Source: Candidatus Limnocylindrales bacterium
Lineage (GTDB): Bacteria; Moduliflexota; Moduliflexia; Moduliflexales; JAUQPW01
Length of the DNA stretch: 64,000 nt
NCBI GenBank assembly: GCA_035559535.1
Contig: DATMBG010000040.1
Location: forward strand, 1 to 64,000
Reading direction: 5' to 3'
The notes under the pieces: generated by a model
The model's database searches: none
What the model saw: only the letters and a program-made list of their open reading frames with translations
What the model was told of the DNA's origin: nothing
Made by a program: the position numbers and the translations under genes
Shown here: positions 1 to 64,000 of the stretch, one piece after another
Layout of the letters: every line of letters begins with the position of its first letter
How positions within the stretch are numbered: the stretch's first letter is position 1

Positions 1-616
1 ATCGGAACTTACCAAGTCTGGCCTGGGCGCCCAGGGGGAGTCGAATCAAGGTCAACCAGGCTTCTTCCAGGCCGACTTCACTTTCATCTCCTAAAAGGTT
101 TTCTCCGGAGAAGAACACATCGGCTCGAGCATAAGGATCTACCGAGGCTTGAAATCCAAGTTCGACCTCTTTCACGGTGAATCGATTTCGAAGTATGTCT
201 GACTCTGATTCTGCTTCAGGGCCTTCTTCATTACCTTCCCCCTTAAAGGTTTTATTTCCGATGAAATTAACTTCTACCCGTATATCCGGGTTGAGGGATT
301 GTAAAAATCCGGGCCGCGGTGGGGGAGCTTGTTGTAGGAGCGGAGGTTGTTGGGCTAGGGAAGATAGGGGAGAGGGTGCTGAAGGAGAAGCCTCTCCGGA
401 CAGAGTTTCTGAAGAACCCGGCGCCTGGGAAAGATAAAAACCGGGTGGTCCCAACCCTACTTGGGTTGAGGGAATATCCGGTGACAACTTCAGAGAAACA
501 TAAGGGGGATCCATGTGATTGGCCCAACCTATCTGGAGATTTAGATTTAAAGTGAAGATCCAAAAACCTGCGAGAACCGCATTTTTAAGAAAAGTTCGCT
601 TCAGAACTCCTATCAT
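1..616 (-). CDS. Outer-membrane beta-barrel/porin-like protein, N-terminal part (runs off left edge)
   Basis: An open frame enters from the left edge on the minus strand and starts at the ATG at 614-616, behind a good GGAGG site. About 205 residues are present. A hydrophobic segment (roughly residues 8-25) could be a signal peptide. A Pro/Ser/Gln-rich linker follows (about 40-105), then a segment beginning NPDIRVEVNF and containing EVELGFQASVDPYARADVFF and EEAWLTL...LGKFR. That pattern resembles the start of the barrel in proteins annotated as zinc-regulated TonB-dependent receptors or porin-like proteins; the family assignment is from memory and uncertain. The zinc-type ABC transporter genes 7 kb away make a metal link possible, but this is inference. 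The C-terminal part lies outside the window. Confidence 0.6.
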   Translation of the reverse strand, partial: MIGVLKRTFLKNAVLAGFWIFTLNLNLQIGWANHMDPPYVSLKLSPDIPSTQVGLGPPGFYLSQAPGSSETLSGEASPSAPSPLSSLAQQPPLLQQAPPPRPGFLQSLNPDIRVEVNFIGNKTFKGEGNEEGPEAESESDILRNRFTVKEVELGFQASVDPYARADVFFSGENLLGDESEVGLEEAWLTLIRLPLGAQARLGKFR

Positions 617-683
617 TCTTTGCCTCCTTCGCCGCTTTAGTTTTATTCTGTTTCTCAAAACCCCTGCTATGATCGCATAGATA

Positions 684-1000
684 TCACCTACGTATTTCCC
701 AGAGGAATCTCTTCGGCTTTCCCTCACCCCCAACCCTTCTCCCAAAGCTTCGGAAGAGGGGAACTGGTAGATCTCCAAGCCAACCTCTCACAGGAGGTTC
801 AGTTAATCTTATCCTGGTGCTTATGTCCCTTAACTCCCTTCCCGTGTCGGGAAGGGAAGTCGGAGGGGTTAAGCCCAAAAATCTACCCCACAAAGAGGTT
901 AGGGTGGGGCGGTCTCTACTTTATACCCCATTTCAATACCGACTTGGTATAAGACATTCCCCTCAAAGAGGGTCGCTGGCCGGGTATACGGAAAAATAGC
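684..1000. repeat. Intergenic string of short hairpins (gap 617-1195)
   Basis: The 579-base gap holds no credible gene. It contains consecutive short inverted repeats: one centred on an AAGCTTC core near 747-765, CTTCCC/GGGAAG near 838-858, a CCCCAC/GTGGGG pair near 885-915, ATACC/GGTAT near 936-952 and CCCCTC/GAGGG near 959-972. The phrase CTTATCCTGGTGC (808-820) recurs at 13072-13084, and the AAGCTTC-centred hairpin has relatives near 13013-13044 and 17690-17725. This is a mosaic of dispersed palindromic repeats, not one mobile element. Confidence 0.6.
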
Positions 1001-1195
1001 CGAAAATTTAAGCCGATTAAGACTCTGAACAATTTAAAAAGCAGGGTCTATACCAACCGGAATGTGAAGGGATTGAAGTAAAGGGAAACTCTGTTTAAGA
1101 TCTGCTATTTTGAGGGCTTAGAAGATAAAATAATCGACTTGAGGTTTCCGTCTAAAGGAAGAAAAAAGATGGGTCAAATCCCCCAGTGGGGGAAA

Positions 1196-2611
1196 TCACA
1201 CACCGGATTCAGGAGGAGTGATTCCAAATTTCTCCATCCGATATCGAAGGGTATCTCGGGTCAATCCCAAGAGTCTGGCGGCCTGAACCCGATTCCAGTT
1301 GGTATGCTTAAGGGCTTGCAGAATAATTTGCCGTTCCAGTTGATCCAAGATAATCCCTCCCGGCGGGAAGTTTATAACCGGTTCTTCCAGGTTTATCTGT
1401 GCTGTTAAATTTTTAACCTGACTCAAGGAGCCCAATCCCAGATGCTCCGGTTGAATTTCCTCGCTATCCACCAATAGGACAGCTCTTTCCAAGACATGAC
1501 TCAACTCCCGTACGTTACCAGGCCAGGGATAGGTGGTTAGAACTTTTAGGGTCCGTTCTGAGAGTTTCTTCATGGATTTATTGTATCGGGCGCTGAATTT
1601 TCTAAGAAAATGCTGGGCCAGCAGGAGGATATCCTCTCCCCGTTCCCTCAAAGGAGGAAGGTCGATGGTTAAGACCTTCAATCGATAGTAAAGATCTCTT
1701 CGGAAAGATCCTTCCCTCAAAGCCTTATCCAGATCTTTATTGGTAGCGGCCAGGATTCTTACGTCTACCTGTCGGTCCCTCAATCCTCCTACCCGCCGAA
1801 CCACTTTTTCTTCTATGGCTTTCAACAGTTTACCCTGTAGACTCTGATCTAAATCTCCAATTTCATCTAAGAAAAGAGTTCCCTGATCAGCCGCCTCGAA
1901 TAAACCCATTTTAGATGTTTTGGCATCTGTAAAAGCTCCCTTTTCATAACCGAATAACTCTACTTCCAGCAAGTTGGTTGGAATAGCTGTACAATTAACT
2001 TCTATAAAAGGTCCCTGAGCCCTACGGCTGGTATAGTGAATGGCTCTGGCTACTAACTCCTTGCCGGTTCCGGTTTCTCCGGTGATCAACACGGTTAAAG
2101 CCTCACCGCCTTTTGCTATATCCAACTCGGCAATTTGCCTGATTCTCTTGAGAACCAATTGCATCTTCTCACACTGACCGATAATATCTCTTAACCCAAA
2201 TCTTTTGGATGCCCGGTCCCGGTAGTAGCTGAGCTCCTGTTGAAGTTTGACCATCTCCTGAACTCGATCTGCTAAAAGCTTTAATTCGTCGAGATCTACA
2301 GGTTTCCTGATATAATCGTAGGCACCCAGCTTCATGGCCTCAACGGCACTTTCTATAGATCCATAGGCCGTTATTATGATGACATAGATCGAAGGGTCCA
2401 GCTCTTTAATTTTCTTTAAGAGTTCCATACCCTCGATTTTAGGTAAACGCATATCCAGAAAGACGAGATCCGGCCTCATTTCCCGGACGAGTTTTAACCC
2501 CAACTCCCCGTCCTCGGCGGTCAGGGTTTCATATCCGTATCCAGATAAAAATTTCTGGATAGATTTAGCCAACATTTTCTCATCTTCGATAACCAATATG
2601 GTAAAAGACAT
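1196..2611 (-). CDS. Sigma54-dependent response regulator, NtrC family
   Basis: A 471-residue protein with the full NtrC-type layout. The receiver domain (1-120) has acidic residues E9 and D10, phosphorylation site D53, T81 and K103. The central AAA+ domain (about 145-375) has Walker A GETGTGKE, a GAFTDA loop, Walker B LFLDEIGD and an arginine-finger region (FRRDLYYRL). A C-terminal Fis-type helix-turn-helix ends in RVQAARLLGLTRDTLRYRM. It would activate sigma54 promoters when phosphorylated. The sigma54-contacting loop reads GAFTDA rather than the canonical GAFTGA, a variant found in a minority of the family. It follows the sensor kinase gene by 93 bases and is almost certainly co-transcribed and phosphorylated by it. 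The target genes are not evident. Confidence 0.93.
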   Translation of the reverse strand: MSFTILVIEDEKMLAKSIQKFLSGYGYETLTAEDGELGLKLVREMRPDLVFLDMRLPKIEGMELLKKIKELDPSIYVIIITAYGSIESAVEAMKLGAYDYIRKPVDLDELKLLADRVQEMVKLQQELSYYRDRASKRFGLRDIIGQCEKMQLVLKRIRQIAELDIAKGGEALTVLITGETGTGKELVARAIHYTSRRAQGPFIEVNCTAIPTNLLEVELFGYEKGAFTDAKTSKMGLFEAADQGTLFLDEIGDLDQSLQGKLLKAIEEKVVRRVGGLRDRQVDVRILAATNKDLDKALREGSFRRDLYYRLKVLTIDLPPLRERGEDILLLAQHFLRKFSARYNKSMKKLSERTLKVLTTYPWPGNVRELSHVLERAVLLVDSEEIQPEHLGLGSLSQVKNLTAQINLEEPVINFPPGGIILDQLERQIILQALKHTNWNRVQAARLLGLTRDTLRYRMEKFGITPPESGV

Positions 2612-2704
2612 ACCGATAACCTCTTACTTCTTCAAAGCCCATCTGAAAATCTCCAGAGAATCCGATTTCTCGGAGAGAAGATTTGTAAGCCTGACCTTAA
2701 CCGG

Positions 2705-4240
2705 TTAAGATTTAACCGGCAATAAGATCTTTACATGGGTTCCATGGCGGTATTTACTTTCTATGTGGATTTGGCCCCCATGCCTTTCAACTACTTTCCG
2801 TGCAAAAGCCAGACCCAATCCACTGCCGTCGACTTTTGTCGTAAAGAAAGGATCAAAGACTCTGGGTAAAGCTTCCTCTGGAATTCCCTCACCTGTATCC
2901 TGAAATTCAATCTGAATATACGCCTCTCCAGGATCAGGATGGGAAGATTCCGATAAAACGAGTCGAGATCGGATGAACAGGTTGCCACCGGTGGGCATCG
3001 CCTCCAGGGCGTTTGAAATAATCTCCGATAGAATCTGCTCCATCTGGACAGGGTCCAGGAAAATCTCCGGAAGATCCTCTTGTAAATCCGTTTCCAGACA
3101 GACTCCTCGCCCGGCGAACTGGTTTTGGAAGGTAGAAATCAGATGGCCCAAAAGGATATTAATGTTTTCTTTAAAGGGATTAAAAGGAAACGGCCGGGTA
3201 AAATCCAGTAAGTGGCTGATCCTCTTCTCCAGTCGATCAACCTGGGAGATAATATCCCTGAGGTTTTCTTCCAGGTTCCCGTTATTTGAGTTTAATTCCC
3301 GCAAACTTACCTGTGCAACCGCCCGGATATTGGCCAGCGGATTTCTCATCCCATGGGCTACGGTGGCCGACATCTGTCCAATGGAGGCCAGCTTTTCAGA
3401 CTGAATCAGTTGATTTTGAGCCAGTTCGAGTTCTTTTATTTTAATCTGTAAATCGAGGTTGGTTTGGGTCAGGTGTTCCTGAAATTCTTTAAGTTTTTTG
3501 GCCATTTTGTTAAAGGAACTGATCAAGGCTCCTATTTCATCCCGGGTCCACAAGGGAATTTCATACTCCAGGTGACCTTCCCCAAAAATTTCTGTAGCTT
3601 TTTTGAGCTCCTCGATGGGTCGAGAAATGTTAATAGAAATAAAGGTTGCTGCAATAATCCCAAAAATCAAAGAACAAAGGATTCCTATGATCAGAACAAG
3701 CCAGGAGTCACTTTCGATGCGTTTAATAGTCTGTAGAGCGGTTATGGAAGCCTGTTTAGAAACCCAGATAAGTTTCTGAATGATATTTTCAAATGCCTCT
3801 AAAGTCGTTTGTTCCAGGACTTTTTCCATCAATTCGATTGCTTTTTCCTTCTCACCCCGGTCGTAAAGGGAGAGGATCTCCTGGGTTTCTTTATCGATCT
3901 GTAGGTAAAGAATTTCCAGATCTTCAATATCACGGGCTTCGCCGGATGGAGGGGTGAGCTTTTTCAAGTCCTCTATTTTTTCCGCTAAAATCTGATGGAA
4001 TTTAATCAGTTCCTCTCTGGCATCAGTATCTCCTTCCGTAAGGTAATCGGAAATCTCTTTAAGTTGCCGGTTAACGGTGGCTTCTATCTCTCCCAACATA
4101 AGCGTCTGGATATATTTCGGTTCTAAATCTTGAAGAGCCGAGTGAATATGTTGAGAGGTCCAGATCGATAACCCTCCCACAAAAAGCAGAGGAAGCATCA
4201 TGATCAGGGAAGCAAGTAAAAGCTTTTTCTTAAAGGTCAT
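2705..4240 (-). CDS. Membrane sensor histidine kinase (HAMP-HisKA-HATPase)
   Basis: A 511-residue inner-membrane kinase. TM1 (about 7-27) is followed by a helical periplasmic sensor domain (about 30-178) without conserved ligand motifs that I recognise, TM2 (about 180-203), a HAMP linker (about 204-256) and a coiled segment. The dimerisation domain has the H box AHGMRNPL with phospho-acceptor H296. The ATPase domain shows the N box (SNALEAMP), G1 (DTGEGIP), F box (FDPFFTTK) and G2 (GSGLGLAFARK). An HGMRNPL-type H box (Arg instead of the usual acidic residue) is typical of NtrB/AtoS/ZraS-like kinases that partner sigma54 activators, which fits the next gene. It starts at ATG 4240 with only a weak AAGAAAA upstream. 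Confidence 0.92.
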   Translation of the reverse strand: MTFKKKLLLASLIMMLPLLFVGGLSIWTSQHIHSALQDLEPKYIQTLMLGEIEATVNRQLKEISDYLTEGDTDAREELIKFHQILAEKIEDLKKLTPPSGEARDIEDLEILYLQIDKETQEILSLYDRGEKEKAIELMEKVLEQTTLEAFENIIQKLIWVSKQASITALQTIKRIESDSWLVLIIGILCSLIFGIIAATFISINISRPIEELKKATEIFGEGHLEYEIPLWTRDEIGALISSFNKMAKKLKEFQEHLTQTNLDLQIKIKELELAQNQLIQSEKLASIGQMSATVAHGMRNPLANIRAVAQVSLRELNSNNGNLEENLRDIISQVDRLEKRISHLLDFTRPFPFNPFKENINILLGHLISTFQNQFAGRGVCLETDLQEDLPEIFLDPVQMEQILSEIISNALEAMPTGGNLFIRSRLVLSESSHPDPGEAYIQIEFQDTGEGIPEEALPRVFDPFFTTKVDGSGLGLAFARKVVERHGGQIHIESKYRHGTHVKILLPVKS

Positions 4241-4552
4241 ATTGTTTTCTTAAAGAAGGTATGCATTTACCCTCAATAGAATCAAATAATCCACGGATTT
4301 AACTTAAAAAGTCGATAACGGTTACTTTTTGCTTCATTTTTGCTTTAAAAGGCCGGATCAAACCCGATAGAAATATCTAAATTATATAGTATTACAAGTT
4401 CAAAGGGAGAAAAAGTTCTATCTTTACCTTCATCAGTTACGGTTGAACAGGTTAAGATTCTTGATGATTGATTCAGTTTAAAAATGGGATGTGGGCAAAC
4501 CTACATAATTCAGTTTGCAAATTTTTACGGACAGAAACCAAATCCAAGGATA

Positions 4553-4589
4553 TTGACGGCTCTCTTTTCAGAGCATAATCTAAAGAGAG
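4553..4589 (+). promoter_or_regulatory. Candidate pfkA promoter with overlapping inverted repeat
   Basis: TTGACG (4553-4558), a 17-base spacer and TAATCT (4576-4581) form a plausible sigma70 promoter about 140 bases before pfkA. A perfect 8-base inverted repeat, CTCTCTTT (4560-4567) and AAAGAGAG (4582-4589), straddles the -10 element and could be an operator. The rest of the divergent gap (4241-4723) is AT-rich and I see no gene in it. Confidence 0.35.
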
Positions 4590-4723
4590 GAACCCGAACA
4601 CTTTCTACTCGGTTCTTTCCCTTAGGAAATAGGGACAAAAAAAGTAAGGTTATTCATTCTGCTTCAGAATTAACCGATGATTCCAATAGGTATTTTAAGG
4701 TTTAAGGAGGAAAGGTAATCAAC

Positions 4724-5704
4724 TTGAAAAAAATTGCAGTTTTAACCAGTGGGGGGGATGCGCCGGGGATGAATGCCTGCATCCGGGCCGTTGTTCGTAC
4801 TGCCCTTTACAAAAATCTCAGGGTGATTGGAATTCGACGGGGCTATAGCGGTCTTCTTTCTGGGGATTTCATGAAAATGACTACCGGCTCCGTCGCCAAT
4901 ATCATTCAACGAGGGGGGACTATTCTGGGTACTTCCCGGTGTGAAGAGTTCAGAACTTCAGAGGGGAGGGCCCGGGCCTTTGAGATGATTCAAAAAGAAG
5001 GCATTGAAGGGCTCATCGTCATCGGCGGAGACGGAACCTTTCGAGGGGCTTATGAGCTGTCCCGACAGGGAGATGTTCCCATCGTGGGAGTTCCAGGGAC
5101 CATCGATAATGATGTGTATGGGACTGATGAGACGATCGGTTTTGATACGGCCATCAACACGGCCCTGGAAGCCATTGACAAAATTCGGGATACCGCGGCT
5201 TCCCATGAGCGGGTTTTCTTTGTGGAGGTGATGGGGAGATCCTCGGGTTTTATCGCCGCCCAGGTGGGACTGGGTGGAGGTGCTGAGTTCGTGGTAGTTC
5301 CCGAAACAAGAACCGATCTCAACGAGCTTTGTGAAAGACTTCTTAAAAGCATTCGACGGGGTAAAAAAGCCTGTATCGTCATCGTAGCCGAAGGAAAGGA
5401 ATCTGGAGGGGCTTTCCAGATAGCCCAACAAGTCAATGCCTGTATTGGAACCGAATATCGGGTTTGTGTACTCGGGCATATTCAACGGGGAGGTTCCCCC
5501 ACAGCCCGAGACCGCGTCCTGGCCAGTAAATTGGGCTCTGCTGCCGTAAACGCTCTACTTGCCGGTCATAGAAACGTCATGGTTGGAGAAGTCAAAGGAG
5601 AAATCGTCTTGACCCCCTTGGAAGAAACCTGGACCAAAGTTAAACCCATCGATCGCTCCTTGCTGGAACTGGTCGATATCCTGGCCGGAGGCACTAAGAA
5701 TTGA
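4724..5704 (+). CDS. pfkA: ATP-dependent 6-phosphofructokinase
   Basis: A 326-residue cytosolic glycolytic enzyme that phosphorylates fructose 6-phosphate. It has the N-terminal GGDAPGMN nucleotide loop (10-17), IGGDGTFRG (100-108) and PGTIDND (124-130) with the catalytic Asp at 128. Gly104 (in GGDGT) and the Gly in PGTIDND are the residues that distinguish ATP-using enzymes from pyrophosphate-dependent ones, so the donor should be ATP. Length matches the bacterial PfkA family (about 320). The start is TTG at 4724, chosen because a strong AAGGAGG lies just upstream and the protein then begins MKKIAVLTSGG, as in the family. A long hairpin follows one base after its stop codon and leads straight to the glcF-like gene. 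Confidence 0.96.
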   Translation: MKKIAVLTSGGDAPGMNACIRAVVRTALYKNLRVIGIRRGYSGLLSGDFMKMTTGSVANIIQRGGTILGTSRCEEFRTSEGRARAFEMIQKEGIEGLIVIGGDGTFRGAYELSRQGDVPIVGVPGTIDNDVYGTDETIGFDTAINTALEAIDKIRDTAASHERVFFVEVMGRSSGFIAAQVGLGGGAEFVVVPETRTDLNELCERLLKSIRRGKKACIVIVAEGKESGGAFQIAQQVNACIGTEYRVCVLGHIQRGGSPTARDRVLASKLGSAAVNALLAGHRNVMVGEVKGEIVLTPLEETWTKVKPIDRSLLELVDILAGGTKN

Positions 5705-5705
5705 C

Positions 5706-5847
5706 GGGAGTGTGGGAGGTGTGGGAGCATGGAAGTATGGAAGTATGGAAGTGGGAGAGTATAGAAGTGAGGGATTTCTTCTATACTTTCCCACCCCTAT
5801 ACCTCCATACTCCCCTACTTCCATACTCCCACACCTCCCACACTCCC
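5706..5847 (+). repeat. Long purine/pyrimidine hairpin between pfkA and glcF (element A)
   Basis: Left arm 5706-5767 (purine-rich), loop 5768-5777, right arm 5778-5847 (pyrimidine-rich). The outer 22 bases of the arms are perfectly complementary. Inside, the left arm has octamer units of the TATGGAAG type, and the right arm is about one octamer (8 bases) longer. It begins one base after the pfkA stop and ends 13 bases before the glcF ATG, which has no Shine-Dalgarno sequence. It has no T-tract, so it is not a classical terminator. Confidence 0.85.
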
Positions 5848-5860
5848 ATACATTCTTTAG

Positions 5861-7168
5861 ATGGACCTGTTATCACCTGAAGTTCAAAGTGAAATACTTA
5901 AGTGTGTTAGATGCCGGACTTGCTTGCCAGTTTGTCCTACCTTTGCAGAACTAGAAGTAGAGATGGATTCTCCCAGAGGACGTATTGCCCTGGCCAAAGC
6001 CTTATCCGAGGGAAAAATTTCAGTTACAGAAAGACTGGTTGGACATTTGTACTGTTGCCTGGATTGCAGAGCTTGTGAAACGGTCTGTCCCTCGGGGGTT
6101 AAATATGGAGAGATTATTGAAAGTGCAAGGTCTTATGTGGAAGAACACTGGAAGCGCCCCAAACCGGAGCAGTTCCTTAAAACCCTCTTTTTGAAAGAAA
6201 TCTTTCCTTATCCCAGACGGCTGGAAGGGTTAGCCTGGATACTTCGACTTTATCAGAAAAGTGGTCTTCAAACCTTCCTTCGTAAATTCAATTTGACCCG
6301 TTTATTGCCTGGAAATTTAGGAGAACTGGAAAAAATGACGCCGGTTCTGTCCAATCGATCATCCCGCTCCACACTTCCTTCGATCATCCCTCCCAAAGGA
6401 GAGAGGCGATATCGGGTAGCCCTGCTCTTAGGATGTATCACAGATATCGGTTTTGCTTCTTTGAATGAAGCAACGGCCCGGGTTCTCTCCGAGAACGGAT
6501 GTGAAGTCCTGACGGTCAAAGAGCAGAAATGTTGTGGAGCTTTACAGGTCCATAACGGAGAGTCTAAAATAGCCCGAGAGATGGCCAGATACAACCTCCA
6601 GGTCTTTGAAAGCGCGGGGGTCGATTACGTGATTGTAAATGCGGCAGGGTGTGGAGCCATGTTGAAAGAATATGGCTTCTTACTGGGCGACGACTCGCAA
6701 TATCGGGAACGGGCCCGAATCTTCAGTAGCCAGGTACGGGATGTCAACGAATTCCTGGTCGATGTGGTACAGGCTAACGGAGGACTTCGAGGAACCCTAA
6801 ATCCGATACCCAAGCGGGTGGCTTACCATGATGCCTGCCATCTGGCCCATGGTCAGAGGGTCAGAAAACAACCCCGTAAACTCCTCCAGTCCATTCCGGC
6901 ACTGGAACTTGTCGAACTCAAAGAATCCGACTGGTGCTGTGGAAGCGCCGGAATTTATAACATCACGAACTATAACATGTCCATGCGGTTACTGGATCGA
7001 AAGATGGATAACGTGGCAAAAACTCGGGCAGAAATCCTTGCTGCTGCCAACCCGGGATGCATGATCCAACTGGAAGTAGGGATCAAAAAGAAGGGTCTGG
7101 CAATGAAGGTCATGCATCCTATTGAGCTTTTAGATAAAGCCTACCATCCAGAACATCCTTTCTTATAA
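5861..7168 (+). CDS. glcF: Glycolate oxidase iron-sulfur subunit (GlcF type)
   Basis: A 435-residue protein. Two N-terminal [4Fe-4S] motifs, CVRCRTCLPVCPT and CLDCRACETVCPS, are followed by two CCG (heterodisulfide-reductase-type) domains. The first CCG domain has LLGCITDIGFA and KCCGALQVHNGE; the second has YHDACHLAHGQ and DWCCGSAGIYNI. This is the standard GlcF layout. The protein passes electrons from a GlcD-type flavin subunit, probably to the membrane quinone pool. A candidate flavin partner lies at 13353-14804, separated by the metal-transport block. The ATG at 5861 gives the expected N-terminus but has no ribosome binding site, being preceded by the C-rich arm of a long hairpin. A related 2-hydroxyacid oxidase (for example D-lactate) is the alternative. 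Confidence 0.88.
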   Translation: MDLLSPEVQSEILKCVRCRTCLPVCPTFAELEVEMDSPRGRIALAKALSEGKISVTERLVGHLYCCLDCRACETVCPSGVKYGEIIESARSYVEEHWKRPKPEQFLKTLFLKEIFPYPRRLEGLAWILRLYQKSGLQTFLRKFNLTRLLPGNLGELEKMTPVLSNRSSRSTLPSIIPPKGERRYRVALLLGCITDIGFASLNEATARVLSENGCEVLTVKEQKCCGALQVHNGESKIAREMARYNLQVFESAGVDYVIVNAAGCGAMLKEYGFLLGDDSQYRERARIFSSQVRDVNEFLVDVVQANGGLRGTLNPIPKRVAYHDACHLAHGQRVRKQPRKLLQSIPALELVELKESDWCCGSAGIYNITNYNMSMRLLDRKMDNVAKTRAEILAAANPGCMIQLEVGIKKKGLAMKVMHPIELLDKAYHPEHPFL

Positions 7169-7265
7169 TAAAAAGTTATTAAGAAAGATAAAAGAAAAGG
7201 ATGGAAAACCCATTTTTTGATCTTTAGGCCCTTCCAGGGGTTAGAGGGAAGAATAAATAAGGAAG

Positions 7266-8141
7266 TTATAAATCTTCCAATAACTCCGAAGCCCGTTTAC
7301 TTACGGAACGAGGAACGACCTTCTGCCCAGGGAAGCGAAAGCTGCTATAACCCAGGACTCCGGAGAAGACCAGGGAAGCGAAAAGAACAATGCTGGCTCC
7401 GGAGGCGATATCCAGATAATAGCTGAGATACATGCCTACTACGGCAGTTAGAGACCCCAGCAGAACCGATAAACCCACCAACTTACTGAAACTATCGGTT
7501 AGGAGGCGGGCCGTAATGGCCGGGGTAACGATGGCGGCAGCGATCAAAGTGACGCCCATGACCTGCATGGAAGCAATAATAGCCGCAGCCAGGATGAGAG
7601 AAAACAGGGTGTTTACCCGGCGGGTGGGAACTCCATAAACTCTGGCGACTTCTTCATCAAAGGTGCTAAAGAGGAGCTGTTTATAAAAAAAGAAAATTCC
7701 CATGGCTGCAAACAGGGTCACTATGAGAATAACCACAAGATCGGTGGAAGTAACCCCTAGAATATTACCGAATAGAGCGGCCTCAAAGTTCCTTGTAAAT
7801 TTTCGGGCCCGGCTGATCAATGCGACCCCCATGGCGAAGCTGGCGGTGGTAACAACCCCGATGGCGGCGTCTGCTCCGATTTTTCTCCGTCGCGTAACCT
7901 CGTTAATCACCAACGCAGCTAAAAATCCCCACAACGCTGCACCTACATAAAAATTAAGACTTAATACATAGCTGATAACCGCTCCCCCAAAAACGGCATG
8001 GGATAAACCATGGCCAATGTAACTCATTCTTCTTAAAACAATATAAACTCCGATGAGTCCACAAAGTCCTCCGACCAGAAAGGCGGCCAGGAGTCCTCGG
8101 CGAAAGAACTCATATTGGAAAGGATGTAGGAGAAATTCCAT
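7266..8141 (-). CDS. znuB: Metal ABC transporter permease (ABC-3 family, ZnuB/MntB-like)
   Basis: A 291-residue membrane protein of the ABC-3 family with about eight hydrophobic segments. Family-typical stretches include GGLCGLIGVYIVLRRMSYIGH (near the N-terminus), SHAVFGGAVI and GVTLIAAAIVTPAITARLL. It forms the channel of the zinc or manganese importer encoded with the upstream ATPase and binding protein. Start at ATG 8141 immediately follows the pyrimidine-rich arm of a hairpin in the transcript and has no Shine-Dalgarno sequence. Convergent with glcF; the 97-base gap shows nothing distinctive. Confidence 0.88.
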   Translation of the reverse strand: MEFLLHPFQYEFFRRGLLAAFLVGGLCGLIGVYIVLRRMSYIGHGLSHAVFGGAVISYVLSLNFYVGAALWGFLAALVINEVTRRRKIGADAAIGVVTTASFAMGVALISRARKFTRNFEAALFGNILGVTSTDLVVILIVTLFAAMGIFFFYKQLLFSTFDEEVARVYGVPTRRVNTLFSLILAAAIIASMQVMGVTLIAAAIVTPAITARLLTDSFSKLVGLSVLLGSLTAVVGMYLSYYLDIASGASIVLFASLVFSGVLGYSSFRFPGQKVVPRSVSKRASELLEDL

Positions 8142-8230
8142 GGGAGAACGGGAAGGTGGGAGAGGGAAAGAATGAGGTGTGGAAGAAATATGCAGACTCC
8201 CACACTTCTATCTTTCCACACTTCCACCTT
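8142..8230 (-). repeat. Hairpin filling the znuC-znuB gap (element B)
   Basis: The whole 89-base space between the znuC stop (8231-8233) and the znuB ATG (8139-8141) is an imperfect inverted repeat with arms near 8152-8184 and 8199-8230. Read as transcript (minus strand), the purine-rich arm comes first and the pyrimidine-rich arm abuts the start codon, as in element A. Sequence words (GTGTGGAAG, GGTGGGAG) resemble those of element A. Confidence 0.75.
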
Positions 8231-9064
8231 TTATTCATGGGATTTAAGCACCAGAGCGCTATTGGCAATCAGAGTAAGTGGACCTTGCTTGATAACCATC
8301 ATCTCCGAGTTATAGGTTTGCCGCAGGACTTCGGTTGTAAAAATTTCCTCAGGAGCCCCCTGGGCAATAACCCTTTGATTAAAGCAAATAACCCAGGGAA
8401 GATGCGCGGCGATTGCATTAAGATCATGGGTAGTTAAGAGAATCGTAACCCCTTTTAAATTAACTTCTGCCAACAGATGCAAGATATCATGTTGCGTTTT
8501 GAGATCTACACCGGCCGTCGGTTCGTCCAATAAAATCAGCTTGGGGTTTCCAATAAGCGCCCGGGCAAGAAAAACGCGTTGTTGCTGTCCACCGGAGAGG
8601 TTTCGTATCTGACGTTTTGCATAGGCCGTCAGCCCAAGCCGTTCCAGAAGTTCTGAGACCAGCCGACGATCTCGGGAGTTAGGCCATGGTAAGATCCCCA
8701 TCTCTCGATATCGCCCCATCAGGACCACTTGCTCTACGGTTACCGGAAAGTCCCAATCCACACTTTCCAATTGGGGCACATATCCGATGAAGGGAGGGGC
8801 TTTTCCTTGAACCGGTTGGCCTAAAACGGTAACCATCCCCTGTAAGGGTTTAACAAGGCCTAAAATAACTTTAAGCAATGTCGTTTTACCAGATCCGGTT
8901 GGACCTACAATTCCTGCAAACTGACCTTGATATATGTTTAGATCGACCTTCTCAAAGACTGGAGAGTGATCATACCCACAGGAAACATCCACCAATTCAA
9001 TAACCGGACGTTCTTTGATCCGAGTCTGTTGTCCACTAATTGTTGTCGGGGGTTGACTGTTCAT
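8231..9064 (-). CDS. znuC: Metal ABC transporter ATP-binding protein (ZnuC-like)
   Basis: A 277-residue ATPase with Walker A GPTGSGKT, Q loop (YVPQLESVDWDFP), signature LSGGQQQR, Walker B LILLDEPTAG and the switch His in TTHDL. YVPQ followed by DWDFPVTV is characteristic of the zinc/manganese (ABC-3) subfamily. It powers import with the ZnuB-like permease at 7266-8141. ATG at 9064 is preceded by TGGAGG at about 11 bases. An N-terminal tail of about 18 residues precedes the ABC fold. It lies 121 bases after znuA in the same direction. Confidence 0.9.
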   Translation of the reverse strand: MNSQPPTTISGQQTRIKERPVIELVDVSCGYDHSPVFEKVDLNIYQGQFAGIVGPTGSGKTTLLKVILGLVKPLQGMVTVLGQPVQGKAPPFIGYVPQLESVDWDFPVTVEQVVLMGRYREMGILPWPNSRDRRLVSELLERLGLTAYAKRQIRNLSGGQQQRVFLARALIGNPKLILLDEPTAGVDLKTQHDILHLLAEVNLKGVTILLTTHDLNAIAAHLPWVICFNQRVIAQGAPEEIFTTEVLRQTYNSEMMVIKQGPLTLIANSALVLKSHE

Positions 9065-9185
9065 CTATTTTTTAGCCTCCAGAGTTATTAAACCTCTCCT
9101 TTTAAGACTTGTACCTTTTCCGGCCAGAAATACTATCCCGGTAAGGGCGGATTTTAAACCCACTCTCTTTCTTCACCTTTGATTT

Positions 9186-10181
9186 CTAATTATTAAGATC
9201 TGCCGGATCGATCAGATCTAAGCCTTTGGGGTCACCTCCCAGGGAACTAACCATCGTCCGTACGTCTTCGATCATCATACCAATGTAGGTATGCTCAGGG
9301 GATCCCACAGGACCTGGCAAATCATCGTCTCGCAACGTATCTATATACTTTACTCCGGCTTCCCGGCCTATTTGATCCAGGACCTTGCTGGGAAATACCT
9401 CAGAACCAAAGATGGCAGGGACCTTTTCTTTTTTAATTTGGTCGATGAGCCTTGCTACTTCTTGAGGAGAAGGCTCTGAAAAACTGGCCGGTTGAATAGC
9501 CCCTATTACAGTCATTCCATAACGTCTGGCAAAATAAGCCCAGGAATCATGATAGGTTAATAATTTTCGATTCTGAGGGGGAATAGTCTGAACGGCCGCT
9601 TCAATTTCCTTATCCAATTGTTTCAGTTTCTCCAGATAAACCTCAGCATTTTTAGCAAAAAAATCTTTATTTTCGGGATCCAGGGCTATCAATTTATCCC
9701 GGATGAGCTCTACATACTTCATGGTGTAAGGAACATTGAGCCAAAGGTGAGGATTGGGATCTCCCTGTTCTTTGGGAAAGCTGAAGTCAAAAATCCAATC
9801 CTTTTCGGTAATGGTATTATCTCCCAATTTAAGCACGACTACCCCGGGTTTCCCATTCGCCTCGATCAATTTCTCTGTGGGAGTTTCCAGATGTAAGCCG
9901 TTGAGGATGATTAAATCTGCGGCAGCAATATAACTGATGTCCGAAGGTCTAGGTTCAAAGGTATGGGAATCTGTTCCTTCCGGAATGATCCCGTGCAAGT
10001 CAATCCGAGATCCTCCTACGTTTTTAACCAGATTGGTAAGGGGAGCCACCGTCGTAACCACCTTTAACTTTTTCTCCGCTGCTAAGGAAGATATCGAGGT
10101 TAACCCCAGGATCAGGAACAGCATAAAACCCCAACCAAACCAGGACCGACAAACCTTCTTCCAATAAACAAAACTTTTCAT
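9186..10181 (-). CDS. znuA: Periplasmic metal-binding protein of ABC importer (ZnuA/TroA-like)
   Basis: A 331-residue cluster A-I solute-binding protein with an N-terminal signal segment (about 10-35, ending SSLAAEKK). Candidate metal ligands by alignment from memory are H73 (DSHTFEPRPSD), H145 (DPNPHLWLN), H211 (TYHDSWAYF) and D285 (TLRDDDLPG). Position 211 is His, as in TroA-type proteins, rather than the Glu of Mn-specific PsaA. That favours zinc but does not settle it. There is no His-rich loop. The ATG at 10181 has a strong AGGAGG. The nikR gene just upstream leaves nickel as another possible substrate. Confidence 0.87.
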   Translation of the reverse strand: MKSFVYWKKVCRSWFGWGFMLFLILGLTSISSLAAEKKLKVVTTVAPLTNLVKNVGGSRIDLHGIIPEGTDSHTFEPRPSDISYIAAADLIILNGLHLETPTEKLIEANGKPGVVVLKLGDNTITEKDWIFDFSFPKEQGDPNPHLWLNVPYTMKYVELIRDKLIALDPENKDFFAKNAEVYLEKLKQLDKEIEAAVQTIPPQNRKLLTYHDSWAYFARRYGMTVIGAIQPASFSEPSPQEVARLIDQIKKEKVPAIFGSEVFPSKVLDQIGREAGVKYIDTLRDDDLPGPVGSPEHTYIGMMIEDVRTMVSSLGGDPKGLDLIDPADLNN

Positions 10182-10236
10182 AGAGATCTTCCTCCTAAAA
10201 AATCAGGCGCAAGTTTTCTGATTCCATATTTCTGTA

Positions 10237-10257
10237 AAGCATAAAAATTTTATGTTT
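10237..10257 (-). promoter_or_regulatory. AT-rich palindrome upstream of znuA (candidate metalloregulator site)
   Basis: CATAAAA and TTTTATG (10240-10254, one-base centre) form a perfect palindrome that extends to about 10 bases per arm with one mismatch. It lies about 60 bases upstream of the znuA ATG, in the gap after nikR. A Zur-, Fur- or NikR-type operator is plausible; no regulator can be assigned from sequence alone. Confidence 0.35.
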
Positions 10258-10333
10258 GTATTAACAATTATTAAAGAAGATCTCGTTTTGTCAAGCTTTT
10301 AATCTAAAAAATTCAAGGTTAATCCACACGCTC

Positions 10334-10747
10334 TTAAATATCTTTACCTGAGGTGGTTTTGGTAAGCTGGCCGTGTTTAACCCCTTTGATTCCGATGAGT
10401 TTATAAGCGAATTTTTCTATCTCAGAACTCTTTCCTTTCACAACAATGGCTTCCAGGCAATTATCGGAGTCCAGATGTACATGGAGTGCAGAATTAATCA
10501 TGGTGTTGTAGGCATGCTGGATATCCGCCAGTTTATCGGTTAATTCACGGATATGATGGTTATATACGATAGTGACCACACCCACCGTTTCTTCATCACT
10601 TTCCCATTCACTTTCGACAATATAGTTACGAATAAGATCCCGAATAGCTTCCGAGCGATTTACATAACTTTTCTCTTCGATAAGTTTATCGAATTTCGCG
10701 AGGAGGTCTGAGTTGATCGAGACTGCAAAGCGAACCAGATTTGCCAT
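10334..10747 (-). CDS. nikR: Nickel-responsive transcriptional regulator NikR
   Basis: A 137-residue NikR with an N-terminal ribbon-helix-helix domain (about 1-50; VRFAVSINSDLLAKFDKLI) and a C-terminal ACT-like nickel-binding domain. The nickel-site ligands are visible as His in IQHAYN plus HVHLDSDNC (His, His and Cys). It senses cytosolic Ni(II) and usually represses nickel uptake genes. It lies 9 bases after the NicO-type transporter gene and is probably co-transcribed with it, so it may control this operon. The GAGGGCT just upstream of the ATG serves as ribosome binding site. No match to the Escherichia coli GTATGA/TCATAC operator was noticed. Confidence 0.95.
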   Translation of the reverse strand: MANLVRFAVSINSDLLAKFDKLIEEKSYVNRSEAIRDLIRNYIVESEWESDEETVGVVTIVYNHHIRELTDKLADIQHAYNTMINSALHVHLDSDNCLEAIVVKGKSSEIEKFAYKLIGIKGVKHGQLTKTTSGKDI

Positions 10748-10756
10748 AGCCCTCCT

Positions 10757-12595
10757 TTACAAATTAATCGTAAGGACACCACCGCTTATTAATGCTTTAA
10801 CAGCAATAATAAAGCCTAAGATGGTGACAACAAATGCACTGATCACCGGTAACCTTCTCATAAAGGTCCCATGACCTGTGTAACGATCCAAGAGAGGTCT
10901 GGCCAGAACCATTAAAATACCAATCGTAATTAAAACCGCGGCCAGACCTAAACTAAAAGCCACCAAAATAACCAATCCAAAGGCAATACGGTTCAAAGCC
11001 ACAGCAATCAACAAAACCACTAAAGCATCCGGGCAAGGAACAATACCTCCTGAGACCCCCAGGGATAAAAGATTCCAGAAGGAAACTTCAGATTTGCGGT
11101 GCAAGTTCCAAAACCCGGGTTTTCGGGGAGAGGTCTGAATCACGGTAGCAGAATCCGTTGAAGACCCATGGGGATGGGGGTGGGCCTCAGCGGGGTCTTG
11201 ATCATGCCGGTGAGGGTGATCAGGTCCATGATGATCATGCCCATGAATAGGGTGATCATGATGATAACCGGGTTCATAATCCTGTCCTGGATGGACATGC
11301 TCGTGGCGATAGTCTTGGGGAGGATGATGGGGGTTTAAGAAAACGGACGATGGCACATCTAGAGTTGTCTCATGGGAAAGTTCAAAAGAGCCGGCTTGAG
11401 AGTCAGGTTTATGGGGAGAGGGGTGGGAATGGGTATGACCCTGGAATCCATGACTGTGGGAATGGTTATGATGGTGGGTATGCCCATGATGATGGGTATG
11501 TTCGTGTCCGAAAGGATTTTTGAGTCGTTTAATAAAGAGCCAGATACCCATACCCATGATTAACAGCCCGGAGAGAAATCCCAGCCATGGGAAGATATCC
11601 TGGGGAAGCACATATTGGGAAGCATACAGGGTAATAAGTCCAAGCAGAATAACACTGGAGGTATGGGTGAAAGTTACTACCGTTCCCAGAATAATGGCGT
11701 CGAGGACACGGCCTTTACTCCCAACCAAATAGGCCGCCACTACCGTTTTACCGTGACCCGGCGTCAGAGCATGTAAGGCGCCCAGGATGAAAGAAATAAC
11801 CAGAGCCATCAGGATAAATCCAATTCCCAGTCGAGGATTTCGGATCATATCTTTTAAATGCTCGCTAATTCTCAAACCTCCAAAAGCATAGGAAGATTCC
11901 AGATCCTTCCTCGAAGAAGATGGAGAAGAGGTATCTTCTGAAGAAGCAACCACTCTCTCTGCATTTAGCTGGTCTTGAGGAATATTTCCTAACTCGGATA
12001 AAGCTGCTTCCCCGGTTAAATAGACCGCCGTTAGCATCCGCTCCAGGTCATTGGAAGATTTCTTACGAGAAGCTGGGGAAATTTCTTTTTTTGTTTTCCA
12101 AAGAGAGGTATCGATAACTTTGACACGACCCACTTCCACCAGGGAAGTTTTCATAGAGCCAGGAATGTCTGTAAACGTCCAATCGTAAAAACTTACTTTA
12201 TGCTTACCGGAAGGAAGCCCCTTAAGAAGGGCCGTAAATTCGTACTGTCCGGCTCGAGGCGTATAAGAAATAACTCGCCAGGATAACTCCTGCTCCTTAC
12301 CGTCAACCTCAACGGATAGAAGGGTTTTTAAAGTGTTCATCATTTCCGTTACAAAGAGCTCTTCCTCCTCCTTGGAAATTTCATTATCTCCGTTGATATT
12401 CATGGTTTTCATATCGGTCAAAGCCGCTAACTCGGTAAGTGCAGTTGAATAAATAATAATGACCCGATCCTCCAGGATTTTTACCTGAGTCCAATGATCA
12501 ACCCCGGTTCCGGTAAAGGTATGAGCAGCCGATAAGCCGGGAAAGGTCAGAACAAATAAAACAAGGATAAGATAAAATTTGATAGAATATATCAT
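10757..12595 (-). CDS. NicO-family nickel/cobalt transporter with periplasmic domain and His-rich loop
   Basis: The 612-residue form starts at ATG 12595, where the protein begins with a signal-like segment ([15 protein letters not shown]...SAA) preceded by AAGGAG. A GTG nine codons upstream is possible but lacks a site. A probable periplasmic domain (about 30-190) precedes a transporter of about six hydrophobic segments. NicO signatures are [15 protein letters not shown] and [14 protein letters not shown]. Between the halves (about 365-475) lies a loop with roughly 35 histidines, many in HxH pattern, probably binding metal. NicO proteins include exporters (RcnA) and uptake-like members, so direction is open. 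The downstream nikR in the same operon supports nickel. Confidence 0.88.
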
Positions 12596-12779
12596 AATCT
12601 CCTTATTCGACTGAATCTCCACAAAGTAAAGGGTCAGATTAAATTAAAATAACAGATTACTTAAATACTGAAATATAAAAAAACCAGAAGTGCAAGAAAA
12701 ATCTTTAAAAATCCCTAAGTTCCTTCGACTCCAGGTATCCTAAAAGGGACGAAGACGGAATTTTTGAAAAGGTTTTCTG

Positions 12780-13130
12780 AAGTCCTGGTTTATCCTCACC
12801 CTCAACTCCCATTGCACCAGGGTAAGGCATCCCACCGGTCTCTCCCTCGTTTCACAGGGGAGGGGACTTCGCTTCAAAGTTCCTTCCCCTGCCAAGCGGG
12901 GAAGGTGAGTAGGTTAAACGTCTCGTTTGACAGGTAGGTTAAACATCTCGTTTGACATTAAGGGGGGCCCTTCATGGACCTCACTCTTATCCTGACCCCT
13001 ATGCCCCCTTGCTCCTTCTCTCCTGAAGCTTCAGGAGAGAAGGACGGGAAGCAGGGTCCAGCTTTTCTACCTTATCCTGGTGCCTATATCAGTAACCTTT
13101 CTTCCACAGTGTGGGAGAAGGAAGGGGGCT
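12780..13130. repeat. Mosaic of dispersed palindromes and a 25-base tandem repeat (gap 12596-13352)
   Basis: This gap has no credible gene. It contains a string of G/C-rich hairpins, including a perfect 32-base palindrome at 13013-13044 centred on AAGCTT, and a CCCTGCC/GGGGAAGG pair near 12885-12905. Two tandem copies of a 25-base unit occur at 12909-12933 and 12934-12958, differing at two positions; the core AAACGTCTCGTTT is itself palindromic. Related single copies are at 24656-24677 and 60598-60619. CTTATCCTGGTGC at 13072-13084 repeats 808-820. The last 200 bases before the next gene are AT-rich. Confidence 0.65.
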
Positions 13131-13352
13131 TATAAAGTGGATCTATATAATAAATAATATAAAAGTTACCGGTTTGCATAATTATTTGCCCTACCTTAAA
13201 GTTTAATTGCTATAGTACAAACTGAGGTGATAACAGGTTAAAATAAAACTCGGGTTATTTGAACCCATCTGCTCTAAAATTCTAAAATAAGGCGGAAAAC
13301 CGATGTAATTGTAACAAGAACCGATTTTTTCTTTGACACACAACCCTCTGTT

Positions 13353-14804
13353 ATGTTACAGAATAAAAAAACCATGAAGGATCAGTTCCTATATAAATTG
13401 GAAAGTCTTCTCGATAAAGGAAGCCTCTGGATAGGATCGAACATTCCAGGGAAATATTATACCGATGAAACCGGCGAAGTGGGAGAGCCTGAAGGCGTAG
13501 GTCTACCTTCTTCTGTGGAGGAGGTGAAAGCATTAATTCAAGTTGCTTACGAAGAGGAGATTCCCATTACCCCTCGAGGGGGGGGAAGTGGTTTACGAAG
13601 AGGAGCTGTCCCCTCAAAAGGGAGTTTTGTGCTGAGTTTGGAAAAACTTAATAAAATAATCGATCTTGATAGGGTCAATTACATTGCTAAGGTTCAACCG
13701 GGTGTTATTACGGCTGATCTTCGCCGGGCAGCCCAGGAACAAGGGTTGTTTTATCCGGTCGATCCTTTAAGCTCCGAGATAAGTACATTAGGGGGCGATG
13801 TTGCCGAGAACGCCCATGGTCTCCATGGAGTTCGGTATGGGGAATTAAGGGATTATATTCGACGGCTTGATTTCATTCTCCCTACAGGAGAGATTGCACA
13901 TACCGGTGCAGTTCCCATGAAATCTGTGAGTGGATACGATATGAATAAACTTTTCATCGGTTCAAAGGGAACCTTAGGTATCTTTACAGAAATTACCCTC
14001 AAGCTCCTCCCCCAACCGGAGACCACCAGAACCCTTGTAGCCGGCTTTCGGCATCTGAAGGAAGCAGCGGCGGTGGCAAGTGCCATAATAACTCATCTAC
14101 TAACTCCCTCAGCCCTGGAAATCCTGGATAAAAATTTTATTCAATTTCTTCAGAAAAATTATAGAGACAGCCTGCCGGCTCTTCCGATCCCGGAGGGAGA
14201 GGCCCTCCTACTTATAGAAGTGGACGGATTTGAAGATTCGATTAAGCAACAACTTCAACAAGTGGAAAATATTTGTCAAAACCACAAAGTCCTTGACATA
14301 CTAAGAAATCTCTCCCAGGACCAGGAGCAAAAGCTCTGGGATGCGCGAAAATTGTGGTCTTACGTTGTACTGAACAGCAGAAGAAGCCAAATTTCCGGAC
14401 CGAAAATTTCCCCTGTAGAAGACATCTCCTCTGTATTATTTTTAAGTTTTTTTATTCCTCCGGCTGATTTAGAGAAAGCCATAGCAAGGTTAGAAGCCAT
14501 TCTAAATCAAGTTCCTGGGTTTACCACTCTTTTCGGCCATGCCGGTGAAGGAAATCTTCATGCTGCCGTTTCTTTCCCTTCAAATCAAGACTTCAAGTCC
14601 GTTGTCCCTTCCGTTTGTCGGCAGGTAGCCGAGATGGTCCATACATTTCAAGGTCTTTATGCTAAAGAGTACTTTATAGGTATGTCTCCGATATCCACGG
14701 CTTTTTCTCAAAGGATCTCACCCGGTCTTCAGGAGGTTTTTTCTCAATTCAAAAAGAAGGTAGATCCTCGCAATATTTTGAATCCGGATAAGGTTTTGGT
14801 ATAA
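13353..14804 (+). CDS. FAD-linked oxidase, GlcD/D-lactate dehydrogenase type
   Basis: A 483-residue flavoprotein. The N-terminal PCMH-type FAD-binding domain (about 45-220) contains PRGGGSGLRRGA and PVDPLSSEISTLGGDVAENAHG; the C-terminal FAD-oxidase domain has the metal-site motif GHAGEGNLHA and ends FKKKVDPRNILNPDKV. Such enzymes oxidise 2-hydroxyacids such as glycolate or D-lactate. The GlcF-type subunit at 5861 is a plausible partner, although the next genes encode another iron-sulfur protein. Start is uncertain: neither ATG 13353 nor ATG 13374 has a ribosome binding site. TTGACA (13333-13338) with TACAGA (13357-13362) could be a promoter, which would make the 13374 start nearly leaderless. 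Confidence 0.85.
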   Translation: MLQNKKTMKDQFLYKLESLLDKGSLWIGSNIPGKYYTDETGEVGEPEGVGLPSSVEEVKALIQVAYEEEIPITPRGGGSGLRRGAVPSKGSFVLSLEKLNKIIDLDRVNYIAKVQPGVITADLRRAAQEQGLFYPVDPLSSEISTLGGDVAENAHGLHGVRYGELRDYIRRLDFILPTGEIAHTGAVPMKSVSGYDMNKLFIGSKGTLGIFTEITLKLLPQPETTRTLVAGFRHLKEAAAVASAIITHLLTPSALEILDKNFIQFLQKNYRDSLPALPIPEGEALLLIEVDGFEDSIKQQLQQVENICQNHKVLDILRNLSQDQEQKLWDARKLWSYVVLNSRRSQISGPKISPVEDISSVLFLSFFIPPADLEKAIARLEAILNQVPGFTTLFGHAGEGNLHAAVSFPSNQDFKSVVPSVCRQVAEMVHTFQGLYAKEYFIGMSPISTAFSQRISPGLQEVFSQFKKKVDPRNILNPDKVLV

Positions 14805-14905
14805 AACCCAAAGGGTAAAACGTAAATAAGGTATCCCCCTTTCCTCCCCCTGTGTACGGGGGGAATTAGTCCGGATCTTATCTTTTATGTTTTACCTTTG
14901 AGGTT
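14805..14905 (+). repeat. Hairpin between flavin oxidase and ferredoxin gene (element G)
   Basis: Left arm 14805-14836 (AACCCAAAGGGTAAAACG...) pairs imperfectly with right arm 14871-14905 (...TTTTACCTTTGAGGTT), enclosing an inner CCCCC/CGGGGG stem near 14846-14862. It fills the gap from the stop codon to 11 bases before the next ATG, as in elements A and B, but with different words. No run of T follows. Confidence 0.6.
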
Positions 14906-14916
14906 TTCAGGTATTT

Positions 14917-15717
14917 ATGAAAATAGACAAAGCCAAATGTGTAGGATGTGGCAATTGTACGTATGTCTGTCCTATGGGAGCTATCTATCTCGATCCCGCA
15001 GATCACCGGGCAACCATTGATGCCGATGCCTGTGTGGAGTGTTATACATGTTATCGCGGAATGAGCACAGAGCACCTCTATCCACCTCTTATTAGAGGTA
15101 TTCGGAAGCTCCTAAGCTTTTTCCGTCTTCGTTTTGAGCCGGAGCCGGATGTTTGTCCAACTGCCGCTTTTGTTCCAGATGACTTACAATGGCCTCGAAT
15201 CGTTCGGAGAGCTTTTAGTGATCCTCAAGTTCCCCATGAAAGTACCGGAATTCATGGAAGAGGAACCGAAGAAGTGAAAACCAATGACGTAACCAACCGG
15301 GTAAAGCAGGGAGAGGCCGGATTTGTAGTAGAATTTGGTCGTCCGGGAGTCGGCGCGCGTTTTTATGATATCCAGAAGATGACCATGGCTTTGGCCCGGC
15401 TTGGTGTAGTGTTTGAGCCGAATAATCCGGTAACCCATCTCATGAACAATCCAAAGACCGGGGAGATCCGTAAAGATATCCTCAACGAGAAGGTCTTATC
15501 TGCTATCGTAGAATTTAAAGCTAACTTAACGGAAGTACCCGTCTTATTGAACGAAATTGAAGAAGTTTCCAAACAAGTCGATACGGTGGTCAGTCTGGGG
15601 GTTTCGACCCGATGTGACGAAAACGGAGACAATCCGTTGGAAGAACTTTTACAAAAACAGGGTTACCGATTCTGGCGTGGAAAAACAAATTTAGGGATGG
15701 GGAGAGCCTTAACCTAA
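14917..15717 (+). CDS. Ferredoxin-domain protein with split second [4Fe-4S] motif
   Basis: A 266-residue soluble protein. Residues 1-85 look like a 2[4Fe-4S] ferredoxin. The first motif is regular: C8, C11, C14, C18 (CVGCGNCTYVCP). In the second, C39, C42 and C45 are followed by the expected CP only at C80 (DVCPTAAF), because a basic, partly hydrophobic insert of about 34 residues replaces the usual three. Residues about 110-266 form a domain I do not recognise, with GRGTEEVKTNDVTNR, EFGRPGVGARFYDIQK and FEPNNPVTHLM. Lies between a GlcD-type flavin oxidase and an unrecognised Cys/His protein; the three may form one redox unit, which is inference. Confidence 0.75.
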   Translation: MKIDKAKCVGCGNCTYVCPMGAIYLDPADHRATIDADACVECYTCYRGMSTEHLYPPLIRGIRKLLSFFRLRFEPEPDVCPTAAFVPDDLQWPRIVRRAFSDPQVPHESTGIHGRGTEEVKTNDVTNRVKQGEAGFVVEFGRPGVGARFYDIQKMTMALARLGVVFEPNNPVTHLMNNPKTGEIRKDILNEKVLSAIVEFKANLTEVPVLLNEIEEVSKQVDTVVSLGVSTRCDENGDNPLEELLQKQGYRFWRGKTNLGMGRALT

Positions 15718-15775
15718 AGGAAGCTAAAGGAAATTTTAAAGCTTTAGATCCTTGAGGTAGACCCTTTTTGAAAGT

Positions 15776-16462
15776 ATGACCAATACACTTCATCGATATG
15801 GAGATCCGGATACTTTAAAAAACGATTACATTGTTTTTGCCATTGCGACCCGGAAACGTAATGATGAGAACAGTGTCGAGAAATTTAAAACTTTTCTCCG
15901 ATTAGCGGCCCAACATAATCCGGTCAACATGGGGGATGCAACCAAAGGGGGCATGTATCAACCCTCTAAATCTTTAACTCCTATTGTGCACTGGCATCGA
16001 GAAGATCCCGTCCGAATTCAAGAAGTCATCGAAGGGATTGACAAGCCTACCACGGCGGCGGCTGTTTTTGATAACTTACAAGCGGTTAAGGAATTTCTTG
16101 AAGATTTAAAAAAGGCAGATCTCGGTTTATCTATCAATATCAGTGCTTTAACCGACGATGCCAATCGATGTTGCAAGGAAGTAGGTATTACCCGTCACAG
16201 TGTGGAATACTCCTTAGGATTTCGAGGTGCTTTAGATAAACTTCCCGATAAACAAGTCTTAGAGATCACCACCATGTGCGGTCATGGAATGATTTCAGCC
16301 CACTTTGCTAAGAAGATGATAGATTGGGTCAGGGAAGGACGGCGAACTCCCGAAGAAGCAACCCGATACATGGCCCGGTTCTGTAGCTGTGGGGTCTTTA
16401 ATCCAGTACGGGCTAAACAATTGCTGGAACAGGTATGCAGGCCTAAAGTCGGAGGTAAGTGA
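15776..16462 (+). CDS. Unrecognised protein with C-terminal Cys/His motifs, partner of the ferredoxin-domain gene
   Basis: A 228-residue protein with no signal peptide or membrane segment. I do not recognise the family. Conserved-looking features are HWHRED near residue 80, a CC pair (NRCCKEVG, near 130), MCGHGMISAHF (near 170) and FCSCGVFNPVRAKQLLEQVC (near 205-225). The concentration of Cys and His in the C-terminal third suggests a metal or iron-sulfur site. It follows the ferredoxin-domain gene by 58 bases in the same direction, in a gap with a weak hairpin and no clear ribosome binding site. Composition is ordinary coding sequence. Function unknown. Confidence 0.7.
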   Translation: MTNTLHRYGDPDTLKNDYIVFAIATRKRNDENSVEKFKTFLRLAAQHNPVNMGDATKGGMYQPSKSLTPIVHWHREDPVRIQEVIEGIDKPTTAAAVFDNLQAVKEFLEDLKKADLGLSINISALTDDANRCCKEVGITRHSVEYSLGFRGALDKLPDKQVLEITTMCGHGMISAHFAKKMIDWVREGRRTPEEATRYMARFCSCGVFNPVRAKQLLEQVCRPKVGGK

Positions 16463-16545
16463 TTTCAGCCGGCGGTTCAAAGGTTATTATCTCTCTTCTA
16501 TTCTATCTAACCGATATAAACTGGGAAAGAAATATATATCCGTAT

Positions 16546-16684
16546 CCATTTAGTAGGTAGAAAAAGAAACACCCTCCCACATCCCCCCTCCAGGAGGGAC
16601 TGACGTAGGGTTGCTGCCGCTGAAGTCCCCCCGGAGGGGGGATGGGGGGGTATTCAGATAGAAAAAGTGACACCTACTAAATGG
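16546..16684. mobile_element. MITE-like element with 13-base terminal inverted repeats
   Basis: CCATTTAGTAGGT (16546-16558) and ACCTACTAAATGG (16672-16684) are perfect inverted repeats bounding a 139-base segment. Inside are a second inverted pair, CATCCCCCCTCC against GGAGGGGGGATG, and a direct repeat TAGAAAAAG.(A/G)ACACC near each end. There is no ORF. I see no target-site duplication, so transposition is not proven; a large stem-loop is the alternative. The rest of the 16463-16854 gap holds the promoter below. Confidence 0.5.
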
Positions 16685-16710
16685 TTACAGTTACAGGAAT
16701 ATTTGATGGC

Positions 16711-16739
16711 TTGACAAATTCATTCAGCTCTTTTACACT
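16711..16739 (+). promoter_or_regulatory. Sigma70-type promoter for pterin dehydratase gene
   Basis: TTGACA (16711-16716), 17-base spacer, TACACT (16734-16739). The predicted leader is about 110 bases to the ATG at 16855, which has GAGGGG in front of it. Confidence 0.5.
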
Positions 16740-16854
16740 TTTTCTCATCAAAGGGTAAAAAATCCATAACAACCATGATTTAAGTAAATGGAATGCAGGA
16801 CCCGGAACTTATATTCCGCAACTGTATTCTATATTTGAAAAAGAGGGGTTCCTT

Positions 16855-17226
16855 ATGGCTAAGATGGCTACAACTAAACTACCTATTCTTCCCAATGAAG
16901 AAATTATGAATCGGCTCCCCAAAGAACTCCCTAAATGGGAGCTGGATAATGAAGGATGGATCAAGCGCATTTTTAAGACCGATGGGTGGCAGACAACTCT
17001 GATGGTGGTAAATACCGTTGCTTTTTTAGCTGAAGCGGCCTGGCATCACCCGGACATGTATGTAACATGGGCCAAAGTAAGTGTTAAGTTGAAAACCCAT
17101 AACGTGGGAGGTATTACAGAGAAGGATTTTGCTCTGGCCAAAAAGATCGATGAGGTCATAGGATGGATGCCTGGAGAAGATTCCGTTCTGGACGGTAATC
17201 CGAAAAGGGAAAAATGGGTAAGTTAA
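16855..17226 (+). CDS. phhB: 4a-hydroxytetrahydrobiopterin dehydratase (pterin carbinolamine dehydratase)
   Basis: A 123-residue cytosolic protein of the PCD family. The active-site signature is present as AAWHHPDMYVTW followed by VKLKTHNVGGITEKDFALAKKID; in the family, the HHP histidines take part in dehydrating 4a-hydroxytetrahydropterin. Length is slightly above the usual 95-110 because of an N-terminal tail of about 15 residues. No aromatic amino-acid hydroxylase gene is seen here. In bacteria lacking one, PCD proteins may act in other pterin or molybdopterin chemistry, so the physiological role is open. A TPR gene follows after 6 bases. Confidence 0.87.
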   Translation: MAKMATTKLPILPNEEIMNRLPKELPKWELDNEGWIKRIFKTDGWQTTLMVVNTVAFLAEAAWHHPDMYVTWAKVSVKLKTHNVGGITEKDFALAKKIDEVIGWMPGEDSVLDGNPKREKWVS

Positions 17227-17232
17227 ACCTAT

Positions 17233-17547
17233 ATGGATCGAATCGCCCAACTTCAAGAATTACTTAAAACGGATCCCAACGACGATTTTTTATATTATGG
17301 ATTAGGATTAGAGTACCTCAAGGCAGAACGTTATCAAGAGGCCGTGGAAGCTTTTAAAACGGTCATCAAGTTGAAACCGGATTATTCAGCGGCTTACCGG
17401 GAATTGGGAAAAGCCCTTACCAAGGTAGGACAACTTGAGGAGGCCAAAAAAGTTTATCAAGAAGGGATGATGGTTGCAGAGAAAAAAGGGGATCTTCAAA
17501 CGAAGAAAGAAATGAGAGTTTTTTTGAATAGACTGCTGAAGCCATAA
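17233..17547 (+). CDS. Small TPR protein
   Basis: A 104-residue protein consisting of about two and a half tetratricopeptide repeats. DFLYYGLGLEYLKAERYQEAVEAF is followed by YSAAYRELGKALTKVGQLEEAKKVY, with the usual small and aromatic positions. No signal peptide, so it is a cytosolic interaction module. It starts 6 bases after the pterin dehydratase stop and is translationally coupled or at least co-transcribed. Partner unknown. Confidence 0.8.
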   Translation: MDRIAQLQELLKTDPNDDFLYYGLGLEYLKAERYQEAVEAFKTVIKLKPDYSAAYRELGKALTKVGQLEEAKKVYQEGMMVAEKKGDLQTKKEMRVFLNRLLKP

Positions 17548-17599
17548 AACCTCATAACTTCTTCCCTGTCTCCTCTGCTATGTCTTTCTGAAACAGGTT

Positions 17600-17850
17600 T
17601 TTAGAATCGGAAGGAAGCTGGCTCCCGTTCCCATTTTCCCCTTTCTGGAGTAGGTTTTTACCCCTTCAACTCTCCTTCCCTCGTCACTCCCCTTTCCCCT
17701 CTCCTGAAGCTTCAGAAGAGGGGGAGGGGATTAGGCGTGAGGGGAGAGCTAGGATTCAAGCCATCCTCGAGTTCCCCCTTCCCGATGCGGGAAGGGGATA
17801 AAGAGGTTAGGTTAGAAAAACTACCCTTATAAGGGTCCGGAAGGAGTCTC
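17600..17850. repeat. Palindrome-rich intergenic segment (gap 17548-17932)
   Basis: No gene seen. It contains an AAGCTT-centred hairpin near 17690-17725 related to those at about 747-765 and 13013-13044, and CTTCCCGATGCGGGAAG near 17787-17803, close to the CTTCCCGTGTCGGGAAG hairpin near 838-858. An ACCCTTATAAGGGT palindrome lies near 17823-17836. The gap is convergent, so some of these could act as terminators, though there is no U-tract. Confidence 0.55.
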
Positions 17851-17932
17851 TTTACCAACATACCCTACACGTCTACCCTTGTAAGAGTTAAAGGGACAGG
17901 AATATTTCAAGCAGCACTTTATCTATCCAGAA

Positions 17933-19360
17933 CTAAGGTATCACCCCGATTCCTTTCCAATACAGTAATGTCAACGGCATCAATACCAGGAGAGTTAAGA
18001 TCGCCAGTGTCAGGGTCATCTTCAGGGTTTGAGCGAAACCCATCCAGCGAAAACTATAAGCCAGAATCAGAGGGGTAGCCTGGTAAGGGAAGAAGGGATT
18101 AGAATAAGCTACACTCATGGAGAAAACGGCGGGTAGGACAGGATGGTTTGTGGTCTGAGCAATTTGAATTAATAAAGGGGTGATAACGGCGGCTTCTGCA
18201 GCCGTATCGGTTAAAAAGGAGAAAACAAAGGTTAGAAGAAAAAAGTAATAGTGAAAGAAAAACCATCCATAATCCCGAAAATTCAGATACCCCTCGATAA
18301 AATGTACAACCTGGTCATTGAGCTGGGTGGCTTGAAGCGTAGCACTTAAACCAAACATGGCTCCAAGGTAGAAAATGATGGGATAGTTAATCTGATGAAT
18401 CGTTTTGAACTCGAAGACTCCCCATTTTGGAAGAAAGTAAAGTAAGGCTACCAACAGGGCAATATAGGTCGGATGCAAATGGTGCCAGAAATCCAATACC
18501 CACAGGAGAACGGCCAGTCCCAGTAGAACCACTACTTTCTTCTCCTGGGTGGAAAGTTTCTTAATGTTTAAAAACTCTGAATTGGGTTGTTTTGGCTTTA
18601 ACGGCGTTTCAGGGACGATATCCTGAAAGGATAGATCTGTTTGAGAGACCGGAAAAAATTTCAAGATCAACAGATAAATTAAAAAAATGCGTCCGATTCC
18701 TAAGACAGGGAACATTACATAAGCCCATTCTCCCCAAGAAATCGTTTGGTTCAGCATATTCTCCACGACACCCAGAACGACTACATTGGGCAAACCTGCT
18801 GTGAGAATGCTATGACCTCCGTAATAGGTGGAAAAAATGAGGGCCGAGACGATGGCCGCCGCCTCATGGGAATGGGGTTTAACTCCCAAAGTTTCTGCCA
18901 GTTTAATAGCCAAAGGCATGAGGATAAGAACCCGAACCGTTGCAGAGGGAATAAAACAGGCAATCAGAAAACCGAGCAGGACCAAACTTAAAATCAACCG
19001 TTTAAATTTAAATCCCGAACGTTGAATGAGTAAAGTGGCCATAGCTTCTCCCAGATGGGTTTGGGTAATTCCCAATCCCAGGATAGAACCGCTCAAAACC
19101 AACCAGGTTGCCCGAGAGGACATACCGGAAAAGGCAATTCCAAAATCTACGGTGTGGGTGATAATCAAGAGAAACAAAACAACGAGACCGGTATACTCGA
19201 TTTCGACAGGTTCTGTCACCCACCAGATAACGGCGAAAAGCGTTATAGCCAGGGCTTGTTTAGCTGGCAGGGAGAGAAAAGGAAGGGGATAAAACCAGAT
19301 AACCAGGAGAACTACAATTCCTGAAAGGCCACCGATTTGTCTGATCCAGGGTTTCGGCAA
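17933..19360 (-). CDS. SLC13/DASS-family anion (dicarboxylate or sulfate) transporter
   Basis: A 475-residue membrane protein with about 11-12 hydrophobic segments and the inverted-repeat layout of the DASS family. Typical stretches are ITEPVEIEYTGL-like WWVTEPVEIEY near the N-terminus, FIPSATVRVLILMPLA in the first half and LTDTAAEAAVITPLL in the second. In dicarboxylate carriers such as VcINDY the two loops carry SNT motifs that bind Na+ and substrate; here they read SAT and TDT, so ion coupling or substrate may differ. The start is uncertain: TTG at 19360 with no ribosome binding site; an in-frame CTG four codons upstream is an alternative. Confidence 0.82.
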   Translation of the reverse strand: MPKPWIRQIGGLSGIVVLLVIWFYPLPFLSLPAKQALAITLFAVIWWVTEPVEIEYTGLVVLFLLIITHTVDFGIAFSGMSSRATWLVLSGSILGLGITQTHLGEAMATLLIQRSGFKFKRLILSLVLLGFLIACFIPSATVRVLILMPLAIKLAETLGVKPHSHEAAAIVSALIFSTYYGGHSILTAGLPNVVVLGVVENMLNQTISWGEWAYVMFPVLGIGRIFLIYLLILKFFPVSQTDLSFQDIVPETPLKPKQPNSEFLNIKKLSTQEKKVVVLLGLAVLLWVLDFWHHLHPTYIALLVALLYFLPKWGVFEFKTIHQINYPIIFYLGAMFGLSATLQATQLNDQVVHFIEGYLNFRDYGWFFFHYYFFLLTFVFSFLTDTAAEAAVITPLLIQIAQTTNHPVLPAVFSMSVAYSNPFFPYQATPLILAYSFRWMGFAQTLKMTLTLAILTLLVLMPLTLLYWKGIGVIP

Positions 19361-19377
19361 AAGATAATACAGTCAGT

Positions 19378-19405
19378 GTAGGGACGCAAGGAATTGCGTC
19401 TCTAC
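19378..19405. repeat. Short dispersed-type palindrome
   Basis: GTAGGGACGCAA and TTGCGTCTCTAC flank a 4-base centre, a near-perfect 28-base inverted repeat just downstream of fmdB and upstream of the SLC13 gene on the minus strand. It resembles the widespread GTAGGGGCG...CGCCCCTAC class of small repeats. The inner stem of the hairpin at 58401-58475 (GGGGCGGAT...ATCCGCCC) has the same style. Confidence 0.5.
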
Positions 19406-19445
19406 CAGGCGACGAATGAAGCAACCCGCTTCACGATGAAGAAGC

Positions 19446-19652
19446 TCAGCGAAAACGTGAAGTGGAGCTGCAATTATTACCTGTCGTGGAGGACCCGGTT
19501 GTTGAGTGGGACATGGCAAAAGCCGAGAATTGCTTGACAGGTTTAGGAGCTCCACAACTGGGGCAGACCAAATTTTCATTTCCTGCACCCACACGCTGGA
19601 AGACTTCAAAGCGTTCTTCACAACGGGTACATTTGTATTCGTAAATCGGCAT
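19446..19652 (-). CDS. FmdB-family zinc-ribbon protein
   Basis: A 68-residue protein starting MPIYEYKCTRC at ATG 19652, with AGGAGG seven bases upstream; a longer upstream frame is rejected. Two CxxC knuckles (CTRC and CPSC) form the zinc ribbon of the FmdB/PF09723 regulatory-protein family. The C-terminal Ser/Thr-rich tail (SHSTTGSSTTGNNCSSTSRFR, residues 48-68) is typical low-complexity sequence. Function in the family is poorly defined. Confidence 0.85.
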   Translation of the reverse strand: MPIYEYKCTRCEERFEVFQRVGAGNENLVCPSCGAPKPVKQFSAFAMSHSTTGSSTTGNNCSSTSRFR

Positions 19653-19890
19653 AGTTAATCCTCCTGGGAGATTCATAAAGCTTCTAGAAGCTGTAATAAA
19701 TATAATTGCATCCCCCGGGATGTGCAAGGGTTAAAGGGAAAGTCAGAAGTTATAACCGGCTCAAACGGTAAATTTTTGTATTGCATGATTTTTACCTGAT
19801 TTGTATCTTTGACGCAAAGATCTTTTTCACCCGGGGATCTGCAATCCTAAAAACCCTTAAACTTCGGAGAGGTGTCCCTGTTAAGGAGAT

Positions 19891-19918
19891 TTGGAACAGG
19901 TCACTTCTCAGGTATTAT
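19891..19918 (+). promoter_or_regulatory. Candidate promoter of the cupin gene
   Basis: TTGGAA (19891-19896), 16-base spacer, TATTAT (19913-19918), giving a leader of about 33 bases before ATG 19958, which has AAGGAGGAAAGGAGT directly in front. Two small palindromes in the same gap, AGCTTCTAGAAGCT (19678-19691) and CATCCC/GGGATG (near 19710-19722), have no assigned role. Confidence 0.4.
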
Positions 19919-19957
19919 AAAGAATAACAAAATAACCAATGAAAGGAGGAAAGGAGT

Positions 19958-20386
19958 ATGGCGGCCATAACCCCCTATGCAACCAATCACGAGGGACTTG
20001 GAGAATTAGACTCCCGTTTGGTAGAGGTCAACAGTTTGCCCTGGATACCCACCCGATATAGAGGAATAGAAATGAAGATCCTGCTTGAAGACAAGGAAAC
20101 GGGTATGATTACGGCACTGTTTCGATGGCAGCCGAATTCCAGGTTACCACTCCATGAGCATACCGAAATTGAGCAGACCTATGTCTTGGAAGGCAGTATT
20201 GAGGATGAAGCCGGAGAAGTCACTGCAGGTAATTATATCTGGCGTCCGGCCGGGAGCCGACATGAAGCCCGATCCCGAAATGGCGCCCTGATCCTCAGTT
20301 TCTTCCTTCGCCCGAATAAGTTTTTTGATGACGGTGACGGCTGGCTTTCCAACGGAGATATGGGAGAAAATACTAAAGTTCATTAA
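19958..20386 (+). CDS. Cupin-domain protein (ChrR/Cupin_7-like)
   Basis: A 142-residue single-domain cupin. The metal-binding first motif is visible as PLHEHTEIEQTYVLEG, and the second as GNYIWRPAGSRHEARS. The layout resembles the cupin of ChrR anti-sigma factors and of acetylacetone or dihydroxyacetophenone dioxygenase-like proteins. No zinc-binding anti-sigma domain precedes it, so it is a stand-alone cupin. A metal-dependent oxygenase or a small-molecule sensor are both possible. Very strong ribosome binding site (tandem AGGAGG and GGAG). Confidence 0.83.
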   Translation: MAAITPYATNHEGLGELDSRLVEVNSLPWIPTRYRGIEMKILLEDKETGMITALFRWQPNSRLPLHEHTEIEQTYVLEGSIEDEAGEVTAGNYIWRPAGSRHEARSRNGALILSFFLRPNKFFDDGDGWLSNGDMGENTKVH

Positions 20387-20437
20387 AATTCAAGCAACAC
20401 TTTCCTGATAAGTCCTTAGAATCTATCGAGTACTTGC

Positions 20438-20482
20438 AACCGCAGAGCATGTACAGGTCTGGGATATTCTGCGGTTAAATTT
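20438..20482 (+). terminator. Terminator-like hairpin with T-tract
   Basis: AACCGCAGA (20438-20446) and TCTGCGGTT (20468-20476) form a perfect 9-base stem followed by AAATTTTT. The 21-base loop is large for an intrinsic terminator. It lies after the cupin gene and 20 bases before the next ATG, so it could also be an attenuator. Confidence 0.4.
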
Positions 20483-20502
20483 TTACCTAAAAGGAGGTCG
20501 AG

Positions 20503-21576
20503 ATGAAAACTTATAGAATTGGAGTTATTCCCGGGGATGGGATAGGAAAAGAAGTTATACCGGAAGGTAAAAAGGTTCTGGAAGCGGTTGGGAAGCGGTT
20601 TGGTCTTAAGTTCGAGTTTACAGATTTTCCCTGGGGAACCGAGTACTATCTCTCTACAGGAAAGATGATGCCGGAAGATGGACTGGATACGCTTAAATCC
20701 TTCGAAGCTATTTTATTTGGAGCCGTGGGAGATCCCAAGGTTCCGGATCATATTACCTTACACGGATTAATTTTACCTATCCGGCGTGGGTTTGATCAAT
20801 ACGCCTGTGAACGCCCATCCTATCTCTATGCCGGGGTTCCCTGTCCCCTTGTCGGTAAGAAGCCCGGGGAGATCGACCTCATTGTTATTCGGGAAAACAC
20901 GGAAGGAGAATATGCCCCTATTGGAGGGCATGTTTATTTAGGAACTCCAGAAGAGGTCGCGGTTCAAACGGCTGTTTTCACACGGAGAGGGTGTGAGCGG
21001 GTGATTCGTTATGCCTTTGAGCTGGCACGGAAACGAAATAAGAAAAAGCTGGTTACCTCGGTCACCAAATCCAACGCCCAGGGATTTGGTATGGTACTTT
21101 GGGATCGAACCTTCAGAGAAGTTGCCCGATCTTACCCGGATATTCAAACAGAGTCCCTTCTGGTCGATGCCGCCTGCATGGACTTTGTTCGCCGCCCCGA
21201 ACATTTTGATGTGGTCGTGGCCTCAAATCTTTTTGGAGATATTTTAACAGATATCGGCGCCATTATCAGCGGAAGTATGGGTTTAGCACCCAGTGCAAAT
21301 CTGAATCCGGAACGGCGATTTCCCTCTATGTTTGAGCCGGTTCATGGATCAGCACCGGATATTTATGGAAAAGGAATTGCCAACCCCTTAGCCACCATTC
21401 TATCAGCCAGAATGATGCTGGACTTTCTCGGCGAGGGAGAAGCCGCCCAGGTGGTCGAAAGCGCTGTACGAAAGATCCTGGCCGAGGAAAAGATTCGAAC
21501 GCCGGATTTGGGTGGAAAGGCAACAACGAAAGAAGTTGGAGATGCTGTGGTTGAATTGATCTCTCAAACTCCATAA
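20503..21576 (+). CDS. ttuC: Tartrate/D-malate dehydrogenase (beta-decarboxylating, IPMDH family)
   Basis: A 357-residue NAD-dependent enzyme of the isocitrate/isopropylmalate dehydrogenase superfamily. It begins YRIGVIPGDGIGKEV and has the substrate-region sequence TLHGLILPIRRGFDQYACERP, ENTEGEY, the catalytic Lys and Asp regions (TKSNAQ; SNLFGDILTD) and the coenzyme loop EPVHGSAPDIYGKGIANP. The HGLxLPIR region rather than a LeuB-type loop favours the tartrate/D-malate dehydrogenase subgroup (TtuC/DmlA/YeaU). Preceded by AAGGAGG. It stands alone, without tartrate transport genes. Isopropylmalate dehydrogenase activity is the alternative. Confidence 0.88.
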   Translation: MKTYRIGVIPGDGIGKEVIPEGKKVLEAVGKRFGLKFEFTDFPWGTEYYLSTGKMMPEDGLDTLKSFEAILFGAVGDPKVPDHITLHGLILPIRRGFDQYACERPSYLYAGVPCPLVGKKPGEIDLIVIRENTEGEYAPIGGHVYLGTPEEVAVQTAVFTRRGCERVIRYAFELARKRNKKKLVTSVTKSNAQGFGMVLWDRTFREVARSYPDIQTESLLVDAACMDFVRRPEHFDVVVASNLFGDILTDIGAIISGSMGLAPSANLNPERRFPSMFEPVHGSAPDIYGKGIANPLATILSARMMLDFLGEGEAAQVVESAVRKILAEEKIRTPDLGGKATTKEVGDAVVELISQTP

Positions 21577-21586
21577 GAAACCTCTG

Positions 21587-21627
21587 TAGTAACGACTTTA
21601 GTGAATTCTAAACTGGAGTCGTTACTA
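21587..21627. repeat. Perfect 11-base inverted repeat
   Basis: TAGTAACGACT (21587-21597) and AGTCGTTACTA (21617-21627) with a 19-base loop, ten bases after the dehydrogenase stop. No T-run follows, so it is a weak terminator candidate and more like a dispersed palindrome. Confidence 0.5.
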
Positions 21628-21745
21628 TTCGCCCTCTGAAAGAGCCATCTTACCAAACTTTGCTCAACTTGACTTACTCTATAAAAGATTTATATTGATA
21701 AAAATGAGTATAATTTCTGTGATTATGAAGAGATAGAATTTTTAT

Positions 21746-21773
21746 TTGACAGTTCCAAAAAGTGCTATATAAA
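21746..21773 (+). promoter_or_regulatory. Strong sigma70-type promoter for the DHH gene
   Basis: Consensus TTGACA (21746-21751), 16-base spacer, TATAAA (21768-21773). The leader to ATG 21853 is about 70 bases and contains GAAAGGAGACC near 21784, too far away to be the ribosome binding site of this start. Confidence 0.55.
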
Positions 21774-21852
21774 AACTTTTTGAAGAAAGGAGACCAAAAA
21801 TTTAAAGCTAATCTGGCTTTAATAGCAGATTAAAAATAAACCATTAATCATT

Positions 21853-22977
21853 ATGGATCCAAGTACCAGCAAAACCATTGCAGAGCAAATTTGTAAAAAC
21901 AAATCTGGTGAATTGTCTCAAGTCTTGACCCTTCATAAGGGAGAGAAACATATCATCGCCCTTCAGAATTTTCCTGACCCCGATGCTATCTCTTCAGCGT
22001 TTGCTCACAAACTCATTTGTTTAAAATATGACATTGACGTGGATATCGTTTATGATGGGAAAGTCAGCCATCAACAAAATATCGCTTTGATCAAACTTCT
22101 GGATATAGAGCTCATTCGATACTCAGAAAGCCTGGATCTTACCCAATACCACGGAAGTGCATTCATCGATAATCAAGGAACAACTACCAGTTTAGTAAAA
22201 AAGCTAGAACAGGCGGGAGTAAAACCCCTTATTGTAGTAGACCATCATGAACGACAAAATATCATCCAAAATCCAGAATTTACAGATATTCGAAAAATCG
22301 GAGCAACGGCTACTATTTATACCAACTATATCAAGGATGGACTGCTGGAGTTATCCAAATCCGATCGAGATCACGTAAAGTGTGCCACTGCGCTTATGCA
22401 CGGAATCCGAAGCGAGACTTCGGAATTAATTCGGGCTAAGGAAGAAGATCTCATGGCAGCGGCATTCCTGAGTAATTACCACGATCCCGGCCTTCTGGGC
22501 GAAATCGTTAATCAATCTCGATCCAAGAAGGTCATGGATATTATCCATAAAGCTTTAGAAAATAGGGTCATTAAGGATAACTTCAGTATTTCCGGCATCG
22601 GTTATCTTCGGGCAGAAGATCGAGACGCCATTCCTCAAGCAGCAGACTTCCTGGCAACGGAGGAAAACGTCCACACGGCTATTGTATACGGAATTATAGT
22701 AACCGACAAAAACGAGGAACTCCTGAGCGGTTCGTTTCGTACCTCCAAATTAACCATAGATCCGGATGAATTCATCAAGGATACTTTTGGAAAGAATGAA
22801 ATTGGAAAGTATTTTGGAGGTGGAAGGCAAGAAGCCGGAGGCTTTGAGATACCCATAGGATTTCTTTCCGGTTCTTCCGGCAAAGAATATGATGCCTTGA
22901 AATGGCAGGTTTACGATCTTCAGGTCAAGCAGAAGCTTTTTAATAAGATTGGGATTACGGAAAAAGGCAAGGATTAG
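21853..22977 (+). CDS. DHH/DHHA1-family phosphoesterase (NrnA-like)
   Basis: A 374-residue protein. Motif I is FPDPDAISSAFA, where NrnA and RecJ have a similar N-P-D-x-D; Asp is found in FIDNQG; motif III is VVDHHER, the signature DHH. The C-terminal DHHA1 domain ends GGGRQEAGGFEIPIGF. The family hydrolyses short oligonucleotides, cyclic dinucleotide products or pAp using Mn. Which substrate is used here cannot be read from sequence. Divergent from nothing, convergent with guaB, and preceded by its own promoter. Confidence 0.87.
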   Translation: MDPSTSKTIAEQICKNKSGELSQVLTLHKGEKHIIALQNFPDPDAISSAFAHKLICLKYDIDVDIVYDGKVSHQQNIALIKLLDIELIRYSESLDLTQYHGSAFIDNQGTTTSLVKKLEQAGVKPLIVVDHHERQNIIQNPEFTDIRKIGATATIYTNYIKDGLLELSKSDRDHVKCATALMHGIRSETSELIRAKEEDLMAAAFLSNYHDPGLLGEIVNQSRSKKVMDIIHKALENRVIKDNFSISGIGYLRAEDRDAIPQAADFLATEENVHTAIVYGIIVTDKNEELLSGSFRTSKLTIDPDEFIKDTFGKNEIGKYFGGGRQEAGGFEIPIGFLSGSSGKEYDALKWQVYDLQVKQKLFNKIGITEKGKD

Positions 22978-22988
22978 AGGTAGGAAAG

Positions 22989-23033
22989 AAAGTGTGGGAG
23001 TATGGAGGTACCCTCCCACACTCCCATACTTCC
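22989..23033. repeat. Hairpin between convergent DHH and guaB genes (element C)
   Basis: AAGTGTGGGAGTATGGAGG on the plus strand pairs imperfectly with CCTCCCACACTCCCATACTT. The words are the same as in element A (GTGTGGGAG, GTATGGAG), but here the element sits between two convergent stop codons, so it cannot affect a start codon. Confidence 0.7.
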
Positions 23034-23034
23034 C

Positions 23035-24609
<1,575 letters not shown>

Positions 24610-24655
24610 TTAATAAAAAATGTAAACCTTCTTTTCTATTCTTCCAATTGTACTA

Positions 24656-24677
24656 TCAAACGAGACGTTTGACCTAC
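24656..24677. repeat. Dispersed palindrome, single copy of the 12909 repeat family
   Basis: TCAAACG and CGTTTGA around a 3-base loop, followed by CCTAC, is the reverse complement of the 25-base unit at 12909-12958. The remaining gap 24535-24891 is AT-rich and I see no gene or clear promoter in it. Confidence 0.55.
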
Positions 24678-24891
24678 GTCATTTAAACCGGCATAAATTC
24701 TGCAAAAATGTCTCCTTGACCGTATCGATAACGAATCTTAAAATTCCAGGCTTCCTGAGTCAGAAAGTTTGAAAGTTAAAGAATTTCTCAGCACCCCAGA
24801 ACCTGTTACCTTATAAAGAATCTCTTGCATGGATACCTATCAAAGTTAATTTACAAAACGATAAGATTTCAGATATCTGCTGTCAAGGGAA

Positions 24892-27303
24892 ATGAGATAC
24901 TGGCCTTTACTAAGAAAACGCTTAGAAATGCATCCTTTTAGAAAAACATCCCCTTTCTACTTTGGTAAAGTTCTCAGAAACGAGTATCTTATTGTGGCTT
25001 TTCTTCTTAGCTGGATTCTCAGTCTGTTTTTCTGGCGGTCTATTTTTTTAGGAGAGAGCTTCATCAATAACAAGCTTTCTATAACCGATCCGATTTATAA
25101 AGAACTTAACATTCAGGTTAATCCTGACCTCTTTTTTCATCCGGATCCAACCTATGTTCTTCAGGATCGCCCTTTTCTTCTGTTTAGTGCCAAAACGATC
25201 GCTTCCGGTTATCTTCCGCTCTGGAACCCTTACCATGAAGGTGGAACCCCCTTTTTGGCCAACTTTCTATCCTCCCCACTGTTTCCCCTCAAGGGAATTT
25301 TATACCTCTTTTCGCCTTTATCCGTTTACCCCTATTACCTGATTCTCTGTTTATGGATGGCAGGATTTTTTGCATACATTTTTTCCCGTTTAATAGGGCT
25401 TAGTGGATATGGAGCCTTCTTTGTGGCGGCTACCTACATGCTTTCAGGCTACCTTATCAGCCATCTTCAATGGAATATTCTGGCGAGCCTAGCCGCCCTT
25501 GTACCGGTGGTCTTCATAACTTTTCAACGGGCTTTCCTTCAAAAGAATCTCAATTCTATCTTACTGGCGGGACTTGCCCTCCATCTTCTGCTTATGACAG
25601 GCAATCCCACTGCGGCCTTTGTAACCGTTCTTTCCGTCTCCCTTTACTTTATTATTTTAATTTTGATCCAGATCCGCCAGGATTCTCAAATAAAAATATG
25701 GATCACCTCCCTCCGAAATCTGGCTCTGATGGGTAGCCTGGGTATTCTTCTAACTGCGGTATTGCTTTTACCTTTCTTTGAACTGCTTCAATATAGTTAT
25801 TCTTATAAAGAAGAACCCAACAACATTATGATAGATTTTAAACGGTTGGGCGCAGATGGGCTGAAAAGTATGGCCAGTCTCTTCCTTCCTCATTATAAAA
25901 GTGTTTGGTTCCTCTCGCCTTTATACCGTTCCAACACCTATGCTTATCAAGGATATTGTGGACTGATTGCCTTAATCCTTGCAGCCTATGCCCTGGTCAT
26001 AAAACCTATTAACTGGCCTCTGGTAGGGATTCTTCTCTTCAACAGTGGCTTTGCGTTTGGAATAGCTCCCATGAGCGCCCTCAACCTGGTTTTCCCTTTT
26101 AATCAAGTCCCTGCAGAATATGGCCTGATCCCTTTTTCCTTTAGCCTTATTGTTCTGGCCGGTGAAGGTTTAGATAAAATCCAGAAGAATTTCAAACCCT
26201 TTCTGTTCTATGGAATTATTTTAGTCCTGTCCTGGATAACCTTTAATTTCTTTGCCGGATTGAGTCGACAAACGAACTGGCTGGATTCCCCCTGGGAAGA
26301 GTGGAGGGTCCTGCAGTTTAGCCTCTTCTTTTTTATCCTCGTTACACTGCTTCAGTATATTTTGAAGCCTCCCTCTCGTCCCATGGCCTTTATCCTCTTA
26401 AGTTGTTGTGATTTGTTTTACAATGGGTATTGGGTTAATCCACCTCAACCTAAATTCCATTATCCGGAAACCTTTCCCATTCAGAAGCTCAAAAGTGATA
26501 AAAGTATTTACCGTATCCTGGGTATGGAAGGCGTCAGTCGCTTAAACACCGGAATGATCCATAACCTTCAGGATCTGCAGTCCTATATGACTCTGATCCT
26601 TCGTCGCCATCGGGAGTTTATGACCCTGGGTGATCCAAAAATATCAACCGGAATTTCCACGGCAACCGAAGTCTACGACTCTCCTTTGTGGGACTTGATG
26701 AATGTCAAATATATCCTTCGCAGAAGTGACAGGCCGATTCCCCTTAACGAAAATTTTCGACTGGTTTACCAAAATCCCTATGTACTGATCTATGAAAACT
26801 TAAAGGCCTTCCCACGGGCTTTCGTGGTCCCCAGGATCCGGGTAGCCGAAAGTAAATCCCAGGCCCTTCAGATTCTCAACGAATCCAAGATGAGTTTACG
26901 TCAGATAGCCGTCATCGAAGCCGAAGAGGACAGGGAAGCTCTGGAAAAAGCAGCTCTTCTGAATGCTTCCTTCAGCCAGGGGGAGGTTTACAACGTTAAG
27001 ATCGATTCTTATCACCTCCACAAAGTCATCTTAACAACCGACTTAAAAATCCCTGGATTCCTGGTATTAAGCGATACCCTTTATCCAGGTTGGAAGGTTC
27101 GGGTAGATGGAAAAGAAGAGAAGATCTACCTAACCGATTATACCATTCGAGGTGTTTTCCTCGATAAAGGAAGCCACTCCGTGGAATTTTATTACCAACC
27201 AACTTCCTTTAAGCTGGGTCTCTATCTGAGCCTGTCTGGATTTTTTTTCACTGCCCTGGGTTTTACCGTTTGTCGGAGGTCTGGAATTCGGAGAGAGGCG
27301 TGA
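24892..27303 (+). CDS. YfhO-family multi-spanning membrane protein, copy 1
   Basis: An 803-residue inner-membrane protein. It has about 12-13 hydrophobic segments in the first 520 residues, then a large extracytoplasmic domain and a last TM near the C-terminus. Family marks are IPLWNPY-like LPLWNPYHEGGTPFLANF in the first loop and PGWKVRVDGKEEK...VFLDKGSHSVEFYYQP near the end. YfhO proteins are GT-C-like glycosyltransferases or their partners, acting on lipid-linked sugars. The next gene is a close paralogue, so this is a tandem duplication. ATG 24892 has AAGGGAA close by; the ATG 12 codons later is possible. Confidence 0.85.
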   Translation: MRYWPLLRKRLEMHPFRKTSPFYFGKVLRNEYLIVAFLLSWILSLFFWRSIFLGESFINNKLSITDPIYKELNIQVNPDLFFHPDPTYVLQDRPFLLFSAKTIASGYLPLWNPYHEGGTPFLANFLSSPLFPLKGILYLFSPLSVYPYYLILCLWMAGFFAYIFSRLIGLSGYGAFFVAATYMLSGYLISHLQWNILASLAALVPVVFITFQRAFLQKNLNSILLAGLALHLLLMTGNPTAAFVTVLSVSLYFIILILIQIRQDSQIKIWITSLRNLALMGSLGILLTAVLLLPFFELLQYSYSYKEEPNNIMIDFKRLGADGLKSMASLFLPHYKSVWFLSPLYRSNTYAYQGYCGLIALILAAYALVIKPINWPLVGILLFNSGFAFGIAPMSALNLVFPFNQVPAEYGLIPFSFSLIVLAGEGLDKIQKNFKPFLFYGIILVLSWITFNFFAGLSRQTNWLDSPWEEWRVLQFSLFFFILVTLLQYILKPPSRPMAFILLSCCDLFYNGYWVNPPQPKFHYPETFPIQKLKSDKSIYRILGMEGVSRLNTGMIHNLQDLQSYMTLILRRHREFMTLGDPKISTGISTATEVYDSPLWDLMNVKYILRRSDRPIPLNENFRLVYQNPYVLIYENLKAFPRAFVVPRIRVAESKSQALQILNESKMSLRQIAVIEAEEDREALEKAALLNASFSQGEVYNVKIDSYHLHKVILTTDLKIPGFLVLSDTLYPGWKVRVDGKEEKIYLTDYTIRGVFLDKGSHSVEFYYQPTSFKLGLYLSLSGFFFTALGFTVCRRSGIRREA

Positions 27304-27340
27304 AACGATAGAATAACCCTTGAAAGACAGATCGGGAAAA

Positions 27341-29734
27341 ATGAAATTTCTCAAAAACGAGTACCTTCAGGCGGCTTTTGCAACCGCTGTTTTTCTAAGT
27401 GTTTTTTTCTGGCAACCCCTCTTTCTAGGCCGTTCTATTGTTGATACCCGCATCCACTATACCGATCCCATTTATCAGGAACTGGGCATCCATTCTGACC
27501 ATTATCCTTTTTTCCGTCCAGATCCGTTTTATGCTTTGTTCGACCATCCAGCCCTTATCTACTCATACCAGACCCTTAAGGACGGGCAGATTCCGTTATG
27601 GAACCCTTATAGTGCCGGAGGTATGCCTTTTTTGGCCAACTTTACAGCCTCTTCCCTGTTTCCTCTGAAACTTCCCTTCTATTTTTCTTCTTCACCCATG
27701 AGGGTCTATAATTACTATTTAATTTCCAGGCTTTTTTTCGCGGGATTTTTTACCTATATATTGGCCCGGATGCTGGACGTTGGTCGTTATGGAGCACTTC
27801 TGTCAGGTATCTCTTATATGACGTGTGGATTTTTAATCGCGTATTTCCAGTATAACGTTACTCCACCTGCCTTTATGCCTTTACTCTTTGTGACTCTACA
27901 AAAAGTCCTGACAACGTCAAAGAGTTCCTCGATCTTATTTTTAGGTGCGGTTATAGGCTTAATATTTCTTGCGGAGCATGCCAGTACCTCGATCATTCTA
28001 CTGGCCGGGCTCGGTTTATATTCCCTGGTCTGGATTTTTCAACATGGCACAAAAAGCAGCAGGTCACGGGCAATGGACCATGGTCCCTTATTGGCCCTCC
28101 TCATGGCAGGAATTTTAGGAGTTTCCCTGTCCTTTGTCACCCTCCTTCCTTTTCTAGAATTTCTACAAAACGCCCATACTTATAAGGAAGAAGAGGGACA
28201 TACCTATTTAAGGGATAAAAGATTAGATGAGGATGGATTAAGGAATCTGGCAGGCCTTTTCATCCCCCATTACAAGGCCCCCTGGTTTGCTTCTTCCCCT
28301 TATCTTTCCAGCACCTATGCCTATCAAAGCTACGCGGGATTGGTAACCCTCACTCTGGCTTTATATGCTCTCATCAGCCGAAAGATAAATTGGAGCCTAG
28401 GGGCCGTCCTGGTCCTTGGATGTGGACTGGCCTTTGGTTTGGCTCCCTTCAGCATCCTAAGTTATATCGTCCCCCTGCGTTATACCCTGGCGCAATACGG
28501 GCTTATCCTGGTAGCTTTCCCTTTAGCCCTATTCGGCGGGATGGGATTAGATGCCCTTCTAAGCCAGGAAAGGAAAGCCAGAGGAAGGCTTCAAAAACTT
28601 ATCGGGGTCGTCGGATTTATTGCCATAAATTTTTTTGCTGGATTCTCTCGCCAGGTAAACTGGATAAATAGTCCCTGGTCCGATTGGAAACGACTCCTAT
28701 ATACAGGGGTTATTTTAATTTCAATCTATCTGATTTATCTGGCTTATCTTCGATTTGATTCCGTTAAACCCAAATTTCTGGCGAAAGGTTTAATTCTCCT
28801 GGCAATCCTGGACCTGTTTTACAACGGATATTGGGTTAACTTTCCACAACCCGAATTTCACTTTCCCGAAACGACCCCTATTCGGGTCCTAAAAGAAGAT
28901 CGAGGAATTTATCGTATTCTGAGTATGAACGGAGTTAACCGACTAAACAGTGGACTCGTCCATCAACTCAGCGATATCCAGGTTATCAATCCGATCCTGG
29001 TGTATAGATATTACGAATTTTTAAAGACCGCAGAAGATTCGGCTGGACAACCCTATAGCTTGATTCCCGATTTCTATGACTCTCGATTTTGGGATCTCCT
29101 GAATATGAAATATATCCTGCGAGATTCCGGTAAACCGCTTCCTGCAACAGAAAAATTCCGCCTTATCTATCAAGATCCCCATATGCTTATTTATGAAAAC
29201 TTAAAAGCTTTTCCCCGGGTCTTTCCCGTTCATCAGGTTATCATAACTGAAAATCCGGACCAATCTTTACAGCGACTTAAAGATCCTGCCCTGGATTTAC
29301 GCCATACAGCCATTTTAGAGCTTTCTACCGAAAGTCGTTTAAGGAAGGAAATCGATTCCCTTTCGTCTTTATCCCTGACGTCAAAGGAGGTTGAGAAGAT
29401 TGAATCAACCGCCGAGATTACCCTTTATAGCCCCCATCGAGTAATTATTGAAGCAAACATGAAAGTACCCGGGATTTTAATTCTGGGAGACACCTGGTAT
29501 CCAGGCTGGAAAGTTCGGATAGACAACCGTCCGGATACCCTTTTACCTACCGATTATCTATTCCGGGGGGTTTATTTAAAGGAAGGCCCTCATACCGTAG
29601 AATTTATCTACGACCCTTTATCTTATAAACTAGGACTTTATGTCAGTTTATTTTCCCTCTCTTTATATGCGTTGAGCTGTTTGATCTGTATAATTAACAG
29701 GGTTCGGCCCTATGGATGGGAGTTCTGCCGTTAA
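27341..29734 (+). CDS. YfhO-family multi-spanning membrane protein, copy 2
   Basis: A 797-residue paralogue of the preceding protein with the same layout. It has IPLWNPYSAGGMPFLANF in the first loop, a polytopic region to about 510, an extracytoplasmic domain, PGWKVRIDNRPDTLLPTDYL and a C-terminal TM. Both proteins share FAGxSRQxNWxxSPWxxW and DLFYNGYWVN, confirming recent common origin. I choose ATG 27341 (MKFLKNEYLQ, matching copy 1); a TTG at 27320 lies in frame. It starts 37 bases after copy 1. Probably acts in the same surface-glycan pathway as the neighbours. Confidence 0.85.
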   Translation: MKFLKNEYLQAAFATAVFLSVFFWQPLFLGRSIVDTRIHYTDPIYQELGIHSDHYPFFRPDPFYALFDHPALIYSYQTLKDGQIPLWNPYSAGGMPFLANFTASSLFPLKLPFYFSSSPMRVYNYYLISRLFFAGFFTYILARMLDVGRYGALLSGISYMTCGFLIAYFQYNVTPPAFMPLLFVTLQKVLTTSKSSSILFLGAVIGLIFLAEHASTSIILLAGLGLYSLVWIFQHGTKSSRSRAMDHGPLLALLMAGILGVSLSFVTLLPFLEFLQNAHTYKEEEGHTYLRDKRLDEDGLRNLAGLFIPHYKAPWFASSPYLSSTYAYQSYAGLVTLTLALYALISRKINWSLGAVLVLGCGLAFGLAPFSILSYIVPLRYTLAQYGLILVAFPLALFGGMGLDALLSQERKARGRLQKLIGVVGFIAINFFAGFSRQVNWINSPWSDWKRLLYTGVILISIYLIYLAYLRFDSVKPKFLAKGLILLAILDLFYNGYWVNFPQPEFHFPETTPIRVLKEDRGIYRILSMNGVNRLNSGLVHQLSDIQVINPILVYRYYEFLKTAEDSAGQPYSLIPDFYDSRFWDLLNMKYILRDSGKPLPATEKFRLIYQDPHMLIYENLKAFPRVFPVHQVIITENPDQSLQRLKDPALDLRHTAILELSTESRLRKEIDSLSSLSLTSKEVEKIESTAEITLYSPHRVIIEANMKVPGILILGDTWYPGWKVRIDNRPDTLLPTDYLFRGVYLKEGPHTVEFIYDPLSYKLGLYVSLFSLSLYALSCLICIINRVRPYGWEFCR

Positions 29735-29826
29735 TGCCAGTTCAAATCCATTTTCTTCCCCGATAAATATTCAGGATCTTCCAGATCATCCCAAAGAAGG
29801 AAGTTTTTAACAGGTTATGTCTCGTT

Positions 29827-31227
29827 TTAGGGAGGGTTTTTATTAATCAAATCCTTTGTATTGGTGATTCTTTCGCCCCGTTCAAAAACCATTAAGATTT
29901 CACCCGGGCAGGGGATAACTTTCTTTTTTAGCCAGATATCCCGTTTATTTAACTCTTCCACCAGACGTTCCAATGCGATTTCCCTGAGATAAGGTACAGC
30001 AGATTCTGGGGGTATCCAAAAAGAATGGATTCTTTTGATAAGTTTCCAGGAAAGGCTTCCAAAAAGAGGTAGGCATAAAATCAAACGGCCTTTCGGTTTC
30101 AGGACTCGGGCTATTTCCCGAAGATGATCCTCCTGGGTCAATGCGTCTATATGTTCTAATACGTGGCAGCTTATGACCTGATCAAAGGATTCATTAGAAA
30201 AGGGAAGGAAACAGCCATCACCCTGGATAAGGCGTCTGCCTGGAGCGCGTTTATACCGTAATTTAGCCAGGTTCAGATCTATCCCTACGGAGTTCGGTAA
30301 TACATCGACCAAAAGGTCGGATCCACAGCCAAGATCTAAGATTTTGCCGAAATCGATACTATTTTTCAGGATACCCTCGAACCGTCGTCTGCGCCACCAT
30401 CTTTGAACGAGATTTCGACTAAAATAGGCCCTCTCTTCATGATCTGCAACTTCTGCTCGAATACGAAGTCTTCTAAGACTTGGAAGAAGTTTCAGGTAGC
30501 GAATTCCGAAGGCAAATATCCTTGCATGGCTCTGACCATGTTTCCTTGGTCGATAGCGGAAAGGGGCCTCAACGATACGATAACCCTGGATGTGGAATTT
30601 GACCAGGATTTCTTCAAGGATTTCATAACCACCAGATTCAAAGTTTAAGGACTTCAATGCCGAACGTTTATAAAGCCGGAATCCACTTGAAAGATCTTGA
30701 TAAGGCAGATCCAGATTAAATCGGAAAAACTTATTTAAAATCTTACTTAGAAAGGCCCGGAAGAAAGGGGCTTCTGTTCCACCGCCCCGGATAAAACGAG
30801 AACCGATCACCATCTCGGCCTGGGATACCTGTGCTACCGCAATCATGTCGGTGATAACCCCTGGATGGTGAGACAGATCCGCATCCATGGTGGCCAGGAA
30901 ATCTCCCTTAAATTGAGCAAAGCCAGCTTTCAACGCTTCACCATAACCGGGCAGCTCTTGTTTTATGACCCGACATCCTTCCATTCCCTTCACCTGTTCG
31001 GGAAGGAGATTTCTGGTAAATGTTTCAACTACTTCGCAGGTCCCATCTCTGGAGTTGCCATCAACAACAAGGATCTCATATCTGCAGCCTGATGCGCTGA
31101 GAGTCTCTACCAGACGAGGCAAAAGAAGCCGCATACTTTCCGCTTCATTGAGAGTTGGAAGAAGAACGCTCAAGAAAATCCTTCCTGAAGATTCAGAAGA
31201 TTCGGTCTTTGGGAGTCGGTCTGACAT
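29827..31227 (-). CDS. Fused GT2 glycosyltransferase and SAM methyltransferase
   Basis: A 466-residue fusion. The N-terminal GT2 domain (about 15-245) resembles polyprenyl-phosphate mannosyltransferase: LPTLNEAE, ILVVDGNSRDGT, DADLSHHP and RFIRGGG. The C-terminal half has a class I methyltransferase, with motif I ILDLGCGSDLL and HVLEHIDALTQEDHLREIARVLKPKGR. No C-terminal TM anchors are seen. It may make a polyprenyl-phosphate sugar and methylate it or a related glycan; this is inference. I take ATG 31227; TTG 31257 is in frame. Neither has a good ribosome binding site. Co-directional with the methyltransferase upstream (gap of about 35 bases). Confidence 0.83.
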   Translation of the reverse strand: MSDRLPKTESSESSGRIFLSVLLPTLNEAESMRLLLPRLVETLSASGCRYEILVVDGNSRDGTCEVVETFTRNLLPEQVKGMEGCRVIKQELPGYGEALKAGFAQFKGDFLATMDADLSHHPGVITDMIAVAQVSQAEMVIGSRFIRGGGTEAPFFRAFLSKILNKFFRFNLDLPYQDLSSGFRLYKRSALKSLNFESGGYEILEEILVKFHIQGYRIVEAPFRYRPRKHGQSHARIFAFGIRYLKLLPSLRRLRIRAEVADHEERAYFSRNLVQRWWRRRRFEGILKNSIDFGKILDLGCGSDLLVDVLPNSVGIDLNLAKLRYKRAPGRRLIQGDGCFLPFSNESFDQVISCHVLEHIDALTQEDHLREIARVLKPKGRLILCLPLFGSLSWKLIKRIHSFWIPPESAVPYLREIALERLVEELNKRDIWLKKKVIPCPGEILMVFERGERITNTKDLINKNPP

Positions 31228-31262
31228 AGGATCAGAGGTAAAGGTGAACGGCCCCAAAGATT

Positions 31263-31940
31263 TTAAGGTTTTTCCGCAACGGCTGCATAGAACACAAATA
31301 AATCATATTGGCTGAGAGAAATAGATAAAATCCGAAATCCGGCCCTTTCAAGCTCAGATTTGATATGCGACTTTGACCTTGCTTTATTAATCTCCTCCGG
31401 AAAAAAACGAAACCCAGGTCTATACAGCCTCCATAAGAACTCCAGACCATCCTTCAAGAGCATATACGGGGTAAACATCCCGGGCCAAAAAATAATCAAT
31501 TTACCTTTAGGCTTTAAAACCCGTAAAAATTCTTTAAAGATTGTTCCATTTTCCTGGGGGGAGAAATGTTCATGAACCCCTACATTCCAGATTCCATCCA
31601 CACATTGGTCTTTAAGAGCCAAATGTTTAATATCCGCAACCATACACATATAGGAATTCGGTTGATTTCTGGCAACTAATAACGGTTTTTGAACTAAATC
31701 AACCGCAATGAATCTTCGATTATACTTGTTAATAAACAAATCAGATTCTGCCGTTCCGGATCCTGCATGTAAATACACACCCTGGGGTGAAAAATGATGC
31801 TCAATAAACTTGCCGACCGACTTTGCAATGACTTTCCTCCTGATCATGCTAAGGAAGGACGATCTAACCCTTGCCACCGTATCCAGGTTACTCCAGTGTT
31901 GGCTCCACTTAATATGATCTTTAACACTCTGATCCATCAT
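31263..31940 (-). CDS. SAM-dependent methyltransferase (Methyltransf_11 type)
   Basis: A 225-residue cytosolic protein with a somewhat degenerate SAM motif I (YLHAGSGTAESDLF), then FIAVDLVQKPL (motif II region), DGIWNVGVHEHFSP and EFLRVLKPKGKLIIFWPG. Small-molecule or glycan methyltransferase in the polysaccharide locus; substrate unknown. The 55-base gap before it is filled with degenerate CAGAAGYCGGRAA words (31945-31990), pyrimidine-rich in the transcript, and the start lacks a Shine-Dalgarno sequence. Confidence 0.8.
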   Translation of the reverse strand: MMDQSVKDHIKWSQHWSNLDTVARVRSSFLSMIRRKVIAKSVGKFIEHHFSPQGVYLHAGSGTAESDLFINKYNRRFIAVDLVQKPLLVARNQPNSYMCMVADIKHLALKDQCVDGIWNVGVHEHFSPQENGTIFKEFLRVLKPKGKLIIFWPGMFTPYMLLKDGLEFLWRLYRPGFRFFPEEINKARSKSHIKSELERAGFRILSISLSQYDLFVFYAAVAEKP

Positions 31941-31995
31941 AGTAGTCGGTCAGAAGCCGGAAACTGAAAGTCGGGAATCAGAAGTGATCCTTTGG

Positions 31996-32706
31996 TTACT
32001 TTTTCAGTCCAAGCCACAAATAAAAGACCGGTCGTAGAATACTCCACCAACCGGTAATAGGCTTCATTTTGGTATAATCCAGTGGGTGAGGAGGATAGAT
32101 CTTGGTCACAGGAACTTCACAATGACGATAGCCCAGTTTGATTGCTTTATACATCAGGTAGGGTTCCAGCTCGTACTTATTTAACCACTCTTGTCTCCAA
32201 TTAATGCGGGAATCCTGTAAAATAAGCGTACGAAAGGCTCTGAACCCGTTGGTACTTTCGGTCACCCGTTTTCCAACGGCCAATGTAAACAGGAGAGGAT
32301 GAAGGTAACGGGTAGCAAATATTCGATATTCAGGCATATTCCCATAACCCCCTCCGGGTAGAAAACGAGAGCCCTGGACAAAATCGGCTTCATTGTTCAG
32401 GATAGGCTTCAAGAGACGTGGAATTTCAAGCGGATCATCTTTATCATTACCCGCCTGGATCACCAGGATATCGTAACCGTGCTTTAAGGTATATTCAAAG
32501 ACCTGCTTCATTGCCGCCCCGATTCCCTGATTGGTAGGATTACGCAATACAATGATATCATCCAGGGGCAATCCTTCTAAAGCCCCGTCCGTGGATCCAT
32601 CATCCATAACCAGCAGATCGTAGGAACGATCCCTGGGATGCCGGAGGAGAGTACGTCGGATTTTTTCACCCTCATTATAAGCAAAGGTCGCTGTTAAGAT
32701 CTTCAT
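31996..32706 (-). CDS. GT2 family glycosyltransferase
   Basis: A 236-residue GT-A enzyme starting MKILTATFAYNEGEKI at ATG 32706; a longer frame to 32844 overlaps the acyltransferase gene and is unlikely. It has VMDDGSTDG, the acidic region DILVIQAGNDKDDP (replacing the more usual DxD) and GSRFLPGGGYGNMPEYR. It resembles dolichyl-phosphate mannosyltransferase-type enzymes but has no membrane anchor. Part of the minus-strand group 29827-34516. No obvious ribosome binding site. Confidence 0.83.
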   Translation of the reverse strand: MKILTATFAYNEGEKIRRTLLRHPRDRSYDLLVMDDGSTDGALEGLPLDDIIVLRNPTNQGIGAAMKQVFEYTLKHGYDILVIQAGNDKDDPLEIPRLLKPILNNEADFVQGSRFLPGGGYGNMPEYRIFATRYLHPLLFTLAVGKRVTESTNGFRAFRTLILQDSRINWRQEWLNKYELEPYLMYKAIKLGYRHCEVPVTKIYPPHPLDYTKMKPITGWWSILRPVFYLWLGLKK

Positions 32707-32773
32707 AATTTGTGGGTAACAGATCATGAATCCTGGGTCGCAAGCCCTTAAATCCCTGTCCACAGCCTGCGAC

Positions 32774-33475
32774 TCATCGGTCTGGTCTTTGAATCGGTCG
32801 TGGAAGAGGGGGTACGGTTTCCCATTCGGGACGGTGACGCACATCCAGACCGTCCTGATAAGGCTTTACAATACCAAAAGGACACTCCAGATCATCTACC
32901 CTCCCAACAGTTCTTGCAGGACTGCCGAGGACCACGGTACGTGGAGGTACATCCCGAGTTACCAGACTACCCGCACCCACCAACGCCTGTTCACCGATGG
33001 TGACATGGGGCATAAGGATCGCGTTTACACCAATCCGGGCACCTCGCTCAATGACAGGCCCTTGCATACATTTTGTACAAATGGGATGGGGATCATTGGC
33101 AATCATGACCCCAGGTGCGAGAAACACATCGTCTTCCAGGACCGTATACTGAGCTACATACACATTACAATGAATACGAACCCGATTTCCGAGAATACAG
33201 CCATAATCTACGGTAGAGTTGTTCCATATGGAACATTCATGACCTAACTTCGTCTGTTCACGTACAACCACATGGTGCCCTGTCTGGAAATGATCCCCAA
33301 TCTCAACCGAAGCATAAATCACCGTACCAGACCGGATCCGGGCTTCCTTTCCAATTCGTACCGGTTGGAGTTCGATCCTGCGTCCCGGGATATATCCCAA
33401 TATCACATCGGGATCCACCAGACAATCCTTACCTAATTCTACCGGTACCCGGCTCTCCAGGGAGTAATTAGCCAT
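32774..33475 (-). CDS. Left-handed beta-helix acyltransferase (hexapeptide family)
   Basis: A 233-residue protein with many imperfect hexapeptide repeats (I/V-G-x4 pattern) from about 35 to 190, including IGDHFQTGHHVVVRE, LEDDVFLAPGVMIAND, ARIGVNAILMPHVTIGEQALVGAGS and VVLGSPAR. This is the WbpD/WlbB-type N-acetyltransferase class that acetylates UDP-amino-sugars. The Gfo/Idh/MocA oxidoreductase gene 6 bases upstream is the usual neighbour in such pathways (WbpB-like), supporting synthesis of a modified amino sugar. Confidence 0.87.
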   Translation of the reverse strand: MANYSLESRVPVELGKDCLVDPDVILGYIPGRRIELQPVRIGKEARIRSGTVIYASVEIGDHFQTGHHVVVREQTKLGHECSIWNNSTVDYGCILGNRVRIHCNVYVAQYTVLEDDVFLAPGVMIANDPHPICTKCMQGPVIERGARIGVNAILMPHVTIGEQALVGAGSLVTRDVPPRTVVLGSPARTVGRVDDLECPFGIVKPYQDGLDVRHRPEWETVPPLPRPIQRPDR

Positions 33476-33481
33476 AACACA

Positions 33482-34516
33482 TTAACCCTCGATCTTAATA
33501 GGTACCGCAAGACCCTGTTTTTGCAGGGATTTTTCAATTGCAACGAGGGTTTGAACAATTTTATATCCCAATCGACAATCTGAGAAAGGCTTCTTGTTCA
33601 TCGTAATGGCCGTAATAAAATCAATACATTGGTTCTTTAAGGGTTCACTGGGTTCTATCTTGGGGCTGATAATATCCCCATCCCGCACCAGCAGCTTAAA
33701 CTCGCCGTAGGATTCGGCAACCGATTCTCCTACCGAGACCCCTCTCTCGAAGATACGCACACGTTCCAGGTTGTTAAGATCGTCGAATATCACCCGTCGA
33801 CGACTCCCTACGGCCACTACTTCACGGACTTTATTGGGATCCGCCCAACTCACGTGGATATTGGCAATCACATCATGGGCATAACCCAGGGTAATAAAGG
33901 CGATATCCTCACGCATAGAGTTTAGCATGCGGGTACCTACAGCACTGGCCCACTGAGGTTGCTGATCTAGAAGATAATTAAAAATAGATATATCATGGGG
34001 GGCCAGATCCCAAACCGCATTCACATCCTGACGGATGGGTCCCAAATTAGTACGGGTTGCATGAAGGTAGTAGATGCGTCCAAAATCCCGTGGACTCATA
34101 CATTCCTTCATTTTGCGGATCCCCGCATTGTAGAGAAACGTATAGCCCACCATCAAGATGCACCCGGTTCGTTCCGATAAATCACAGAGTTTCTCCGCAT
34201 GCTTTAAAGTCAACGCCATCGGTTTCTCTACCAAGACATGCCGACCCGTTTTTAATGCAACCTGAGCAAGCTCGAAATGGGTAGAAGCCGGAGTAGAAAT
34301 AATAACAGCATCTATATCTTTCCTGCGTAGGATCTCCTTTACATCCGTATAACCCTCAATGTGAGGATAACGACCCAAGGCTTGCTGGAGTTTACCTGGA
34401 TTGACCTCGCAAACGGCCACTAACCTGGTTTCAGGTAATTCATGGAGGACCCGTGCATAATTGGGACCCCAATATCCATAACCAATAAGTGCCACCCGAA
34501 CAGATAAATCGGCCAT
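33482..34516 (-). CDS. Gfo/Idh/MocA family sugar dehydrogenase
   Basis: A 344-residue NAD(P)-dependent oxidoreductase. The N-terminal Rossmann motif is IGYGYWGPNYARVL; VLVEKPMAL is the family EKP motif, followed by the catalytic-domain region with VWDLAPHDISIFNYLL. It probably oxidises or reduces a nucleotide sugar, as WbpB/WlbA do, ahead of the adjacent acetyltransferase. An aminotransferase that would complete such a pathway is not in the window. It is the first gene of the minus-strand group; the divergent GT2 gene starts 69 bases away, so promoters for both directions lie in 34517-34584. Confidence 0.9.
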   Translation of the reverse strand: MADLSVRVALIGYGYWGPNYARVLHELPETRLVAVCEVNPGKLQQALGRYPHIEGYTDVKEILRRKDIDAVIISTPASTHFELAQVALKTGRHVLVEKPMALTLKHAEKLCDLSERTGCILMVGYTFLYNAGIRKMKECMSPRDFGRIYYLHATRTNLGPIRQDVNAVWDLAPHDISIFNYLLDQQPQWASAVGTRMLNSMREDIAFITLGYAHDVIANIHVSWADPNKVREVVAVGSRRRVIFDDLNNLERVRIFERGVSVGESVAESYGEFKLLVRDGDIISPKIEPSEPLKNQCIDFITAITMNKKPFSDCRLGYKIVQTLVAIEKSLQKQGLAVPIKIEG

Positions 34517-34584
34517 ATTTTTTAAGATAGATCCCTGGGTTGATCCCCCATTTGGATCTGATCTTGCATATAAGATTAGGGAAT

Positions 34585-35343
34585 ATGTTATATATCGTCT
34601 TACCAGCTTATAATGAAGAAGAAGGTCTAGAAAAGCTTTTAGAACGTATCCGTCGTATTGCTCAGGCTTTTTCCCTGGATTATCAACTCCTGGTTATTAA
34701 CGATGGGAGTACCGATCATACTTCCCTGGTAGTAGAATCTTTCGCAAAGGTTATGCCAATCGAGCTGATTAACTTCGAAACAAATCGAGGCATCACCCAG
34801 GTTTTCCGAACAGCCTTAAAGAGGATTTGTGAGTTAGGCCAGGAAAATGATATTTGTATTACCATGGATTCGGATAATACCCAAAATCCTTATGTCATCC
34901 TGGATATTCTTAAGAAGCTTGAAGAGCCTTTGGATATCGTCATTGCCTCCCGATTTGAACCGGGTGGGAAAATGGTCAAAGCTCCCTGGTTACGTAAATT
35001 GCTCAGTTTAGGAGTTGCCTGGCTGCTAAAACGTCTGATTCCTATTCCGGGAGTCCAGGATTATTCTACCTTTTATCGCGGCTATAGAGTAGGCCTCCTG
35101 AAAAAGGGCTTCGCCCGTTATGGAGAAGCCCTCATAGAAGGATATGGATTTTCCGGGATGGCAGATCTGTTGATCAAGCTAAGTACGCTCACCCCTCGGA
35201 TTGGAGAAGTTCCCCTCATCCTCCGATACGATTTAAAAGAAGGTGGGTCCGGGATGAGAATCCTTCGGACCATATGGGGATATTTAGATCTTATTCAAAG
35301 GCATAAAACCTACCGATTGAGAAGTAAAGATGGAATCCTCTAA
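34585..35343 (+). CDS. GT2 family glycosyltransferase
   Basis: A 252-residue GT-A enzyme beginning MLYIVLPAYNEEEGLEKLL at ATG 34585; the frame is open back to 34540 but family proteins start here. Motifs are VINDGSTDHT, TMDSDNTQNP (DxD type) and ASRFEPGGKM. It resembles polyprenyl-phosphate sugar synthases. No TM anchor is clear. It overlaps the next gene by 14 bases, implying translational coupling with the YfhO-type protein, which could use the lipid-linked sugar it makes. Confidence 0.85.
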   Translation: MLYIVLPAYNEEEGLEKLLERIRRIAQAFSLDYQLLVINDGSTDHTSLVVESFAKVMPIELINFETNRGITQVFRTALKRICELGQENDICITMDSDNTQNPYVILDILKKLEEPLDIVIASRFEPGGKMVKAPWLRKLLSLGVAWLLKRLIPIPGVQDYSTFYRGYRVGLLKKGFARYGEALIEGYGFSGMADLLIKLSTLTPRIGEVPLILRYDLKEGGSGMRILRTIWGYLDLIQRHKTYRLRSKDGIL

Positions 35344-36655
35344 AGGCCAGATACCAGAAACCGGAAGTCGAGAATCAAAGCCTGGAGATCAAGAGTCAGA
35401 AGTCATTCGCGATTCTACTCATAGGATTCGGATCCCAGAATTGGGAATATTCGCCCTTTTCCTGGTTTCCATCTTTGGACGGGTTTTATTCGCCAACCAA
35501 ATCTTTGCCCTGCGGGATATCGCAGTTTTTGTATTTCCCCTTAAACACTTTGTTTTGGAACAGATGCAAAGGGGCATCCTCCCCCTGTGGAACCCTTATG
35601 TGGGATGTGGAACTCCTTTTCAGGCTGAGATTCAATCCCACGTACTTTACCCCCTCAGCCTGATCTTCTTTCTCTTCCCCTTGAGATTGGCTTTTAATCT
35701 TTTTATCATTATCCATTTCCTTCTGGCCGGACTTTTTATGTATCGGATGATGAGGGAATTTCAATATAACAGCGGGAGCGCCCTCCTGTCGGCCCTTACG
35801 TTTATGTTTTCAGGATATCTGGTCTCCCTGATCGATCTCACCAATAACCTGGCCTCATTAATCTGGATGCCGCTCATTCTACTTTTTACCCGAAGGTTTA
35901 TAAGCCATGAAAAAGCCAGGACAAAAAATGCGATCTGGCTGGGTATCTTTCTCGGAATTCAGTTCTTAGGTGGAGAACCCCAATACGTCTTAATGACCCT
36001 GGGAGTCAGCCTGGCCTGGATAGGCTATGAAATTATTTTTAAAAATATACCCATAAAGAAATCTACCCGGAACCTGAAGGAAATCGATCCAGGAGTTTCA
36101 ATCTGGTCCAGGATCGGTATATCCAAGGGCTTGAGGCTCCTGGGAGATATAGGAATCGCAGGACTGGTTTTTATGGGAGTGACGGCCTTTCAACTACTCC
36201 CTTTTCTGGAATACATCCGCTATTCTACCCGGGCCCAGGGATTTAGTTATACCGTAGCTACCAAATGGTCTTTACCTCCCTGGCAATTGCTTCAACTGAT
36301 TCTTCCCCGTTTCTTTGAATTTTATTACGGATATTTCTGGGGCTATATTCAGACCTGGGTACCGGATATTTATATGGGAATCGTACCCATCTTTCTTATT
36401 TACTACGGCTTACGATCTTCTCTAAAGGAAAAAACGGTAGGGACTTTTTTTGCCATCTCACTAACCATTTTTGTCCTACTTTCTTTGGGAAATTATTTTC
36501 CCGCTTATCCCCTTTTTTATCACTATCTAAAGTTTGATACCATCCGATATCCCGTTCGCTTCTTTGCACCTGCAGTTTTTTTTTATCCTTTTTTGTTGGG
36601 GAAGGACTCCGGATTTTCCTTTCCCGACAGCCTGTACCTAAAAAAAGCTATCTGA
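35330..36655 (+). CDS. YfhO-family membrane protein, copy 3, N-terminal part (frameshifted gene)
   Basis: This frame gives 441 residues, but only about the first 423 align with copies 1 and 2; the tail (GKDSGFSFPDSLYLKKAI) is out-of-frame sequence. Shared marks are LPLWNPYVGCGTPFQAEI in the first loop and YPVRFFAPAVFF before the break. The reading continues in another frame at about 36601. The N-terminal tail (about residues 4-35, GQIPETGSRESK...) is encoded by degenerate AGAAGTC/AGAATC words like those of intergenic repeats and is absent from the paralogues. Confidence 0.8.
   Translation: MESSKGQIPETGSRESKPGDQESEVIRDSTHRIRIPELGIFALFLVSIFGRVLFANQIFALRDIAVFVFPLKHFVLEQMQRGILPLWNPYVGCGTPFQAEIQSHVLYPLSLIFFLFPLRLAFNLFIIIHFLLAGLFMYRMMREFQYNSGSALLSALTFMFSGYLVSLIDLTNNLASLIWMPLILLFTRRFISHEKARTKNAIWLGIFLGIQFLGGEPQYVLMTLGVSLAWIGYEIIFKNIPIKKSTRNLKEIDPGVSIWSRIGISKGLRLLGDIGIAGLVFMGVTAFQLLPFLEYIRYSTRAQGFSYTVATKWSLPPWQLLQLILPRFFEFYYGYFWGYIQTWVPDIYMGIVPIFLIYYGLRSSLKEKTVGTFFAISLTIFVLLSLGNYFPAYPLFYHYLKFDTIRYPVRFFAPAVFFYPFLLGKDSGFSFPDSLYLKKAI
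36576..36601 (+). other. Frameshift site in YfhO copy 3 (T9 and G4 runs)
   Basis: To rejoin the frames one base must be added (or two removed) between 36576 and 36601. A run of nine T (36576-36584) and a run of four G (36598-36601) are the likely places. With the correction the junction reads ...GEGLRIFL, matching GEGLDKIQ and GMGLDALL of the two paralogues. Confidence 0.75.
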
Positions 36656-37830
36656 GTCTTTTCCTGATAGCCATCTTTTTAAGCCTTCTGGGTTCCCTTT
36701 CTCCTTTTATTATTCCCCTCCTTCCGAAAAAAGTTCCCCATCAGGTTTATTTTTCATTTCTGAAATCGGCCATACTCTTCTTCCTCCTTGGACTTTTAAC
36801 TTACGGATTTCAGCGGAACTCTTTAATATCTAAAAAAGTTTTCCAGTTAGGACTTCTGACTTTGTTTTTTTTAGATCGGAGCTTAATGAATCCTCCCCAA
36901 TTCCTTACAGCGAATTATGATTTCTTTGTTCAAGAAATTCCTCTTATCCACAATCTCAAATCTAAATTAAAGCAAGAGGGGTTCTTCCGATTTTTTGTAG
37001 AAGACACCTCAAGCATCCAGTCTTACATTTTGGATCCAAGAAACACTCTGGAAACCCAACTCGCCCGACAAAAACATTTTCTGCTCAGTCACCTTACCTA
37101 CCGGATTCCTTCTATTCGGGGATCCGGAGTCATGGACCTTGAGAAACTCGATCGTATGGTTACAGAACTGGAAGTGAGTAAAGATTCCAAACTCCTCAGT
37201 CTTTTGGGGGGACGATATGTCCTAACTCTGAGAACCGACCGAGGAACGTCCGAGCCGCAGGTCTATGAAAATCGTTTCTATTTACCTAGATTGGTATTTA
37301 TAAGGCAGATCAAGGTTTTCCAGACCGAGTCCGACCTGTTCAACTGGATGCTTAAAAATTCCTACGAACCCCAAAAGCTGGCCCTGGTTTTGAAACCCGT
37401 TGGGAAAGCAGGAAGTACCGGATTCGAAATGTGGCCTGAGCTTCAAACTTCAGATCTCGAAAATCTGATCGTTTCCGGGGTAAATAGCCGGCACCCATCG
37501 GCTGTAGATTACCGGAAACCCCAGATACAAATCACCCAAGAAACGGTTAACAGGCTCTCTGCCCACATTGAAACCCCCACCTCTGGACTACTTTTATTGA
37601 ACGATACGTTCTTTCCGGGATGGAGGGCCCGGGTTAATCAAATTCCCGAAGAGCTACTAGAAGTTAACTACCTCTTCAAAGGAATTCTATTAACCCCCGG
37701 TCGCTATGAGGTTACTTTTTCCTATGAACCATTTTCTTATAAGTTGGGTGTTTTTATAACCTTGTGGACCTTTATGATGTTAATCGGTTGGAGGATATAT
37801 GGGCCTCTCCGTAGCAAGATTCATCCATAA
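36601..37830 (+). CDS. YfhO-family membrane protein, copy 3, C-terminal part (frameshifted gene)
   Basis: From 36601 this frame is open to the stop at 37830 and supplies the missing half: GEGLRIFLS, further TM segments, an extracytoplasmic domain, FFPGWRARVNQIPEELLEVNY and TPGRYEVTFSYEPFSYKLG with a C-terminal TM. Joined, the protein would have about 833 residues, close to 797-803 for the paralogues. Without frameshifting, a TTG at 36862 could start a 322-residue fragment. Codon pattern and family motifs are intact on both sides, which argues for slippage or sequence error rather than an old pseudogene. Confidence 0.8.
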   Translation, partial: EGLRIFLSRQPVPKKSYLSLFLIAIFLSLLGSLSPFIIPLLPKKVPHQVYFSFLKSAILFFLLGLLTYGFQRNSLISKKVFQLGLLTLFFLDRSLMNPPQFLTANYDFFVQEIPLIHNLKSKLKQEGFFRFFVEDTSSIQSYILDPRNTLETQLARQKHFLLSHLTYRIPSIRGSGVMDLEKLDRMVTELEVSKDSKLLSLLGGRYVLTLRTDRGTSEPQVYENRFYLPRLVFIRQIKVFQTESDLFNWMLKNSYEPQKLALVLKPVGKAGSTGFEMWPELQTSDLENLIVSGVNSRHPSAVDYRKPQIQITQETVNRLSAHIETPTSGLLLLNDTFFPGWRARVNQIPEELLEVNYLFKGILLTPGRYEVTFSYEPFSYKLGVFITLWTFMMLIGWRIYGPLRSKIHP

Positions 37831-39472
37831 ACGATTTCCAGGGATTTCGATAGCTTTTCTTCTTGTCTGTCTTTTTCTGCAAGCGGTACTTAGCATGCGG
37901 TTACTTAACGCTTCCAGTGATGAAACGACCCACCTTCCCAGCGGCTATACCTATCTTAAAACCGGACAGTTACGCCTCAATTTACAACACCCACCTCTTA
38001 TTAAACTACTTTGTGGAATTCCCCTGCTCTTTTTGAATCCCCTCTTAAATCTGGAAGATCCTGCCTGGAAAAGCGATCCTCCCGACGAGTGGCGCTTCGG
38101 TTTTTATTTCCTTTACATGTATGGAAACGACGCGGATAAACTACTTTTTTGGGGACGCTTACCGGTAGTTTTCCTCTCCCTTCTCTTAGGGATTTATGTG
38201 TATCAATGGGCCTACGAGCTTTTCGGAACCCTCGCAGGAGTGATGGCCCTCTTCCTTTATGCTTTCTGCCCCAATATCCTTGCCCATTCACGTCTTGTTA
38301 CCATGGATTTGGGCTTGAGTTGCTTTTTCTTCATGACCCTCTACTACCTTTGGAAGTTTGTGCGAGAAGGCCGAAAGAGGAATCTTATAGCTACCGGGAT
38401 AAGCCTGGGTCTGGCCCTTGCGACAAAATTTTCTGCGATGATCCTCCTTCCTCTTCTAATTCTGCTACTAGTCCTGTCGGCACTATGGTCTCCCGAAGAT
38501 AGAACCCTATCTAAAGGGCAAAAAGTTAAAGAAAAAACGGGGGCTACTCTTATGCTCTCTAGGGTCTTGCGGTCTAAGAATTTTTACCCCCGGCTAAAGC
38601 ATTTCACCCTGGCTTACCCGATCATACTGGTTATGGCCAGCCTGGTTCTTTATGTCGTTTATTTTTTTCCCCACGATCCACTTTTTTATGTGAAAGGCAT
38701 GATGCGTGTGAACGCAGATCATAATCCCGATTATCCTGCCTACTTGATGGGTCACTTTAAAAAAGGGGGTTGGTGGTATTACTTTCTCCTGGCATTTTTA
38801 TTTAAGACTCCGATACCGACTTTGATCCTACTCGTCCTTACTCTTATCCTGATCAGGCAGTATCCTGCTAAGGATTGGATAGACGATGCTTTCTTAGTTC
38901 TACCCATTGTCATCTTCATGGCTTTTACCTGTGCTTTTGCCCATAATCTTGGAATCCGATACATTTTGCCCATCTACCCTTTGATATTCGTTTTTGTCAG
39001 TCGGCTGATCGATTTTTTCCTTCACCATCGACTCCGGGGATACTTTGTTGGGTTCCTGCTGGGTCTCTGGTACCTGATAGCTACCGTGAGTATATATCCA
39101 GATTATCTGGCTTATTTTAATGAGCTGGTCGGGGGACCTGCTCGAGGCTATAAATATCTCGATGATTCGAACCTTGAATGGGGTCAGGATCTGAAGCGAT
39201 TAAAAAGTTATCTGGATCAACACCATATTTCCAAAATCAAGCTACTTTATAGCTGGAACGCCTCCCCCGATTATTACGGAATCCAATGGGAACGCCTCAG
39301 CAAGGAGGACTGGCAAGAAAAACCCTCTCCCGGCATCTATGCCCTCAACACCCATGCCCTCATCCGGGGCGAATTCTTTGCTAAGACTCAAGGGGTACAT
39401 ACCAATTGGCTAAGCCGTTATAAGCCCATAGACAGAGTCGGTTACGGCTTTTATATTTTTAAATTCGACTAA
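37799..39472 (+). CDS. GT39-family (PMT/ArnT-like) membrane glycosyltransferase
   Basis: A 557-residue integral membrane GT-C protein. The first periplasmic loop has the catalytic-type acidic pair in SSDETTHLPSGYTYLKTG, followed by QHPPLIKLL; about 11 TM segments follow, then a short C-terminal periplasmic domain (DSNLEWGQDLKRLKSYL...YYGIQW). Uses a lipid-linked sugar donor; acceptor unknown. It has GGAGG four to five bases before ATG 37799 and overlaps the end of the YfhO gene by 32 bases. Close paralogue of the protein at 44323-46182. Confidence 0.87.
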   Translation: MGLSVARFIHKRFPGISIAFLLVCLFLQAVLSMRLLNASSDETTHLPSGYTYLKTGQLRLNLQHPPLIKLLCGIPLLFLNPLLNLEDPAWKSDPPDEWRFGFYFLYMYGNDADKLLFWGRLPVVFLSLLLGIYVYQWAYELFGTLAGVMALFLYAFCPNILAHSRLVTMDLGLSCFFFMTLYYLWKFVREGRKRNLIATGISLGLALATKFSAMILLPLLILLLVLSALWSPEDRTLSKGQKVKEKTGATLMLSRVLRSKNFYPRLKHFTLAYPIILVMASLVLYVVYFFPHDPLFYVKGMMRVNADHNPDYPAYLMGHFKKGGWWYYFLLAFLFKTPIPTLILLVLTLILIRQYPAKDWIDDAFLVLPIVIFMAFTCAFAHNLGIRYILPIYPLIFVFVSRLIDFFLHHRLRGYFVGFLLGLWYLIATVSIYPDYLAYFNELVGGPARGYKYLDDSNLEWGQDLKRLKSYLDQHHISKIKLLYSWNASPDYYGIQWERLSKEDWQEKPSPGIYALNTHALIRGEFFAKTQGVHTNWLSRYKPIDRVGYGFYIFKFD

Positions 39473-39661
39473 AATCCTCCCAAGGTCCTGGCATGGATGT
39501 TGAAACATTTTATTCCTGTTCTTATTCCTGTTCAAGATTTTCAAGATTATTTTATCCTTTATGACAAACCGGAGGGGCTTCCTACGAGGAGGGATGGCCC
39601 TTTACGAAGTAATCCTCAAAACCATCAACCCTTTAACCAATAACAACGAACCGTTAACAGA

Positions 39662-40684
39662 ATGTTCACCGCTCGTTGTTCTCAACACCAGGTGATCCTT
39701 AAAGAGCCAACTGTTTTAGTAACGGGTGGAGCAGGTGCCATTGGAAGTCATCTTGTAAAGCAATTAATTGAAAATAACTGTACCGTGGTTGTGTTAGACG
39801 ATCTATCTTCGGGAAGGAGGGAAAATTGTCCCAACGACGCCCGGGTTATTTTCGTGAAGGGCTCTATTTTAGATATAAATCTTTTAGAGCAAATATTTAC
39901 AAAATATCCTATAGAACTTGTTTTTCATATGGCTGCACATTTTGCCAATCAAAATTCTGTGGAGCACCCGGAAGCAGATCTCCTCACCAATACCCTGGGA
40001 ACCTTACGCCTTTTGGAATTCTCCCGGAGAGCTTCTGTAAACCGTTTTGTATATGCTTCTTCTTCATGTATTTATGGAAACTCCACCGGCTTAATCAGTG
40101 CAGATTTTATCACAAAGTTAGAAACACCCTACGCCATTTCTAAGTTGAGTGGAGAGGGCTACGTCCACTTTTATCATCACTTCCATAAATTGAAAACCAC
40201 CGTGGTTCGATACTTTAATTCCTACGGTCCCTATGACCGACCGGGTCCCTATCGAAGTGTAATTCCAAATTTTATATGGCGGGCTATGAACCGACAACCT
40301 TTGATTATAACCGGAACCGGTAAGGAAACCCGAGACTTCACCTATGTGGAAGATATCGTGCACGGAACCCTTTTAGCTGCCACGCAAGAGAGTGGAATCG
40401 GTCAGATTTTTGATATTGGAACGGGGATTGAGACGGAAATTATCCAGCTGGCCGAAAAAATCAACCAGATCACCGGAAATCCGGCCGGTATCCAATATCG
40501 CGAACGGCGTAAATGGGATGATATAACCCGACGAAAAGCTAATATTGAAAAAGCTCAAAAACTTTTAAATTATAAACCCCAGGTCAGTCTGGAAGAAGGG
40601 CTTAAAAGGACGTATCAATGGTTACAAAACGAGAGTCTTTCCTATACCTATCCAGGAAGAGAATCCTGCATTCCTATGTTTTGA
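39662..40684 (+). CDS. NAD-dependent nucleotide-sugar epimerase/dehydratase
   Basis: A 340-residue extended SDR. Rossmann motif VTGGAGAIGSHLVKQL, acidic NAD-ribose contact VVVLDDLSSGR, catalytic Ser in SSSCIYG and YAISK (YxxxK). It resembles UDP-glucose 4-epimerase/WbpP-type enzymes that supply sugar nucleotides for surface glycans. An N-terminal tail of about 15 residues precedes the fold, so a later start (GTG 39692) is possible. The 189-base gap before it holds a duplicated 12-base TTATTCCTGTTC and AACC(A/G)TTAAC-like words. Confidence 0.88.
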   Translation: MFTARCSQHQVILKEPTVLVTGGAGAIGSHLVKQLIENNCTVVVLDDLSSGRRENCPNDARVIFVKGSILDINLLEQIFTKYPIELVFHMAAHFANQNSVEHPEADLLTNTLGTLRLLEFSRRASVNRFVYASSSCIYGNSTGLISADFITKLETPYAISKLSGEGYVHFYHHFHKLKTTVVRYFNSYGPYDRPGPYRSVIPNFIWRAMNRQPLIITGTGKETRDFTYVEDIVHGTLLAATQESGIGQIFDIGTGIETEIIQLAEKINQITGNPAGIQYRERRKWDDITRRKANIEKAQKLLNYKPQVSLEEGLKRTYQWLQNESLSYTYPGRESCIPMF

Positions 40685-42465
40685 TCCTGGGCCTTCTGGG
40701 CTTCATAACGGGCCTTCTCTATGCAAACTCTTTGGAAAACGGATTTCTCTCCTGGGATGATCAAAGTTATATTGTAGAAAACACTCTTATCCAGAAACTG
40801 AGTCGGTCCAATATTTATCAGATTTTTTCATCCATTTTGGTGGGTAACTACACGCCTGTTACCATTCTCTCCTATGCCTGGGATTATGCAATCTGGAAAT
40901 TGGATCCTCGGGGTTATCATATTACTAATCTGCTCTTATATCTGTTCGATACCTTCCTGGTCTATATCCTGGCTTCTAAAATTTTCCAACGCCCACCTTT
41001 TGCCCTTTTATCCACCCTCATTTTCCTCGTTCATCCCCTTCATGTAGAGTCGGTTACCTGGTTATCGGCCAGAAAAGATGTCCTTTCTCTGGCCTTCTTT
41101 CTGATTTCTTTTCTCTTATTTGTTCAATATCTGGAATCAAAGCCTGTGAAAAGGGAGGGATCCGGGAGTCAGACTAAATTTTCTCTTCAACTTAAATACC
41201 TGGGAGCCCTCTTAAGTTTGACCCTGGCCCTACTGTCCAAGGCGACAACCCTTGTCTTACCCCTTGTACTGGTCCTTTATGAGGTTTGCAAAAATGGACC
41301 TGAGAGTCACCCTCGGATGATCCGGCTAAGATTCCCAATTTATTTACCGTTTTTTTTAGTCAGTGCCCTGCTGACATATGTTCACATCAAGGTCTCCCAG
41401 GTGGCCGGGGTTATACAGGAATACCACGGCGGAAGCTTTTATCTAACGCTGTTGACTGTTCCCAAAGTGCTCTGGCATTACCTTCAGCACTTTTTTTTCC
41501 CGGTGAATCTATCGGTCTGGTATGAAATCCCTGTAGCCGCTTCTATCCTGGAATTATCCACGTTGTTGCCCTTGTTCACCTTGCTTATCGTTGTTGGTCT
41601 GACGATGAAGAGTTATACCCTTTCGAGGCGCGTGTTTTTCGCCCTGAGTTGGTTTTTCATCACCCTGCTGCCGGTCTCGAATTTAATCTCCACCAGTACC
41701 TTAGTGGCAGACCGGTATCTGTTCATTCCATCCATAGGTCTTTCGATCCTCCTGGGAATTGCCTTAGAAAATCTGTTTTATTTCTTTGACAAATTCAAAA
41801 TTCCCTTTCATAACCGCCTATTCTCTCCGGACTTCCCACGTGCCCTCGCTTTAATTGGCTCCATTTTTTTGCTTTTGTCTTATTCTATTCTCACTATGGA
41901 ACGGAATACGGTTTGGTTCAATGATTATACCCTGTGGTCAGACGCCCTGGAAAAATCACCGAATAGTTACCTGGTCCATCATAATCTGGGAACTGCATAT
42001 TTTCAAGCAGGATACCTGGAGGCAGCTAAAAAAGAATACGAAGAGGCCCTGAGAATCAAACCCACCGCCCTGGGAACCCGTTACAATCTGGGAATTCTTT
42101 ATGCCAAAAAAGATCAGGTAGATCTTGCAGAGGCCGAATTTCAAAAAATTTTAGAGTTGAGCCCCTGGCATGCCGAAGCCCATTACAACCTGGGATTACT
42201 TTATGATCGGCAAAAACGTTGGGATGAGGCCATATCTGCCTATCAGAGCGCACTCAGGTTCAGACCGGATTATGTCGAAGCCCACAATAATCTGGGAGTT
42301 TTATATTATCGAAAAGGTCTTCTCGATCAGGCCATCGAAGAATTCAATCAGGCCTTAAAGTTGAAACCGGATTATGTAAAATCCCAGAATAATCTGAAGC
42401 TGGCCTACTCCCGGAAAAACCCTTCTCATTCATCCAATGGATCCGAAGGGACTCCTCAACCGTAA
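40618..42465 (+). CDS. TMTC-like membrane protein with C-terminal TPR repeats
   Basis: A 615-residue protein. N-terminal GT-C-like membrane region (about 10-425) with FLSWDDQSYIVENTLI in the first loop and HPLHVESVTWLSARKDVLSL, the signature of TMTC/DUF1736-type proteins. About four TPR units follow (440-595: YLVHHNLGTAYFQAGYLEAA, TRYNLGILYAKKDQ, EAHYNLGLLYDRQKRW, EAHNNLGVLYYRKG). TMTC-type proteins are predicted O-mannosyl or other glycosyltransferases. ATG 40618 overlaps the epimerase by 67 bases; a TTG at 40681 overlapping the epimerase stop (TTGA) is an alternative start. Confidence 0.87.
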   Translation: MVTKRESFLYLSRKRILHSYVLILGLLGFITGLLYANSLENGFLSWDDQSYIVENTLIQKLSRSNIYQIFSSILVGNYTPVTILSYAWDYAIWKLDPRGYHITNLLLYLFDTFLVYILASKIFQRPPFALLSTLIFLVHPLHVESVTWLSARKDVLSLAFFLISFLLFVQYLESKPVKREGSGSQTKFSLQLKYLGALLSLTLALLSKATTLVLPLVLVLYEVCKNGPESHPRMIRLRFPIYLPFFLVSALLTYVHIKVSQVAGVIQEYHGGSFYLTLLTVPKVLWHYLQHFFFPVNLSVWYEIPVAASILELSTLLPLFTLLIVVGLTMKSYTLSRRVFFALSWFFITLLPVSNLISTSTLVADRYLFIPSIGLSILLGIALENLFYFFDKFKIPFHNRLFSPDFPRALALIGSIFLLLSYSILTMERNTVWFNDYTLWSDALEKSPNSYLVHHNLGTAYFQAGYLEAAKKEYEEALRIKPTALGTRYNLGILYAKKDQVDLAEAEFQKILELSPWHAEAHYNLGLLYDRQKRWDEAISAYQSALRFRPDYVEAHNNLGVLYYRKGLLDQAIEEFNQALKLKPDYVKSQNNLKLAYSRKNPSHSSNGSEGTPQP

Positions 42466-42617
42466 GCCGAATTCTGGCATTTATGAAATTGTTTTCTATT
42501 ACCTGGAACTGAACCAAACCTGGCTTTGCCGGATAGTAGGAAAAGAAAAAGAGGGAGTGACTTTTTTTGTTACTCCGTTAACTATTTTTGGCTTGATCTC
42601 CGGATAACTGTTGAGAG

Positions 42618-42664
42618 GCCAGAAGTCGGAAAATCAGTTCGAATTCTGACTCCCGACTCCTGCC
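42618..42664 (+). repeat. Hairpin before GT39 gene (element I)
   Basis: GGCCAGAAGTCGGAAAATCAG (42618-42638) pairs imperfectly with CTGACTCCCGACTCCTGCC (42646-42664). The 42675 ATG follows after ten bases with no ribosome binding site. Its AGAAGTCGG words recur at 31945-31990 and in the coding start of YfhO copy 3. Confidence 0.6.
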
Positions 42665-42674
42665 AGATTTTTTG

Positions 42675-44318
42675 ATGTTGTTCAAATTCAAATATAAACA
42701 CTCTCTTTTAGACACGGCCGGGATCGGGCTTATTCTCCTGGGAGGGTTGCTCATCCGAATTTACCGGATCGGAGAGCCCTTTGATGGATTTCAAGCCTTT
42801 AACGAAGGATTTTATGCCCTCCTTGCAAAAGAATATTTTAAAGGCTCTCTTCTCTATCCTAAAACCTGGAATGGTGAGATCGATTATATGGTTCCCCCTT
42901 TTCACTCTTACTGGATATTCCTCCTAAATGGGTTGTTGGGGGTTTCAGAAGCGGTGGACCGATGGGGTTCCGTAATTCCTAACCTGCTAACCCTTTATGG
43001 GGTCTATCTTCTAGGAGAAAAACTTTTCAATAAAAGGATCGGGCTTATTGCTGCGAGCCTTCTGGCGTTTATCCCCATGAATGTCCTGGTGGGAAGAAAT
43101 GTGCAGGTCGATTCAACTTATATTTTCTTTGCTTTGACTGCCCTTTACTTTTATCTGAAATCCTTAGAAGCCCACGAATACCGGAACAAAATCCTCAGCG
43201 GGCTTAGTCTGGGTTTATCTCTTTTTTCAAAACAGTTTGCCGTTTTAATGTATCCTTCCCTCATACTCTGGGAAACCTGTTGCCGGAATCAAACAGGTTT
43301 TACCCTTCGAAATGGGAATCTTAATTGGCTCAATAAGAAATTTTTCATTTTCCTGGGATGCAGTCTTATTATCCCTTTACCGTTTTATCTGTATCATATC
43401 TTGTTTAACGGGGCCGAATTTTGGCGTATTCAGAAACTCCAGGGGGGAATTTTGGGCGTCCCCACGCTTTCCTTATTAAAGCTCCATCATGCAGAGATAT
43501 TCTGGGGCTTTACTCCCGTCATCTATTTCCTTGGCGGAATCAGCATCATCTGGATTTTACTCCGGCGACGGCAGGAGGAGGTAGAAACATTCCCTGCCGT
43601 ATCTCTGCTTTTGATTCTCTTTGGGATCTATCTCATCTTTTATCTAAGTACCCACAAACACAGCTATTATGTTCTTATGGTGGCTCCGATTCTTTCCCTT
43701 CTGATCGGAAAATTTCTACATGACCAACTTAAAAGTTCCGTTTTGTTAGGCGGTGTGGTTATCCTCACTTTGACGTCCCTGTTTATTTTCTCTCTTTTGA
43801 CACTGGCCGGAAATAAGTACGGCTATAAATCCTTTAAAGATATGGGTAATTATCTCGAAGGGATCGAAAAGAATGGGTATTATCTTCTTGCCCCCGGATA
43901 TATCATAGGAGCTTATGGACCTGTTATTCGGTATTATGCTCCTTCCGGTATTCTGCTTAACGGGGATGATCCTTCTTTTTTTCAGGAAGAAACCGGAGAG
44001 CTTAAGATTCCAGAAAGTAAACCGGTTTATATTTTGGAACCTTTCCGATCCCTTTCCCTGCCTGACCGGCAAGCAGGTCACTCGCCTACGAAGATTTTCT
44101 ACAATGAACTCTGGGCACCGATTTTATTGGGAAAAGCCATTTATCAAAGACCGGTTAATCATCACTTCTTTGCCTACGGTGGGATAGAAGTTGAGGATTC
44201 CGCAGAATTCAAAATCTTAGGTCTCTCTAAACTGGGTGAATGGCCGGTGATGAGTCTTACCAGACTTCCCGAAGATGTAAAAATATTCAGAAGTAAAGGA
44301 GATTTTGCAGGAAAATAA
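42675..44318 (+). CDS. GT39-family (ArnT-like) membrane glycosyltransferase
   Basis: A 547-residue GT-C membrane protein with about 11 TM segments. The first loop reads FDGFQAFNEGFYALLAKEYF; here the usual acidic pair is NE, a variation from DE. PPFHSYWIFLLNGLLG and GRNVQVDSTYIFF follow, matching ArnT-like proteins. Near residue 465 a short peptide LPDRQAGH interrupts the C-terminal periplasmic domain; it is encoded by a palindromic sequence known from dispersed repeats. Transfers a sugar from a polyprenyl carrier; acceptor unknown. The next gene begins 4 bases later. Confidence 0.85.
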   Translation: MLFKFKYKHSLLDTAGIGLILLGGLLIRIYRIGEPFDGFQAFNEGFYALLAKEYFKGSLLYPKTWNGEIDYMVPPFHSYWIFLLNGLLGVSEAVDRWGSVIPNLLTLYGVYLLGEKLFNKRIGLIAASLLAFIPMNVLVGRNVQVDSTYIFFALTALYFYLKSLEAHEYRNKILSGLSLGLSLFSKQFAVLMYPSLILWETCCRNQTGFTLRNGNLNWLNKKFFIFLGCSLIIPLPFYLYHILFNGAEFWRIQKLQGGILGVPTLSLLKLHHAEIFWGFTPVIYFLGGISIIWILLRRRQEEVETFPAVSLLLILFGIYLIFYLSTHKHSYYVLMVAPILSLLIGKFLHDQLKSSVLLGGVVILTLTSLFIFSLLTLAGNKYGYKSFKDMGNYLEGIEKNGYYLLAPGYIIGAYGPVIRYYAPSGILLNGDDPSFFQEETGELKIPESKPVYILEPFRSLSLPDRQAGHSPTKIFYNELWAPILLGKAIYQRPVNHHFFAYGGIEVEDSAEFKILGLSKLGEWPVMSLTRLPEDVKIFRSKGDFAGK

Positions 44319-44322
44319 ACCG

Positions 44323-46182
44323 ATGAAACCTTCCAGACTATTCTTTCTGATTCCTGTCGTTCTCTTGCTTATCCTGGGTTTACAGGTCTTTTTAAGCATG
44401 GGGCAGATTTCGATAACCTACGATGAGTTCGCCCATCTCCCGGCCGGATACTCCTATTTAAAAACGGGAGATTTTCGTATGTACAGTCATAATCCTCCTC
44501 TCATCAAACTGATTACGGCCTTTCCTCTCCTGTTTATGGAGATCCGATTACCCCAGAGCAACTATTGGGACTCTGAAGAAGTACCTGTACGACCCTGGTT
44601 TTATGGTATGGACTTTATGCGGGCCAACCGTACCCAATATCTTCATTTCTTTTTTTATGCCCGGCTCATGACCTTATTTCTTTCAGGTCTTCTGGGATTT
44701 CTTGTTTTCCTATGGTCTCGTGAATTTTATGGAACCCCGGCAGGATGTTTTTCTCTATTTCTCTACGTATTCTGCCCTAATATTTTGGCCCAGTCAGGTC
44801 TCGCTACCGTCGATTTAGGAACCAGTCTTACGATATTTCTGGCCGTTTACTGCTTTTATCACTATTTAAAAATCAGGACGTACGGTCCCACATCTTTACA
44901 CCTTCTAACCCTGTTTCTCTCCGGGATAACCTTAGGGTTGGCTTTGCTATCCAAGTTTACAGGCCTCCTGCTGCTGATCCTCTATCCCATCCTCCTGGGC
45001 TGGCAGTTTATCCGCTCTCGTGGGAAATCCCGTACGACAAACAACCGACGACAGGCCCTGGTGACTCCTTTTCTGGGGATCGTTCTCATAGCCTTTCTTA
45101 CTGTCCATATAGGTTATGCTTTTCAGGGAAGTTTCTCTCCGTTGGGAAGTTACCATTTTACCAGTAATTTTTTAAAACCTCTGAATCATCCCCTTCTCAA
45201 GAATATCCCGGTTCCTTTGCCGTTTTATTACCTCAAAGGATTTGATAACCAAAAGGTAAAGGAGGAATACGGCTCCGAGACTATGCTTCTGGGAGAAGTT
45301 TCCAGAACCGGCTGGTGGTACTATTATCTGTTTGTCCTCTTATTTAAAGTACCCCTTCCTATCTTTATATTCCTGATCCTGATTTTTTTGCGACGAGCTA
45401 CCGATGATAGACGACCCCGGGTGGATGATATTTTTCTTCTGGTTCCCACAGGGGTTATTCTGATAACCTTCTCTTTTGTCAGGCTTCAGCTCGGAATCCG
45501 CTACGTTCTTCCGATATTTCCCTTTTTGTTTGTTTATTTGGGTCAGACCGTTCATGTTCTCCAGAAAAATAAAAAAGCGCAGGAATCTACCCCTTGCTTT
45601 GAATCTGTTGAGGATCCCCCTTCTCCCATCCCCGTGAGCGGGGAGGAGATCCTCCTTCGAAAGGCTCAAAACCAACAGGATACCCCCTCCCTTCAAAAAA
45701 AGCCTACTCCTGAAAGCAAAAAAACCCGGATAACTGCCCTGATTATAGGTTTATCTTTTTGGTATCTTATTTCATCTCTGAGCGTTTACCCCAACTATTT
45801 GTCTTATTTCAATGAACTCGCAGGTGGGCCCAGAAACGGATACCGGATTTTATCCGATGCCAATCTAGATGTAGGACAGGGTCTTATCCAATTAAAGAAG
45901 TATTTAACAGAACAAGGGATTGAAAGAATAAACCTTTTATACTTTGGGTGGGTAGATCCCGGCCTTTATGGAATTCAAGCCCATCAATTCCCCAATTTAT
46001 CCCCGCATGGAGTTTATGCCATCAGTGTAGCCTATTTACAGGGTATTCCTTTTATTCGGATGGATGCACAAGGGCGGGTTTATCGTTTGTCTCCGGAGTT
46101 TTTTGAGATGTTTAAGAACCTGGAACCTGAGGCACAGATTGCCAATTCGATTTTTATCTATAAGATTCCAGAAAAATCATAA
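44323..46182 (+). CDS. GT39-family membrane glycosyltransferase, paralogue of 37799
   Basis: A 619-residue GT-C membrane protein starting MKPSRLFFLIPVV at ATG 44323, with AGGA upstream; an in-frame TTG at 44305 is unlikely. First-loop acidic pair in ITYDEFAHLPAGYSYLKTG, then HNPPLIKLI; C-terminal periplasmic domain SDANLDVGQGLIQLKKYL...LYGIQ as in the 37799 protein. It has an extra hydrophilic linker (about residues 415-470) between TM segments that its paralogue lacks, partly made of repeat-like DNA (45625-45675). Last gene of the surface-glycan locus; convergent with secA. Confidence 0.86.
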   Translation: MKPSRLFFLIPVVLLLILGLQVFLSMGQISITYDEFAHLPAGYSYLKTGDFRMYSHNPPLIKLITAFPLLFMEIRLPQSNYWDSEEVPVRPWFYGMDFMRANRTQYLHFFFYARLMTLFLSGLLGFLVFLWSREFYGTPAGCFSLFLYVFCPNILAQSGLATVDLGTSLTIFLAVYCFYHYLKIRTYGPTSLHLLTLFLSGITLGLALLSKFTGLLLLILYPILLGWQFIRSRGKSRTTNNRRQALVTPFLGIVLIAFLTVHIGYAFQGSFSPLGSYHFTSNFLKPLNHPLLKNIPVPLPFYYLKGFDNQKVKEEYGSETMLLGEVSRTGWWYYYLFVLLFKVPLPIFIFLILIFLRRATDDRRPRVDDIFLLVPTGVILITFSFVRLQLGIRYVLPIFPFLFVYLGQTVHVLQKNKKAQESTPCFESVEDPPSPIPVSGEEILLRKAQNQQDTPSLQKKPTPESKKTRITALIIGLSFWYLISSLSVYPNYLSYFNELAGGPRNGYRILSDANLDVGQGLIQLKKYLTEQGIERINLLYFGWVDPGLYGIQAHQFPNLSPHGVYAISVAYLQGIPFIRMDAQGRVYRLSPEFFEMFKNLEPEAQIANSIFIYKIPEKS

Positions 46183-46239
46183 CCTCTCCTTTCCCTTGTT
46201 TAGGCAGGGATAAAGGCAGGTGAAGAGGATACTTTTAGC

Positions 46240-49200
46240 CTAGGCTCCATGGCATTTTTTATATTTCTTTCCACTTCCGCAGGGGCAGGGATCATTACGA
46301 CCAATCTTGGGTGTTTGTCGGACGATTGGAGCCTGTTTGACCTCAGACTCGCTGGTATTGGTCTGGAGCGCATCGGTATCGATATGGATACCCCAGGTAT
46401 TGTTGGTGACTTCACTTGTGGCGGTGACAAGGGAGGATTTTTTTCGGGTTACGACAGAGAATTTAAAAACCGCCTCGACCGTTTCTGTGTTAATTCGGTC
46501 TATCATTTCGGAGAACATTTCATAACCCTCCTTCTGATACTCCAGAAGGGGGTCCTTTTGTCCGTATCCTCGGAGACCGATTCCTTCCTTGAGTTGATCC
46601 ATGGCATACAGATGGGCCATCCAGTTCCGATCGATGGTTTTCAACATAATCCATCTGAGGAAGGCATTCATTTTGGTCTCTCCGGGGGCAATCTCTCCAA
46701 AGGCATAGGTGAAAATATCGTCGGGAATTCCTTCAATCTCTTTCTCTTTCAGTTCATATTTCTCCTCAAATTCTTTACGAAGAATTTCCAGAAGATGTTC
46801 CCAGGTTAATTCCTCGATCACTATATTTTCAAAGGAAACGTATACCGAGTATTTATCCAGAAGCTCCGTCTTTAGCCCGTTCAAATCCCACTCTTCAGGG
46901 TATTGGCCTTCGGGAGCGTATTTATCGGCCAGATCATAGAGCACATCTTCGATCATATCGAAGAGATCTCCCTTGAGGTTTTCACTGTAGATGATATGAT
47001 CTCGTCGGGTGTAGATAACTTCCCGCTGTTTATTGTTTACATCGTCGTATTTGAGGAGGTGTTTTCGAATCTCAAAATTACGGCCTTCTACCTTTTTCTG
47101 GGCGTTTTCAATGGCTTTGGTAACCCAGGGATGCTCGATAGGCTCATTTTCATCCACCCCGAACCGTTCCATAATGGCGGCTACTTTTTCTGAGCCAAAG
47201 ATTCGCATGAGATCATCTTCCAGAGATAGATAAAATCGGGAAGATCCTGGATCTCCCTGCCGTCCGGAGCGTCCGCGCAACTGATTATCGATTCTTCGGG
47301 CTTCATGGCGTTCCGTTCCTATGATATGAAGACCTCCCAGTTCCACAACTCCCGGACCCAGTACAATATCCGTTCCGCGGCCTGCCATATTGGTTGCGAT
47401 GGTAACTGCATTCCGCTGCCCGGCCCGGGCTACAATCATGGCCTCTTTCTCGTGATGTTTGGCATTCAAAACATGATGGGGAATTTCGGTCCCTTTTTCA
47501 CCGCGCTCCTTTAACACCTGTCGAAGCTGTTCGAATTTCTCAGGACTTAAAATTTTCTTTAAGTGGACGAGCTCCAACATCTTGCTCAATCTCTCCGACT
47601 TTTCGATAGAGACCGTTCCTACCAGGGTAGGTTGACCTTTAATATAGCAATCTACAATTTCATTTACGACGGCATTAAACTTAGCCCGTTCGGTTTTGTA
47701 AACGACATCGGGATAATCTACCCGGATCATGGGTTCATTGGTGGGAATAACCACCACGTCTAACTTATAAATATCGGCGAATTCGGCTGCCTCGGTTGCG
47801 GCAGTTCCTGTCATACCTGCCAGCTTTTTATAAAGACGAAAATAGTTCTGAAGGGTAATGGTTGCAACGGTCTGAGTTGCCTTGGCAATTTTAACGCCTT
47901 CCTTGGCCTCTACGGCCTGATGAAGTCCATCGCTCCACCGACGCCCGGGCATCATACGGCCTGTAAATTCATCGACAATGATAACTTCTCCGTTATGCAC
48001 CACATAATCCACGTCCTTTTCAAACATGGTATAGGCCCGAATGAGTTGATGAATATTATGGAGCTTCTCGCTTTTCTCCTCGTACTCTTTAGTCAATCGC
48101 TGCTTGGCGTTTTCCTTCGCAATCCGACTGAGAGATTCATCATGTTCGATCTGGAAGAACTCCGTATCCAGATCTGGGAGAACAAAGAGATTTTCTTCAC
48201 CCCGGGAGAGAATTCTCTGTCCCTCTTCGGTCAACTCGACACTATTCTCCTTCTCATTAATTACATAGAGTAGACCCTCTTGAAGCTCATGGATACGCTT
48301 ATCCCGGATAAAATCGTCTTCCACCCGAACCATCATCTTTTTGGCGTCTTTGTGTTCGGCAATATAAGCAAGGAGTCGTTTATTTTTGGGATCCCCTTTC
48401 TCCACTTGAAGCAATTTAACGTACTTTTCATAGGCATCCGGATCCGTTTCATCATACTTGAGGACTTCATCGAAGATTTTATTAACGATATTTTGTTGTC
48501 GTGCCACCAGATTTTTGACGGGAAGTTTAAACTCATCGTAGCGGTGGGAATCCTGTTCTACCTCTCCGGATATAATCAGGGGCGTTCTCGCCTCGTCGAT
48601 CAAAATACTGTCCACCTCGTCCACAATAGCATAAGCCAATTCCCGCTGGACCCGATCCTTGGGAGAATCCTTCAAATTATCCCGCAGATAGTCAAATCCA
48701 AACTCATTGTTCGTCCCATAGGTAATATCACAGTTATAAATCTGCTGTCTTTCCTGAGTACCCATGTAGTTCTGGATGGCTCCAACCGTCATTCCCAGAA
48801 ACTCATAAATCTTGCCCATCCATTCCCGGTCTCGTCGGGCCAGATAATCGTTAACGGTTACAATATGAACACCTTTTCCAGAAAGGGCGTTGAGATAAGC
48901 AGGAAGGGTTGCAACCAGAGTTTTCCCTTCTCCGGTTTTCATCTCGGCGATTTTCCCCTGATGCAGCACTATGCCACCCATTAATTGAACGTCAAAATGC
49001 CGCATTCCCAGAGTTCTCTTGGAGGCTTCTCGAACTACGGCGAAAGCTTCAGGAAGAATTTCGTCTAAGACCCGCTGCATTTCTTTATAAATCGCTTCAT
49101 GGATAAAAGCTTTAACACCTTTTGTCAGGGTATTCTCACTCACCCCTTCAAAGTCCGCTTCATCTTTTACTTCCTTAACAATTTCTTCGATTTCCTTCTC

Positions 49201-49716
49201 CAGAGCGCTGATGACACTTCGGGTTAAAAAGTCTTGCGGGCATCGGTCGAGGTTTATCACAGCGCTTTCTTTATTCTCCTGATCTCCGAACTTTTCCTTG
49301 AGAAACTTAATAACTTCCCTTCGAGCTTCCAACTTAGCCTGTATGCCTTCTTGAACCCCTTCCTTTAATCGAGCTCTAAAAATTTCTGTCATCCCCCGGA
49401 TTTGCTCGTCACTCATAACCCGAAAATCCTCTGGGAGTACCTGGGCTAAGTCCTTTTCTTCAGACAGTTCTCGCCGACAGAGGGCAGTTTTTTCCTTTAA
49501 AGCTTTCTCGCCGAGTATTTTGAGTTCCGGGAATATTTCTCCCAGACTTTTTCCCTGGGCCAGTCCCTCTCGACAGCGTAAGGTTTTTTCTTTCAGTTCC
49601 TTTTCGCTGAGGAAACGGTTTTCTAAATAATTAATCCGATCAACGATAGGTTGAAGACTTCTTAAAGTTCTATCGTTTTTTGAAGGAATGAGAGAGGTAA
49701 GTAACGACATCCACAT
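46240..49716 (-). CDS. secA: Preprotein translocase ATPase SecA with large insertions
   Basis: A 1158-residue SecA against about 840-900 in most bacteria. Core motifs are intact: [19 protein letters not shown] (Walker A at 259-266), [35 protein letters not shown] and the C-terminal zinc motif [14 protein letters not shown] that binds SecB and lipids. The surplus is in two places. Residues 36-216 carry an N-terminal extension with three tandem copies of the LSxEELRxKTxxFRxxL-type helix. A stretch of about 75 residues near NBD1/PPXD ([20 protein letters not shown]...) resembles the insertion in Bacteroidetes-type SecA. ATG 49716 has AAGGAG upstream. Confidence 0.96.
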
Positions 49717-49798
49717 ATTTGCTATGACTCCTTTTAGCTTTTTCTAAAAAAGCAAATTTCTCTTATTAAAAAATAAGCTTATCCGGGTTCAGCGCTTT

Positions 49799-49827
49799 AA
49801 TTTAACTTATTTTAGCTTAAAAGTCAA
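49799..49827 (-). promoter_or_regulatory. secA promoter
   Basis: On the minus strand TTGACT (49827-49822), 17-base spacer, TAAATT (49804-49799), about 80 bases upstream of the secA ATG. The remainder of the gap (49828-50066) has a CCGGTA/TACCGG-type inverted pair near 49860-49980 but no gene that I can support. Confidence 0.5.
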
Positions 49828-50066
49828 GGAGTTTTCCAGATAAGGACCCGTATTAGTTTAGCCGGTACACTTTCTCAACCCCCGGGTACCGGGATAAAGT
49901 TTATGGATTTCAAATTAGGGCTTTTCATTAATCTTTGTCCTGGCGCGTATGCTCTCAGGGGTGGAGTTGGGAAGGTACCGGATCTTACCGGTTAAATGGA
50001 TAGGAATCCTCCAGGTGAGAGGAAAGACTTTACGAAGCAGTGGGGATAGTGCGAAAGAAGCGTCGT

Positions 50067-50831
50067 TTACAGTGACATGCCCCCATCGATAACAAGGGCA
50101 GAGCCGGTCATGAAGGCGGCCTCGTCGGAAGCGATATAGAGGGCAGCATAGGCAATTTCCTCGGGTTTACCCATTCGTCCCATGGGTTGGCGGGCCATAA
50201 AAGCCTGACGAGCTGTTTCCATATCAGCATAAAGCTTACTGGCTACTCCATTAAGGATAGCGGTCTCTACCGTTCCAGGACAGAGGCAGTTAACCCGAAT
50301 ATTATCCTTTACAAACCCCAGAGCCATCCCTTTTGTAAGGGAAATAATAGCTCCTTTGGAGGCCGAATAAGCATCACGGTTAGCATAGGGTCGAATCCCG
50401 TTTGCAGAAGCCATGTTAATGATACAACCTCCCCCTTGTCTCCTCATATGGGGAATTGCGAACTTAGACCCCAAGAAGACCGATTTCAAGTTAACTCCCA
50501 TCACCCGGTCCCATTCCTCTTCCGTTAAAGTTTCCACGGTACCTACGACAGAAATCCCTGCATTGTTAAACAAAATGTCTAACCGATTCCAGGTATTAAC
50601 TGTTATCTCTACCATTCGTCGGGCATCTTCAATTTGTGAGACATCGGCTCGAATGAATATTGCACTTCCTCCCTGATCCTTAATAAGTTGAACGGTACCC
50701 ACCCCGCGTTCGTTATCCAGATCTACCACACTCACTTTCGCACCTTCTTTTGCAAATAGAATAGCCGTTGCACGTCCAATTCCCGAACCGGCTCCTGTAA
50801 TCAAAGCAACCTTATCTCGAAGTTTCATCAA
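50067..50831 (-). CDS. SDR-family oxidoreductase
   Basis: A 254-residue classical short-chain dehydrogenase. NAD(P) motif TGAGSGIGRA, acidic residue in VVDLDNERG (favouring NAD), NNAG, catalytic Ser (NMASANG) and YSASK, then CPGTVET and VIDGGMSL at the end. It resembles FabG/glucose-dehydrogenase-type enzymes; substrate unknown. It follows the E1 beta gene on the same strand across a 134-base hairpin-containing gap, so it may belong to that operon. AGGACAAATTG before the ATG is a weak site. Confidence 0.88.
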   Translation of the reverse strand: MMKLRDKVALITGAGSGIGRATAILFAKEGAKVSVVDLDNERGVGTVQLIKDQGGSAIFIRADVSQIEDARRMVEITVNTWNRLDILFNNAGISVVGTVETLTEEEWDRVMGVNLKSVFLGSKFAIPHMRRQGGGCIINMASANGIRPYANRDAYSASKGAIISLTKGMALGFVKDNIRVNCLCPGTVETAILNGVASKLYADMETARQAFMARQPMGRMGKPEEIAYAALYIASDEAAFMTGSALVIDGGMSL

Positions 50832-50862
50832 TTTGTCCTATGCCCCGTGCCCGTTGAGTTTA

Positions 50863-50953
50863 GTCCATAGTCCGTCATTGAATGGTTTTGTCTATCACCC
50901 GGATGCTTTGGGATGGAGGACCAACCCAAAACAACAGGCAACGGACTATGGAC
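50863..50953 (-). repeat. Inverted repeat in the E1 beta-SDR gap (element H)
   Basis: GTCCATAGTCCGT (50863-50875) and ACGGACTATGGAC (50941-50953) are perfect 13-base inverted repeats around a 65-base loop. It lies between the E1 beta stop and the SDR start in the direction of transcription. Confidence 0.6.
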
Positions 50954-50965
50954 CCAAGAACCCGA

Positions 50966-51976
50966 TCAATCCTTAAACTGACTCATTACCGCTTTGAAAA
51001 TTTTATCCGGATTGGGAAGATAAAAATCTTCTAAACTCGGACTAAAAGGAACCGGAGTTGGAGGCGCGTTGACACACTTGATCGGGGCATCCAGGTAGTC
51101 AAATGCTTTCTCCGCGATAATGGCTGCGATATTACGACCCATGGAACAATTGGGAGTACTCTCATCCACGATCACCACTTTTCCGGTTTTCTTGACAGAT
51201 TCCAGGATTGTGGCTTCGTCTAAAGGCCAGAGAGTTCTCGGATCTACGACCTCGGCGTCGATTCCTTCACTGGCTAATTTGTTGGCGGCTTCTAAAGAAA
51301 AATCTACCATACGGGAGATGGCTACAATCGTTACATCTTTACCGGGTCTTTTAATATCTGCCTTACCCAGAGGGATTGTATAACTCTCCTCAGGTACAGG
51401 ACCTTTTTTCCAGTATATGAGCTTATGCTCGAAGTCAACGACGGGATCGTCATCTCGAATAGCGGAGATGAGAAGTCCTTTCATATCATAAGGAGTTGAA
51501 GGAGCAATGAGTTTGAGGCCGGGAATATGGGCAAAGATAGAATAAAGGGTCTGGGAATGTTGGGAGGCTTTACGAAGACCTGCCCCGATGGTGGTTCGGA
51601 GGACCATAGGAACCTTAGCTTTTCCTCCAAACATATACCGGAGCTTGGCAGCCTGGTTTAGAATCTGATCCAGACAGGTTCCGAGAAAATCGTTATACAT
51701 CAATTCCACAACCGGTCGTAGTCCGGTCGTGGCTGCCCCTACAGCCGCCCCTACAAACCCTGCTTCAGAAATGGGACAATCCCGAACACGCTCTTTCCCG
51801 AATTCCTTAATAAATCCTCGCGTTGTCCCCAATGGTCCACCCCACGCATCCTCATCTACCGTAGTCGCCCCTCCGGCAATATCCTCTCCCAAGAGGATCA
51901 CAGTGGGATCGGCCCGCATTTCACTTCGCAAAGCTTCTTGAATGGCTTGTTGATAGGTTATTTCTCTTATGGCCAT
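50966..51976 (-). CDS. 2-oxoacid (pyruvate/acetoin) dehydrogenase E1 component, beta subunit
   Basis: A 336-residue TPP-dependent E1 beta subunit. Typical stretches are EALRSEMRADPTVILLGEDIAGGA, GTTRGFIKEFGKERVRDCPISEAGFVGAAVGAA and the C-terminal transketolase domain with GKDVTIVAISRMV and VVDPRTLWPLD. It forms an alpha2-beta2 heterotetramer with the product of the gene 3 bases upstream and decarboxylates pyruvate, acetoin or a branched-chain oxoacid. Neither E2 nor E3 is in the window. A central insert-like WGGPLGTTRG is common in acetoin/pyruvate E1. Confidence 0.9.
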   Translation of the reverse strand: MAIREITYQQAIQEALRSEMRADPTVILLGEDIAGGATTVDEDAWGGPLGTTRGFIKEFGKERVRDCPISEAGFVGAAVGAATTGLRPVVELMYNDFLGTCLDQILNQAAKLRYMFGGKAKVPMVLRTTIGAGLRKASQHSQTLYSIFAHIPGLKLIAPSTPYDMKGLLISAIRDDDPVVDFEHKLIYWKKGPVPEESYTIPLGKADIKRPGKDVTIVAISRMVDFSLEAANKLASEGIDAEVVDPRTLWPLDEATILESVKKTGKVVIVDESTPNCSMGRNIAAIIAEKAFDYLDAPIKCVNAPPTPVPFSPSLEDFYLPNPDKIFKAVMSQFKD

Positions 51977-51979
51977 ATC

Positions 51980-52972
51980 TTATAATAATGCATACGATTC
52001 AGATACCAAAGGAGTTGCATAGAGACCCCTGAGGGTTGATTCCGGTTCCGGGTACTCACTTTTTTCTGCAAACTCAATGGCGTCTTGAATCTCTTTTTTC
52101 ACCTTTTCTTCGATTTCCTTGAGTTCGACCTCTGATAAAAGGTTATGGGATAAAACCCGTTCCCTGAAGCGAGGAATAGGATCTCGTTTTCGATATTCTG
52201 CGATTTCCTCTTTAGTCCGATAGCGCTGCGCATCTCCTTGATAGTGACCGTAGAAACGGTAGGTTTTACATTCTACCAGGGTAGGTCCTCCTCCAGATCT
52301 CGCCCTTCGAATGGCTTCGTCGGCTACTTCGTAAACTGCAAAGACATCCATTCCATCTACCACAACTCCGGGTATGTTATAACTGGAAGCCCGATCGGCA
52401 ATATTTTGAATCCTTTGATGGTATCGCTGGGGCGTCGCTTCGGCATACAGGTTGTTCTCGGCAACAAAAATAACCGGTAAATTCCAGATGGAGGCCAGAT
52501 TCAAACCTTCATGGAAAGTTCCCTGGTTACTTCCACCATCCCCAAAAAAGCAGACGGCCACCCGATCCAACTTCTTATATTGAGCCGTTAAAGCAGCTCC
52601 ACAGGCCATAGGAATACTTCCCCCGACAATTCCATTGGCCCCTAACATGCCCTTATCGACATCTGCTATGTGCATCGACCCACCTTTTCCGTTACATAGA
52701 CCCGTCTTCTTACCGTACAGCTCCGCAACCATGCGTTTGATATCACACCCCTTCGCAATGGTATGACCATGCCCCCGGTGAGTGCTTGTAATATAGTCTT
52801 CATCCCTTAAATGGGCGCAAAATCCAACGGCAACGGCCTCTTCTCCAGCATACAGATGAAGAACCCCGGGAATTTTTCCCTTGGCAAACTCATCGGCCAT
52901 AGTCTCTTCAAAGGTTCGGATCTGTAACATTTTTTCATATATCCAAAGCAGTTTTTCTTTGGGTATATCCAT
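51980..52972 (-). CDS. 2-oxoacid (pyruvate/acetoin) dehydrogenase E1 component, alpha subunit
   Basis: A 330-residue E1 alpha subunit starting MDIPKEKLLWIYEKML at ATG 52972, fixed by the excellent AAGGAGGAAAGAATT upstream; an open extension to 53017 is rejected. The TPP/Mg motif is GDGGSNQGTFHEGLNLASIWNLP...ENN, and HRGHGH and GKGGSMHI are the active-site and phosphate-contact loops. Together with the beta gene (3-base gap) it encodes the decarboxylating E1. Acetoin and pyruvate dehydrogenases cannot be told apart here. Confidence 0.92.
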   Translation of the reverse strand: MDIPKEKLLWIYEKMLQIRTFEETMADEFAKGKIPGVLHLYAGEEAVAVGFCAHLRDEDYITSTHRGHGHTIAKGCDIKRMVAELYGKKTGLCNGKGGSMHIADVDKGMLGANGIVGGSIPMACGAALTAQYKKLDRVAVCFFGDGGSNQGTFHEGLNLASIWNLPVIFVAENNLYAEATPQRYHQRIQNIADRASSYNIPGVVVDGMDVFAVYEVADEAIRRARSGGGPTLVECKTYRFYGHYQGDAQRYRTKEEIAEYRKRDPIPRFRERVLSHNLLSEVELKEIEEKVKKEIQDAIEFAEKSEYPEPESTLRGLYATPLVSESYALL

Positions 52973-53122
52973 AATTCTTTCCTCCTTGGTCTTGATACCT
53001 GAGATTCCTACAAACAATATATACTATCTAAACGCGTTTCGTCCAGGTATTGGCCTAAAAATCCATAACTCTAGCTGAGTAATACCGTGCCATACCACCT
53101 AGCGTATTATACCCCCAAGGGA

Positions 53123-53151
53123 ATTTAATATTATTCGACTGAATCTGTCAA
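53123..53151 (-). promoter_or_regulatory. Promoter for the E1 alpha-beta operon
   Basis: On the minus strand consensus TTGACA (53151-53146), 17-base spacer, TTAAAT (53128-53123). The leader to ATG 52972 is about 145 bases. A CCCAAGGG/CCCTTGGG pair (near 53114 and 53169) brackets the promoter. The rest of the gap up to 53429 holds no gene I can support. Confidence 0.5.
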
Positions 53152-53429
53152 AAGTTTTTTCATAGCCAGTAAAAAAACCCTTGGGTAGAATAATTTTATC
53201 TGAAAAAAAAGAATAGGAAAAAATTATCATAATAAGCTCAGAGGATCTTCCTGAAGTGGAAGTCATGCGTTAAGCATTCCAAACTCCGGTAAGGCAAAGG
53301 AGCAGAGGAGAAGTCTGGAAAGGATGGGGTACTTTCCTATAGATCTCCCATGAAAATCACTCCGGAATTTTCCGGTTTTGTGGTCATTCAGAAAATCATG
53401 GGCGTTTGGGTATCCGATAAGGAGGAAAG

Positions 53430-54308
53430 ATGATACGGAAACCAGGGATAATTTTATTTTTGACCTCGGTACTCTGTATGTCTCAACCCGAGGGATTTGG
53501 CTGGGATTACACAACTCATATGGTGATTGCACAGATCGCCTACAACAGGTTGAATAATAAAGCAAGAGAGCGTCTGGATGCGCTTGTACAAAAAATCAAA
53601 TTCCACGAAAAGACCTACACCTTCATTACAGCCGCATGTTGGCTGGATGATCTTCGAGATGACCCTGCCTATGAGGCACTTAAAACGTGGCATTTTATAA
53701 ATAAGCCTTATTTTGATGGAGTTCCTCCCAGGGAAATACCGTTACCGTCCGACCCTATACTTTCACATCTCCGTTCAAGCATCGAAAACCTGAGAATAGG
53801 GACCGGTTCTGAAGAGAAAGATGCAGAGGCCCTAGGGGTCCTTTTACACCTTGTAGGAGATGCCCACCAACCGCTTCATTGTATCAATCGCTATAGTGAA
53901 AAAAACAATGATGAGGAAGGAGACCGAGGGGGTAATGAATTCAAAATTATTACCGATATTGAGGGGGTGAATAACTTACACAGGTATTGGGATGGAGCTG
54001 CCGGTTTATTTAAATTTGAAACTATCCAGCGCCCACTTAGTCAAGAAGATCAGCAGCGTATCCAGAAGTATGCCGATGAAATTCTATCTGCCTATCCACC
54101 TGATGCACATAAGGAATGGAAAGAAATGGATCCTGACAGGTGGATTGAAGAGAGTTATCAGATTGCTCGGACAATGGTTTACAAAACTCCAGAAGGTGAA
54201 AGGCTTACGGAAGATTATACTTTTCAATCCCAACGGGTAGCCCGTGAGCGTATTGCTCTGGCAGGTTATCGGCTCGCTGAGTTATTGAACATGCTTTTTG
54301 GCAATTAG
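53430..54308 (+). CDS. S1/P1-type nuclease (zinc-dependent), secreted
   Basis: A 292-residue exported protein. After a signal peptide (about 1-24) the mature chain would begin with W25 (WDYTTHMVIAQIAY); in this family the N-terminal Trp is itself a zinc ligand. Further ligands are visible in ACWLDDLRDD, TWHFIN, LLHLVGDAHQPLHC and GGNEF...NNLHRYWDGA. The family cleaves single-stranded nucleic acids and has 3'-nucleotidase activity; in bacteria it may scavenge nucleotides in the periplasm. ATG 53430 is preceded by AAGGAGG. Confidence 0.9.
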   Translation: MIRKPGIILFLTSVLCMSQPEGFGWDYTTHMVIAQIAYNRLNNKARERLDALVQKIKFHEKTYTFITAACWLDDLRDDPAYEALKTWHFINKPYFDGVPPREIPLPSDPILSHLRSSIENLRIGTGSEEKDAEALGVLLHLVGDAHQPLHCINRYSEKNNDEEGDRGGNEFKIITDIEGVNNLHRYWDGAAGLFKFETIQRPLSQEDQQRIQKYADEILSAYPPDAHKEWKEMDPDRWIEESYQIARTMVYKTPEGERLTEDYTFQSQRVARERIALAGYRLAELLNMLFGN

Positions 54309-54382
54309 AAGGTTTCAGTCCTTATAGCGTCTCGTTACGGGTAAAAGGGTTATATATAAGGGAAGAAAACTCTCTGGGAGGG

Positions 54383-55399
54383 TTGGAGAATTTTCTTGCA
54401 GTTCTCCTGGAGAAAAGTTATCATATCCCTGTGAACCAGGTATCTCTTATCGATCTAGCTCGACAGGTTTTAAAAATTGAGTCGGAAGCCCTATTGAGGC
54501 TTGCAGATAGGCTGGGAGAAGAATTTATCCAGGCCGTTGAAGTTCTCTATGCCTGCAAGGGTCGGGTAATTGTAACAGGAGTAGGAAAGTCTGGATTAAT
54601 CGGGCGAAAGATCGTCGCTACCCTATCCAGTACGGGAACTCCGGCTTTTTTTCTCCATCCCACCGAAGCTTTCCACGGTGATTTTGGGGGGGTGGTTCGA
54701 GGTGACACCTTCTTAGCTATCTCTTATAGTGGGGAAACCGAAGAGGTCTGCAGGCTCCTCCCATGGATTAAGCGGATGGGATTGCCTTTAATTTCCATGA
54801 CGGGGAATAAGAACTCAACCCTGGCAAAAAATAGCGAGATTGTTTTGGATATCCACGTGCAACAGGAAGCATGCACGTTAGGACTGGCCCCTACCACCAG
54901 TACAACGGTTTCATTGGCACTGGGCGATGCCCTGGCCATTGCCCTTCTCAATAAAAAGGGGTTCAAAGTGGAGGATTTTGCTTTTCTCCATCCCGGTGGA
55001 AATCTCGGTAAAAAGCTCACGAGGATTGCAGATCTTATGCATGTGGGGAAAAAATTACCTGTTGTTACAGAAGATACGCCCATGAAAGAGACTATTTGTG
55101 AGATTTCGTCTAAGGGCTTTGGCGTCACCAGTGTGGTCAATCAAATGGGGAAAGTAACGGGTATCATCACCGATGGGGACCTTCGACGGGCCTTAGAAAA
55201 AGGGGGCGATATTTTAGATAAGCCCTCTAAGTTGTTTATGACCAGAAACCCTAAAACAATCGAAAAAAACGAAATTGCGGCTACTGCCCTTCAAATGATG
55301 GAACGTTATGCCATCACTTCCCTGTTAATTCTCAATGAAGCCGGAGAATTGGAAGGGCTTATTCATTTACACGATTTATTAAGGGCAGGGGTTGTTTAA
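54383..55399 (+). CDS. kdsD: Arabinose-5-phosphate isomerase (KpsF/GutQ/KdsD family)
   Basis: Up to 338 residues. SIS domain (about 40-195) with VTGVGKSGLIGRKI, SYSGETEEV and PTTSTTVSLALGDALAIALL, then two CBS domains (about 215-335). It converts ribulose 5-phosphate to arabinose 5-phosphate for Kdo synthesis; kdsC follows 10 bases later. HGDFGGV replaces the common HGDLGMV. Start is doubtful: TTG 54383 has GGGAGG too close, and the first 20 residues are not family-like, so GTG 54431 (start of VNQVSLIDLARQVL) is an alternative. Confidence 0.92.
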   Translation: MENFLAVLLEKSYHIPVNQVSLIDLARQVLKIESEALLRLADRLGEEFIQAVEVLYACKGRVIVTGVGKSGLIGRKIVATLSSTGTPAFFLHPTEAFHGDFGGVVRGDTFLAISYSGETEEVCRLLPWIKRMGLPLISMTGNKNSTLAKNSEIVLDIHVQQEACTLGLAPTTSTTVSLALGDALAIALLNKKGFKVEDFAFLHPGGNLGKKLTRIADLMHVGKKLPVVTEDTPMKETICEISSKGFGVTSVVNQMGKVTGIITDGDLRRALEKGGDILDKPSKLFMTRNPKTIEKNEIAATALQMMERYAITSLLILNEAGELEGLIHLHDLLRAGVV

Positions 55400-55409
55400 A
55401 CAATGAACT

Positions 55410-55937
55410 ATGCTAAGCCCCGAACTGGAAGAGAAGATCCAAAAGATAAAAATTCTCCTATTAGATGTAGATGGTGTATTGACCGATGGCCGGATTTTTA
55501 TAGATGATAGTGGTTTGGAAATCAAAGCCTTTGATGTGAAAGACGGTCACGGAATTCGGATGGCTCAGCGGGTTGGATTAAAGGTTGCCTTTCTATCTGG
55601 TCGTGTCTCAAAAACCGTTATAAAAAGAGCTGAGGAGTTGGGAGTCGTCGATGTTTTACAGGGGGTGTTTTTTAAGCTAGAAGGGTATGAAGCTTTGCGG
55701 GTCAAATATCAATTGAAACCTGAAGAAATGGCGTATGTAGGAGATGACGTTGTCGATATTCCGGTCTTGAAACGGGTGGGATTCTCGGTAGCCGTTCCAG
55801 ATGCGGTCCCCGAGGTAAAAGAAGTGGTCCACTACATCACCACACGCCCCGGAGGACGAGGGGCCGTTCGGGAAGTCATTGACTTGATTTTAAAAATTCA
55901 AGGTCGCTGGAATAACGCGATGGAGAGATACCGGTAG
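55410..55937 (+). CDS. kdsC: 3-deoxy-D-manno-octulosonate 8-phosphate phosphatase
   Basis: A 175-residue HAD phosphatase of the C0 class. Motif I LLDVDGVLTDGRI with both Asp residues, FLSGR (motif II, Ser), Lys in KLEGYEAL and motif IV YVGDDVVDIPVL. It removes phosphate from Kdo 8-phosphate to give Kdo for lipid A. Direct link to kdsD upstream supports the assignment; kdsA and kdsB are not in the window. Full family length. Confidence 0.94.
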   Translation: MLSPELEEKIQKIKILLLDVDGVLTDGRIFIDDSGLEIKAFDVKDGHGIRMAQRVGLKVAFLSGRVSKTVIKRAEELGVVDVLQGVFFKLEGYEALRVKYQLKPEEMAYVGDDVVDIPVLKRVGFSVAVPDAVPEVKEVVHYITTRPGGRGAVREVIDLILKIQGRWNNAMERYR

Positions 55938-55989
55938 GGGCAACGGGCGCCCATCGTCCTTACTAAAAACAGCAGGCAGGAGGTCGTTA

Positions 55990-56026
55990 AGTAAAGAAAC
56001 GGGTAATTCACCGATTGTTGTTTACT
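55990..56026 (+). repeat. Hairpin before lapA (element J)
   Basis: AGTAAAGAAACGGGT (55990-56004) pairs imperfectly with ACCGATTGTTGTTTACT (56010-56026) in the 106-base gap between kdsC and the lapA-like ATG (56044), which lacks a ribosome binding site. Confidence 0.45.
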
Positions 56027-56043
56027 GCTCACTGTCTCTATCT

Positions 56044-56409
56044 ATGGCTTTTTTGGTTCCTATTCTCATCATCCTTCTAACCCTGGGTATTCTCCTCGCC
56101 ATTGTGAACTTTGTTCTCAATAACCTAGAAATGTTCCAGCAAGCGTTTGTTATCCACTTTAATTTACCGTATCTGGGGAACTACGCTTCCCAGCCTATTC
56201 AATTTGCCTATCTGATCGCTGCCTGTATTCTTATAGGGGCTTTGGCTACCGCTATACCCGGCTGGTTAGTAAATATCCGACTCATTCGGGTAATCAAAAA
56301 GCAGAAAAAAGAGCTAGAAAATCTACAAAAGGAGTTAGACTCCCTTAAACCACCTCCTACAGAACCTGGAATAACCTCTTTTCCAGAGACCGGGGAAACG
56401 GAAAATTGA
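56044..56409 (+). CDS. lapA: LapA-domain (DUF1049) membrane protein
   Basis: A 121-residue protein with two TM helices (about 5-25 and 56-80) and a C-terminal cytoplasmic coiled coil (IKKQKKELENLQKELDSLK) followed by a Pro/Thr/Glu tail. This is the layout of LapA, which with LapB/FtsH regulates LpxC turnover and LPS assembly in enterobacteria. Its position after kdsD-kdsC fits LPS biogenesis. No lapB-like gene follows. Called by topology and context; sequence similarity to LapA is modest. Confidence 0.72.
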   Translation: MAFLVPILIILLTLGILLAIVNFVLNNLEMFQQAFVIHFNLPYLGNYASQPIQFAYLIAACILIGALATAIPGWLVNIRLIRVIKKQKKELENLQKELDSLKPPPTEPGITSFPETGETEN

Positions 56410-56481
56410 AAATGTTTACGTCTCGATACCCTTGCATTTTTTTCCTAAGTTAGGACTTTTATCCATGAAGGACCCGGAAAA

Positions 56482-56614
56482 GTGTGGAAGGATGGGGGGA
56501 TGGGAGGGTGGAAGGATGGAAGGATGGAAGGATGGAAGGGTGGAAGGATCGGAGTATAAGGGTAGAACTACAGCTATCCTCTACTCCCATCCTCCCATAC
56601 CCCCATACTTATCC
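56482..56614 (+). repeat. Asymmetric octamer hairpin before exbD (element D)
   Basis: Purine-rich left arm 56482-56565, loop of 8, pyrimidine-rich right arm 56574-56614 that ends at the exbD ATG. The left arm is about twice as long and contains five tandem octamers of the GGAAGGAT type at 56510-56549 (one with a single change). The right arm pairs with the inner part of the left. No Shine-Dalgarno sequence precedes the ATG. Confidence 0.8.
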
Positions 56615-57013
56615 ATGCAGTTCAAGAGAAAACGTCGCTACCAACCTGAGATCAATGTAATCAATTTTATTGATGTCTTATTGATGCTGTTGATTTTTTT
56701 CATGATTTCTACTACTTTTATAAAGCAACCCGGAATCCGTGTAGATTTACCTCTTGCCAAATCTGGAACCGGAGATACACAGGAAGGTATCGTCATAACG
56801 ATAACCAACGATAATACTCTCTTTTTAAATGGGCAAAAGGTTACAAAGGAAGTATTATATTCCAATCTGAGACAACTTAATTTAGAGCGTCAGGATCATC
56901 TGGTAGTGATCCGAGCCGACAAAAAAGTTGAGCACGGATGGGTAGTAGCCGTTATGGATACGGCAAAGACTGCCGGGTTTAATCGGTTCGCCATTGCTAC
57001 CAAATCCCAATAA
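56615..57013 (+). CDS. exbD: ExbD/TolR-family biopolymer transport protein
   Basis: A 132-residue inner-membrane protein starting MQFKRKRRYQPEINVINFID at ATG 56615. One TM helix (about 18-40) carries the essential Asp (D20 in INFIDVLL), followed by a periplasmic domain (to 132). It couples proton flow to TonB or Tol complexes with an ExbB/TolQ partner, which is not adjacent. The frame is open through the upstream hairpin back to 56432, giving a 61-residue extension of repeat-encoded sequence (GRMGGWEGGRMEGWKDG...); I reject this as protein but cannot exclude a longer start. Confidence 0.85.
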   Translation: MQFKRKRRYQPEINVINFIDVLLMLLIFFMISTTFIKQPGIRVDLPLAKSGTGDTQEGIVITITNDNTLFLNGQKVTKEVLYSNLRQLNLERQDHLVVIRADKKVEHGWVVAVMDTAKTAGFNRFAIATKSQ

Positions 57014-57061
57014 TATGCTCCTTGCTCCGGAAGTAGAGGTAACCGGAGGCTCGTCTTGGAT

Positions 57062-57091
57062 CTGACAGGTTCCATCCCGGGCTTCTATTAT
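57062..57091 (+). promoter_or_regulatory. Candidate promoter of the rpsF operon
   Basis: CTGACA (57062-57067), 18-base spacer, TATTAT (57086-57091). The leader contains a GGCT/AGCC hairpin preceded by ACCG near 57114-57134, just ahead of the AAAGGAG of rpsF. An S6:S18-type autoregulatory leader is possible but unproven. Confidence 0.4.
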
Positions 57092-57147
57092 AAAGGGAGA
57101 GATTGTCTCTACAAACCGGGGCTGTTTAGCCGAAAGGAGATGTTAAA

Positions 57148-57594
57148 ATGCGAATTTATGAAAGTGTTTTTATTGCAAACCCTTCCCTCTCTGAGGAAGA
57201 AGTTAATCAAACCATTGATCTGATTCAGAATGTAATCACCGGTAACGGAGGAGAAATTGTTAAGGTGGATAAATGGGGTAAAAGACCCCTGGCTTATGAA
57301 ATCAAAAAACAGAAAGAAGGGTATTACGTTCTTTTGCTTTTTAATGCCGATTCTAAAGTCCTGAGCGAACTCGACCGCAGATATAAATTAACCGATCACA
57401 TTCTTCGGTATAATATTATAAAACTAGGTGATAAACCGGGTGAACTACCTCCAGGATACGGGCAATATACTCTGGATACCCAGTTTGTAGGTTCAGAATT
57501 CGGTATGCATGCCTATGATGAGTATGAAGAAGGAAAAGAAGAATATGATGAAGAGGAAGAGGCGGATGAGTCGTTTGATGAAGAAATCGAGTAA
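57148..57594 (+). CDS. rpsF: 30S ribosomal protein S6
   Basis: A 148-residue S6. The ferredoxin-like core (1-95) begins [19 protein letters not shown] and has [24 protein letters not shown] and LRYNIIKL. The extra C-terminal 50 residues are strongly acidic ([22 protein letters not shown]), a tail also seen in other S6 proteins, where it can be glutamylated. Good AAAGGAG site. rpsR follows by 14 bases; the ssb gene that often lies between them is missing. Confidence 0.97.
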
Positions 57595-57608
57595 GGAGGG
57601 AGAGTGTT

Positions 57609-57842
57609 ATGTTTAAACCCAAGGGAAAGCGTTTTAGACGTAGAAAAGTTTGCCGGTTCTGTGCAGAAAAAGTTGTTTATATCGATTATAAAGATCAAAA
57701 ACGTCTCAGGGGGTTTATTACCGAAAGGGGAAAAATAGTTCCTCGAAGAATATCCGGTAACTGTGCCTATCATCAGAGGCGTCTTACCACCGCCATTAAG
57801 CGGGCAAGACATATTGCTCTGCTTCCATTCACGGCAGAATAA
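57609..57842 (+). CDS. rpsR: 30S ribosomal protein S18
   Basis: A 77-residue S18 with the family core [21 protein letters not shown] and [23 protein letters not shown] with C-A-Y-H further on suggests the zinc-binding (C+) form. Preceded by AAGGAGGGAG. It binds with S6 to the 16S rRNA platform. A hairpin follows its stop. Confidence 0.97.
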
Positions 57843-57848
57843 TTCATT

Positions 57849-57918
57849 GGGCGATGAGTCCTGGGGGATGAAGAACGGCCCTCTCTTTTATCCCTCATCT
57901 CCCAGGATCCATCGCCTG
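57849..57918 (+). repeat. Hairpin between rpsR and rplI (element F)
   Basis: GGCGATGAGTCCTGGGGGATGA (57850-57871) pairs imperfectly with TCATCTCCCAGGATCCATCGCC (57895-57916). It occupies the 87-base gap and ends about 12 bases before the rplI ATG, which has no Shine-Dalgarno sequence, unusual for a ribosomal protein gene. Confidence 0.7.
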
Positions 57919-57929
57919 GGACTTCTAAC

Positions 57930-58385
57930 ATGCAGGTGATTTTAAAACAGGATGTAGAAAAGCTGGGTAAACGGTGGGACCAGGTTAAGGTAGCAGATGG
58001 ATATGCCAGGAATTATTTGATTCCAAAAGGATTAGCCATGGAAGCTACTCCCCAGAATCTGATGATCCTTAAGCGGTTCCAGGAGGCTGAAGCAAGGAAG
58101 AAACAAAAAGAATTGGAACAGGCTGAACAGATCGCCAAGAAAATCAGAAGTTTATCTTGTGTTATTACAAGACAGGCCGGGGAAGGTGATAAACTCTTCG
58201 GATCGGTAACATCCATCGATATCGCTAACTTTCTAGAAGAAAATAAAATTCAGATAGACCGAAAGAAAATCGATCTGGAAGAACCCATTAAATCTCTTGG
58301 GGTGTTCAGGGTTCCGATCAAGCTTCATCCCGAAGTTATTGCAGAGCTTAAAGTTAAAGTTGTTAAGGAAGAAAATCCAAAGTAG
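57930..58385 (+). CDS. rplI: 50S ribosomal protein L9
   Basis: A 151-residue L9. N-terminal domain MQVILKQDVEKLGKRWDQVKVADGYARNYLIPKGLAM, a long helix rich in Lys/Glu/Gln (about 45-80) and C-terminal domain with LFGSVTSIDIANFL and IKSLGVFRVPIKLHPEVIAELKVKVV. Full length. The start follows a hairpin with no ribosome binding site, so translation may be coupled to rpsR. Confidence 0.97.
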   Translation: MQVILKQDVEKLGKRWDQVKVADGYARNYLIPKGLAMEATPQNLMILKRFQEAEARKKQKELEQAEQIAKKIRSLSCVITRQAGEGDKLFGSVTSIDIANFLEENKIQIDRKKIDLEEPIKSLGVFRVPIKLHPEVIAELKVKVVKEENPK

Positions 58386-58400
58386 CCAGCAGGAATAAGA

Positions 58401-58475
58401 GTGGGAGAATAGGAGAACAAGAAATAGGGGCGGATCCTAGATCCGCCCTTACTTCTCCTATCTTCCCATCCACCC
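58401..58475 (+). repeat. Hairpin between rplI and the LOG gene (element E)
   Basis: Purine-rich arm 58401-58435, loop 58436-58440, pyrimidine-rich arm 58441-58475. The inner stem GGGGCGGAT/ATCCGCCC is perfect. It starts 16 bases after the rplI stop and ends 10 bases before the LOG ATG; as at glcF, the last bases before the start are TTTAG, with no Shine-Dalgarno sequence. Confidence 0.8.
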
Positions 58476-58485
58476 ATCCTTTTAG

Positions 58486-59514
58486 ATGAATACAGATCCC
58501 CTTTCAAATCCAGACAGCGAAACCTATATTACTCAGCTACTTAATTTATATAAGGATTCCCCCAATACCGAACTTGTTAAGGGTATTATTTTAAATATCT
58601 TAAAGCTGTTAGAAAACAATACCGATCGTGGTGATATTAAAATCATTTATAATACCTTGAAAGATATGGGGCAGGCGCTCAGAACTTTTGCACCCTATCG
58701 ACATATTCGAAAGGTAAGCATTTTCGGTTCTGCCCGAATTCCAGAAACAGATCCTGAATTTGAACAGGCCGTTAAGTTTGCTGAGAAAATTAGGGAGCAT
58801 GGATTTATGATCATCACCGGAGCGGGGAATGGAATTATGAAGGCGGCCCAAAAGGGAGCCGGTCGAGAACATAGTTTTGGGGTTAATATCCGGTTGCCCT
58901 TCGAGCAACAAGCCAATGAGTATATTCGAGGCGATCCGAAGCTTATTCATTTTAAATATTTCTTTACCAGAAAGCTGTTCTTTATCAAAGAGACCCATGC
59001 GGCTGTGTTCTTCCCAGGAGGTTTTGGTACCCTGGATGAAGCCTTTGAATCCTTGACTCTGGTTCAGACTGGTAAGTCTATGCCCCTTCCCCTTGTTTTT
59101 TTAGATATCCCTGGAGGAACTTACTGGTCGGAGTGGAAAACCCATATTGAACAGCATATGCTTAAAAGAGGGCTTATCTCTCCGGAAGACCTCCACCTTT
59201 TTAAGGTTACCGATCATGTGGATGAGGCTTGTGAGGAGATTCTAAACTTCTACAAAGTTTACCATTCCCTCCGCTATGTAAAAAATCAACTCATTATTCG
59301 GTTACAAAAGCCTATTGAACCTGAGTTGTTGGATATCTTGAACGCTGAATTTAAGGATATCCTGGCCCAGGATAGGATACAACAAACACACGCCGCCTAT
59401 GAGGGTCTGGACGAGGGGGATCTGGCCAACCTGCCTCGATTGGTCTTTTATTTTAACCGCAAAAGCTTCGGTCGGTTACGTCAGATGATCGACCGGATCA
59501 ACAAGGGGATATAG
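58486..59514 (+). CDS. LOG-family (Rossmann) nucleotide phosphoribohydrolase-like protein
   Basis: A 342-residue protein. The central domain (about 80-265) is LOG-like: SIFGSARIPETDPEF, ITGAGNGIMKAAQKGAG, GVNIRLPFEQQAN and FPGGFGTLDEAFE, the PGGxGTxxE active-site motif that cleaves nucleoside 5'-monophosphates such as cytokinin precursors. It is longer than the usual 190-230 residues, with an N-terminal helical part (1-75) and a C-terminal part (270-342) that I cannot assign. The next gene starts 2 bases after its stop. Confidence 0.87.
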   Translation: MNTDPLSNPDSETYITQLLNLYKDSPNTELVKGIILNILKLLENNTDRGDIKIIYNTLKDMGQALRTFAPYRHIRKVSIFGSARIPETDPEFEQAVKFAEKIREHGFMIITGAGNGIMKAAQKGAGREHSFGVNIRLPFEQQANEYIRGDPKLIHFKYFFTRKLFFIKETHAAVFFPGGFGTLDEAFESLTLVQTGKSMPLPLVFLDIPGGTYWSEWKTHIEQHMLKRGLISPEDLHLFKVTDHVDEACEEILNFYKVYHSLRYVKNQLIIRLQKPIEPELLDILNAEFKDILAQDRIQQTHAAYEGLDEGDLANLPRLVFYFNRKSFGRLRQMIDRINKGI

Positions 59515-59516
59515 CT

Positions 59517-59822
59517 ATGCGTGCCATTTTTATTTTTATCAAGGTCGATTTAGGTCGCGTTAAAGAAGTAGCTGATAAACTCATCGAGGTCGATGAAGCC
59601 TCGGAGGTATATTCCGTTGCCGGAGAATATGATATCTTAGCGAAATTCTATGTTTCTGATCTGGAAGCCCTGGGGGAGATTATCCAGACCAAAGTACATA
59701 CCATTCCCCACATCCGGGAAACCCATACCCTTATTACCTTTAATGCCTTTAAAACACCGCACATAAAAGTGGAATCGGTAGGAGATAGACCCCATAAATA
59801 TGCCCCTCGCCTGGTGGAATGA
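59517..59822 (+). CDS. Stand-alone Lrp/AsnC ligand-binding (RAM) domain protein
   Basis: A 101-residue protein matching only the C-terminal effector domain of Lrp/AsnC regulators (AIFIFIKVDLGRVKEVADKLIEVDEASEVYSVAGEYDILAKFYVSDLE...THTLITF), followed by about 20 residues of tail. No DNA-binding helix-turn-helix is present. Such single RAM proteins bind amino acids or other ligands and may modulate a partner; coupling to the LOG gene (2-base gap) suggests a shared task, unknown. Confidence 0.88.
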   Translation: MRAIFIFIKVDLGRVKEVADKLIEVDEASEVYSVAGEYDILAKFYVSDLEALGEIIQTKVHTIPHIRETHTLITFNAFKTPHIKVESVGDRPHKYAPRLVE

Positions 59823-59925
59823 CCCTATCTTTGGGACTGAGAATCCCGGGTCATGAGGAAAGGTCTTAAGCCCCCTAACCCGAGACTTTTCCGGCAAAGG
59901 GGATATGCGGTTGTATTTCGCTCTT

Positions 59926-60489
59926 TTACTTTAAGCGCTCCCAGGTAAGACGCGCAGTCGCCTGTTCACCGGCATACAGGAAAGGAGGCGGCCTGAGCGT
60001 CAACCGATCCCCGGAGAACTCGAAGAATCGCTTCTGATCCATACCTAACCAGTTGGGAAATAAACTGAGTTCTATATGATGAATGACAAAACCCTCCTCT
60101 TCGTTGACTGTATAGGTACTACAATAAGCGATGTATCCTTCATAAGCAGCCTTTTTCTCCTCTGGAGTCCCTCCCTCCAAAAGATTATCTGAAGAAAACT
60201 TCGTACGATTGGGACGCATAATCTGAACACACATGTGCCCATTCGCATCATACATGATCCAACCGGTTGCATCTTGTCCAAAAGGGGGTTGGATCTTTTC
60301 ACCGTTTGATCTTTGCATCTCCCAAGAAACAAGCTTCCAGGTTCCAACAAATCGGTCTTTGACCTTTTGAGAAGACTTCTGGGTCGTCTGAGAAGGCTCT
60401 TGCTGACCTCTGCCGGGGTAATCCCATAAGAGGATTAAACTTAAGAGAAGGGCCATTATACCTAGATATTTTATAATTTTTAAACTCAC
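59926..60489 (-). CDS. Lipocalin-like domain protein, secreted
   Basis: A 187-residue protein with a signal-like N-terminus (MALLLSLILLW region, about 8-27), a short Gln/Ser-rich linker and a lipocalin-like beta-barrel domain (from DRFVGTWKLVSWEMQRSNGE through GWIMYDANGHMCVQIMRP to LTLRPPP...RLTWERLK). It matches the PF13924-type lipocalin-like family, which has no firmly known function. Alone on the minus strand, divergent from the small membrane gene at 60676. Confidence 0.82.
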   Translation of the reverse strand: MSLKIIKYLGIMALLLSLILLWDYPGRGQQEPSQTTQKSSQKVKDRFVGTWKLVSWEMQRSNGEKIQPPFGQDATGWIMYDANGHMCVQIMRPNRTKFSSDNLLEGGTPEEKKAAYEGYIAYCSTYTVNEEEGFVIHHIELSLFPNWLGMDQKRFFEFSGDRLTLRPPPFLYAGEQATARLTWERLK

Positions 60490-60597
60490 TGCTAACCTCC
60501 TTTTCTTAAAAGGGCTATCTTCTATTAAAGTATTTCAGCTCTATTTCATTGAATCTATTTAAGATTTTAGTGTCAATAAAAATGATATTTTATCCGA

Positions 60598-60619
60598 TCA
60601 AGCGGGACGCTTAACCTAC
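60598..60619. repeat. Dispersed palindrome, fourth copy of the 12909 family
   Basis: TCAAGCG...CGCTTAACCTAC, the same orientation as 24656-24677. Relative to the other copies, two positions have changed on opposite sides of the stem (A to G and T to C), keeping the pairing. Confidence 0.55.
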
Positions 60620-60675
60620 TATTTATTATCCAACACACACCAGTTTAACAAACCCTTTACAGGAGAACGATAATT

Positions 60676-60852
60676 ATGAATAAGTATACCGCCTTGCTTA
60701 TCCTCGCGTTTATTATTAAGCTCATCTGCCTCATAGATATCTTTATGTACGTGCTTACAAGCCGCTATTTTTTTCATCCCTTTGGGGCAATTATTTTGTT
60801 CATCGGTGCTACCTTCTTATCCTTGTTGGTTAAAAAGAAGAGTCGGATCTAA
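60676..60852 (+). CDS. Small two-helix membrane protein (58 residues)
   Basis: ATG 60676 to TAA 60852 encodes MNKYTALLILAFIIKLICLI followed by DIFMYVLTSRYFFHPFGAII and LFIGATFLSLLVKKKSRI. The ribosome binding site AGGAGA lies ten bases upstream. Two hydrophobic helices (about 4-26 and 34-52) and a basic C-terminus (KKKSRI) predict both ends in the cytoplasm. I do not recognise a family. It is easily missed because of its size. Confidence 0.65.
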   Translation: MNKYTALLILAFIIKLICLIDIFMYVLTSRYFFHPFGAIILFIGATFLSLLVKKKSRI

Positions 60853-60951
60853 TCCCTGGATCCAGTCTACAGAGGGTGCGAATAGGAAGGCAAAGGAGTT
60901 TATCACTTCCTGTTGGCTTGAAATATTCTACCCATCCTGAATTTTATGCCT

Positions 60952-62547
60952 TCAACAAGAACGGTCCACATAACAGGCTAAATCAGAGGTATCGGAGGGA
61001 TGAGAGATCTTGCCATTTCTTTTGTAAGTTGTTGGCTTAGAAACCTTTCCACCAGAGTCCTCAACCCTGATTTCTTTAATAAACACGGGGAGATTCATTG
61101 CTTTAGATATTCTCACCTGCTCGTGTTCGGCTTCCTGGATACTTTTAAAGCTACCAACACAGGCCATAAATTTAATCCCTTCTGGAGTCCTTCTCTGAAG
61201 TAAATAGAGATCAGAAAAGTGATTAAGGGATGATCGAATTTCCAAAACGGAATTTTTCGCCTCCTCTTGGATCCTGTAACCTTTATCCAAGCAGACGAGA
61301 TAAGTAACAGGAGGAATTTCTTGTTCTATCTTCGGAGGGATTGAAGGAACGGAGGCTTCAGAGAAATTATTTCCCATAGAAGATGGGGTATCTATAGACT
61401 CGGATTTTGTTTTTATAGAAGATGTAGGATGGGACAAATTTTCCTGTTCTATTAACTGTCTAACTTTTGCCAAGTAATGATCTGTTTCCGGCGAGGGAAT
61501 GTTCAAAGGATCAGTAGGTTCAAGTCCTTTTCCATGATACAGGGTGCCGTTGGGGGTTTGTAGCAAGGCCGTTGTAAGAATAAGGGCAGAGCCATCTTTT
61601 AATTCGATGACATCCTGCATTATCCCCTTTCCATAAGTTTTTTCACCTATGGACCTGGCACGGTCATTTTGCACCAAAGCAGCGATGAAAACCTCGGCGG
61701 CACTGGCTGTTCTTTTGTCCTGCCATAAAAAGAGCTGAGAGGTTCTATTTGTGGGAAGACTGGTACTTTTATACTGGATACTCACTCCGGCTCGGGTTTT
61801 GATACTTACGATTTTTTTATTTTTATCTAAAAATAACATGGCTGAATCAACGGCCTCATTTAGATCTCCCCCCGGATTTCCTCGTAGATCAAGAACCATT
61901 TGAGACACTTCTCCCAAAGTAAGAAGGAGGTTTTTAAGCTCACGTTGGGTATTGCTTTTAAAAGATGAGAGGGTAATCACCGGAAGGGTTCCCTGCCAGG
62001 TTATCCACACAGACCTGGCCTGTATTTCTTTACGTTTCACCCTGAAGGTTTTCAATTGGTCTCCGCGTCGAACTTTGAGGACAACTTCCTTTCCGGCTTC
62101 ACCCCTTACCAGGATACTCACATCCATAAGAGATTTTCCTGAAACGCTTATGTCATTAACCGATTCAAGAATATCACCGAATTTAATCCCCGCTTTCTCC
62201 GCAGGTCCATGGGCATGGGGAATACAAAGAATCCGATCGGAGGAAGTCACTTCGATATCCATTCCTATACCCACATAGCGGCTTTTCTGAGATGCCTTAA
62301 AAGAGGCGTATTCTTCCGGAGATAAATAGGTGGAGAAACGATCCAGGTTTTTTAAATAGGCTTTGAGAGTTTCCCGAACAATATCCTGGGGTTTGGTTCC
62401 CGGCTCTAAATAAAAGGCATTTTTTTGAATCTGGTTAATGGCCTCAAGATAAAAAGGGATATCCTGGTCTTGGGAATAGGTCGAGGAAGTCTTGAATCCA
62501 AAAAACAAGCAGAAAAAGAATAGAAAAGCCCATTTCTGTGGGTCCAT
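60952..62547 (-). CDS. C-terminal processing protease (S41) with PDZ and SPOR-like domains
   Basis: A 531-residue exported protease. Signal-like N-terminus (about 5-25), an N-terminal helical part with NLDRFSTYLSPEEY, a PDZ domain (about 90-170, GIGMDIEV...AGIKFGDILESVNDISV) and the S41 catalytic domain. The nucleophile Ser lies in KRTASAAEVF and the general-base Lys in GEKTYGKGIMQ. After a Ser/Pro-rich linker (about 375-415) comes a domain resembling SPOR (CVGSFKSIQEAEHEQVRI...VFIKEI), which would bind denuded peptidoglycan. A CtpA-type protease with a SPOR-like tail is unusual; the SPOR call is tentative. Confidence 0.88.
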   Translation of the reverse strand: MDPQKWAFLFFFCLFFGFKTSSTYSQDQDIPFYLEAINQIQKNAFYLEPGTKPQDIVRETLKAYLKNLDRFSTYLSPEEYASFKASQKSRYVGIGMDIEVTSSDRILCIPHAHGPAEKAGIKFGDILESVNDISVSGKSLMDVSILVRGEAGKEVVLKVRRGDQLKTFRVKRKEIQARSVWITWQGTLPVITLSSFKSNTQRELKNLLLTLGEVSQMVLDLRGNPGGDLNEAVDSAMLFLDKNKKIVSIKTRAGVSIQYKSTSLPTNRTSQLFLWQDKRTASAAEVFIAALVQNDRARSIGEKTYGKGIMQDVIELKDGSALILTTALLQTPNGTLYHGKGLEPTDPLNIPSPETDHYLAKVRQLIEQENLSHPTSSIKTKSESIDTPSSMGNNFSEASVPSIPPKIEQEIPPVTYLVCLDKGYRIQEEAKNSVLEIRSSLNHFSDLYLLQRRTPEGIKFMACVGSFKSIQEAEHEQVRISKAMNLPVFIKEIRVEDSGGKVSKPTTYKRNGKISHPSDTSDLACYVDRSC

Positions 62548-62620
62548 AACTTTGTCCTATGGGTTAAATTCTCACTGAAGGAACCGGATTTAAAGAAACA
62601 GAGAGTTTCCCATTAAGCCC

Positions 62621-63106
62621 TTAGAGCGAAGCTGCCATTTCTAAAAGGGTATCGATTTCCTTGTTAAGATTTTGAATGCGTTGTTCTTTTTCTTGAATCG
62701 TGAGCTGGGTATGTTTTCGCAGGGCCTGGATTTCATTTTTTAGCCGGGTAAGTTCCTGCTCAACGCGTTGTTTCTCTTTTTGTTTCGCATCGGTTTCCGC
62801 CTGATATTGTGCTAGGATCTCCCTAAGTTGTTCCAGCTCGACATCCAAACGCTCCAACATCTCCCTTTGCTCATCGAGCTGAGCCTGTAATCGGGCCCTC
62901 TCGTCTTCTAAATCCCGGGATCTTTGTCTTTCTTTTTCTCCCTCTCTCCGCAACGCTTCGAGTCTTTGTTGTCGCTCTTCGATTCGTTTTTTATAATCTT
63001 CCTTATACTGCCAATAACCGATTAATCCACCTTCCCGGGGATTACTTGAAGTAGCACAACTCGTCAAGAATCCCAAGAAAAAAATGTAGCTTAAAATCTT
63101 TTTCAT
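62621..63106 (-). CDS. Coiled-coil lipoprotein
   Basis: A 161-residue protein starting MKKILSYIFFLGFLTSCATSS at ATG 63106, with GGAGG seven bases upstream; the frame is open to 63172 but the lipoprotein signal fixes the start. The lipobox is LTSC. From about 40 to the end it is almost continuous coiled coil rich in Glu, Gln and Arg. It probably sits in the outer membrane as a structural or peptidoglycan-associated protein. It forms a pair with the lipoprotein gene just upstream. Confidence 0.83.
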   Translation of the reverse strand: MKKILSYIFFLGFLTSCATSSNPREGGLIGYWQYKEDYKKRIEERQQRLEALRREGEKERQRSRDLEDERARLQAQLDEQREMLERLDVELEQLREILAQYQAETDAKQKEKQRVEQELTRLKNEIQALRKHTQLTIQEKEQRIQNLNKEIDTLLEMAASL

Positions 63107-63168
63107 CGTAATGCCTCCGTTTAACAGGCAAGAGGTGCTACCCTTGCCGATATGAATTCTCCTATCCC

Positions 63169-63816
63169 TCAAATGCTCATCTTTTGATTGATGGCAGCTA
63201 AGTGCTCCGTTGTTTGCTCAAGTTCTGCTACACTTTGTTCGAGTTGTTTGATTTTAGCATTCAAGGCAGCCAGACGTGCCTGAGATTGTCCCTGTTCTCG
63301 CCTCAAAACCTCTCGCTGGATTACAATTTCATCCCTCGCTCTCTGCAATCTTTTCTCGGCCTCATTTAGACTGGCCTGTAGGGATTGTTGCTTTTTCTTG
63401 AGTTCAGTTTTTGTAACCTGTTTGCTATTATAGGCGTCTATTAATCTATCCACTTCCTGTTCCTGGTCTCTAATTTCGCTTTCCAGGTAAGCGTTATACT
63501 GTCGCGTTTCCTGATTTACCTTTTCAGCCGAGGCGATACAGGCATCCAGATAATCTTCTTCTTTAACATATTGGGCTTTAAGATTAGCCACATGGGTAGC
63601 ATAGGCATAACCCCCTATCAGTCCGATTCCTCCACCTATGAAGGCTCCTTTCAAGGCCCCTTCTTTACCCCCGGCAGCGGCGCCTATGGCCGCACCTACC
63701 GCAGCACCTGCAGCAGCCCCCAGACCGGCCCCCTGGGCCTTGGTTCGCTGCTGGTCTGTAGCACACCCTACGATCCATACAACCAATAGCATTAAGCTTA
63801 TGATTTTTTTTAACAT
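63169..63816 (-). CDS. Glycine-zipper lipoprotein with coiled coil
   Basis: A 215-residue protein. Lipoprotein signal with lipobox VGC (VVWIVGCATDQ), a glycine-zipper membrane segment (about 28-72, GAGLGAAAGAAVGAAIGAAAGG...GGGIGLIGGY) and a long coiled coil (about 85-210). Glycine-zipper lipoproteins insert in or span the outer membrane. Preceded by AAGGGGGAAGGGCT. The 62-base gap to the next lipoprotein gene implies an operon. Confidence 0.85.
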   Translation of the reverse strand: MLKKIISLMLLVVWIVGCATDQQRTKAQGAGLGAAAGAAVGAAIGAAAGGKEGALKGAFIGGGIGLIGGYAYATHVANLKAQYVKEEDYLDACIASAEKVNQETRQYNAYLESEIRDQEQEVDRLIDAYNSKQVTKTELKKKQQSLQASLNEAEKRLQRARDEIVIQREVLRREQGQSQARLAALNAKIKQLEQSVAELEQTTEHLAAINQKMSI

Positions 63817-63846
63817 AGCCCTTCCCCCTTTTTCCTATCGGCTTTA

Positions 63847-63865
63847 CAGAATTTCTAAAATTCTG
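63847..63865. promoter_or_regulatory. Perfect palindrome upstream of the lipoprotein pair
   Basis: CAGAATTT and AAATTCTG around a 3-base centre, 30 bases before the glycine-zipper ATG on the minus strand. It could be an operator for the lipoprotein genes or a terminator for the gene at the right edge; there is no long T-run. Confidence 0.35.
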
Positions 63866-63905
63866 CAAGCTTATTTGTTAGACAGGTTAATAAAGAAAAA
63901 GCTGA

Positions 63906-64000
63906 TCAGAGATTTTTTAGATCGGCTTCCCATTGCTCTTTGTTTGATCTTCTGGTCCGAAGATACTCTTGAAAGTGTTTTTTTACCAGGGTATTGACCT
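63906..64000 (-). CDS. 3' end of a gene entering from the right edge
   Basis: On the minus strand the frame from the right edge to the TGA at 63906-63908 reads VNTLVKKHFQEYLRTRRSNK then EQWEADLKNL, a plausible charged C-terminus of 30 residues. It is too short to assign and could be chance. Confidence 0.35.
   Translation of the reverse strand, partial: VNTLVKKHFQEYLRTRRSNKEQWEADLKNL

Follow-up and report, generated by a model that had tools for sequence, protein, structure and literature searches.

The gap between pfkA and glcF in an uncultured bacterium (genome G000, 5.6 Mb) is filled by a long hairpin that begins around one stop codon and ends just before the next start codon. The question is what such a hairpin does there. 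The sequence-only reading of this DNA assigned it to a class of intergenic hairpins that replace the ribosome binding site and bridge stop and start codons. We followed this up in the window, that is, the whole stretch of 64,000 nucleotides analysed, in G000, and in three comparison genomes: G001 of the same genus, and G002 and G003 of the same order, G003 being in another family. The hairpins are real and little described. They are probably dispersed extragenic inverted repeats of the STRR/REP kind, distributed like the G-rich repeats of Xanthomonas, with the displacement of the Shine-Dalgarno (SD) sequence as a by-product.

Hairpins in the window

The long hairpin in the pfkA-glcF gap was confirmed. 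Its arms (5696-5752 and 5801-5857) are 57 nt long and 88% complementary. In G001 a hairpin was kept at this position with strongly altered arms. The MAG 'bacterium isolate JZ-2.bins.100.201901', whose GlcF is 94% identical, had the same gap as G001 in the compared stretch. The sites in the window are listed below.

5696..5857, between pfkA (4724-5704, + strand) and glcF (5861-7168, + strand): gap-filling G-family hairpin (GGRRGTRTGG octamer words) with loop GGGATTTCT
8146..8236, between the ABC transporter genes 8231-9064 (- strand) and 7266-8141 (- strand): gap-filling hairpin, 4 nt from the start, alignable in G001
14803..14907: TAAAACG-type hairpin with an additional G/C-rich hairpin at its tip, the latter not in G001
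22975..23047, between convergent genes (21853-22977, + strand; 23035-24597, - strand): G-family hairpin overlapping both stop codons, not among the sites named earlier
42618..42664: short GTCAG-type hairpin of 17 pairs, 14 of them Watson-Crick; 0/200 shuffles on its own coordinates and 4/200 over the whole gap
55990..56026: weak inverted repeat whose score 24/200 shuffles reach, within chance
56466..56624, before exbD (56615-57013, + strand): G-family hairpin, computed stem extending 10 nt beyond the start; G001 without hairpin
57841..57924, between rpsR (read by eye) and rplI (57930-58385, + strand): hairpin ending 5 nt before the start; its G001 counterpart has several changes
58397..58481, between rplI and a LOG-type gene (58486-59514, + strand): hairpin with tip GGGGCGGATCCTAGATCCGCCC, the tip absent from G001

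The eight sites that the sequence-only reading had named were tested against 200 dinucleotide shuffles, both on the coordinates it gave and over the whole gap. On their own coordinates seven of them showed 0/200, and the eighth, 55990-56026, fell within chance. Over the whole gap, six gave 0/200, gap 42466-42674 gave 4/200 with a best hairpin different from the one named there, and gap 55938-56043 gave 24/200. Genes next to the window hairpins showed Pfam matches to PFK, GlcF-like CCG/Fer4, ABC-3, ABC_tran, ExbD, L9, and LOG-type (Lysine_decarbox). An Rfam 15 scan of the window gave 0 matches at the gathering score.

Another kind of element was observed at 16537-16693 of the window and on G000 contig C12 (126309-126671); its stems resemble CCCCCTGGCCCCCCTCCAGGGGGG and its ends TATCCGTATCCATTTAGTAGGT. 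G001 lacks it at the C12 position, where inspection by eye showed about 9 bases (CCATTCTGC) directly duplicated in G000, the pattern of a MITE-type insertion. A GTAACGACTTTAGTCGTTAC-like palindrome family was present at 21587-21627 of the window and in several gaps of G000.

Abundance and layout of the hairpins

The survey covered 1.264 Mb of G000 and 0.842 Mb of G001. Genes were called with our own dicodon model, which has no SD term, and the best hairpin was sought in each gap. A hairpin had at least 16 pairs, 75% of them Watson-Crick, a loop of up to 60, and a score of at least 30. Among gaps of 25-1199 nt, those above about 1,170 nt being left unfolded, hairpins occurred in 102/559 co-directional, 16/92 convergent, and 19/115 divergent gaps of G000. 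The corresponding counts in G001 were 75/386, 11/58, and 9/70. The dinucleotide-shuffle background was 13/1530 and 18/1028.

The layout of stop codon, hairpin, and start codon with few bases on each side was recovered across the genome sample, and in G003 with other words. Hairpins with both feet no more than 30 nt from the neighboring stop and start, termed gap-filling, made up 54/102 co-directional hairpins in G000 and 46/75 in G001. In 41 of these 100 hairpins the 3' foot stood 3-9 nt before the start, a distance that carries the error of our gene caller, which missed rpsR and put the glcF start 102 nt late. The 5' foot lay around the stop. For rplI, the stop-hairpin-start arrangement was observed in both G000 and G001.

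The arms were arrays of short words, the commonest being the octamer GGRRGTRTG, and each second arm was the reverse complement of the first. Further arm words were TTGTCCG, TAAAACG, GTCAGGA, AAAGTGCC, and GGACGCGG. Recurring loop types (e.g., GTAAATTC, AAGTAAAGTGTTCA, GAGTTCTATCTT) were common to unlinked loci and occurred in both orientations. The hairpins are found genome-wide in the sample and belong to a set, built from repeated words, that is shared across the genus.

Strong stems after stop codons would also agree with transcription terminators or attenuators, and Rho was present with one match above the cut-off per genome. Of the 8 nt that follow the stem, five or more were T in only 1/37 G-family and 2/72 other gap-filling co-directional hairpins, against a background fraction of 0.08. 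The remaining co-directional hairpins showed, for contrast, a T tract in 10/62 (tails with fewer than 8 usable bases dropped). Moreover, a hairpin that ends few bases before a start leaves no room for the promoter of the next gene. An intrinsic terminator was rejected because no T tract follows the stems, and a role in termination or attenuation as a whole is highly improbable.

Gap type, orientation, and arm polarity

The sequence-only reading implied that the hairpins are specific for the downstream start and held that they share one orientation to transcription. G-family clusters were observed in 62/953 co-directional, 12/151 convergent, and 2/190 divergent gaps; the remaining clusters were scored as genic (7) or lay at contig ends (5). 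Co-directional gaps differed from divergent ones (p = 0.0015) and did not differ from convergent ones (p = 0.49). As convergent gaps hold the main family as frequently as co-directional gaps and divergent gaps rarely do, this family follows stop codons, not starts, and specificity for the start was not supported. The near-absence from divergent gaps also indicates that the location is filtered. All hairpins in G000 gaps of 80-249 nt differed less between gap types (60/276 co-directional, 8/45 convergent, 5/31 divergent).

With regard to orientation, an inverted repeat is identical on both strands, so a purine arm that comes first gives no direction to transcription, and the claim of a common orientation is void by symmetry. 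Loop words of co-directional gaps ran in the sense direction at 14 and antisense at 9 distinct loci (orthologues merged, p = 0.41). One-armed G clusters showed a similar picture (9 sense, 7 antisense).

The polarity of the arms was fixed. The G word came first on both strands in 58/58 two-sided clusters; the other 30 of the 88 clusters were one-armed. Polarity was 18:0 for TTGTCCG, 6:0 for TAAAACG, and 7:1 for the small families, 31:1 summed, with orthologous gaps entered once per genome. The underlying rule is not 'purine first', because TTGTCCG arms are not purine-rich and the first arm in G003 is A/C-rich. Fixed polarity together with the avoidance of divergent gaps, the latter also described for Xanthomonas repeats (PMC4692102), makes a clean new data set.

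Occurrence downstream of stop codons, in co-directional as well as convergent gaps, and depletion in divergent gaps would also suit a REP-like 3' element, one selected because its hairpin shields the end of the upstream mRNA or influences its decay. The base-pair changes described below bear on this proposal.

Shine-Dalgarno sequences behind the hairpins

A hairpin was taken as abutting when its stem ended within 12 nt of the start or beyond it. The anti-SD used agrees with the 16S tail of G001, and stretches with fewer than 20 usable bases were dropped from the SD and wobble counts. In G000, genes behind abutting hairpins showed a mean SD duplex energy of 0.00 (n = 43) vs. −4.98 for hairpin-free co-directional genes (n = 464, p = 1.7e-13). 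In G001 the values were −2.47 (n = 36) vs. −5.03 (n = 323, p = 9e-4). Little or no anti-SD pairing remains behind abutting hairpins because the arm occupies the SD position. Genes without SD are common here, as the core motif was missing in 58% (G000) and 56% (G001) of hairpin-free genes.

Other hairpins with a 3' foot within 30 nt of the start (n = 23 and 22), mostly 13-30 nt away and some closer yet far from the stop, showed core motif frequencies of 0.43 and 0.45 vs. a background of 0.42 and 0.44. The low SD signal claimed for genes with a hairpin was confirmed for those behind abutting ones. The arms had also been described as SD-like and anti-SD-like sequences paired to each other. This description does not fit the TTGTCCG and TAAAACG arms or the A/C-rich first arms of G003, which are not SD-like.

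The exbD gap measured 205 nt in G000, with a G-family hairpin and no SD, and 60 nt in G001, with AGGAGAG before the ATG and no hairpin. Such natural pairs, in which the same gene has an SD sequence in one genome and a long hairpin in the other, make SD-independent start selection and coupling directly testable.

In the stop-start bridge of the sequence-only reading, a ribosome at the stop of the 5' foot would be handed to the start past the 3' foot, with the hairpin replacing the SD sequence. The 3-9 nt setback of the 3' foot in gap-filling hairpins, with no SD there, agrees with this, and so do the rplI arrangement in both genomes and the same layout with other words in another family (G003). 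Overlap of stems with coding sequence was also more frequent at the stop than at the start (28:10 in G000, p = 0.005; 17:8 in G001, p = 0.11). This bias and the setback together hint at a helix that forms in the mRNA and has to keep clear of the start. Against the bridge, the main family is equally frequent between convergent genes, where no start exists, the loops have no sense-strand orientation, and the wobble bias was not significant (see below). An SD sequence at the 5' foot that folding would deliver to the start was considered and rejected, since the excised-gap energy (−3.73, n = 33; −3.53, n = 28) was no stronger than that of shifted controls (−3.72 and −3.64, respectively). A review (PMC12548453) states that coupling declines with distance and is negatively correlated with structure immediately downstream of the stop. 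The bridge is therefore an unlikely explanation. We give similarly little credence to its extension to the order, in which gap-filling hairpins would be a working SD alternative. The repeat would then fold stop and start to within about 10-20 bases of each other so that ribosomes are handed across, exbD-like genes would switch between SD-led and hairpin-led starts within the genus, and the arms would be free to vary if they match.

Base-pair changes and divergence

A helix kept in the mRNA predicts that G-U is tolerated more than C-A on the sense strand. The G-U to C-A ratio in gap-filling co-directional hairpins was 172:146 in G000 and 124:123 in G001 (jointly p = 0.27). Other co-directional hairpins showed 124:86 and 92:61, and this excess suggests that the test is able to detect asymmetry.

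Pair changes and divergence between G000 and G001 were compared under an identity limit of 70%, which removes most G-family pairs. These two comparisons, like those of presence and template switching, covered gap pairs up to 500-700 nt (43 longer pairs fell outside the presence recount). The 30 alignable hairpins (1005 pairs) showed 46 changes from Watson-Crick to G-U and 44 from Watson-Crick to C-A. Reverse changes were 23 from G-U vs. 11 from C-A (p = 0.06), which leans towards RNA selection and is in favor of the bridge. With both directions pooled, the ratio was 69:55 (p = 0.24). Pair changes were one-sided in 172 cases vs. 19 two-sided, and there were 9 double Watson-Crick changes vs. 1-4 in slid controls. 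Alignable co-directional gaps with a hairpin (27) had 0.098 substitutions per site, and hairpin-free ones (119) had 0.106. Clear upkeep as a sense-strand RNA helix, which the bridge had implied, was thus not borne out by the wobble ratios or by the forward changes, though the reverse changes lean the other way.

For the REP-like 3' element, selected for its effect on the upstream mRNA, the same results are unfavorable: there was no significant sense-strand wobble preference, alignable hairpins diverged like spacers, and no RAYT/Y1 transposase was found in G000 or G001. We regard this explanation as doubtful.

Turnover and template switching

Seventeen G-family loci of G000 had a blindly chosen orthologue in G001. 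By word count, 10 of these have the family in G001; of the others, 3 were judged by eye to retain a reduced or degenerate hairpin, and 4 have none. The count omits contigs C64, C182, C183, and C149, where the choice was made with the hairpins already known. None of the 339 G000 gaps without the G family in the presence set has the family in G001. Lengths and repeats varied between orthologues while the arms still paired. At C12:82264-82452, a 189-nt hairpin gap in G000 corresponded to a 5-nt gap in G001, and no target-site duplication (the MITE criterion) was visible by eye at this one site. At C12:227703, a gain (or loss, which two genomes cannot separate from gain) was nested inside the tip of another hairpin. 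A 351-nt gap of G000 (C22:176568-176918) held many more repeat words, with one small hairpin in G001, and may represent an expansion.

Loop inversion is a sign of template switching. We searched for stretches, 13 nt or longer and differing in 3 or more columns, in which one genome carries the reverse complement of the gap sequence in the other. Such replacements were observed in 17/472 directed comparisons (236 gap pairs), with 0 in reversed and 2 in complement controls. Twelve of the 17 lay in G-type gaps, which readily yield reverse-complement matches; the 5 outside them came from 4 gaps, one counted in both directions, and both controls gave 0. A stricter test retained 3/1015 difference clusters (controls 0 and 0). 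In the clearest case (C12:236805-237021), 29 nt of G001 are the exact reverse complement of the G000 loop and 3' arm, and the loop is inverted. Reverse-complement replacement, as a hairpin maintained by template switching should show, is therefore observed here.

The replacement at C12:236805-237021 agrees with the mechanism described by Monttinen and Loytynoja 2022 (PMC8794818), in which reverse-complement copying creates or repairs stems in one event and produces multi-base changes. That study concerns RNA genes, whereas the present elements are intergenic repeats between protein genes. Arm rewriting of this kind between close relatives, which resembles the outcome of template switching, warns against reading paired changes as proof of RNA selection.

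Origin of the hairpins

Dispersed inverted repeats turned over at the DNA level probably explain these results, and the observations that count for them are a main family confined to the genus in the genomes searched, its equal frequency in convergent and co-directional gaps, the loop words common to unlinked loci, the turnover, the reverse-complement replacements, the lack of a significant wobble preference, the spacer-like divergence, and the exbD pair. Copying, slippage, and template switching acting on the hairpin would create, lengthen, shorten, and rewrite the arms. Template switching left the footprints described above, and slippage is a presumed contributor. Loop words common to unlinked loci suggest spread by copying. 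The main family lies beside gene 3' ends, and an element filling a short operon gap replaces the SD sequence. The downstream gene may then start SD-independently or by coupling to the upstream gene, so that SD loss would be a consequence of the element and not its purpose.

Several observations stand against the DNA-repeat explanation. Some hairpin was retained at 13/17 loci despite the turnover of the arms. The 23:11 reverse changes, the 9 double changes vs. 1-4 in controls, the 3-9 nt setback, the stop-side overlap, and the avoidance of divergent gaps also count against it. Furthermore, neutral copying or switching alone does not predict the fixed arm polarity.

Comparison with known repeats

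Rehm et al. 2015 (PMC4692102) describe heptamer repeats, GGGAATC in Xanthomonas and GGGGA(C/T)T in Nostoc, which are mostly intergenic. They lie between co-directional genes and are under-represented between divergent ones. Their G-rich strand is close to the stop codon where it is the coding strand, and close to the start where it is the non-coding strand. Two Xanthomonas genomes held 70 and 75 convergent inverted pairs, whose repeat length varies while the pair type is usually kept; Nostoc had few such pairs (PMC4692102). The G family resembles these repeats in being intergenic and under-represented in divergent gaps, and the Xanthomonas inverted pairs in having the G word first on both strands. 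It differs in its unit, which is the octamer GGRRGTRTG instead of a heptamer (GGGNATC, GGGGAYT), and, compared with Nostoc, in its two-armed clusters (58/88). Families without G words in the same layout, whole-gap stems in the SD position, and template-switch footprints also set the present elements apart from the Xanthomonas and Nostoc repeats.

Similar repeats formed quadruplexes in vitro in Rehm et al. 2015 (PMC4692102), and G-quadruplex elements with an incidental inverted copy were therefore considered. Among 46 strands with at least 3 G words, 28 fit the G3+L1-7 pattern and might fold in this way, but 18 do not. The TTGTCCG, TAAAACG, and G003 families are not G-rich and nevertheless have the same layout. 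This explanation is the most improbable one.

In the P6b stem of the Nostoc tRNA-Leu intron, arms consist of short repeated words, and units are gained or lost, sometimes on both sides of the stem (PMC4476775). The G000 hairpins are similar to this stem and to cyanobacterial STRRs in having arms of short repeated words, but they are dispersed between genes, while the intron stem has one fixed position.

REP/BIME elements are many-copy extragenic palindromes beside 3' ends. The present hairpins share these properties, but their arms are longer and made of tandem words, and they come without a Y1/RAYT transposase. The Y1 transposase (PF01797) was found in 0/2 genomes (G000, G001), and 5/14 control genomes matched. 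Mobilisation as RAYT-driven REPs was rejected on this ground. Among the matches listed in a search of literature outside subscription, there was no paper on this lineage or on such an octamer family.

Distribution beyond the genus

In a search of 385 genomes, the G-family 18-mer GGGAGTRTGGGAGTRTGG occurred 96 times in G000 and 79 times in G001, with 0 copies in G002 and G003 and one copy in one of the other 381 genomes. A (GTCAGRA)n 17-mer was present in 18/385 genomes, including G000 and G001 (others were, e.g., G279, G334, G173, and G304), and a reversed control word in 9. GTCAGRA hairpins common to distant genomes were considered and rejected, as 0/10 inspected loci satisfied the tight-hairpin rule.

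A 20-kb sample of G002 showed no tight hairpin in 11 gaps. In 100 kb of G003, tight hairpins were found in 12/43 co-directional, 2/4 convergent, and 1/3 divergent gaps, with 1/50 in shuffles. The 5 strong hairpins inspected there were all co-directional; 4 were gap-filling, with words unlike those of G000. From these G003 hairpins, the gap-filling layout recurs in the order with different sequences. Several of the gap-filling hairpins of G003 are built of CCCACAGAACACACGGAAAGACACGG words, with an A-rich spacer between the stem and the start codon a few bases downstream.
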